Source: Microgenomates group bacterium Gr01-1014_16 (GTDB taxonomy: Bacteria > Patescibacteriota > Microgenomatia > CAZETR01 > Amesbacteraceae). From it: 32,259 nt of DNA. The number at the start of each line of letters is the position of its first letter. Positions within the stretch are counted from its first letter, which is position 1. Location: positions 1 to 32,259 of the forward strand of contig VMGA01000004.1 of the NCBI GenBank assembly GCA_007376345.1. Reading direction: 5' to 3'. Position numbers and translations under genes: made by a program. Positions 1-32,259 of this stretch are shown here, piece by piece. The notes under the pieces are model-generated. The model was not told the origin of the DNA, searched no databases, and worked only from the letters and a program-made list of their open reading frames with translations.

Positions 1-90
1 TATACTTCGACAAATTTGGGCAGTAGACTGTTTTCCACTGATAATAGTATACATTCACCAGATACACAGGTCTAATTTACGGGTGCGTAA

Positions 91-708
91 CTCCTGCTTT
101 ATTACATAATTAGTCTTTTTGTCTCCAGAATCTCCTCGATTCACTTTGAAGATGGGCTGATTGATGAGATCAAAGACGGCAGAATCAGCCCATCCCTGAT
201 GAAACCGTTTTCTTTTTATTGGCATTTACTACCCCGTGAGCTCTCATGGAGGCTGGCCGGCTTAATTTATTTATTGCCAAGTCTGGTTGTAGTTTTACCA
301 CTGCTTTCGTCTTTGGAAATTCCGTCAATGCCTCTTGGCACAATCATTATTTTTAGTTTGTCACTTGTTATGGCTTTCTTGCAGCGCTTCTTTTTCGGTT
401 GGATTATCAGTATCCCTGCTTTCTGGTTCGACCAGTCCAAATCCTTAGTTCATTTCAAATGGATGCTTGAAGGAGTTTTCGGAGGCGCCTGGCTGCCGTT
501 ATATTTGTTTCCCCTTTGGTGGCAAAATATTTCAAAATTTACCCCGTTTTATTATTGGTTTTACTTTCCGATACAGCTGCTTTTGGGCAACACATCAGGC
601 CTTTTTTGGTCGCTGTTAATCTCACTGATTTGGATACTCCTGCTCTACTGGATCTCCTATAGATTTTGGAAGTATGCCGTTAAATTTTATTCGTCAGTGG
701 GGGGTTGA
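91..708 (+). pseudogene. ABC-2 family permease (COG4587-like), 5' end decayed or truncated; intact ORF only from 199
   Basis: Frame of ORF 199..708 stays open back to 91 and reads LLLYYIISLFVSRISSIHFEDGLIDEIKDGRISPSLMKPFSFYWH, resembling the middle of the paralog at 2196..2996 (FFLSLLVSRLTQVWTLDQVGDWIKDGGFSNILVKPYNY). In-frame TAA at 73-75 and 88-90 block the N-terminal part. Confidence 0.6.
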
Positions 709-711
709 TGT

Positions 712-1500
712 ATGAAGAAATATCTTTCATTGTTTATTAAATTTGTTGGCCTGTCCTGGATGCGTGACATGGAATATCGGTCAAACTTTATTACCTGGAT
801 GATCATCGACACCGGATGGTCTTCATTGGACTTTTTATTTATGTTAGTTCTCATTAATTTCACCCATACCCTGGGCAGCTGGTCAAAAGGTGAAATGTTT
901 ATTGTACTCGGATTCTATCGGGTCATGGTCGTTCCGGTCTGGGGCTGGTTATTTCAAAGTTTTTCTCTGGTTCCTCAATATATTTCCGAGGGTAAATTAG
1001 ATCTGATTCTTACTAAACCGCTGGACAGCCAGTTTCAGGTTTCTTCCCGTCAATTTGGTTTTTCGATTTTGCCTTCCCTGGTTGCCGGCATCGGCTTTAT
1101 TCTTTACGGTTTCCATATTTTGGGCACCTCGCCTTCCCCGCTGTCATTCTTAAGTTTCCTCTGGTTAACGATCATCTCCACAATTCTTATCTACGGCATC
1201 TATTTCGCCATTGTCGCTTGCTCACTGTTTGTCGGCCGCCTGAACAACATCCACCACGTCTTCACCTCTCTTTATGATGCCTCGCGCTATCCTGGCAGTA
1301 TCTTTTCTCCTCTTCTCCAGCGCATTTTAACGACCATAATCCCGATTTCGTTAATGGTTACAGTTCCTGCGGAAAGTTTATTTTCGTCGTTCAATTTGAG
1401 CAATATCATTTATTTTCATTTAGCTGCAATCGGGTTTCTTGTAATAGGCAGGTTTATCTGGATCACCGGCCTCCGCCGATACTCCTCCGCCTCGTCATAA
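712..1500 (+). CDS. ABC-2 family transporter permease (COG3694-like)
   Basis: 262 aa, multiple hydrophobic segments, C-terminal RRYSSASS motif shared with paralogs in the window. Confidence 0.85.
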   Translation: MKKYLSLFIKFVGLSWMRDMEYRSNFITWMIIDTGWSSLDFLFMLVLINFTHTLGSWSKGEMFIVLGFYRVMVVPVWGWLFQSFSLVPQYISEGKLDLILTKPLDSQFQVSSRQFGFSILPSLVAGIGFILYGFHILGTSPSPLSFLSFLWLTIISTILIYGIYFAIVACSLFVGRLNNIHHVFTSLYDASRYPGSIFSPLLQRILTTIIPISLMVTVPAESLFSSFNLSNIIYFHLAAIGFLVIGRFIWITGLRRYSSASS

Positions 1501-1532
1501 CCGCCCTTGCCTCCAAATGATACAATTAAAAC

Positions 1533-1751
1533 ATGGCCAAGTCTAAAACAGACAAGCTGATCAGTCAGATTTATCTAGATCCCAGATATCGCGGCAAGCA
1601 CATTATTATTATGGGAGGGAAAATTCATGCCACCAGATCCGGTATGGGTTCTCACAAACACCTCATGCGTCTCATAAAGCAATTTCCTCAGGAAACGCCC
1701 GTTCTCACTTATATTCCCAAAGCGGACACCCTCATTCTTCTTCTCAAGTAA
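1533..1751 (+). CDS. DUF5678-like small protein (module copy A)
   Basis: 72 aa, pattern YRGKHIIIMGGKIHATRSG; immediately followed by a retropepsin-like ORF; TACAAT 6 nt upstream of ATG. Confidence 0.7.
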   Translation: MAKSKTDKLISQIYLDPRYRGKHIIIMGGKIHATRSGMGSHKHLMRLIKQFPQETPVLTYIPKADTLILLLK

Positions 1752-1752
1752 G

Positions 1753-2157
1753 ATGGAAACAAAATTTGCGTACAAAAAAGAACCATCGCAAATATTAGGC
1801 CAGGTAAAGCGTCCAATAGCTCTGGTATCAATCAATTCTCAAGATCTCAACAAATGGTTTATTTACACAATGATTGTAGATACGGGGGCTGATTTTAGTT
1901 TGCTTCCTTTTCACAGCATTTTAAATTTAGGATTAGATATAGAAAGGGATTGTCGGGAAGCATATTTGTCAGGCGCCGGTGGCAAACTGAAAATCCATTT
2001 TCTCAAAAAACCAATTTTGGCCAGAATTGGTCATTGGCAAGGGAAAATAACCCTCGGTTTTGCAGAAAATGATGATTTGCCACCGATCCTCGGTCGCCAC
2101 AAAGCCCTAGACCATTTCCATCTCCACTTCCACAAATTCAAAACGATTTTTGAATAA
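1753..2157 (+). CDS. retropepsin-like aspartyl protease (module copy A)
   Basis: 134 aa; IVDTGADFSLLP catalytic motif and C-terminal PPILGRHKALDHF. Confidence 0.8.
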   Translation: METKFAYKKEPSQILGQVKRPIALVSINSQDLNKWFIYTMIVDTGADFSLLPFHSILNLGLDIERDCREAYLSGAGGKLKIHFLKKPILARIGHWQGKITLGFAENDDLPPILGRHKALDHFHLHFHKFKTIFE

Positions 2158-2195
2158 TCACCCCCCTCTCCTGTATTTTGGGTTAAAATCATCCT

Positions 2196-2996
2196 ATGCA
2201 CAGAGAATTTAAAATCTTCTGGATTTTTCTCAAAGGCCAATGGCAAAATTATATGGCCTATCGTTTAGGTTCCTTCATTTGGATAATTAACGGCGCCATT
2301 GGTCCCCTCCTATCCATGTCAATTTGGCTGATTATCTCCTCTCAGACTCATCTTCCTCTTAATCAATCCCAAATTGTTTCTTATTTTTTCTTGTCGCTCT
2401 TAGTTTCTCGCCTCACCCAAGTTTGGACTTTAGATCAAGTGGGCGATTGGATCAAGGATGGAGGGTTTTCTAACATTCTTGTTAAACCGTATAACTACAT
2501 CATAGAAAATCTGTCTCGCCAATTTGCAGAAAAGTCGATCAGGTTAACTGCCCTTGTTCCTTTTATGATTATTATCTTCCCTTTTTTTGTATCTCGCCTT
2601 TCGTTCAACTTCGCCCCTTTCAGGATCATTCTTTTCCTCCTGGCCGTAATTATGGGGTTTATTCTATTGTTTATTTGGGAGCACACTTTGGCGTTGCTAG
2701 CGTTCTGGACTCATGAAACACACGGTATCAGTAGCGTTCACGACACATTGAGAAACTTGTTCAGTGGTTACGCAATTCCCTTAGTTTTTATGCCTGGCTT
2801 CCTTAAGTCGATAATGACCATTTACCCGGCAAGGTTTACCACATCATTTCCCCTGGAAATTTTAGTCGCCCAGGCAAGTGCTAAAGATATCGTTAATGGT
2901 TTTGCCATAGGTTTAACTTGGCTATTTCTTTTTATAATCATTTACAGATGGTTATTTAAAAAGGGAATTCAAAAATATACTGCCCTAGGAGGTTAA
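2196..2996 (+). CDS. ABC-2 family transporter permease (COG4587-like)
   Basis: 266 aa membrane protein; KDGGFSNILVKPYNY signature; ends KYTALGG. Confidence 0.85.
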   Translation: MHREFKIFWIFLKGQWQNYMAYRLGSFIWIINGAIGPLLSMSIWLIISSQTHLPLNQSQIVSYFFLSLLVSRLTQVWTLDQVGDWIKDGGFSNILVKPYNYIIENLSRQFAEKSIRLTALVPFMIIIFPFFVSRLSFNFAPFRIILFLLAVIMGFILLFIWEHTLALLAFWTHETHGISSVHDTLRNLFSGYAIPLVFMPGFLKSIMTIYPARFTTSFPLEILVAQASAKDIVNGFAIGLTWLFLFIIIYRWLFKKGIQKYTALGG

Positions 2997-2998
2997 GC

Positions 2999-3784
2999 AT
3001 GAACATAAAACGTTCCATAAAACTACTGTTTCTTTATGCCAAAGCCGGGCAAATGACATCTTGGGAATATCGGTTCGGGTATTTTTTCCGCCTCATCCGT
3101 ATTTTCATGGACTTTGGTATAGCACTTGTATTTATAAATGTTTTCTTTTCCAAGACATCTAGTATTGGAAATTGGAATCAGGCCGAAATATTTTTGGTTT
3201 ACGCTTTATTTCAAATGGTAAACAGCACTTACAATTTTTTCTGTGGAGATAGTTTAAACGATTTAGATTATGACGTCCAAAAAGGCAAACTAGATTTCTC
3301 CCTACTCAAGCCAATCGACAGTCAATTTATCGTTAGTTTTAAAAATACATACCCCTCCAATGCATATCGTGTAATTTTATCTATCATTGTCATGATTTAT
3401 GCCTTTGGACAACTCCATCTTTCTTTCTCGCCCTCAATCATCGTTTGGGGAATTATCTCTGTAATTTCGAGTACGGTAATCTATTATTGCCTTATCCTTT
3501 TGGCATCCCTTAGTTCGTTTTGGACCTCCCGGGGCGAAGTTACAGAACTTATGAACACTATTTTTTCAGTAAGTAAATACCCCTTAGATATTTTTCGCAA
3601 GCCCACAGTCCAATTACTAACTTTTATTCCACTAATCTTTTTAGTTACCGTTCCAGCCAGGGTCATTCTTGGTAAACCTGACCACCTTCATTACCTTTCC
3701 CCGTTTCTGGCAGTGGCAATTTTCTATATATCCAGAAAATTCTGGCTTTTAGCCCTCCGCCACTACTCCTCCGCTTCGTCATAA
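2999..3784 (+). CDS. ABC-2 family transporter permease (COG3694-like)
   Basis: 261 aa; VQKGKLDFSLLKPIDSQF signature; ends RHYSSASS. Confidence 0.85.
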   Translation: MNIKRSIKLLFLYAKAGQMTSWEYRFGYFFRLIRIFMDFGIALVFINVFFSKTSSIGNWNQAEIFLVYALFQMVNSTYNFFCGDSLNDLDYDVQKGKLDFSLLKPIDSQFIVSFKNTYPSNAYRVILSIIVMIYAFGQLHLSFSPSIIVWGIISVISSTVIYYCLILLASLSSFWTSRGEVTELMNTIFSVSKYPLDIFRKPTVQLLTFIPLIFLVTVPARVILGKPDHLHYLSPFLAVAIFYISRKFWLLALRHYSSASS

Positions 3785-4180
3785 TTTTTCAAACTCGACA
3801 GTTTTCTTCTTGGCATTGAAATTCCAGCTATATAAGACGTCAAGAAAGTCCACCCTTCCCAGTAGAAAAGGGGTAGAGTTTTCATAAGTAATCGAAGCGC
3901 GGACAACAATAGTATTGTTTGGAAATATCAACGGCAGTTCAATCAACCACGTTTTAACCGCGTGCCCGCCTATTCCTTGAGTGTTGCTAGCCTTGGCCTT
4001 AGACAAATTGATTTCCAGTTTTTTAGCCATATAGAAAGGCAATGTTGTCAAGTCCGAACCCGTATCAACTAGAAAATCATATTCTATTATCCCATCTATC
4101 GTTTTTAGACCAACTTTAATATTTGGCACAAACACACGACCAACCTCTGGTAAATACTTATATTGGAAGGGGAAGATCAC
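3779..4180 (-). CDS. retropepsin-like aspartyl protease (module copy B)
   Basis: 133 aa; LVDTGSDLTTLPF and TPFLLGRVDFLDVL motifs; GTG start directly abuts the stop of the upstream DUF5678-like ORF. Confidence 0.8.
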   Translation of the reverse strand: MIFPFQYKYLPEVGRVFVPNIKVGLKTIDGIIEYDFLVDTGSDLTTLPFYMAKKLEINLSKAKASNTQGIGGHAVKTWLIELPLIFPNNTIVVRASITYENSTPFLLGRVDFLDVLYSWNFNAKKKTVEFEKL

Positions 4181-4384
4181 TTAATAAGCGCTAAATACTC
4201 CGTATTGGGGAACATGGCTGATAACTACACCAGTCAAATCCAGATTTTTTCTCTCTGCGTCCTCATACATTTTTTTAATATCCTTTCCATGAGCCAAGAC
4301 CCGCCCAGACTTTTTAGAATACGCCACGAATCCGGGGCCGTATTTTTTGCTGAAACTAGTGAAGTTTCTGGTCACTTTGTCCAT
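4181..4384 (-). CDS. DUF5678-like small protein (module copy B)
   Basis: 67 aa; YGPGFVAYSKKSGRVLAHGKD; TATACT 6 nt upstream of ATG; paired with protease. Confidence 0.65.
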   Translation of the reverse strand: MDKVTRNFTSFSKKYGPGFVAYSKKSGRVLAHGKDIKKMYEDAERKNLDLTGVVISHVPQYGVFSAY

Positions 4385-4400
4385 AAGCTAAGTATAACAT

Positions 4401-4433
4401 CCCTCCGCCACTACTCCTCCGCCAGCTCATAAA
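4401..4433 (+). pseudogene. C-terminal scar of an ABC-2 permease gene (reads SLRHYSSASS stop)
   Basis: ccctccgccactactcctccgc matches 3753-3774 exactly (22 bp), then GCC AGC TCA TAA versus GCT TCG TCA TAA, a synonymous divergence. Confidence 0.6.
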
Positions 4434-4440
4434 AATTGGT

Positions 4441-4480
4441 TCTCCCCTCTTGGATTTAAGAGGGGAGTCAGAGGGGTGAT
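4441..4480. repeat. CCCCTCTT-type palindromic repeat
   Basis: ctcccctcttggatttaagaggggagtcagaggggtgat. Confidence 0.8.
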
Positions 4481-4511
4481 ATTAGGATTTGAATAGTGGT
4501 AAAATTCTCTT

Positions 4512-5495
4512 ATGGCTGTCATCGAGGTCAAAAATTTAAAAAAATATTATAAAGTCCATCAGAAAGAGCCGGGGCTTTCCGGATCAATAAAATCCCTGTT
4601 TCACCGCAAATACTACGACGTCAAAGCCGTGGATAATGTCAGTTTCGAAATAGGAGAAGGGGAATTAGTTGGGTTTATCGGTCCAAACGGCGCGGGCAAG
4701 ACCACCACACTCAAAGTCCTCTCCGGGCTGTTGTATCCTACCTCCGGCTTTGTAACTGCCTTAGGCTACACCCCCTGGGACAGAAAGCCCGCCTACCAGA
4801 AGCAGTTCTCCCTGGTCATGGGCCAAAAAAACCAGCTCTGGTGGGACCTACCGGCCATCGAGTCGTTTATCCTGAACAAAGAAATCTACGAAGTCCCCGA
4901 CGCCCAGTACAAAAAAACTTTGGATGGGTTAGTCGAACTTCTGGATGTCAAAGATATTCTCAAAGTTCAGGTGCGCAAATTATCTCTGGGCCAGCGCATG
5001 AAAATGGAATTGATCGCCTCCCTCATCCATTCTCCCAAAATTCTCTTTTTGGACGAGCCCACGATCGGCCTGGATGTGGTCATGCAGAAAAAAATGCGCG
5101 ATTTCATCAAATCGTACAACAAAAAATACAACGCCACGATTATCTTAACCAGTCACTACATGGACGACGTCAAAGAGTTGTGCCAGCGGGTAGTGATTAT
5201 TGACAAAGGCAAATTAATTTTTGACGGCGCTTTAGACGAAATCATCAAAAAATACGCCGATCACAAGCTCATAACCGTAGTGTTTGGCGATGAAGTTAAA
5301 TCCCAACAGCTAGCTAAGTTCGGCCAAATAAAAGAATTCGAATATCCCAAGGCGGTTATATCGGTCAAGCGATCGGAGGCTCCCAAAATTGCAGCCAGAA
5401 TATTAGAAGATTTTACGGTCGAGGATGTGAACATCGAAGAACCCCAAATCGAAGACATAATTAGAGAAGTTTTCACCGGTAAAGACTTTGCATAA
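4512..5495 (+). CDS. ABC transporter ATP-binding protein (COG4586-like)
   Basis: Walker A GPNGAGKTTT, signature LSLGQRMKMEL, Walker B ILFLDEPTIGLD. Confidence 0.95.
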   Translation: MAVIEVKNLKKYYKVHQKEPGLSGSIKSLFHRKYYDVKAVDNVSFEIGEGELVGFIGPNGAGKTTTLKVLSGLLYPTSGFVTALGYTPWDRKPAYQKQFSLVMGQKNQLWWDLPAIESFILNKEIYEVPDAQYKKTLDGLVELLDVKDILKVQVRKLSLGQRMKMELIASLIHSPKILFLDEPTIGLDVVMQKKMRDFIKSYNKKYNATIILTSHYMDDVKELCQRVVIIDKGKLIFDGALDEIIKKYADHKLITVVFGDEVKSQQLAKFGQIKEFEYPKAVISVKRSEAPKIAARILEDFTVEDVNIEEPQIEDIIREVFTGKDFA

Positions 5496-6274
5496 TGCGC
5501 AAATATTTCACTGTATTTGCCATCGACTGGCAAAACCAGTTTATCTACAGACTAAACTTTATCCTCTGGCGTTTTAGAAATGTCCTCCGCGTTCTGATGA
5601 CTTATTATCTGTGGATTAGTATATTTTCTTCTCAAACTTCAGTTTTCGGCTACACCAAAGAACAAATGATCGCCTATCTATTATTAGCTCTTTTCATCAG
5701 TAGCTTAGTAACTTCCAGTCCTTCAAATGACAACGTTGGGGGCGAAGTATCAAATGGCACATTAAATAATTTTTTAGTCAAGCCAATTGGCTACTTACGT
5801 TATTGGTTCACTCGGGATTTGTCCAGCAAATTAATAAATATTATTTTTGCAGTTGGAGAAATATCATTACTTTACATAATTTTTCGACCTTCTCTGTATG
5901 TTTCTCCAAATCTAATTAGTTTATTACTATTAGTTTCCGCAGTGATTATATATTTCCTCTTAGGCAAACTTGCAATTTCAATTGTTTTTTGGGCGCCGGA
6001 AAATACTTGGGGATTTATGTTCACTATATTGGTTCTTATGGAAATGTTCACCGGCTTAATCTTTCCCCTCGACCTTCTTCCTCACTGGGCATTCTCTACT
6101 CTCCAATTCACTCCTTTCCCGTATTTAATTTATTTTCCCCTCGCCTCAATTATCGGTAAACCGGTGGACTTGCGAATTTTATTGCAAAGTTTTGTTTGGA
6201 TGGGGATCCTATATTATTTGCTCAAAAAAGTCTGGGCCAAAGGCCTCAAAACTTACTCCGCATCAGGTATATGA
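5495..6274 (+). CDS. ABC-2 family transporter permease (COG4587-like)
   Basis: 259 aa; EVSNGTLNNFLVKPIGYLRYW; start overlaps ATPase stop. Confidence 0.85.
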   Translation: MRKYFTVFAIDWQNQFIYRLNFILWRFRNVLRVLMTYYLWISIFSSQTSVFGYTKEQMIAYLLLALFISSLVTSSPSNDNVGGEVSNGTLNNFLVKPIGYLRYWFTRDLSSKLINIIFAVGEISLLYIIFRPSLYVSPNLISLLLLVSAVIIYFLLGKLAISIVFWAPENTWGFMFTILVLMEMFTGLIFPLDLLPHWAFSTLQFTPFPYLIYFPLASIIGKPVDLRILLQSFVWMGILYYLLKKVWAKGLKTYSASGI

Positions 6275-7050
6275 AAATTTTTAAAGTTACTTTACGTTAC
6301 TTCATCAATTCACTTGAGCAAAACATTAGCGGACCGACAGTTTTTCTCCTGTTTTTTACCAGTAAACTTCTGCGCTATGCACTGTTTATGTCCTTTCTTT
6401 ATTACTTAGGTACTGGCGTCAAACTTATCGGCGGTTACACCTGGGAACAGATGCTTTTTTTCTATCTCATTTTTATTCTCATTGATACCATCGTACAAAT
6501 GTTCTTCCGCGAAGTTTATCGTTTTCGATCGTTAGTCGTCACTGGTGGGTTTGATATGGTCCTGGCCAAACCCTTCCCGCCCTTGGTTCGCTGTCTCCTC
6601 GGAGGACCTGATTTTATTGATTTAGGAGTACTGGTCATTCTGAGTATCGTCATAATCTATTTCACTTCTGTTTATATCCATCCTTCACTTTCACAAACAC
6701 TCTCGTTCTTCTTAATGTTGAGCAATGCATTTATTGTCGCCACCGCCTTTCATATTTTAGTTTTAGCTATTGGTATTCTCACTCTTTCGGTTGATCATTT
6801 GGTGATGGTTTATAGAGATCTTACGGCCCTGGTTCGCATTCCTGTCGACCTCTTCACCGAACCCGTCCGCTCTCTTATTACCTTCGTCATTCCTGTGGGC
6901 CTCATGTTCACTTTCCCCGCCAAAACCCTCCTCGGCTTATTGTCCCCATCTTTAATTCTCTTTTCTTTTATCTTTGCTATTTGCTACTTGCTTTTTGCCC
7001 TCAAATTCTGGCACTTCGCCCTCCGCCGATATTCATCCGCGAGTTCTTAA
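6271..7050 (+). CDS. ABC-2 family transporter permease (COG3694-like)
   Basis: ATGA overlap with previous gene gives start at 6271 rather than 6196; VTGGFDMVLAKPFPPLV; ends RRYSSASS. Confidence 0.85.
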   Translation: MKIFKVTLRYFINSLEQNISGPTVFLLFFTSKLLRYALFMSFLYYLGTGVKLIGGYTWEQMLFFYLIFILIDTIVQMFFREVYRFRSLVVTGGFDMVLAKPFPPLVRCLLGGPDFIDLGVLVILSIVIIYFTSVYIHPSLSQTLSFFLMLSNAFIVATAFHILVLAIGILTLSVDHLVMVYRDLTALVRIPVDLFTEPVRSLITFVIPVGLMFTFPAKTLLGLLSPSLILFSFIFAICYLLFALKFWHFALRRYSSASS

Positions 7051-7053
7051 TAA

Positions 7054-7113
7054 TTCCCCTCTCCTAAATTTAGGAGAGGGGCAGGCCTGCCTGCCGGCAG
7101 GCAGGGGTGAGGT
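7054..7113. repeat. CCCCTCTC-type palindromic repeat with a nested 20-bp perfect palindrome
   Basis: ttcccctctcctaaatttaggagagggg followed by CCTGCCTGCCGGCAGGCAGG (7086-7105) and ggtgaggt. Confidence 0.85.
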
Positions 7114-7124
7114 AAAATACACTT

Positions 7125-7997
7125 GTGAATAAAGTCCTCGTCATCTGCGGTCCTACCGCCACTGGAAAAACGAAGTTTGGAATCGAAGTGGCCAAAAAGT
7201 TTGATGGCGAGATTATTTCCGCCGATTCCCGTCAGGTATTTACTGGAAAAAACCTTATTCACGGCAAGGATCTCCCACCGAATACCGAATATCGAATATC
7301 GAATATCGAATGGAGAAATAAAAAGTTAAAGTATTACGAAATTGAAGGAGTGAAAATTTGGTTGTATGACATAGTAGAGCCGGGCGAAGATTTCAGTGTC
7401 GCATATTGGAAAGAATGCGCCGATTTAGTTATCGCCGATATTCTCTCCCGGAAAAAATTACCGATTGTCGTTGGCGGTACCGGCCTCTATCTCAAGTCTC
7501 TATCTCAAAACTTAAACCAAATATCTATCCCGCCCAATTCTCTTCTACGCGAAAAACTAAATAATAAATCTCCGAAATACCTCTTTAATTATCTAAATCG
7601 CCTCGACTCGTTTCGTGCCGCGAAACTCAATGTTTCAGACAGACAGAATCCAAGACGTTTAATTAGAGCTATTGAAATTTCATTATCAAAGCTCCCCTCT
7701 CCTAGATTAGGAGAGGGGCGGGGGGTGAGGTATTTACAATTTGGTCTAACGGCAGCCCGTGAACACCTCTATGAACGTGTCAATCGAAAAATTACCGACA
7801 GAATAAATCTTGGCGCCGCTTCCGAAGACCCCGATCTGGCCGCCCATCCCGCCAAATGGCAAGGTATAGAACATGGCATTGTCCGCCACCAACTCACCTG
7901 GTTCAAAAAACAACCTGGCATCACCTGGTTTGACATCACTCGACCCAACTGGCAATCTCAAGGTATAATAAAAATCAGCTCATGCCTAAAACAATAG
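7125..7997 (+). CDS. miaA: tRNA dimethylallyltransferase
   Basis: CGPTATGKTKFGIEVAKKFDGEIISADSRQVF, PIVVGGTGLYLKSL, HQLTWFKK; GTG start; contains two repeat-derived segments. Confidence 0.92.
   Translation: MNKVLVICGPTATGKTKFGIEVAKKFDGEIISADSRQVFTGKNLIHGKDLPPNTEYRISNIEWRNKKLKYYEIEGVKIWLYDIVEPGEDFSVAYWKECADLVIADILSRKKLPIVVGGTGLYLKSLSQNLNQISIPPNSLLREKLNNKSPKYLFNYLNRLDSFRAAKLNVSDRQNPRRLIRAIEISLSKLPSPRLGEGRGVRYLQFGLTAAREHLYERVNRKITDRINLGAASEDPDLAAHPAKWQGIEHGIVRHQLTWFKKQPGITWFDITRPNWQSQGIIKISSCLKQ
7278..7312. repeat. 7-bp tandem array inside miaA
   Basis: ccgaata ccgaata tcgaata tcgaata tcgaatg. Confidence 0.85.
7692..7732. repeat. CCCCTCTC-type palindromic repeat in frame inside miaA
   Basis: ctcccctctcctagattaggagaggggcggggggtgaggta, translated LPSPRLGEGRGVR. 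Confidence 0.9.
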
Positions 7998-8968
7998 AAA
8001 TATCCCGCAAAACGATTGTCTTTACGGTTTTGTTTCTCCTGTCCCTCTGGTTTGTTTATCAGATCAAAGACATTCTTCTCATGCTTTTCATAGCCGTTAT
8101 CCTCATGTCCGCTCTCAATCCACTCATAGATTGGCTGCAAAAATATCGTCTTCCCCGGAGTTTAGCCATATTTTTTATCTACACTATAGTTTGGGGCCTG
8201 GCCGGAACTCTCATCGCTGCCGTTGTCCCGGGTCTTGTCGACCAGTCAGCCAAGCTTATCCGTCTCCTGCCCATATCTCTTGGTCAAATTGAATTATTCA
8301 ATACCCATCAGCAGGAAATATATCAGGAAATTCTTACCCGCCTCGGCTCGCTCCCGGAAGGCCTGATCAAGTTCAGTGTGGGTTTATTTAGCAACATTCT
8401 GGGCGTCGTAACGACCTTAGTCATCTCCTTTTATCTTATTCTGGAAAGAAAAAACCTGGATCGCTATCTAACTTTTTTTCTCGGCCCTGATAAGCCGGAA
8501 AAAGCCAAGCAGGTTATTAACCGCGTTGAGCATCGGTTAGGCGGTTGGGTCCGCGGTGAACTCTTTCTCATGCTGGCAGTCGGTACTCTCACCTATATCG
8601 GTCTGGTTATCTTGGGCGTAGATATTCCCCTGCCCCTAGCCGTTCTGGCAGGTCTGTTAGAGATAGTTCCCAACATCGGTCCCACTATCTCCGCTGTCCC
8701 GGCAATTCTTGTCGCCCTCACCATTAATCCCATTACCGCCCTGGCCACACTGGCCCTTTATATTTTGATTCAGCAGCTGGAAAACAATTTATTGGTTCCC
8801 AAAGTCATGGAAAAGGCTACCGGGGTCAATCCTTTGGTCAGTATTCTGGCTCTGATGGTCGGGTTCAAGCTCGCCGGCCCGGCCGGAGCCGTCCTGGCCA
8901 TTCCGCTCATTTTAGTGGCCGAAATCATTGCTTCCACTTTCTTCTCGTTTAAAGTGCCTGGAGACTAA
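7982..8968 (+). CDS. AI-2E family transporter / PerM-like permease
   Basis: 328 aa; LEIVPNIGPTISAVPAILVAL and C-terminal GPAGAVLAIPLI. Confidence 0.9.
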   Translation: MPKTIEISRKTIVFTVLFLLSLWFVYQIKDILLMLFIAVILMSALNPLIDWLQKYRLPRSLAIFFIYTIVWGLAGTLIAAVVPGLVDQSAKLIRLLPISLGQIELFNTHQQEIYQEILTRLGSLPEGLIKFSVGLFSNILGVVTTLVISFYLILERKNLDRYLTFFLGPDKPEKAKQVINRVEHRLGGWVRGELFLMLAVGTLTYIGLVILGVDIPLPLAVLAGLLEIVPNIGPTISAVPAILVALTINPITALATLALYILIQQLENNLLVPKVMEKATGVNPLVSILALMVGFKLAGPAGAVLAIPLILVAEIIASTFFSFKVPGD

Positions 8969-9230
8969 TAAGCCAGATTCTGTATTAATGGCATCTCTCT
9001 AACGCCCTCAAGCTTTCGAGTATCGGGGGAAGCATCCCACTCGTTTCGGAGGTTGCACCGGGGAGGATTGCCCGTTTCATCCGAGCACTACCTCGGTTCG
9101 TCACTGTTGCTCTAAACTAGCGCTTACGCGTCCACGTGCATGTAACTGCACGTGGCACCCTGCTTCCAGGTGTCTGGACTTTCCTCCACGTTCAGTTTAC
9201 ATGAACGTGGTTGCCATCTTGTCTCCAGGC
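8956..9230 (-). ncRNA. rnpB: RNase P RNA (bacterial)
   Basis: Minus strand has GAGGAAAGUCCAGAC near the 5' end and AGAAUCUGGCUUAU near the 3' end; perfect 10-bp terminal P1 pairing GCCUGGAGAC / GUCUCCAGGC. Confidence 0.93.
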
Positions 9231-9244
9231 AGTATAATTATACT
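9231..9244. promoter_or_regulatory. shared palindromic -10 region for rnpB (-) and the DUF3096-like gene (+)
   Basis: AGTATAATTATACT is a perfect palindrome giving TATAAT plus 6 nt before rnpB position 1 on one strand and before ATG on the other. Confidence 0.65.
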
Positions 9245-9403
9245 ATGTGGGCAACTTTTCTTACCAATAGAAACGCTCTCCAGGGACTAATTTCTTTCGT
9301 TTTTGGTTTACTAGTCCTGATGTTTCCCAAGCTTCTCAATTACTTGATCGCCATTTATTTCATCCTCACCGGCCTGTCCCTGATGCTCCCGTTTTTAAAA
9401 TAG
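9245..9403 (+). CDS. small membrane protein, DUF3096-like
   Basis: MWATFLTNRNALQGLISFVFGLLVLMFPKLLNYLIAIYFILTGLSLMLPFLK; start chosen downstream of rnpB, with TATAAT 6 nt upstream of ATG. Confidence 0.75.
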   Translation: MWATFLTNRNALQGLISFVFGLLVLMFPKLLNYLIAIYFILTGLSLMLPFLK

Positions 9404-9964
9404 ATGCCCTATCTTCTGGATAAATCCCCCATTAAATTCCGTTCCCGGCCAATCTTATTTATTGACCTTGAAATGTCTGGGTTGGACATTTCCCGTCACG
9501 AAATTCTGGAAATCGCCGCGCTTCTGGTTTCCCAACCCAATTTTGAAGTCACCAACTCTTATTATGCCAAAATCCGGCCGGAACATATCAATACTGCCGA
9601 TCCCAAAGCTCTCAAAAAAAATTCTTACGACCTCAAGACCTGGTCCGACGCCATTCCTCTTCGCCAGGCCCTCCTTGATCTGTCCCGCATGGCTCCGGAC
9701 TGTCTTTTGGCCGGTTGGGCCGTCCAAAACGAATGGGACTTTTTAAACGCTGCCCTGGCTCGCGAGAATTTGCCCTATTTTTATCATCACCACCTCATCG
9801 AAGTCAGTACGTTGGCTTTCGTCAAACTGTATCCTGAAAAAGATGTGAATTTTCTCAATTTAAACCGCGTCAGCAAAAAACTAGGAGTGTATTTGGATCA
9901 TCACAAACCCGACTCGGACATCCGCGCCACCTACGAAATTTTCAAGAAGCTATCGGGTTTATAA
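9404..9964 (+). CDS. oligoribonuclease-like DEDDh 3'-5' exonuclease
   Basis: FIDLEMSGLDISRHEILEIAALL; AGWAVQNEWDFL; DHHKPDSDIRATYEIF. Confidence 0.85.
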   Translation: MPYLLDKSPIKFRSRPILFIDLEMSGLDISRHEILEIAALLVSQPNFEVTNSYYAKIRPEHINTADPKALKKNSYDLKTWSDAIPLRQALLDLSRMAPDCLLAGWAVQNEWDFLNAALARENLPYFYHHHLIEVSTLAFVKLYPEKDVNFLNLNRVSKKLGVYLDHHKPDSDIRATYEIFKKLSGL

Positions 9965-9991
9965 ATGTTTAAAGGATGATAAAATGTGTGG

Positions 9992-10271
9992 ATGGAAAGA
10001 GCGATTTCCGCGGGTGGAATAGTGCTACAAGGAAACAAAGTCGTGTTTGTTAAATTCCCCTGATGGGAAGTTAACGTTTCCCAAGGGGACGGTGGAACCT
10101 GGAGAAAGTTTGGAGCAATGCGCTTTGAGAGAAGTGGGAGAGGAAACCGGGCTAAAAGGGCTGAATATTGTCAAGAAGCTGGGGGTGGTAACCAGGCCGT
10201 CGGTACAAGACGACGAGAAAACGGTAATGAAAGATATTCACTTGTACTTAATGAATGTTTTCCACCTTTAA
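9992..10271 (+). pseudogene. NUDIX hydrolase, frameshifted and C-terminally truncated
   Basis: MERAISAGGIVLQGNKVVFVKFP then stop; the other frame continues SPDGKLTFPKGTVEPGESLEQCALREVGEETGL (Nudix box); ends where the repeat at 10258 begins. Confidence 0.75.
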
Positions 10272-10281
10272 GGTGGAACAG
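10258..10281. repeat. hairpin-forming direct repeat, copy 1 (TTTTCCACCTTTAAGGTGGAACAG)
   Basis: Identical 24-mer near 10719-10742; internal CCACCT-TTA-AGGTGG inverted repeat. Confidence 0.75.
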
Positions 10282-10297
10282 ATTTGCCACCTTTAGT

Positions 10298-10555
10298 TTA
10301 TGAGAACGATACGGTTTGAGCTGCTTTATCAAACAAAACCGAAAACCTATCAAAAGTATCCAGTCTCCCAAGCAACAATGTCGACTTTTCAGCTTCAATA
10401 AAATAACTTCGGGCCGTAAACTTAGACTCGCCGATTTTTAATATTATCGTTCCCGAGAAAGCGTTCACGGCTTGGGAGCCTATCCCATACAATTTTGTCG
10501 TGGTTTTTTGTACCTGAATACCCAGATTCTTTGCCAGAGCCAAGGGAATAGTAGT
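10298..10555 (-). pseudogene. retropepsin-like protease remnant (C-terminal half)
   Basis: Reads TTIPLALAKNLGIQ...STLLLGRLDTFDRFSVLFDK, colinear with copy B (LTTLPFYMAKKLEINL...TPFLLGRVDFLDVL); the catalytic DTG part is missing. Confidence 0.7.
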
Positions 10556-10660
10556 TTATAAAGCCTCAATTACATCAACTACCGAAAACCACCACTCATT
10601 ATTATGAATAGTTTTTCTTATCTTCTTGTTTCTAAAAATAGCAATCCTCGTCTCTTCCAC
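10556..10660 (-). pseudogene. BRO-N / DinD-like N-terminal fragment
   Basis: Reads VEETRIAIFRNKKIRKTIHNNEWWFSVVDVIEAL then TAA; the KIRxxxHNxEWWFSVVDVIEAL pattern is typical of the BRO-N family N-terminus. Confidence 0.65.
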
Positions 10661-10718
10661 AAGACCACTGTAGACCAAATTTTACCCGAAGTCAATAGTG
10701 AGTCCATGTGAATTTTCC

Positions 10719-10742
10719 ACCTTTAAGGTGGAACAGCTTCGC
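10719..10742. repeat. hairpin-forming direct repeat, copy 2
   Basis: Same 24-mer as 10258-10281, similarity continuing into the following ~10 nt. Confidence 0.75.
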
Positions 10743-10755
10743 CACCTCCGGTAAA

Positions 10756-10806
10756 CTAACTCCCCTCTCTTTGATTAAAGAGAGGGGAACGAAAGGGGTG
10801 AGTTAG
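10756..10806. repeat. CCCCTCTC-type palindromic repeat
   Basis: ctaactcccctctctttgattaaagagaggggaacgaaaggggtgagttag: long stem-loop with terminal CTAACTC/GAGTTAG. Confidence 0.8.
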
Positions 10807-10816
10807 AAACACAGAA

Positions 10817-10840
10817 AAGCCCCGAGTGGATACGGGGCTT
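10817..10840 (-). terminator. intrinsic terminator of the DUF5679-like gene
   Basis: Minus strand AAGCCCCG-TATCCACT-CGGGGCTT followed by TTCTGTGTT. Confidence 0.6.
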
Positions 10841-10864
10841 CGGACATACCGTTTCGGTCGGTCC

Positions 10865-11005
10865 TTAGCCGCCGATTTTGTACATCCCGGTTCCGCACAC
10901 TGGACACTTTCCCTTCATCGCTTTCTTTCCGTTCTTCATGGTTACCGCCTGCGCGTCGGGATCTTCTCTTTTGGTTCTACATTTTACACAGTAAAAACTT
11001 GCCAT
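10865..11005 (-). CDS. DUF5679-like zinc-ribbon protein
   Basis: MASFYCVKCRTKREDPDAQAVTMKNGKKAMKGKCPVCGTGMYKIGG; two CxxC pairs; start at 11005 preferred over the track start. Confidence 0.85.
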   Translation of the reverse strand: MASFYCVKCRTKREDPDAQAVTMKNGKKAMKGKCPVCGTGMYKIGG

Positions 11006-11012
11006 CTTCCAC

Positions 11013-11291
11013 TCACCCCCTCTCCCAAAATTTGGAAATAATTTCCCACCCATTCCGATAGTTAAGTAGGTAATACATGCCTGCTTGCAAAACCAAGGCC
11101 AGAATAGCCACGATTGCCGTTCTTGTCAAGTCCGCCTTAAGTTCAACCTTCGGCAAGCTCTCTTCATCCATAATAATATTGGGCTTCACTTCGGCAACTT
11201 TTTCACCCTCCGTAGCTTTAGCGTAGGAGGGCCGGATTTCTTTCTTTAACCTTGCTATTATCTTTTCCTGCCGCGTGCGTCGTTTAGCCAT
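11013..11291 (-). CDS. small membrane protein with repeat-encoded segment
   Basis: 92 aa with one C-terminal TM segment; contains RPSYAKATEGE encoded by a palindromic repeat. Confidence 0.7.
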   Translation of the reverse strand: MAKRRTRQEKIIARLKKEIRPSYAKATEGEKVAEVKPNIIMDEESLPKVELKADLTRTAIVAILALVLQAGMYYLLNYRNGWEIISKFWERG

Positions 11292-11345
11292 GACCAGACA
11301 ATATCACAGGTTGTCAAACGGAGCAAATATGCGTAATATATAACA

Positions 11346-12518
11346 ATGCCCAAAAACCCGCTGGTTTACCTTCTGGCTGGCCTTTCTCTTTTTCTTCTCT
11401 CAGCCGGAATTTCTTACTTTGCCTTTACCGGGGTAAAACTTCCAGTTGCCACTCCTTCATCGTCGGTTTCCAAAATAGCTTTACCCACGAAGAAACCCAA
11501 GATCGACCCCAATCTTCCCCGCACCGAAGTTTGCCCGCTCAACGGAATTATGTATACCACAACGGAGTCTTCAGTATACGAAAAACATAGACCTCTGGCT
11601 GTCATGATTGAAAACCACCTCGACTCCCGCCCCACCTCCGGCGTCTCTTCGGCAGATATAGTTTATGAAGCTGTATCTGAAGGCGGCATTACCCGCTTCA
11701 TGGGCCTCTTTTACTGTGGTATCACTTATGAAAGTACTATGTTTGCCCCGGTCCGCTCCGCCCGTATTTACTTCACCAAATTGGTTCCCGAATACGACGC
11801 CCTTTACAACCACGTCGGCGGTGCCGGCAACTGTGATGATCCCACTGTAGACGACCGTGCCAAAGCCCTCTGTTTTATAAGGACCAACAAAATCAAAGAC
11901 TTGGATCAGTTCGGCCGAGCCGGGGACTTTAAAACCTGTCATCGGGTCACCAACCGCCTCGATCGCGAAGTTGCCTACGAGCACACCATGGCCTGTTACT
12001 CCGACGAGCTGTACAAAGTCGCCGCCAAACTTAACTGGACCAATGTCGACGTCAAAAATGTCCCCTGGGACAAAAACTTTGTGGCTTGGAAATTCAAGGA
12101 CGATCCGGCTGACAAAGGTGCGATAACCAATATCAGCTTTGATTTCTGGGCTTCAAAAAGCGATTATTCCGTTTCCTGGAAATACGATCCCGTAAACAAT
12201 CAATACCTACGCAGCAACGGGGGACAAACCGCCACCGACCTATCTACAGGCGAACAATTATCAGCCAAAAATGTGGTCATCCAGTTTGTCAAAGAAACCG
12301 GCCCGCTCGACGAACACCTCCACATGTATTACGAAGTGGTCGGGACCGGCAAAGCCCTTATTTTCCAGGACGGCCAGGCCATTACCGGAACGTGGACCAA
12401 AGCCAGCGTCTCTTCCCGCACTAAGTTTTTCGATGATAAAGGTAAAGAAATTCAATTTACTCGCGGTCAAACCTGGATCGAACTCGTCCCTTCCGCCAAC
12501 AAGATAGAATACAATTAG
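11346..12518 (+). CDS. DUF3048 domain (YerB-like) secreted/anchored protein
   Basis: RPLAVMIENHLDSRPTSGVSSADIVYEAVSEGGITRFMGLFYC; N-terminal signal/TM. Confidence 0.9.
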   Translation: MPKNPLVYLLAGLSLFLLSAGISYFAFTGVKLPVATPSSSVSKIALPTKKPKIDPNLPRTEVCPLNGIMYTTTESSVYEKHRPLAVMIENHLDSRPTSGVSSADIVYEAVSEGGITRFMGLFYCGITYESTMFAPVRSARIYFTKLVPEYDALYNHVGGAGNCDDPTVDDRAKALCFIRTNKIKDLDQFGRAGDFKTCHRVTNRLDREVAYEHTMACYSDELYKVAAKLNWTNVDVKNVPWDKNFVAWKFKDDPADKGAITNISFDFWASKSDYSVSWKYDPVNNQYLRSNGGQTATDLSTGEQLSAKNVVIQFVKETGPLDEHLHMYYEVVGTGKALIFQDGQAITGTWTKASVSSRTKFFDDKGKEIQFTRGQTWIELVPSANKIEYN

Positions 12519-12519
12519 T
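12504..12519. repeat. 16-bp direct repeat ATAGAATACAATTAGT, copy 1
   Basis: Contains the DUF3048 gene stop; exact copy at 13342-13357. Confidence 0.8.
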
Positions 12520-12524
12520 TGATT

Positions 12525-13292
12525 CTATTGAAACAGTTTTTTCTGCCTGAAAATATAGTAAGCAAGCAGTAATCCCATTATTAATGAAACGATAACTATG
12601 AGTGTATCAGTAAGATTAGACGTCCGCTCAATTGGAAAGAATAATGGTTGAATCTGCTTAGTAGTGTTGTAATGAGCAGGATTAGCCAAGTATGGAATAG
12701 AAGCAATGACCCCGTATCCAGCAGAGAGCAAGTAACCATAGAATGCCCACTTCTTCCATTTCCAAAGGCCTATACCAATTGCCACACTAATTATTCCAAA
12801 GAATAATGATTGCAATCTAATTAGTTCCTTTCCTAAATATGACCGAATAATCACTTGTGATATTAGTTCTAATGTAGATTTCTTCTCGACTCCAGTATTT
12901 GTCAAAACTATGCCTAACCTTCCTTCATTAGTTGGAGGGTTGATTCTTGGTACAAGTTGAACAGTTTGAGGATTACCGTTCCTCTCAATAACTATCGAGA
13001 CCTCTTTACCTTGATTAGTCCTTGAAATATCCACAAATTCAGATGATGAAGTAATGTTCTTCCCATTGATAGAAACAATCGTATCGCCCTTCATCAATTG
13101 TGCCTCAGAGGCTGGGGTATTCGGTTGGACTTGCTGAATACTGACTTTATTATTTACCGTTATTCCTCCCTGTTTGATTGAAGTATAGAGACTGAAGAAG
13201 GGGAAAGAGCTAATTATTCCCCACACACCTCCGATAATAGTCAAGATAATTATTACAGCCAGAAGTTTAGGTCTTTTTTTATTCATCTCCAT
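12525..13292 (-). CDS. membrane protein with PDZ domain
   Basis: QVQPNTPASEAQLMKGDTIVSINGKNITSSSEFVDI is PDZ-like; several TM segments. Confidence 0.8.
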   Translation of the reverse strand: MEMNKKRPKLLAVIIILTIIGGVWGIISSFPFFSLYTSIKQGGITVNNKVSIQQVQPNTPASEAQLMKGDTIVSINGKNITSSSEFVDISRTNQGKEVSIVIERNGNPQTVQLVPRINPPTNEGRLGIVLTNTGVEKKSTLELISQVIIRSYLGKELIRLQSLFFGIISVAIGIGLWKWKKWAFYGYLLSAGYGVIASIPYLANPAHYNTTKQIQPLFFPIERTSNLTDTLIVIVSLIMGLLLAYYIFRQKKLFQ

Positions 13293-13341
13293 ACCTTGAT
13301 ATCCTGAAGTATCGCAAAAATCCTAGGTTAATGCAACATGA

Positions 13342-13357
13342 ATAGAATACAATTAGT
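13342..13357. repeat. 16-bp direct repeat ATAGAATACAATTAGT, copy 2
   Basis: Exact copy of 12504-12519. Confidence 0.8.
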
Positions 13358-13418
13358 AATCGGGTACTTGCATTACTCAAAATATCTGATATCTTCGAGA
13401 TAGTATTCATCTGATTGG

Positions 13419-13460
13419 TTCCCCTCTCCTGGATTAGGAGAGGGGCCAGGGGTGAGGTAC
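13419..13460. repeat. CCCCTCTC-type palindromic repeat
   Basis: ttcccctctcctggattaggagaggggccaggggtgaggtac. Confidence 0.85.
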
Positions 13461-13466
13461 TGGGAA

Positions 13467-14045
13467 ATGTTGAAAGACCTTTTTATTAGTAAAACCCGCG
13501 TCAAGCTTCTGGAAACCCTTTTGGCCGACCCCACCCAGATGTTCCACGTCCGTGATTTAGTTAGAAAAACCGGTGATGAAATAAACGCCGTCCGTCGCGA
13601 GCTGGCCCGCATGGAAATATTGGGTATGGCCAAAAAAGAGCCCCGCGGCAACCGCCTGTATTACTGGTTCCGCCATGACTACGTCTACTACTTCGATCTG
13701 TTAAGTCTGGTCGCCAAAACCACCGGCCTGGGGGCGGCCATTATCAAAAACCGCTCCAAACTCGGCCGCGTTGCTCTCTGCATGTTATCCAGCCGTTTTG
13801 TCCGCCGAATTCCCAAAAAAGATCCCGAAGAAGTAGACCTGCTCATCGTCGGTGACGTCAACATGTCCGAGCTGGGCCACATCATCCGGGCCGAGGAAAC
13901 TCTGCGCGGCCAGCCGATCAACTACACCCCCATGACCGAAGACGAACTCAAGTTCCGCCGCACCCGCCGTGACCCGTTTTTACTAAGCATTCTCACCCAC
14001 GGCCGCTTTCTGGTCATCGGAGACGAAGAAGATCTGGTAAGCTGA
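13467..14045 (+). CDS. winged-helix transcriptional regulator, possible nucleotidyltransferase-like C-terminal domain
   Basis: LFISKTRVKLLETLLADPTQMFHVRDLVRKTGDEINAVRRELARMEILG wHTH; PEEVDLLIVGDVN; exact start uncertain. Confidence 0.7.
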   Translation: MLKDLFISKTRVKLLETLLADPTQMFHVRDLVRKTGDEINAVRRELARMEILGMAKKEPRGNRLYYWFRHDYVYYFDLLSLVAKTTGLGAAIIKNRSKLGRVALCMLSSRFVRRIPKKDPEEVDLLIVGDVNMSELGHIIRAEETLRGQPINYTPMTEDELKFRRTRRDPFLLSILTHGRFLVIGDEEDLVS

Positions 14046-14049
14046 TATT

Positions 14050-14229
14050 ATGCGTCAAAAAGTCATCAAAACCGGCAACAGTTTAGGAGTTACTATTCCT
14101 TCCCAATTCGTCAAAGTTTTTGGTATTCAGCCTGGCCAGACAATTATTACCCAGATAAATCTCCAAAAAGCCCGGCTAACTCATACTTTTACCGGCGTTG
14201 CCCAGCTATCTCTGCTTTCTTCCAAATAA
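14050..14229 (+). CDS. SpoVT/AbrB-like small DNA-binding protein
   Basis: Not in ORF track (59 aa): MRQKVIKTGNSLGVTIPSQFVKVFGIQPGQTIITQINLQKARLTHTFTGVAQLSLLSSK. Confidence 0.75.
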   Translation: MRQKVIKTGNSLGVTIPSQFVKVFGIQPGQTIITQINLQKARLTHTFTGVAQLSLLSSK

Positions 14230-14232
14230 TAT

Positions 14233-15498
14233 ATGCGGCAGTTTGTTTTTTTCCTGTTTCTTTTCCTGGCTTGTTTTCTGGTTTTAATGCCGGCCACCTT
14301 AAAGATTGGACCCAAAACTTTGTATCGCCCCCAAATAAAGTACCGCGACCTGGAATTTCATTTGGGGTTGGACTTGCGGGGCGGAACCCATCTCGCCTAC
14401 CAGGCAGATACTTCCCAAATCAAGCCGGAAGACCGGGTCGATGCCGTCAAAGCTACCCGTGACAACATCGAGCGCCGGATAAATCTTTTAGGCGTTTCCG
14501 AGTCTTTAGTCCAGACTTCCCAGGTCGGTTCCAACTATCGCCTCCTTATTGAATTACCGGGTATTTCCGATGTCACCCAGGCCGTCAATACCATAGGCGC
14601 CACCGCCCAGTTGGAATTTCGCGAAAGTGCCATAGCCACCCCGTCCGCCCAATCAGATTTCAAATCAACCGGCTTAACCGGGGCTGATCTCAAAATCGCC
14701 CAGGTCCAGTTCGGCGGTTCGTCAGACCAGATTTCCGGTACCCCTTCAGTGGGGATAGAATTTTCTCCGGACGGCGGCAAAAAGTTTGCCGAAATTACCA
14801 AAAGAAACATCAATAAACCCCTGGCCATCTTTTTAGATGACCAGCTCGTCTCCGCGCCCAACGTCCAGCAGGAAATCACCGGCGGCCAGGCCGTTATCTC
14901 CGGCAATTTCACCGTCGACGATGCCAAGCGGTTGGTTGTCCAGCTCAACGCCGGCGCCCTCCCCGTGCCCATAAAAATTGTCGAGCAAAAAAACATCGGG
15001 GCCACCCTGGGCTCCGAATCCATTGCCAAAAGTCTCGTCGCCGGCCTCATCGGCCTGGCCTTAATTTGGCTGTTTATGTTAGCCAACTACGGCCTCAAAG
15101 GCCTTCTGGCCGATTTTGCTTTAATTATTTATATTTTAATTTCGCTGTCTCTTTTTAAATTAGTTCCCGTCACTCTGACTCTCTCCGGCATCGCCGGGTT
15201 TATTCTCTCCATCGGTATGGCCGTGGATGCCAATATCCTTATCTTCGAGCGTATGAAAGAGGAAATCAGCTGGGGCCGGCCGGTTGGCGCCGCCATGGAG
15301 CTGGGCTTTCACCGCGCCTGGAACTCCATTCGCGATAGTAATGTCAGTTCTCTTATTACAGCAGGCATTCTCTTCTGGTTCGGCTCTGGTCCCGTCCGCG
15401 GCTTCGCCCTCACCCTTATCCTCGGCATCCTAGTCTCATTATTTACCTCAATAACCGTAACTCGGAGTTTACTTAGATTAATTTATTCAAAAAAGTAA
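14233..15498 (+). CDS. secD: protein translocase subunit SecD
   Basis: FHLGLDLRGGTHLAYQ; ISGIAGFILSIGMAVDANILIFERMKEE-like region (LSGIAGFILSIGMAVDANILIFERMKEE). Confidence 0.96.
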   Translation: MRQFVFFLFLFLACFLVLMPATLKIGPKTLYRPQIKYRDLEFHLGLDLRGGTHLAYQADTSQIKPEDRVDAVKATRDNIERRINLLGVSESLVQTSQVGSNYRLLIELPGISDVTQAVNTIGATAQLEFRESAIATPSAQSDFKSTGLTGADLKIAQVQFGGSSDQISGTPSVGIEFSPDGGKKFAEITKRNINKPLAIFLDDQLVSAPNVQQEITGGQAVISGNFTVDDAKRLVVQLNAGALPVPIKIVEQKNIGATLGSESIAKSLVAGLIGLALIWLFMLANYGLKGLLADFALIIYILISLSLFKLVPVTLTLSGIAGFILSIGMAVDANILIFERMKEEISWGRPVGAAMELGFHRAWNSIRDSNVSSLITAGILFWFGSGPVRGFALTLILGILVSLFTSITVTRSLLRLIYSKK

Positions 15499-15500
15499 TT

Positions 15501-16361
15501 ATGAAATTCATGAAATATAAATATCTCTATTTTGCGATATCACTTCTCGTTCTTATCCCCGGCATTTATTCTCTAATTCGTTACGGCCTGCGCCTGTCTA
15601 TAGATTTCACCGGCGGATCCTTGTTGGAAATCCAGGCCACCGGATCGGCCAATTTCGCCGGTGTGGCCCGTGATCAAAACCTGGAACTTTATTCAGTCCA
15701 ATCGACGGGGGACAATTCTTATTTGTTGCGCTTCAAGCCTCTATCTCAAGAGGAGAACGACAAATTCAAAAAAGCTCTTGGAGATGTAACAGAAAAACGC
15801 TTCGAAACCGTCGGCCCGCTTATCGGCAAAGAGTTAACCCAAAAAGCCATTCTATCCATTATTCTGGCTTCGTTATTCATCATAATTTATATCGCCTGGT
15901 CGTTTAGAACTATTCCCAAGCCCTACGCTTCCTGGAAATTCGGCGTCTCTGCCGTCATAGCCCTTCTCCACGACGCGGTTGTCCTTCTGGGCATCTTTTC
16001 CATTTTCGGCCATTACTTCCACGTGGAAATAGACTCGCTGTTTGTCACCGCCATTTTGACCGTCATCGGCTTTTCCGTCCACGATACTATCGTCGTTTTT
16101 GACCGTATCCGCGAAAATCTCATCAAGCATCCCAAAACAGAATTCACTCAAATAGTCGACTTTTCCCTTACCGAAACTTTAGCTCGATCCCTAAATACAT
16201 CTCTTACTGTTACTCTTACTCTTACTGCGCTGTTGTTGTTTGGCGGCTCCTCCATCCGCTGGTTCGTCGTCGCCCTTTTGATCGGCATCATCTCCGGGAC
16301 TTATTCCTCCATCTTCAACGCCGCCCCCCTCCTCGTTCTCTGGGAATCCCCTAAAAAATAA
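15501..16361 (+). CDS. secF: protein translocase subunit SecF
   Basis: LSIDFTGGSLLEI; TVIGFSVHDTIVVFDRIREN. Confidence 0.96.
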   Translation: MKFMKYKYLYFAISLLVLIPGIYSLIRYGLRLSIDFTGGSLLEIQATGSANFAGVARDQNLELYSVQSTGDNSYLLRFKPLSQEENDKFKKALGDVTEKRFETVGPLIGKELTQKAILSIILASLFIIIYIAWSFRTIPKPYASWKFGVSAVIALLHDAVVLLGIFSIFGHYFHVEIDSLFVTAILTVIGFSVHDTIVVFDRIRENLIKHPKTEFTQIVDFSLTETLARSLNTSLTVTLTLTALLLFGGSSIRWFVVALLIGIISGTYSSIFNAAPLLVLWESPKK

Positions 16362-16365
16362 GACT

Positions 16366-16405
16366 ATATCAAACCCTACCAAAAAGGCCACGCCTTTCGA
16401 GCTCA
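16366..16405. repeat. ATATCAAACCCCATCAAAAAGGCCACGCCTTTC repeat, copy 1 (divergent)
   Basis: atatcaaaccctaccaaaaaggccacgcctttcgagctcaa; begins 4 nt after the secF stop. Confidence 0.75.
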
Positions 16406-16454
16406 ATAGACCTGATTCAGAATTCAGATTGAAAAGAGATGATACAATAGAAAT

Positions 16455-16679
16455 ATGACATACAAATTCAAATATCCCAAAAATCTCTTCTCTAAATACG
16501 CCGGTATGGATGTAATCCTCGTTGATGGCAAAGTTATATCAGCTTCCAAAGACGCATCTAAAGCTATCACTCAAGCGGAGAAAGAATATCCTATAGAAAA
16601 GATGACATTTTTCTCTGTCCCGATAAAAGGGTATAAAAATATGTTATGGTCTTTCCATATATCGATAAAGAGCCGATAG
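16455..16679 (+). CDS. DUF5678-like small protein (module copy C)
   Basis: YAGMDVILVDGKVISASKDASKAITQAEKEYP; ATGATACAAT 6 nt upstream of ATG; overlaps the protease start. Confidence 0.75.
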   Translation: MTYKFKYPKNLFSKYAGMDVILVDGKVISASKDASKAITQAEKEYPIEKMTFFSVPIKGYKNMLWSFHISIKSR

Positions 16680-17023
16680 TTTCGTTGGAGATAAAAAGCA
16701 GTCAAAATCATTGGTTGCGATTCCAAGCGTATGTAGATTCCGGAGCTAGCATTAGCGTTTTTAAGCCCTATGTTGCCAAGTTATTAGGCTTAAATATTTA
16801 TGACGGAATCATAAACTACCTTGTTATTGGGGACGGTTCAAAAATCAAAATTTACACCCACCCGGTATCAGTAAACTTCGCAGGTGTCGAATTTAAAGCT
16901 CGAATTGGATTTTCAGCCGATTTAGGAACTGGAGTAAATCTTATTGGCCAACGCTCTTTCTTCGACAACTTTACTTTCTGTTTTCAGTCCTGGCGCCACC
17001 GCCTGGAAGTGTTTCCAAAATAA
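16646..17023 (+). CDS. retropepsin-like aspartyl protease (module copy C)
   Basis: AYVDSGASISVFKPYVAKLLGL (DSGAS in place of DTGA) and NLIGQRSFFDNFTFCF. Confidence 0.75.
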   Translation: MVFPYIDKEPIVSLEIKSSQNHWLRFQAYVDSGASISVFKPYVAKLLGLNIYDGIINYLVIGDGSKIKIYTHPVSVNFAGVEFKARIGFSADLGTGVNLIGQRSFFDNFTFCFQSWRHRLEVFPK

Positions 17024-17035
17024 AACTCTAATACT

Positions 17036-17076
17036 ATATCAAACCCCATCAAAAAGGCCACGCCTTTCAAAGCTAA
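17036..17076. repeat. 41-bp direct repeat, copy 2
   Basis: atatcaaaccccatcaaaaaggccacgcctttcaaagctaa identical to 18116-18156. Confidence 0.85.
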
Positions 17077-17084
17077 GATGCAAA

Positions 17085-17723
17085 TTAGAAGTGGTTTCTT
17101 AATACATCTACCGCAACATCAACATCCTTTTGCCTTACGATAAATGATATTTCAGTAAATGTCGATACTATTTCAATCAAATTTATTCGTTTACTTGCCA
17201 ACGCTGCTACTAATGCGTAAATCATATTCGGCACTTCAATATACTCCAATTCAGAAAACCGTACAGTTATTGCCACTAAATTATCATATTGACCTTTTGG
17301 CTTGACCCCAAAATGTTTCAGAATAATTTCTTTGTTACTCTCAGGTGCTATAACTGTAACTTCACCTAGTCCTTGGGTAATCGTAAAAAAGTCATTTCCA
17401 CCTGGTTTAGGTTCTATCAAACTAACTTTATCCATTATTTCTTGGGTTTTTTCATAAGTCACTTCAAACAGTCGAGCCTTAATACTCAGGTCGTTTATTT
17501 TTACTGCAGGTCGTAGTGGCTGGACATCTCTGATACCGGTAGCAATCCTAGATAACGCCGTCACAATACTTCCGCTTCTGACACTTTTATACAGTCTTTT
17601 CTCAATTTGGGTTTTAATTTTTCTAGCATAAGCACTCAGATTTAATACACCAGCTCGCAACGCCTCTAGCGCCACTTCGTCTCCCTGAATCAAATCCAAA
17701 ACAGCTTCAGAAATCTTTATCAT
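17085..17723 (-). CDS. ACT-like domain protein (hypothetical)
   Basis: 212 aa; C-terminal EVPNMIYALVAALASKRINLIEIVSTFTEISFIVRQKDVDVAVDVL resembles aspartokinase-type ACT repeats; TACAAT 6 nt before ATG. Confidence 0.6.
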   Translation of the reverse strand: MIKISEAVLDLIQGDEVALEALRAGVLNLSAYARKIKTQIEKRLYKSVRSGSIVTALSRIATGIRDVQPLRPAVKINDLSIKARLFEVTYEKTQEIMDKVSLIEPKPGGNDFFTITQGLGEVTVIAPESNKEIILKHFGVKPKGQYDNLVAITVRFSELEYIEVPNMIYALVAALASKRINLIEIVSTFTEISFIVRQKDVDVAVDVLRNHF

Positions 17724-17843
17724 CGCACGATTGTATCATATTACACAAAAAAAGTGAAAATGACACATAATCAGAAATATTTTACAATTAATGATTTACC
17801 CTCTAAACTTCAGGAATTATTTCCAGAAAGGAGGTGAGAAAAA

Positions 17844-18008
17844 ATGTCAGTCGAAACACCAGAACCACAACAGCCAGTAGATCCCATAGTGGCTTACTTG
17901 AGGCTCTTAGAAAAAATTACTCGGGAAAAAATCTGGCCTCCCCCGAAAAAAATCCCCACAGAATTGGAACCCGAATCGGAGAATTCGGAGGACGATGAAA
18001 ACCCCTAG
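17844..18008 (+). CDS. small acidic proline-rich protein
   Basis: 54 aa (not in track) MSVETPEPQQPVDPIVAYLRLLEKITREKIWPPPKKIPTELEPESENSEDDENP; strong SD AAAGGAGGTGA. Confidence 0.5.
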   Translation: MSVETPEPQQPVDPIVAYLRLLEKITREKIWPPPKKIPTELEPESENSEDDENP

Positions 18009-18018
18009 TCTTCGGATT

Positions 18019-18110
18019 TCCCCCTCTCTTTCTCGCCCTGCTTGTGGTGAGCTTGTCGAACCAAGCGCAGTCGAAGGTGATTAAAGAGGGGGGGGCGGGG
18101 GGTGAGTTAG
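18019..18110. repeat. CCCCTCTC-type palindromic repeat carrying a nested GAGCTTGTCGAACC-type repeat
   Basis: Arms cccctctcttt / gattaaagaggggg separated by gtggtgagcttgtcgaaccaagcgcagtcgaagg. Confidence 0.7.
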
Positions 18111-18115
18111 AAAAG

Positions 18116-18156
18116 ATATCAAACCCCATCAAAAAGGCCACGCCTTTCAAAGCTAA
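18116..18156. repeat. 41-bp direct repeat, copy 3
   Basis: Identical to 17036-17076; overlaps the stop codon of the CCA-adding-type gene. Confidence 0.85.
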
Positions 18157-19493
18157 AGTTCCCCCAGTCGTTTCAAAAGAGCTTCTTTTTCGTTTGCAAC
18201 TCCTTTTTCAGTTACCTCGATAAACAGCATCTGCAGATATTTTCCCACTTCTGGCCCGGGTTTGAGGCCTTTGATTTCCATCACATCATTACCATCGATT
18301 TTTAGGTCGGGAATGGAAAACGGCTGTTTCTGTACCTCTTCAAACCTCTCCAATAATTTTTCCAGTCTCCAGCTGGAAGGCGCAGCCCCGCTCCCGATCC
18401 GGTCCGCCACCCGCAAATCAATTAAATCTTTAACATATTCCGATCCGACGTTGGTAATTATCCGCCGCACCGCCGAATCGGTCATCTTTTCGTCCATCGT
18501 AAACTGATGCCATCTGACCAGCTTCAGCAATTTATCTTCGTCTTTATTGGATAATCTCAATCTCTCCGCGATTTTTTCGGCGATCTTCGTTGACTCCATT
18601 TCATGGTTATAAAAAGTTATCCGACCATCGGGGAAAACTTTTTGCGTTTTCACCTTGCCCACATCGTGTAACAGTGTCGCCAGCCGGGTAATTGGATCGG
18701 GATTAGCGCAGTGCCGCAGTGCCTCTACGCAATGCGTCCCCACGTCATAAATATGGTGTCTGTCCGGGCTTTTCTGCTCTACCCCGAACGCTGCCTCCAT
18801 CTCCGGCAAGACCTCTTTCCCCAATCCTGAGTTCTTCAGTATCAGATATCCGTCCGCAGCCCAGTCGCTGGCCATAATTTTCAGCAGCTCATCCCTGATT
18901 CTTTCAGCGGAAATCTGTCCGATCTTACTTGCATTTGTCTGAATCGCCCGCATCGTTACCGGTTCAATCGTAAACTGCAGTTGCGCCGCTATTCTTACCG
19001 CCCGCATCATCCTCAGCGCGTCTTCATTAAATCTCTCATTCGCATCCCCCACACACCTGATTAATTTATTTTTCAAATCCTCCTGCCCGCCATACAAATC
19101 AACCAACTCCATCTTATGATTTATCGCCATGGAATTAATAGTAAAGTCTCTGCGCCTCAAATCGTCCTCCAGCGTCTTTCCCCACTTAACTTCATCAGGA
19201 TGTCTGTTGTCAGAATAGCCGGTTTCGGTTCTATAAGTTGTTATTTCGTGAGGTCTGCCTCCATCCGTATTTTCAATTCCAACAGTGCCAAATTTATTGT
19301 CATAAAATCCATCAGGATATAGTTCCAAAATCTGTTCAGGAATAGCATTCGTCGTAAAGTCCCAATCATAAAGAGTTTTATTTAGCAGAATATCCCTCAC
19401 CACCCCCCCGACTATATATACTTCGAATCCGGAATTTTGAAACTTGCCTAGTATTTCAGATACCTGTGACGGAATTTTTATATCGATATTCAT
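18153..19493 (-). CDS. CCA tRNA nucleotidyltransferase / poly(A) polymerase family with HD domain
   Basis: FEVYIVGGVVRDILLNKTLYDWDFTTNA; RDFTINSMA; HDVGK. Confidence 0.92.
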   Translation of the reverse strand: MNIDIKIPSQVSEILGKFQNSGFEVYIVGGVVRDILLNKTLYDWDFTTNAIPEQILELYPDGFYDNKFGTVGIENTDGGRPHEITTYRTETGYSDNRHPDEVKWGKTLEDDLRRRDFTINSMAINHKMELVDLYGGQEDLKNKLIRCVGDANERFNEDALRMMRAVRIAAQLQFTIEPVTMRAIQTNASKIGQISAERIRDELLKIMASDWAADGYLILKNSGLGKEVLPEMEAAFGVEQKSPDRHHIYDVGTHCVEALRHCANPDPITRLATLLHDVGKVKTQKVFPDGRITFYNHEMESTKIAEKIAERLRLSNKDEDKLLKLVRWHQFTMDEKMTDSAVRRIITNVGSEYVKDLIDLRVADRIGSGAAPSSWRLEKLLERFEEVQKQPFSIPDLKIDGNDVMEIKGLKPGPEVGKYLQMLFIEVTEKGVANEKEALLKRLGEL

Positions 19494-19502
19494 TCCTTAT
19501 TG

Positions 19503-19543
19503 CGCCCCTCTCCTAGATTAGGAGAGGGGTCGGGGGTGAGGTA
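19503..19543. repeat. CCCCTCTC-type palindromic repeat
   Basis: cgcccctctcctagattaggagaggggtcgggggtgaggtac. Confidence 0.85.
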
Positions 19544-19582
19544 CTTAAGAAGTACCAGGATGCTAACTGTTAGAATCATAGC

Positions 19583-21139
19583 ATGACTGAAGCTGAAATT
19601 ATCCAAAAACTTCTGGCCGCCCGCGGCCTGAAATCAAAAAAATCCGTCGACGAATTTTTCCACCCCGTCCATCCCTCTGAAATAAAATCGCCGTTCGATC
19701 CCGAACCGGCAATAAAACTGATTAAATCGCATATTAAAAAAGGCAACAAAATCGCAATTTACGGTGATTACGACGTCGACGGCATTTGTTCCACAGCGAT
19801 TTTATGGGAGACTCTATATCAGGATTACAAAAACGTTTTTCCTCATATCCCCCACCGCCGTGAAGAAGGTTACGGTCTATCGATAGCCGGAATTGATCAT
19901 TGTTTATCCCAAGGCGCCAAACTAATTATCACCGTGGACAACGGCATTGTTGCCCACGATCAGATCAAATATTGTCGTGATCAGGGCTGCGATATCATCA
20001 TTATCGATCATCACGAAAAATCCGACCAACTGCCAAATGCCAACGTTATTTTACATTCAACTAATACTTGCGCCGCAGGCTTAACTTGGTTTTTTTGTAG
20101 AGATCTTCAAAAAATTGAACATTGGACATTGAACTTTGAACATTTATCCTTAGTCGCCCTTGCCGTCATTTGCGATATTGTCCCCCTTCTGGGAATCAAT
20201 CGTTCTTTCGCCAAATTCGGACTGGAAGAATTAAATAAAACCCAACGTCCGGGATTACTAGCCTTGTTCGAAGAAGCAGCCATCAAACCACTCATTACCC
20301 CCTATCACGTCGGCTTCATCATCGGCCCTCGATTAAACGCCGCCGGTCGTTTGGAACACGCCATAGACAGTCTTCGGCTCCTATGTACCAAAGACTCTGC
20401 CAAAGCCCGTCAATTGGCTCTACACTTGGGCGAAACCAATCGTGCTCGCCAAGATTTGACCTTGCAATCAACAGAACACGCTTTAAATTCCATAAATTTA
20501 ACCAATCTTTTAGTAGTTGCTCACGAATCGTATGACGAAGGCATAATTGGCCTAATCGCCGCCAAACTTGTGGAAAAACATCACCGTCCGGCAATAGCCA
20601 TTAGTATTGGAGAAAAGATTTCTAAGGGGTCAGCCAGGTCAATTCCCGGTTTTCATATCACCGACCACCTCCGCTCCTATTCGCATTTATTAGAAAATGT
20701 CGGCGGCCACGCCATGGCCGCCGGCTTCACCATTGATAACTCTAGGATCCAGGATCTAATATCTAGCATCTCGAATCCCGATATTCCCGCCGATCTATTA
20801 ATCAAAAAACAACGAATCGATCTAGAAATTCCATTGGGATTTGTGAATTTGGATTTGTGGATTGCAATCCAAAAGTTCGAACCTTTTGGATTGGGCAATC
20901 CCACTCCCGTTTTTCTCACCAAAAATGTCCAAATATCGAACATTCGGAAAATGGGCAAGCTCAACCAGCACCTGAAATTCAATGCTGGCGACTTTGAAGC
21001 GGTCTATTTCAACGTCCCGCTAGACGCTGAACGCTATCCGCTAGACGCTGTCGATCTGGTTTACCAGATCGGTGAAAACACCTGGAACGGCACCACCAAA
21101 TTGCAATTAATCGTCAAGGATATACAATCTTCTCCATGA
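19583..21139 (+). CDS. recJ: single-stranded-DNA-specific exonuclease RecJ
   Basis: IAIYGDYDVDGICSTAIL; IITVDNG; IIIIDHHE; GGHAMAAGFTI; KFEPFGLGNPTPVF. Confidence 0.94.
   Translation: MTEAEIIQKLLAARGLKSKKSVDEFFHPVHPSEIKSPFDPEPAIKLIKSHIKKGNKIAIYGDYDVDGICSTAILWETLYQDYKNVFPHIPHRREEGYGLSIAGIDHCLSQGAKLIITVDNGIVAHDQIKYCRDQGCDIIIIDHHEKSDQLPNANVILHSTNTCAAGLTWFFCRDLQKIEHWTLNFEHLSLVALAVICDIVPLLGINRSFAKFGLEELNKTQRPGLLALFEEAAIKPLITPYHVGFIIGPRLNAAGRLEHAIDSLRLLCTKDSAKARQLALHLGETNRARQDLTLQSTEHALNSINLTNLLVVAHESYDEGIIGLIAAKLVEKHHRPAIAISIGEKISKGSARSIPGFHITDHLRSYSHLLENVGGHAMAAGFTIDNSRIQDLISSISNPDIPADLLIKKQRIDLEIPLGFVNLDLWIAIQKFEPFGLGNPTPVFLTKNVQISNIRKMGKLNQHLKFNAGDFEAVYFNVPLDAERYPLDAVDLVYQIGENTWNGTTKLQLIVKDIQSSP
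20114..20141. repeat. 7-bp tandem array inside recJ (block 1)
   Basis: attgaac attggac attgaac tttgaac. Confidence 0.8.
20744..20785. repeat. degenerate 7-bp array inside recJ (block 2)
   Basis: aggatcc aggatct aatatct agcatct cgaatcc cgatatt. Confidence 0.65.
21018..21052. repeat. 7-bp tandem array inside recJ (block 3)
   Basis: cgctaga cgctgaa cgctatc cgctaga cgctgtc. Confidence 0.8.
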
Positions 21140-22605
21140 ACCCACTTCTCACCGACTTGCTATCTTCTCTCGACCAAACCCCTCGTCCTATCGACCGGGA
21201 TTTGATCATCAAAGCCTGGGAATTTGCCCATCTGGCCCATACCGGCCAAAAACGTCTTTCGGGTGAAGAGTATATCATTCATCCCACAGCGGTGGCCAAA
21301 ACTTTATCTCTTTGGAACATGGATACTACTACCATAGTTGCAGGTCTGTTGCACGATACCATCGAGGATGGCGGAGCAAAACATGAAGACCTGGTAAAAG
21401 AATTCGGAGAAGAAGTTTCTTTAATTGTCGACGGCGTGACCAAAGTTACAGACATTCGTCTTAAGGGCAGTTCCCAGGAAGATTTTGTGGAAAACCTGCG
21501 CAAGATGATTTTGGTCATGGCCCGCGACCTACGCGTCGTTATGGTCAAGCTGGCCGACCGTCTCCACAATATGCAAACTATGCAATTTTTACCCTCCGAA
21601 AAACAAGTGGAAAACTCCAAAGAAACATTGGAAATTTACGCCCCTCTGGCCGAACGTCTGGGTATGGGAGAACTCAAGGGCCAGTTAGAAGATTTATCTT
21701 TCCCGTATGTTTATCCGCAAGATTATAAATCTTTAATTAATCAAACCAAAAAGATATTTGCTGAAAGTGAAAAATATATCGAAAAATTTAAAAAGGAACT
21801 TCTAAACCTACTAATTCCTCAAATTCCCTCCGCAGTTATCAATATCCGCCACAAACATCTGTATAGCCTCTGGCGCAAACTCCAACGCCCAGAAGTTGCC
21901 AACGATCTTTCCAAAGTTTATGATCTCGCCGCCGCACGAATATTAGTTGAATCCGTAGAATCTTGTTACGCTGCCCTTGGTCTCATTCATACCCGTTTCC
22001 ACCCCGTTCCGTATTTAGGAATGCGCGATTTTATCGCCAATCCCAAGCCAAACGGCTATCGTTCCATTCATACAAATGTTTTTGGCCCGGAGGGACGCAT
22101 TGTGGAAATCCAAATCCGAACATTTAATATGCACAATCAGGCCGAGCACGGTATTGCTGCCCATTGGCAATATTCCGATGTTAAAAAAACTGGTATATCA
22201 AGCGAAAAGCTAGAAAACGTCCGGGTTTCGGACAAGCTCTCCTGGGTCAAGCAGTTGGCTTCCTGGCAAAAGGAAATTACCGACAATTCAGAATATTTAA
22301 AAACACTGAAATTTGATGCGCTTCAACATCGCAATTTAGTTTTTTCTCCAGTAGGGGATGTATACGATTTGCCACATAGTGCCACTCCTGTCGATTTCGC
22401 TTATGCTGTTCACACGGATTTAGGCAATCAAGCCAATGGTGCCCGCGTCAACGGTAAACTAGTTCCTCTAAGTCACAAATTAGTTAACGGCGATGTCGTC
22501 GAAGTTATCATCGACCGCAAACGCAAACTTCCCAACCACGAATGGCTGGACTTCGTAGTGACAACCTCCGCCCGCCACCAAATCCAAAAAGCTCTCAAGG
22601 TTTAG
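21136..22605 (+). CDS. RelA/SpoT family (p)ppGpp synthetase/hydrolase
   Basis: HD domain HTGQKRLSGEEYIIHP...LLHDTIED; YRSIHTNVFGPEGRIVEIQIRT; TGS DVYDLPHSATPVDFAYAVHTDLG. Confidence 0.94.
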   Translation: MNPLLTDLLSSLDQTPRPIDRDLIIKAWEFAHLAHTGQKRLSGEEYIIHPTAVAKTLSLWNMDTTTIVAGLLHDTIEDGGAKHEDLVKEFGEEVSLIVDGVTKVTDIRLKGSSQEDFVENLRKMILVMARDLRVVMVKLADRLHNMQTMQFLPSEKQVENSKETLEIYAPLAERLGMGELKGQLEDLSFPYVYPQDYKSLINQTKKIFAESEKYIEKFKKELLNLLIPQIPSAVINIRHKHLYSLWRKLQRPEVANDLSKVYDLAAARILVESVESCYAALGLIHTRFHPVPYLGMRDFIANPKPNGYRSIHTNVFGPEGRIVEIQIRTFNMHNQAEHGIAAHWQYSDVKKTGISSEKLENVRVSDKLSWVKQLASWQKEITDNSEYLKTLKFDALQHRNLVFSPVGDVYDLPHSATPVDFAYAVHTDLGNQANGARVNGKLVPLSHKLVNGDVVEVIIDRKRKLPNHEWLDFVVTTSARHQIQKALKV

Positions 22606-22783
22606 GGTGGCCCGTCTTGTCTACTCCTATGGTCATATCTACCCCCTGCTCAGGTTGTTTAATTTTGATCACATCCCAAACGCCATTGAGGGCAAAAGCC
22701 ACTATTTTAAAAGGAGCCTTAAAAACTTCATAAAGCATCACCAAAGCCTCCACTGTTTTAGGTGATAATCTTTCTTCACTCAC
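22595..22783 (-). CDS. hypothetical small protein
   Basis: GTG start after a purine-rich leader: MSEERLSPKTVEALVMLYEVFKAPFKIVAFALNGVWDVIKIKQ...; start preferred over 22924. Confidence 0.5.
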   Translation of the reverse strand: MSEERLSPKTVEALVMLYEVFKAPFKIVAFALNGVWDVIKIKQPEQGVDMTIGVDKTGHPKP

Positions 22784-22797
22784 AAAAAAACACCCCC

Positions 22798-23013
22798 TTA
22801 CTGACCAGCTACACAAATAATTGCATGCGACAAAGAATTGATCTCTCCTGTGGTATATTTTTCTATCACTTCGAGAGCTAACTCCCTTTGCTGTTTTGAT
22901 AAGGGTTTTATGGTCATCCTCCACAATAACTCCTGTAACCTATCATCGGGCGCATTAATCAAAGCCCGCAACGAAGCTTTTGCGTTTATTAATGATTGTT
23001 GTTCGCTTGGCAT
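22798..23013 (-). CDS. hypothetical small protein
   Basis: 71 aa MPSEQQSLINAKASLRALINAPDDRLQELLWRMTIKPLSKQQRELALEVIEKYTTGEINSLSHAI. Confidence 0.55.
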   Translation of the reverse strand: MPSEQQSLINAKASLRALINAPDDRLQELLWRMTIKPLSKQQRELALEVIEKYTTGEINSLSHAIICVAGQ

Positions 23014-23035
23014 AAAAAAACCTCCCGTTTTTGGG
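23014..23035 (-). terminator. intrinsic terminator hairpin abutting a start codon
   Basis: Minus strand CCCTCCC-AAAAAC-GGGAGG-TTTTTT directly followed by ATG of 22798..23013. Confidence 0.65.
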
Positions 23036-23149
23036 AGGGATTGGTTAAAAGTTTAATTAGTTAGGCTTTTACCACCCCCCCCTCACGCCCACTTCTGGGT
23101 GCGATTAAGGGAGAGGATAATAAAAGCATGGCCTAACACTGTCGTTATT

Positions 23150-23302
23150 TTACTTTCTACTCTTGCGTTTTGTCAAGCCCGACTTTTTCAACTGATCGTT
23201 AGTGCCTTTCTTAAAGAAAGCGATGTAGACCAAAAGTAGCACAATCAAGAGTAAAGAGTTAGCTATGCCAAATTTTATGTTTATGTCGGCCAAATCAATC
23301 AT
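23150..23302 (-). CDS. small membrane protein
   Basis: 50 aa, not in track: MIDLADINIKFGIANSLLLIVLLLVYIAFFKKGTNDQLKKSGLTKRKSRK; overlaps upstream ORF by 8 nt. Confidence 0.55.
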   Translation of the reverse strand: MIDLADINIKFGIANSLLLIVLLLVYIAFFKKGTNDQLKKSGLTKRKSRK

Positions 23303-23504
23303 ATTTGTCTAATTCCCTTTCCACTTGCACGGCAATTAACAAGTAAACTGTACCAAACATCAGATCATAAAACAATACTCCCGGGTAAATCGGCGAAACA
23401 AAGCCGGATATTGTTGGAACCAGTAAAGCCGCTGCGAACCATGCCGCCGCCATATTTCCAAACAAATTTGCCAGCACCCTCAACCATGGCTTAGAAAATC
23501 TCAT
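23295..23504 (-). CDS. small membrane protein
   Basis: 69 aa with two TM segments; TATACT 6 nt upstream of ATG. Confidence 0.6.
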   Translation of the reverse strand: MRFSKPWLRVLANLFGNMAAAWFAAALLVPTISGFVSPIYPGVLFYDLMFGTVYLLIAVQVERELDKYD

Positions 23505-23535
23505 GACATCAGTATATAATCAAGTGAAATTTATT

Positions 23536-24846
23536 ATGGTCAGAACTTTAGTTATAGATACCCTCAAAAAAACCGGACAAACGGTTCTTCTTAAAGGTTG
23601 GGTCAACGCCCGCCGGGACCACGGCAAAATCGTTTTTATCGATCTTCGCGACCGTACCGGCATTATTCAGACAGTTTTGTCCCCCGAATTAGCCGGCAGT
23701 CTCCATCCCGAAGACGTGGTGTATATCACTGGTCTCGTCAAACTCCGCCCGGAAAAACTAATCAATCCAAATATTTCCACCGGCCAAATCGAAATCGAAG
23801 TCCAAAGTGCCGAGTTGATAAGCAAAGCCGCCGAACTGCCCTTTGATATGGGCAGCCCGACCTTAAACGTCGAGTTACCGACCTTATTGGACCATCGTTC
23901 CCTGACCTTACGCCATCCCACTGTCCGCGATATTTTTACTCTCCAATCAGCGGTTTATCAGGGTTTTCGTGAGGCATCTCTCAAATTAAAATGCACAGAA
24001 ATATTTACTCCCACAATATCTGCTTCAGCCACAGAAGGCGGAGCCGAAGTCTTCAAAGTCCAGTATTACGACCATTCGGCTTTCATGGTTCAGAGCCCCC
24101 AGCTCTACAAACAAATGCTCGTTCCCGTTTTTGAACGCGTTTTCTTGATGTCCAAAGCATATCGGGCCGAGCCATCGGTTACCACCCGCCATCTTTCCGA
24201 ATCCACCCAGCTGGACTGTGAACTGGGTTTTGTCAACTTCAGGGACTTGTTAGACGCTTTGGAGTTTGTTGGTAAAAATACCCTTAAATACGTTACAAAA
24301 ACCTGCCATCCCATTCTCGACCGTTTTAATATTCCTCACCCCAATGTAGACAATATTCCCCGTTTGACCATGCGCGAGGCCCAAAAAATTATATTAGACC
24401 GCACCGGCATCGATCACACTACCGAGCCGGATCTCATGCCCGAGGACGAGCGGGAAATCTGTCGCTGGGCCCTGGAAACCCACAATTGTGACCTGGTCAC
24501 CATTACCCATTTTCCCACCAAGAAACGTTCTTTTTATACCGCTCCGGATCCCAAAAACCCCGAATTTTCCCTAAGTTACGATTTGCTTTTCAGAGGTATG
24601 GAAATTCTCAGCGGCAGCCAGCGTATTCATGATCACGACGAGTTGGTTGCGGCCATTGAAAGTCGGGGTATGTCGCCCCAAAACTTCAAAATGTACCTTA
24701 TGGCCTTCAAATACGGCATGCCTCCCGAAGGCGGCTTTTCTTTTGGTCTGGAACGCCTCACCATGCAAATCCTCAAGCTGGCCAACGTCCGCGAAGCTTC
24801 ACTTTTCCCCCGCGACATGGAACGCGTCGACTTCAGATTGTCATGA
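23536..24846 (+). CDS. aspS: aspartyl-tRNA synthetase, archaeal-type (no GAD insertion)
   Basis: ATEGGAEVFKVQYYDHSAFMVQSPQLYKQML; FGLERLTMQILKLANVREASLFPRD; about 436 aa. Confidence 0.9.
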   Translation: MVRTLVIDTLKKTGQTVLLKGWVNARRDHGKIVFIDLRDRTGIIQTVLSPELAGSLHPEDVVYITGLVKLRPEKLINPNISTGQIEIEVQSAELISKAAELPFDMGSPTLNVELPTLLDHRSLTLRHPTVRDIFTLQSAVYQGFREASLKLKCTEIFTPTISASATEGGAEVFKVQYYDHSAFMVQSPQLYKQMLVPVFERVFLMSKAYRAEPSVTTRHLSESTQLDCELGFVNFRDLLDALEFVGKNTLKYVTKTCHPILDRFNIPHPNVDNIPRLTMREAQKIILDRTGIDHTTEPDLMPEDEREICRWALETHNCDLVTITHFPTKKRSFYTAPDPKNPEFSLSYDLLFRGMEILSGSQRIHDHDELVAAIESRGMSPQNFKMYLMAFKYGMPPEGGFSFGLERLTMQILKLANVREASLFPRDMERVDFRLS

Positions 24847-25760
24847 CCAAAACCAGAAAATTAGTTAAATTTTATATCCGTCAGATCTTACGTAACTATC
24901 CCCAGATCACCCTTATCTCCCTGATCACCCTGACTCTCTATCTCTACCCCAGATCTCAAATCAAACCCGTGGCTCAGACCCCGCCTCCCTCTAAATTTAT
25001 TTTTTTGGAACCGACTGTCGATCCATCACCCAAATCCAAAAATATTTCCCCGCCGCAAGTTTCCGCTAACCACATTATGATTCTGGACCGGGATTCAAAA
25101 CAAGTCGTTTATCAACTGGCCGCTGACGATCCCGTCCCCCCCGCCTCGACGACCAAAATCATGACCGCCCTGGTCGTCCTGGACTCTTTCCCGCTTAATC
25201 AGGAAATCACCGTCGATACGTCACATTCGGACGGCCAGGTCATCGGTTTTAAAATCGGCGAAAAACTCACCGTGGAGCAACTTCTCTACGCACTTCTGGT
25301 CCAATCTGGCAACGACGCGGCCGAAATATTAGCCCAAAATTTCACCGGTGGCAGACAAGAATTTATAGACGCCATGAATACCAAAGCCGCGGATTTACAC
25401 CTGACTCACACAATTTTTGCCAACCCCACCGGTTTGGACGAAGCCGGCCACTATTCTTCCGCTGCCGACCTGGCCCGTCTGGCCGACGTCGCCATGGCTG
25501 ACCCGGAGTTTGCCCGAATTGTCAGCACCGAAAACGCGGTTTTGCCAGGCAATCACGTCCTCACCAATCTCAACGAGCTTTTGGGCAAGGTTCCCGGAGT
25601 TTTGGGTATCAAAACCGGATTTACCGATAATGCCGGTCAGGCCCTGGTAACTTTGGTCGACCGCGGCCGCCCGCTAATAATAGTCGTCCTCAAATCCACC
25701 GACCGCTTTTTGGATACTCAAAAACTTATCGACTGGTCTTATAAAAACTTTACCTTTTAG
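24843..25760 (+). CDS. D-alanyl-D-alanine carboxypeptidase (peptidase S11)
   Basis: ASTTKIMTALV, SGNDAAEIL, KTGFTDNAG. Confidence 0.93.
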   Translation: MTKTRKLVKFYIRQILRNYPQITLISLITLTLYLYPRSQIKPVAQTPPPSKFIFLEPTVDPSPKSKNISPPQVSANHIMILDRDSKQVVYQLAADDPVPPASTTKIMTALVVLDSFPLNQEITVDTSHSDGQVIGFKIGEKLTVEQLLYALLVQSGNDAAEILAQNFTGGRQEFIDAMNTKAADLHLTHTIFANPTGLDEAGHYSSAADLARLADVAMADPEFARIVSTENAVLPGNHVLTNLNELLGKVPGVLGIKTGFTDNAGQALVTLVDRGRPLIIVVLKSTDRFLDTQKLIDWSYKNFTF

Positions 25761-25811
25761 TCCCCTCCTAAATTAGGAGGGGAAACCGAGCGAAGCGAGG
25801 AGGGGAGGTAC
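25761..25811. repeat. CCCCTC-type palindromic repeat with nested GAGCGAAGCGAGG
   Basis: tcccctcctaaattaggaggggaaaccgagcgaagcgaggaggggaggtac. Confidence 0.8.
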
Positions 25812-25819
25812 CGGCGGGG

Positions 25820-26866
25820 TTATGGCGTATTAATATACTTCGCATCCACCGCCTGTACATACCCCAAAAATCCATTGTCCCCCTCAAATACAAATACCGG
25901 CTGGATAAAAGATTGCGGCTCGTTAGATTCAAAATAAGCCAGATACGCCCTTCTCACCGTCACAGCTGGCAAATACTTTGTAAAATAGCCGAGTCCCTGC
26001 GTCAGTTCCGACCAGGCCAAATCGGCAGTTTTCAGCGGGTAAGTGGCAAAATCGTTCCCCAGAGTCATCGAATATTGATATTGGGCGCTCACAATTCTCT
26101 TCGGCCTGTCGGCCACTCCCGAAAACAAAATATTAACCGGAGAAGTTTCTCCGCCCACGGTTACAAATTTCAGCTCATCCATATTAGCCCGGAACAAATC
26201 CACTCTGACCATATTGGCTTCAGAATACGACGGGGATTGCTTCATTTCTCCCGAATAGGTAGCTATCAGATACTCGGACTTTACTACTCCCTTGGCCAAA
26301 TCTTCCGGCAACGCGCCCAAAGTCGAGAAAAAAGCTCTGGCCTCGATTCCAGCTTGCTCAATAGTCGGAAGAATTATTGGTTCAAAGTGGATCTTGTCGC
26401 CCAAGTAGTCCAGGCTATATATAAATCCGCTGGAGATCAGATTCACGATCAGCTGGGCCGGTATTCTGGGATGGACAAATTTATAAATATGGTCGCTTTC
26501 TCTGATCGGTTCAGCTGTAAACCCCAATGCCCCGGCCCTGGCCTTCATCCGCTCCAGCTCCAGCAGGCGGGACTTATTAATGCCCACGAGATATACTTTC
26601 CCCTGGTCTCCCAGCTGCGGCAGAGCCCCGGAAATTGTCTCCAATTTATATACAGGCTGTCCCTCACCCGGGTTTTTAGGAAATTTCAACGCCGGCAATT
26701 TTCCATAACGCACTGTTGGCGCCGCGGGCGGAGGAGGGTTTAGCTTCAAGTACAACGCTTTACCCCCCCTAAACACAAATGGGGCCAAAGCAATCAGCAC
26801 TATTCCCACCGCGCTCCATTTAACTACCGCTCTTCCGTAAAAACTGATTTCCGTCAGCGTCGCCAT
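25820..26866 (-). CDS. membrane-anchored exported protein of unknown function
   Basis: 348 aa; N-terminal TM (WSAVGIVLIALAPFVF), Pro-rich linker, large extracytoplasmic part. Confidence 0.7.
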   Translation of the reverse strand: MATLTEISFYGRAVVKWSAVGIVLIALAPFVFRGGKALYLKLNPPPPAAPTVRYGKLPALKFPKNPGEGQPVYKLETISGALPQLGDQGKVYLVGINKSRLLELERMKARAGALGFTAEPIRESDHIYKFVHPRIPAQLIVNLISSGFIYSLDYLGDKIHFEPIILPTIEQAGIEARAFFSTLGALPEDLAKGVVKSEYLIATYSGEMKQSPSYSEANMVRVDLFRANMDELKFVTVGGETSPVNILFSGVADRPKRIVSAQYQYSMTLGNDFATYPLKTADLAWSELTQGLGYFTKYLPAVTVRRAYLAYFESNEPQSFIQPVFVFEGDNGFLGYVQAVDAKYINTP

Positions 26867-26891
26867 ACTTTTGAGGTAAAATCATTGTAGC

Positions 26892-28190
26892 ATGATCCGA
26901 ACCCGTTTTGCCCCCTCCCCCACCGGCTACTTGCACATCGGTGGCCTGCGCACCGCTGCCTATGCTTACGCCCTGGCAAAACACTCTTCCGGGGAATTTC
27001 TCCTGCGCATCGAAGACACCGACCAAAAACGCGAAATCAAAGGCGCGACACAAAAGATTTTTGATGTTTTGGAAAAATTTATGAACTGGGACGGAGTTGT
27101 AATTCAGTCTGACCGGGCCAAAGCCGGTGTTTATCGTGATGCTGCCTTAAAACTAGTAAACTCCGGCCACGCCTTTTACTGCCAGTGCCAACCTCGAAAC
27201 GCCAAGGAACAAGGTTTCTCCACAACATTAAGAGATCCTTGTCGTGATCAACACAATACAACTGGCGCGGTAAAACTCCGGATACCGGACAATGAGACAC
27301 TTACTTACAATGATTTTGTCCTCAAGCACGAAGTTTCGTGGAACAGCAACGATGTTCCGGACACGATTTTACTTAAGTCAGATAGACTTTTTGCCACTTA
27401 TCACTTGGCTGTGGCAGTAGACGACAATTTTCAAAAAATCACTCATGTTCTTCGTGGTCCAGAATGGATTTCCAGCGTCCCGGTTCATCTTCTTGTCCAT
27501 CGTTATTTAGGTTACAAATGGCCGGAGGTAGGACACCCTACTTCTATTTTGGATCCGGCCGGCGGCAAGTTATCCAAGCGAAAAGGCAATTCTTCGGTCG
27601 AGCAATTTTTGGCCGACGGTTACCTACCCGAAGCATTACTAAACTTTGTCATTTTGTTGGGCTGGGCGCCCAAAGATAATCGCGAACTGTTCACTCTAGA
27701 TGAGTTTGTCAAAGCTTTTGACATCAACGGCTTCCAAAAATCTAACCCCGCCCTAAATTTACAAAAGCTGGATTGGTTCAACGCTCATTACATTCGCCAA
27801 AAATCTGACAGCGAGCTGGTTCAATTAATCACGCCGTATTTCAATCATCCCAAACTGGATGAAATTATCCCCCTCATCAAAGATCGCATCACCAAACTCT
27901 CCGACGTTCCTTCTTTAACGTCATTCTTTACTTCTAATCCGCCCATTCCCCCTGATCCTTCTCTTTCCCCCGATCACCTTCGTTTCGCCATAAATAATTA
28001 CGACCGGCTCATCAAAGGCGAACTCATCGATAACATTAAGTCCAAAGGCTGGAAAGTGGGGGACTTCTTTATGTCTCTTCGCATTGCTATCTGCGGTTCT
28101 CGCTCTACTCCCCCCATTACCGAAACCATGCTCATTTTAGGTAAGGACGAAAGTATTAATCGAATAAAAACTGCCTTTCATGAATACTGA
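26892..28190 (+). CDS. gltX: glutamyl-tRNA synthetase
   Basis: RFAPSPTGYLHIGGLRTAAYAYALAK; LLRIEDTD; GGKLSKRKG. Confidence 0.95.
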   Translation: MIRTRFAPSPTGYLHIGGLRTAAYAYALAKHSSGEFLLRIEDTDQKREIKGATQKIFDVLEKFMNWDGVVIQSDRAKAGVYRDAALKLVNSGHAFYCQCQPRNAKEQGFSTTLRDPCRDQHNTTGAVKLRIPDNETLTYNDFVLKHEVSWNSNDVPDTILLKSDRLFATYHLAVAVDDNFQKITHVLRGPEWISSVPVHLLVHRYLGYKWPEVGHPTSILDPAGGKLSKRKGNSSVEQFLADGYLPEALLNFVILLGWAPKDNRELFTLDEFVKAFDINGFQKSNPALNLQKLDWFNAHYIRQKSDSELVQLITPYFNHPKLDEIIPLIKDRITKLSDVPSLTSFFTSNPPIPPDPSLSPDHLRFAINNYDRLIKGELIDNIKSKGWKVGDFFMSLRIAICGSRSTPPITETMLILGKDESINRIKTAFHEY

Positions 28191-29004
28191 CCTACTTCGG
28201 GCGAAATTAAAACTTAAAAGTTTCCAGGCCAAAAACCAACTCATGGCCCATCACCCCCACGTGGCCAAGTTGCTGGCAGCCGGGGCTACCGCCGGCACGC
28301 TTCTTCTATCTCCCGCCCCGCCCGTTCTCCACGCCGCCCTGCCCTCGGCGTCCGAAAATCTGTCAGTCGCTCCTTTTGATCTCCAACAAAATATCCGGGA
28401 TCGCCTCAAACAAATTCTCCCTGAAAAGGTCGGTCCTTTAACAGACAATCAGGAATCTCAAATTATCAATCTATTACATGACACCTTCGGAATCCACGCT
28501 CAAGCTGAATTGGAAGGCAATCGCCTCAATCATCAATATGGCCTGATCGGCGCCGAGCAGCATCTCATGCGCTATCCAGGAGATGTGGTAGAAAACATGG
28601 CGCCCGGCCGGGGAGCCTGGGGCTATTTTGCTTATTCCAAATCCGAACTCACACCCGATCTAATTGAAAAGGAAAAGTATTACGTTGCTGTCCAAACCCT
28701 CTACCTTCCCGACTGGAATACCCGCCTGCCGTATCTGCGCGATTGGTACAAATACCGCAAAGTTATCGTCGTTAATACCATCAACGGCAAAGCGGATGTG
28801 GCCGTGGTCGCTGACGCCGGCCCGGCCGCCTGGACCGGCAAACATTTCGGCGGCTCGCCGGAACTCATGGCCGATCTCAAGCTCAACATCGGCAAGCAAA
28901 AAGGTCCTGTCATTTTATTTTTTGTCGACGACCCCGAAAATAAAGTCCCATTGGGTCCCTTGGAGTACAATTTAGAAAAGCCCCAGCTCTTAACCGGCGT
29001 ATGA
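28180..29004 (+). CDS. exported protein of unknown function
   Basis: 274 aa; N-terminal signal-like LLAAGATAGTLLLSPAPPVLHA; long globular remainder. Confidence 0.6.
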   Translation: MNTDLLRAKLKLKSFQAKNQLMAHHPHVAKLLAAGATAGTLLLSPAPPVLHAALPSASENLSVAPFDLQQNIRDRLKQILPEKVGPLTDNQESQIINLLHDTFGIHAQAELEGNRLNHQYGLIGAEQHLMRYPGDVVENMAPGRGAWGYFAYSKSELTPDLIEKEKYYVAVQTLYLPDWNTRLPYLRDWYKYRKVIVVNTINGKADVAVVADAGPAAWTGKHFGGSPELMADLKLNIGKQKGPVILFFVDDPENKVPLGPLEYNLEKPQLLTGV

Positions 29005-29318
29005 AATTTTACGATAAATTAATTTTAATAGATGAAATCACTTCCGAATTGGGTGAATCGGAAGACAGGGAAGAATTAATAACTATTATCAATCAAACAT
29101 TTCACCATCACGTTTTAGACATTATTCTCACCCACTTGCCTCACCATCATCATGAAGAGTTTTTACATCTCTATCACCAAACTCCCCACGACGAGGCATT
29201 GTTAGACTATATAAATCAGCGCATCGACAAAGACATCAAAGCCGAAATCCAATCCCTCGCCCAAAAATTAAAGTCGGAAATCCTCTCTGACATCCGCAAA
29301 TCCAAACCCAAAAAATAG
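29001..29318 (+). CDS. His-rich small protein, possibly DUF5663-like
   Basis: 105 aa; HHHVLDIILTHLPHHHHEEFLHLYHQTPH; overlaps the previous gene by 4 nt. Confidence 0.55.
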   Translation: MKFYDKLILIDEITSELGESEDREELITIINQTFHHHVLDIILTHLPHHHHEEFLHLYHQTPHDEALLDYINQRIDKDIKAEIQSLAQKLKSEILSDIRKSKPKK

Positions 29319-29319
29319 C

Positions 29320-29352
29320 CTTCATAATTTCTTCATCCATCCAGGGTAAAAT
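29320..29352 (+). promoter_or_regulatory. candidate OmpR/PhoB-family box plus -10
   Basis: CTTCAT at 29320 and 29331 (11-bp period), TAAAAT at 29347-29352, ATG at 29359. Confidence 0.5.
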
Positions 29353-29358
29353 AGGGCT

Positions 29359-30030
29359 ATGCGGGTGTTATTGGTGGAGGACGAACGCCGGTTGTCGGGC
29401 GTTTTAAAAAAAGGCCTGGAGGAAGACGGCTTTGCGGTGGACGCGGCTTTTGACGGCGAAGAAGGGTTGTTTTTAGCCCAATCGGAAGATTACGATTTAA
29501 TTCTTCTGGATGTCATGCTACCCAAAATGGATGGCATAGAAATCTGCCGCCGCCTCCGCAGCCAAAATGTCAAAACCCCGGTTCTCATGCTCACGGCCAA
29601 ATCCCAGGTGGAAGACAAAGTCGCCGGCCTGGATAGCGGGGCGGACGATTACCTGACAAAACCCTTTGCTTTTCTGGAACTGCGCTCTCGCATCCAGGCT
29701 TTGCTGCGCCGCAGCCGCCAGGAACCGTCGCCGCTTCTGTCTCTGGCCGACCTGGAACTGGACCCCATCAAGCACAAGGTTGTTCGGGCCGGCCGACTGG
29801 TCGAATTGACTCCCAAAGAGTTTGCCGTCTTGGAGTTTTTACTCCGCCGCAAAAATGAAGTGGTGACCCGAACCATGATCACCGAGCACGTCTGGGATTA
29901 CAATTTCGAGGGCATGAGCAATGTGGTGGACGTGTTTATGGCCGCTATCAGGCGTAAAATAGACAACAGGGAGGCCGTAAAACTCATCCATACTATCCAC
30001 GGGGTGGGGTACAAGGCCGGTCAACTATGA
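29359..30030 (+). CDS. response regulator, OmpR/PhoB family
   Basis: MRVLLVEDERRLSGVLKKGLEEDGFAVD; LLDVMLPKMDG; LTAKSQVEDKVAGLDSGADDYLTKPF; winged-helix C-terminus. Confidence 0.95.
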   Translation: MRVLLVEDERRLSGVLKKGLEEDGFAVDAAFDGEEGLFLAQSEDYDLILLDVMLPKMDGIEICRRLRSQNVKTPVLMLTAKSQVEDKVAGLDSGADDYLTKPFAFLELRSRIQALLRRSRQEPSPLLSLADLELDPIKHKVVRAGRLVELTPKEFAVLEFLLRRKNEVVTRTMITEHVWDYNFEGMSNVVDVFMAAIRRKIDNREAVKLIHTIHGVGYKAGQL

Positions 30031-31430
30031 ACTTCAGGTCATTAAGTTTTCGCTTATCCCTCTGGGTCATTCTGTCGTTTTTGGCGGCCACTATTTTAGC
30101 TTTCGTCGGATTTTACCTCGTCACTTCCCGCCTGCTTCAGGCCAATACCGATGCCGATCTCCAAGCTCACGCCACCAAAGTGGCTGATGTAGTTAGCTCC
30201 CGGGAGTCCGGCATGCACGATGCCCTGGCAAAGGAGGCTTTTTTAGAGCAGTTTAGCCAAATCCCTGGCATGCTGGTGGTCATCACTGATTCACAGGGGG
30301 TGGTGATTTCCGGATCCGCCGCCACCGGCCCCGACCCGATTTTTTACGAACTGTTTGCCAGGGCTCAAAAAGATCGTCGGTCTTTCTTTACCAATCGGCC
30401 GGTCAAAGACCTCGAGATGCGCCTCTATGTCACGCCGGTCACCAAAAACGCCGCTCTGATTGCCTCCATCATTGTGGCCCACCCCGTCAACGTCATCCGC
30501 AAGTCACTAAACTCCCTGCTGTTTTTTATGGCGGGGGTCTATGCGATCCTGGTTGTGCCGGTAGCGGCCGGGGGGTATTTTCTGGTTCGCCGGGGCTTGT
30601 CGCCCGTCTCGGCCATGGCGGACAAAATTGCCCGGATCGAATCCTCGGATTTATCACAGCGGGTGGCCGTCCCCCAAACCTCCGACGCTCTCCAAGAACT
30701 GGCAGTTGCCTTTAATAGTTTGCTGGAGAGGTTAAAACAGTCCATTGACCGCGAAAGGCAGTTTATTGCCGACGTAGCCCATGAAATGAAAACGCCCCTT
30801 TCTACCATCACTTCCACCGCCGAAATTGCCCTCACCCGCCCGCGCGCCCCGGTTGATTATCAGAAAGCCCTGCAGGAAGTCCAAACCGACGCCGTCAAAA
30901 TGGCCACTACCCTCAAAAACGTTTTGGATCTAGCCTGGTCGCAATCTACTCCTTCAGTTAATTGGCAGAAATTTAATTTGTCTGAAACTGTTGGTGAATT
31001 GGCCGAAGTAGCAACTAAACTTGCCCGACCCCGTCATATCGCTGTTACTAGCCGCATCGCCCCTGGCATCTTCATCCTGGGCCAGCCGGAAAAAATTTAC
31101 CGGGCTCTTCTCAATTTAATTGATAACGCCGTCAAGTTTACTCCCGCCGAGGGCAAGATCTCTCTTTCCCTTATTTCCCGTAAAAACCAGGCCGTAGTCG
31201 AAGTTAAAGACACTGGGGCGGGGATTGCCCAAAGCGACCTGCCCCATATTTTTAACCGTTTTTACCGCGGCTCCAAAAGCGGCCGAACCTTGGGGTCGGG
31301 ACTCGGCCTGGCCATCACTTCGTCCATACTTGCCACTCACGGCGGACAAATCAAAGTCAAAAGCTTGCCCGGCCACGGCAGCACCTTCACTGTCTCTCTT
31401 CCTCTGACAGACAACATTCGATCTGGCTAA
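30027..31430 (+). CDS. sensor histidine kinase (HAMP, HisKA, HATPase)
   Basis: FIADVAHEMKTPLSTI; NLIDNAVKFT; VKDTGAGIAQSDLPHIFNRFYRG; GSGLGLAI. Confidence 0.95.
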   Translation: MNFRSLSFRLSLWVILSFLAATILAFVGFYLVTSRLLQANTDADLQAHATKVADVVSSRESGMHDALAKEAFLEQFSQIPGMLVVITDSQGVVISGSAATGPDPIFYELFARAQKDRRSFFTNRPVKDLEMRLYVTPVTKNAALIASIIVAHPVNVIRKSLNSLLFFMAGVYAILVVPVAAGGYFLVRRGLSPVSAMADKIARIESSDLSQRVAVPQTSDALQELAVAFNSLLERLKQSIDRERQFIADVAHEMKTPLSTITSTAEIALTRPRAPVDYQKALQEVQTDAVKMATTLKNVLDLAWSQSTPSVNWQKFNLSETVGELAEVATKLARPRHIAVTSRIAPGIFILGQPEKIYRALLNLIDNAVKFTPAEGKISLSLISRKNQAVVEVKDTGAGIAQSDLPHIFNRFYRGSKSGRTLGSGLGLAITSSILATHGGQIKVKSLPGHGSTFTVSLPLTDNIRSG

Positions 31431-32188
31431 TGCTAAACTACAAGCAAATGATTTTACAAATCTCACCTGACCAATACCCAGCTCTTCTACCTTTCTTTCC
31501 GGATACACCCGAAAACGTTCATGTCCGCTATTTTCTAACTAAGAGGTTGTGTGAAATATATTTGACCGGAAACATTTCAAACCCCCAGGCCATTATCATC
31601 AGGTCAAAACCCACCCCATCAGAATTGTTTGGGTACCAAGATCCAAGCGCTCTCTTTCAAATCCTTAAATCACTGGAAAACTGGCACAGTATCCTGGTTA
31701 ACAACGATATTTCTGAGACTCTAGGCCGTCTTATATCTCAAACGAAAAACATCACTTACGAAAAAGAGATCTACCTTGTCCTAAAACAACCAGTAACCAC
31801 TTTGCCCACAAGCAACGTCCGACAACTTACTTTTGATGATACCCCCATCCTTTTGAGTGCACAAAAATGGTTGCAAGCTGCCGGTAGCACAAGTTCATAT
31901 CAAGAAATGCTTTCGGACGGAATAGTTGTTGGGATAATCGTTAATAACCAGCTAGCCTCAATCGCTTACGCTACTCATATCACGGAAAAATTTGCCGACG
32001 TAGGAACGTTTACTTCTCCGAACCACAGAAATAAGGGTTATTCTACATCGGCAGCCATGTTTTTAATTCAAATGCTTCAAGCTAAAAATCTCACTCCGGT
32101 TTGGAGCACTGACGAAAACAACTCTGCCTCTTTAAAAATCGCCCAAAAACTTAGGTTTACTGGGTTAATATACAAAATGCGTTGGTGA
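31430..32188 (+). CDS. GNAT family acetyltransferase-like protein
   Basis: IAYATHITEKFADVGTFTSPNHRNKGYSTSAAMFLIQMLQAKNLTPVWSTDENNSASLKIAQKLRFTG. Confidence 0.75.
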   Translation: MLNYKQMILQISPDQYPALLPFFPDTPENVHVRYFLTKRLCEIYLTGNISNPQAIIIRSKPTPSELFGYQDPSALFQILKSLENWHSILVNNDISETLGRLISQTKNITYEKEIYLVLKQPVTTLPTSNVRQLTFDDTPILLSAQKWLQAAGSTSSYQEMLSDGIVVGIIVNNQLASIAYATHITEKFADVGTFTSPNHRNKGYSTSAAMFLIQMLQAKNLTPVWSTDENNSASLKIAQKLRFTGLIYKMRW

Positions 32189-32259
32189 TTTAACGTTTGT
32201 TTAGGTAATAAAACGTCCAGAAAAGAGTGTTGGCAATTTTAGTGCGAGATAATCCTCGG

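Follow-up and report, generated by a model that had tools for sequence, protein, structure and literature searches.

RAYT-REP systems, or REPtrons, are defined by a hairpin-flanked transposase gene together with dispersed hairpins (PMC2817692, PMC6006769). In some of these systems, in marine bacteria, the repeats are concentrated near the RAYT gene (PMC2817692), and tnpA_REP genes of subclass 2.4 carry internal REP insertions, generally between the HUH and Y motifs (PMC6006769). A search of the open literature revealed no paper in which REP elements or RAYTs are linked to candidate-phyla bacteria.

In this study, we analysed contig C42 from the genome of a CPR bacterium belonging to the family of Ca. 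Amesbacteria (1.03 Mb, 69 contigs); this stretch of 32,259 nt is referred to as the window. Between the convergent genes secF and cca, it harbors three repeats that are very probably REP-like, non-autonomous elements belonging to a RAYT system encoded on contig C61, inserted and amplified in a hotspot with several routes of gene gain and loss. This assignment is based on the match of the repeats to inverted hairpins on C61 and on the recurrence of the same pair in Candidatus Amesbacteria bacterium GW2011_GWC2_45_19 (G007), and it ties a previously unexplained candidate-phyla repeat to a defined enzyme family. The genomes used for comparison were mostly metagenome assemblies, and some contigs stop inside repeats.

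A repeat search revealed exactly three 41-nt copies in the window, all in one orientation on the plus strand, namely at 16366–16406 (copy 1, hairpin 16383–16397), 17036–17076 (copy 2, hairpin 17053–17067), and 18116–18156 (copy 3, hairpin 18133–18147), with spacings of 670 and 1080. This agrees with the three direct repeats given in the preliminary description, as do the identity of copies 2 and 3 over 41 nt, the start of copy 1 at 4 nt past the secF stop (16361), and the overlap of copy 3 with the stop of the opposing cca gene, the last 4 nt of whose ORF are shared. Copy 1 is 83% identical to the other two. The exact 15-nt core occurred three times in the window, while allowing up to three mismatches gave seven matches vs. 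1.6 expected, a number reached in none of 100 shuffles. Scanning the window against Rfam at gathering thresholds resulted in no match.

The gene content claimed for this region was found as well. Its left border, secF (15501–16361, plus strand; PF02355, 199.8 bits), is adjacent to cca in the family, and its right border is cca itself (18153–19493, minus strand), encoding a CCA-adding-type tRNA nucleotidyltransferase (PF01743, 117.7 bits). A DUF5678 gene of 74 aa (16455–16679, plus strand) scored 30.4 bits with PF18929 (cut-off 23.2). The next ORF (16646–17023, plus strand; 125 aa) contains the motif VDSGAS and is a candidate clan AA retropepsin-like aspartyl protease, with profile matches below cut-off (PF13650, 18.4 bits vs. 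24.3; TIGR03698, 22.2 bits). The minus strand encodes an ACT-domain protein of 212 aa (17085–17723; PF13840, 29.6 bits, cut-off 27), the gene for which was not found in nine family relatives searched. A small ORF of 54 aa with a Shine-Dalgarno-like leader, GGAGGTGA, was read at 17844–18008 (plus strand) and remained without a match in a family search. A second palindrome, CCCCCTCTCTTT ... AAAGAGGGGG, which encloses an inner one (18020–18092, read by eye), is unrelated to the repeats. Palindromes similar to it were observed at the secF-cca junction of relatives beside DUF559 genes, and in the secF-cca gaps L100, L103, and L110, DUF559 endonuclease-like genes adjoin a palindrome of the CTCTTAATTTAAGAG type, which differs from the three repeats and is possibly a second repeat family.

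The element consists of a foot, TATCAAAnnnnATCAA, followed by a hairpin with a 6-bp stem and a 3-nt loop (AAAGGC-nnn-GCCTTT). In aligned copies from several genomes, the loop is either GTG or CAC, and CAAA is shared 3' of the hairpin; the consensus of 27 aligned copies (genomes G000, G001, G007, and G011) reads TaTATCAAA.tataTCAAAAAGGCGTGGCCTTTCAAA. The predicted fold was obtained for copies from the genome under study (-4.4 kcal/mol, z -2.2 to -3.0), and the hairpin was the minimum-energy structure when folded as single-stranded DNA. This genome harbors about 12 sites, which are dispersed, intergenic, and near gene ends, about nine of them outside the window. There, the foot-bearing core was detected on C13 (four), C11, C50, C55, and C61, the latter with two copies flanking one gene and a foot-less third copy sitting inside that gene. 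Matches at C12 and C50:10225, where the foot is absent, and at C58:116956, which sits in an apparent coding sequence, were discounted as probably due to chance. When the genome and 58 relatives were scanned, the element was detected in five genomes of the family only (the own genome, G001, G007, G011, and G012), among them those harboring the closest RAYTs, and in 0 of the other 54. In G007, eight of 13 pattern matches are located on the 97-kb contig bearing the RAYT gene. At two loci from two genera (L034:2525 and L117:10534), a repeat copy with a similar flank lies beside a tRNA-like gene, possibly an old shared insertion.

Several Y1_Tnp genes are present in the genome. The one on C61 that is flanked by inverted copies of the window element (1044–1733) encodes a product with a Y1_Tnp domain (PF01797, 41.4 bits, cut-off 23), and an HUH motif (NHFHF) as well as YIHQNP were read in its translation. 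It is a single gene copy for its REP type, the next paralogs in the same genome being about 40% identical. Its closest relative in a scan of GTDB genomes, the ortholog in G007, is 84–85% identical, and the same hairpins lie inverted on either side of it (arms of 32 nt, 91% complementary), while more distant RAYTs, e.g., one from Collierbacteria, have their own inverted flanking hairpins of different sequence. With the REP-transposase model NF047646 of NCBIfam, the C61 protein scored 39.9 bits vs. a cut-off of 80 and is, by this score, at best a divergent member of the RAYT/TnpA_REP proteins. This score runs against the RAYT-REP reading, and so do two observations on the distribution: G012 harbors one copy of the element, yet its closest RAYT is only 44% identical, and the element is absent from some genomes with RAYTs 54–58% identical.

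The element is associated with the C61 RAYT by the inverted pair, and each copy would represent one transposon-end-like unit, i.e., a foot in which a TATCAAA-like word occurs twice at a distance of about 10 nt, and then the 6-bp hairpin. As expected from the enzyme family, the RAYT, a TnpA_REP-type Y1/HUH single-strand transposase, would bind this hairpin as single-stranded DNA, and single-strand mobilization, strand specificity, and the cleavage site of the element would likewise follow from that family. Very probably, the elements were inserted and amplified in the secF-cca intergenic hotspot, where genes are gained and lost by several routes. An empty site for a single window copy, free of other changes, was not found, which also counts against this reading.

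Compared to described REPtrons (PMC2817692, PMC6006769), the system is similar in having one Y1/HUH gene per repeat type, inverted flanks, and a dispersed intergenic hairpin, and the clustering of the G007 repeats near the transposase gene resembles that in some marine bacteria (PMC2817692). It differs, which counts against the RAYT-REP reading, in its foot, which lacks the conserved GTAG/GGAG tetranucleotide and has a double TATCAAA-like word instead, and in its copy number, with about 12 copies in the own genome and 13 pattern matches in G007 rather than more than 100. Based on the missing GTAG/GGAG foot, the low copy number, and the NCBIfam score below cut-off, we refer to the repeats as REP-like and atypical, not as canonical REPs. 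The find extends such elements, with a different foot, to the reduced genomes of CPR. With IS200/IS605 elements, the system shares a Y1 transposase and terminal hairpins, but it has a single gene copy for each repeat type, its flanking hairpins are inverted, and many ends are solitary, in contrast to an IS in multiple full copies. TnpA_REP subclass 2.6 and class 3 (PMC6006769) are similar with respect to the Y motif YIH[QN]NP (2.6) and in having flanking secondary structures of an atypical kind. Subclass 2.6, however, is found mainly in Bacteroidetes, and the C61 protein carries FQ instead of WQ, so that it does not fit cleanly into this subclass.

Most Microgenomates-type RAYT genes studied carry a copy of their own flanking hairpin within the gene, a few codons past the catalytic YIHxNP, where it usually encodes [KQ]-G/A-x-[ASP]-[LF]. 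A clear copy was identified in nine of 11 scorable RAYT genes (L032:1530-1544, L129:3487-3501, L132, L260, L261, L264-L266, and L268). In seven of these nine, the gene's own flanking arm scored best, and in the other two only a closely similar arm scored higher; the in-gene copies appear to change together with the flanking hairpins. In the Saccharibacteria RAYTs tested, flanking hairpins were present, while a clear internal copy was not found. A cognate REP embedded in frame in the tnpA_REP gene is also known from subclass 2.4 (PMC6006769), but there the insert lies between the HUH and Y motifs, while here it is located past YIHxNP and before SSY. The in-gene hairpins provide a natural series for following how RAYT proteins and their DNA targets change jointly.

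Comparison of the junction across relatives, as proposed in the preliminary description, showed that secF and cca are convergent neighbors in all 12 family relatives examined. Three of these relatives have a nearly empty junction (2, 21, and 58 bp). The other nine have gaps of 460 to 4,620 bp, the contents of which are unrelated and comprise DUF559 endonuclease-like genes, methyltransferase-like genes, membrane proteins, and others (methyltransferase and membrane labels assigned by eye). Thus, secF-cca is indeed a convergent site at which genes are gained and lost, as had been suspected, while the guidance of its turnover by the repeats is not borne out, since none of the 12 junctions carries the repeat although their gene content is equally variable. 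The repeats therefore do not explain the hotspot, and they are not specific to this junction either, being dispersed elements tied to a RAYT on another contig. The secF-cca junction is a family-wide gene-turnover hotspot with or without the repeat and represents a reproducible site of this kind. In G013, the final ~60 nt of secF occur a second time (98%) on the far side of an inserted gene of 519 aa (L110:2382-2441 and 4077-4136), as if the insertion had rebuilt the gene end, which indicates that processes other than the repeat also act at the junction.

The position of copies directly past the stop codons of secF, the protease ORF, cca, and AbiEii, together with a minus strand that reads as a GC stem followed by TTTTT, would also suit intrinsic transcription terminators, copied or converged downstream of genes. 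We consider this very unlikely, as a terminator scan flagged none of the three window repeats as a GC stem with a T-rich tail, the plus-strand tail is TTTC, and a terminator would need neither the conserved 20-nt foot nor inverted copies around a transposase gene; a secondary termination effect of the repeats is possible. Small accessory genes separated by direct palindromic repeats are, on the other hand, reminiscent of an integron-like or tyrosine-recombinase cassette array. Such an array is barely conceivable here: no integron integrase was detected above cut-off in the genome, the one weak match, a tyrosine recombinase below the threshold (48.9 bits vs. 265), comes from a model that gives sub-cut-off matches in 14 of 14 control genomes as well, and the repeats occur singly and inverted around the Y1 transposase, unlike attC arrays.

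A third alternative concerns the movement of genes by the repeats themselves. Two co-oriented elements would take the roles of the left and the right end in an IS200/IS605-type element, and the enclosed genes plus one repeat would be excised and inserted by the RAYT or through recombination of identical repeats. We rate these REP-bounded cassettes as rather unlikely, though several features are in line with them. All three window copies share one orientation, as do all four on C13, where separate genes alternate with repeats and an AbiEi/AbiEii toxin-antitoxin pair lies exactly between two copies. The end of this AbiE unit plus the repeat is found on both C13 and C11 in 99 identical nt that diverge 4 nt past the hairpin, but because C11 stops within these shared nt, the fork can be explained by strain variation or assembly. 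No base differs between copies 2 and 3, and copies resemble others of their own locus more than those at other sites (permutation p 0.01). The gene content of G007 departs from that of G012 where repeats lie between rplS and a tRNA and at the gatB-dnaE repeat site (REP doublet vs. HicBA pair), and an accessory block of HEPN/nucleotidyltransferase genes in G007, absent from G012, is bounded by copies of the element, which are, however, inverted and not direct. Gene turnover at the junctions of the 12 relatives proceeds without the repeat, and no complete REP-gene-REP unit was detected at two locations together with clean empty counterparts. A CT dinucleotide 3' of the hairpin, where E. coli TnpA_REP would lead one to expect cleavage, was present in 15 of 27 copies vs. 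0.37 expected per copy, an enrichment too weak for a conserved site, which was therefore rejected. As the repeats coincide with breakpoints outside the window (C11/C13 and G007 vs. G012), they may play a part in moving or rearranging neighboring genes, and genes between co-oriented repeats may be mobilized. Quite unlikely is the wider notion that the RAYT moves genes between co-oriented elements as composite single-strand cassettes and is a domesticated cassette shuffler, each RAYT gene carrying its cognate hairpin in-gene. If the repeats did move genes, RAYT proteins, whose purpose is still debated, would have an integron-like role, and the cassettes of a minimal CPR genome would comprise toxin-antitoxin pairs as well as ACT and protease genes.

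Independent of the assignment of the repeats to REP-like elements of the C61 RAYT system, further repetition was observed in the window. Pairs of DUF5678 and aspartyl-protease-like genes occur three times in its 32 kb (1533-2157, 3779-4384, and 16455-17023), only one of them beside the REP-like element. In addition, a 32-nt sequence from a permease 3' end (encoding ..LRxYSSASS-stop) is present in four copies (1469-1500, 3753-3784, 4401-4432, and 7019-7050), two of which bracket the minus-strand DUF5678/aspartyl-protease pair at 3779-4384.
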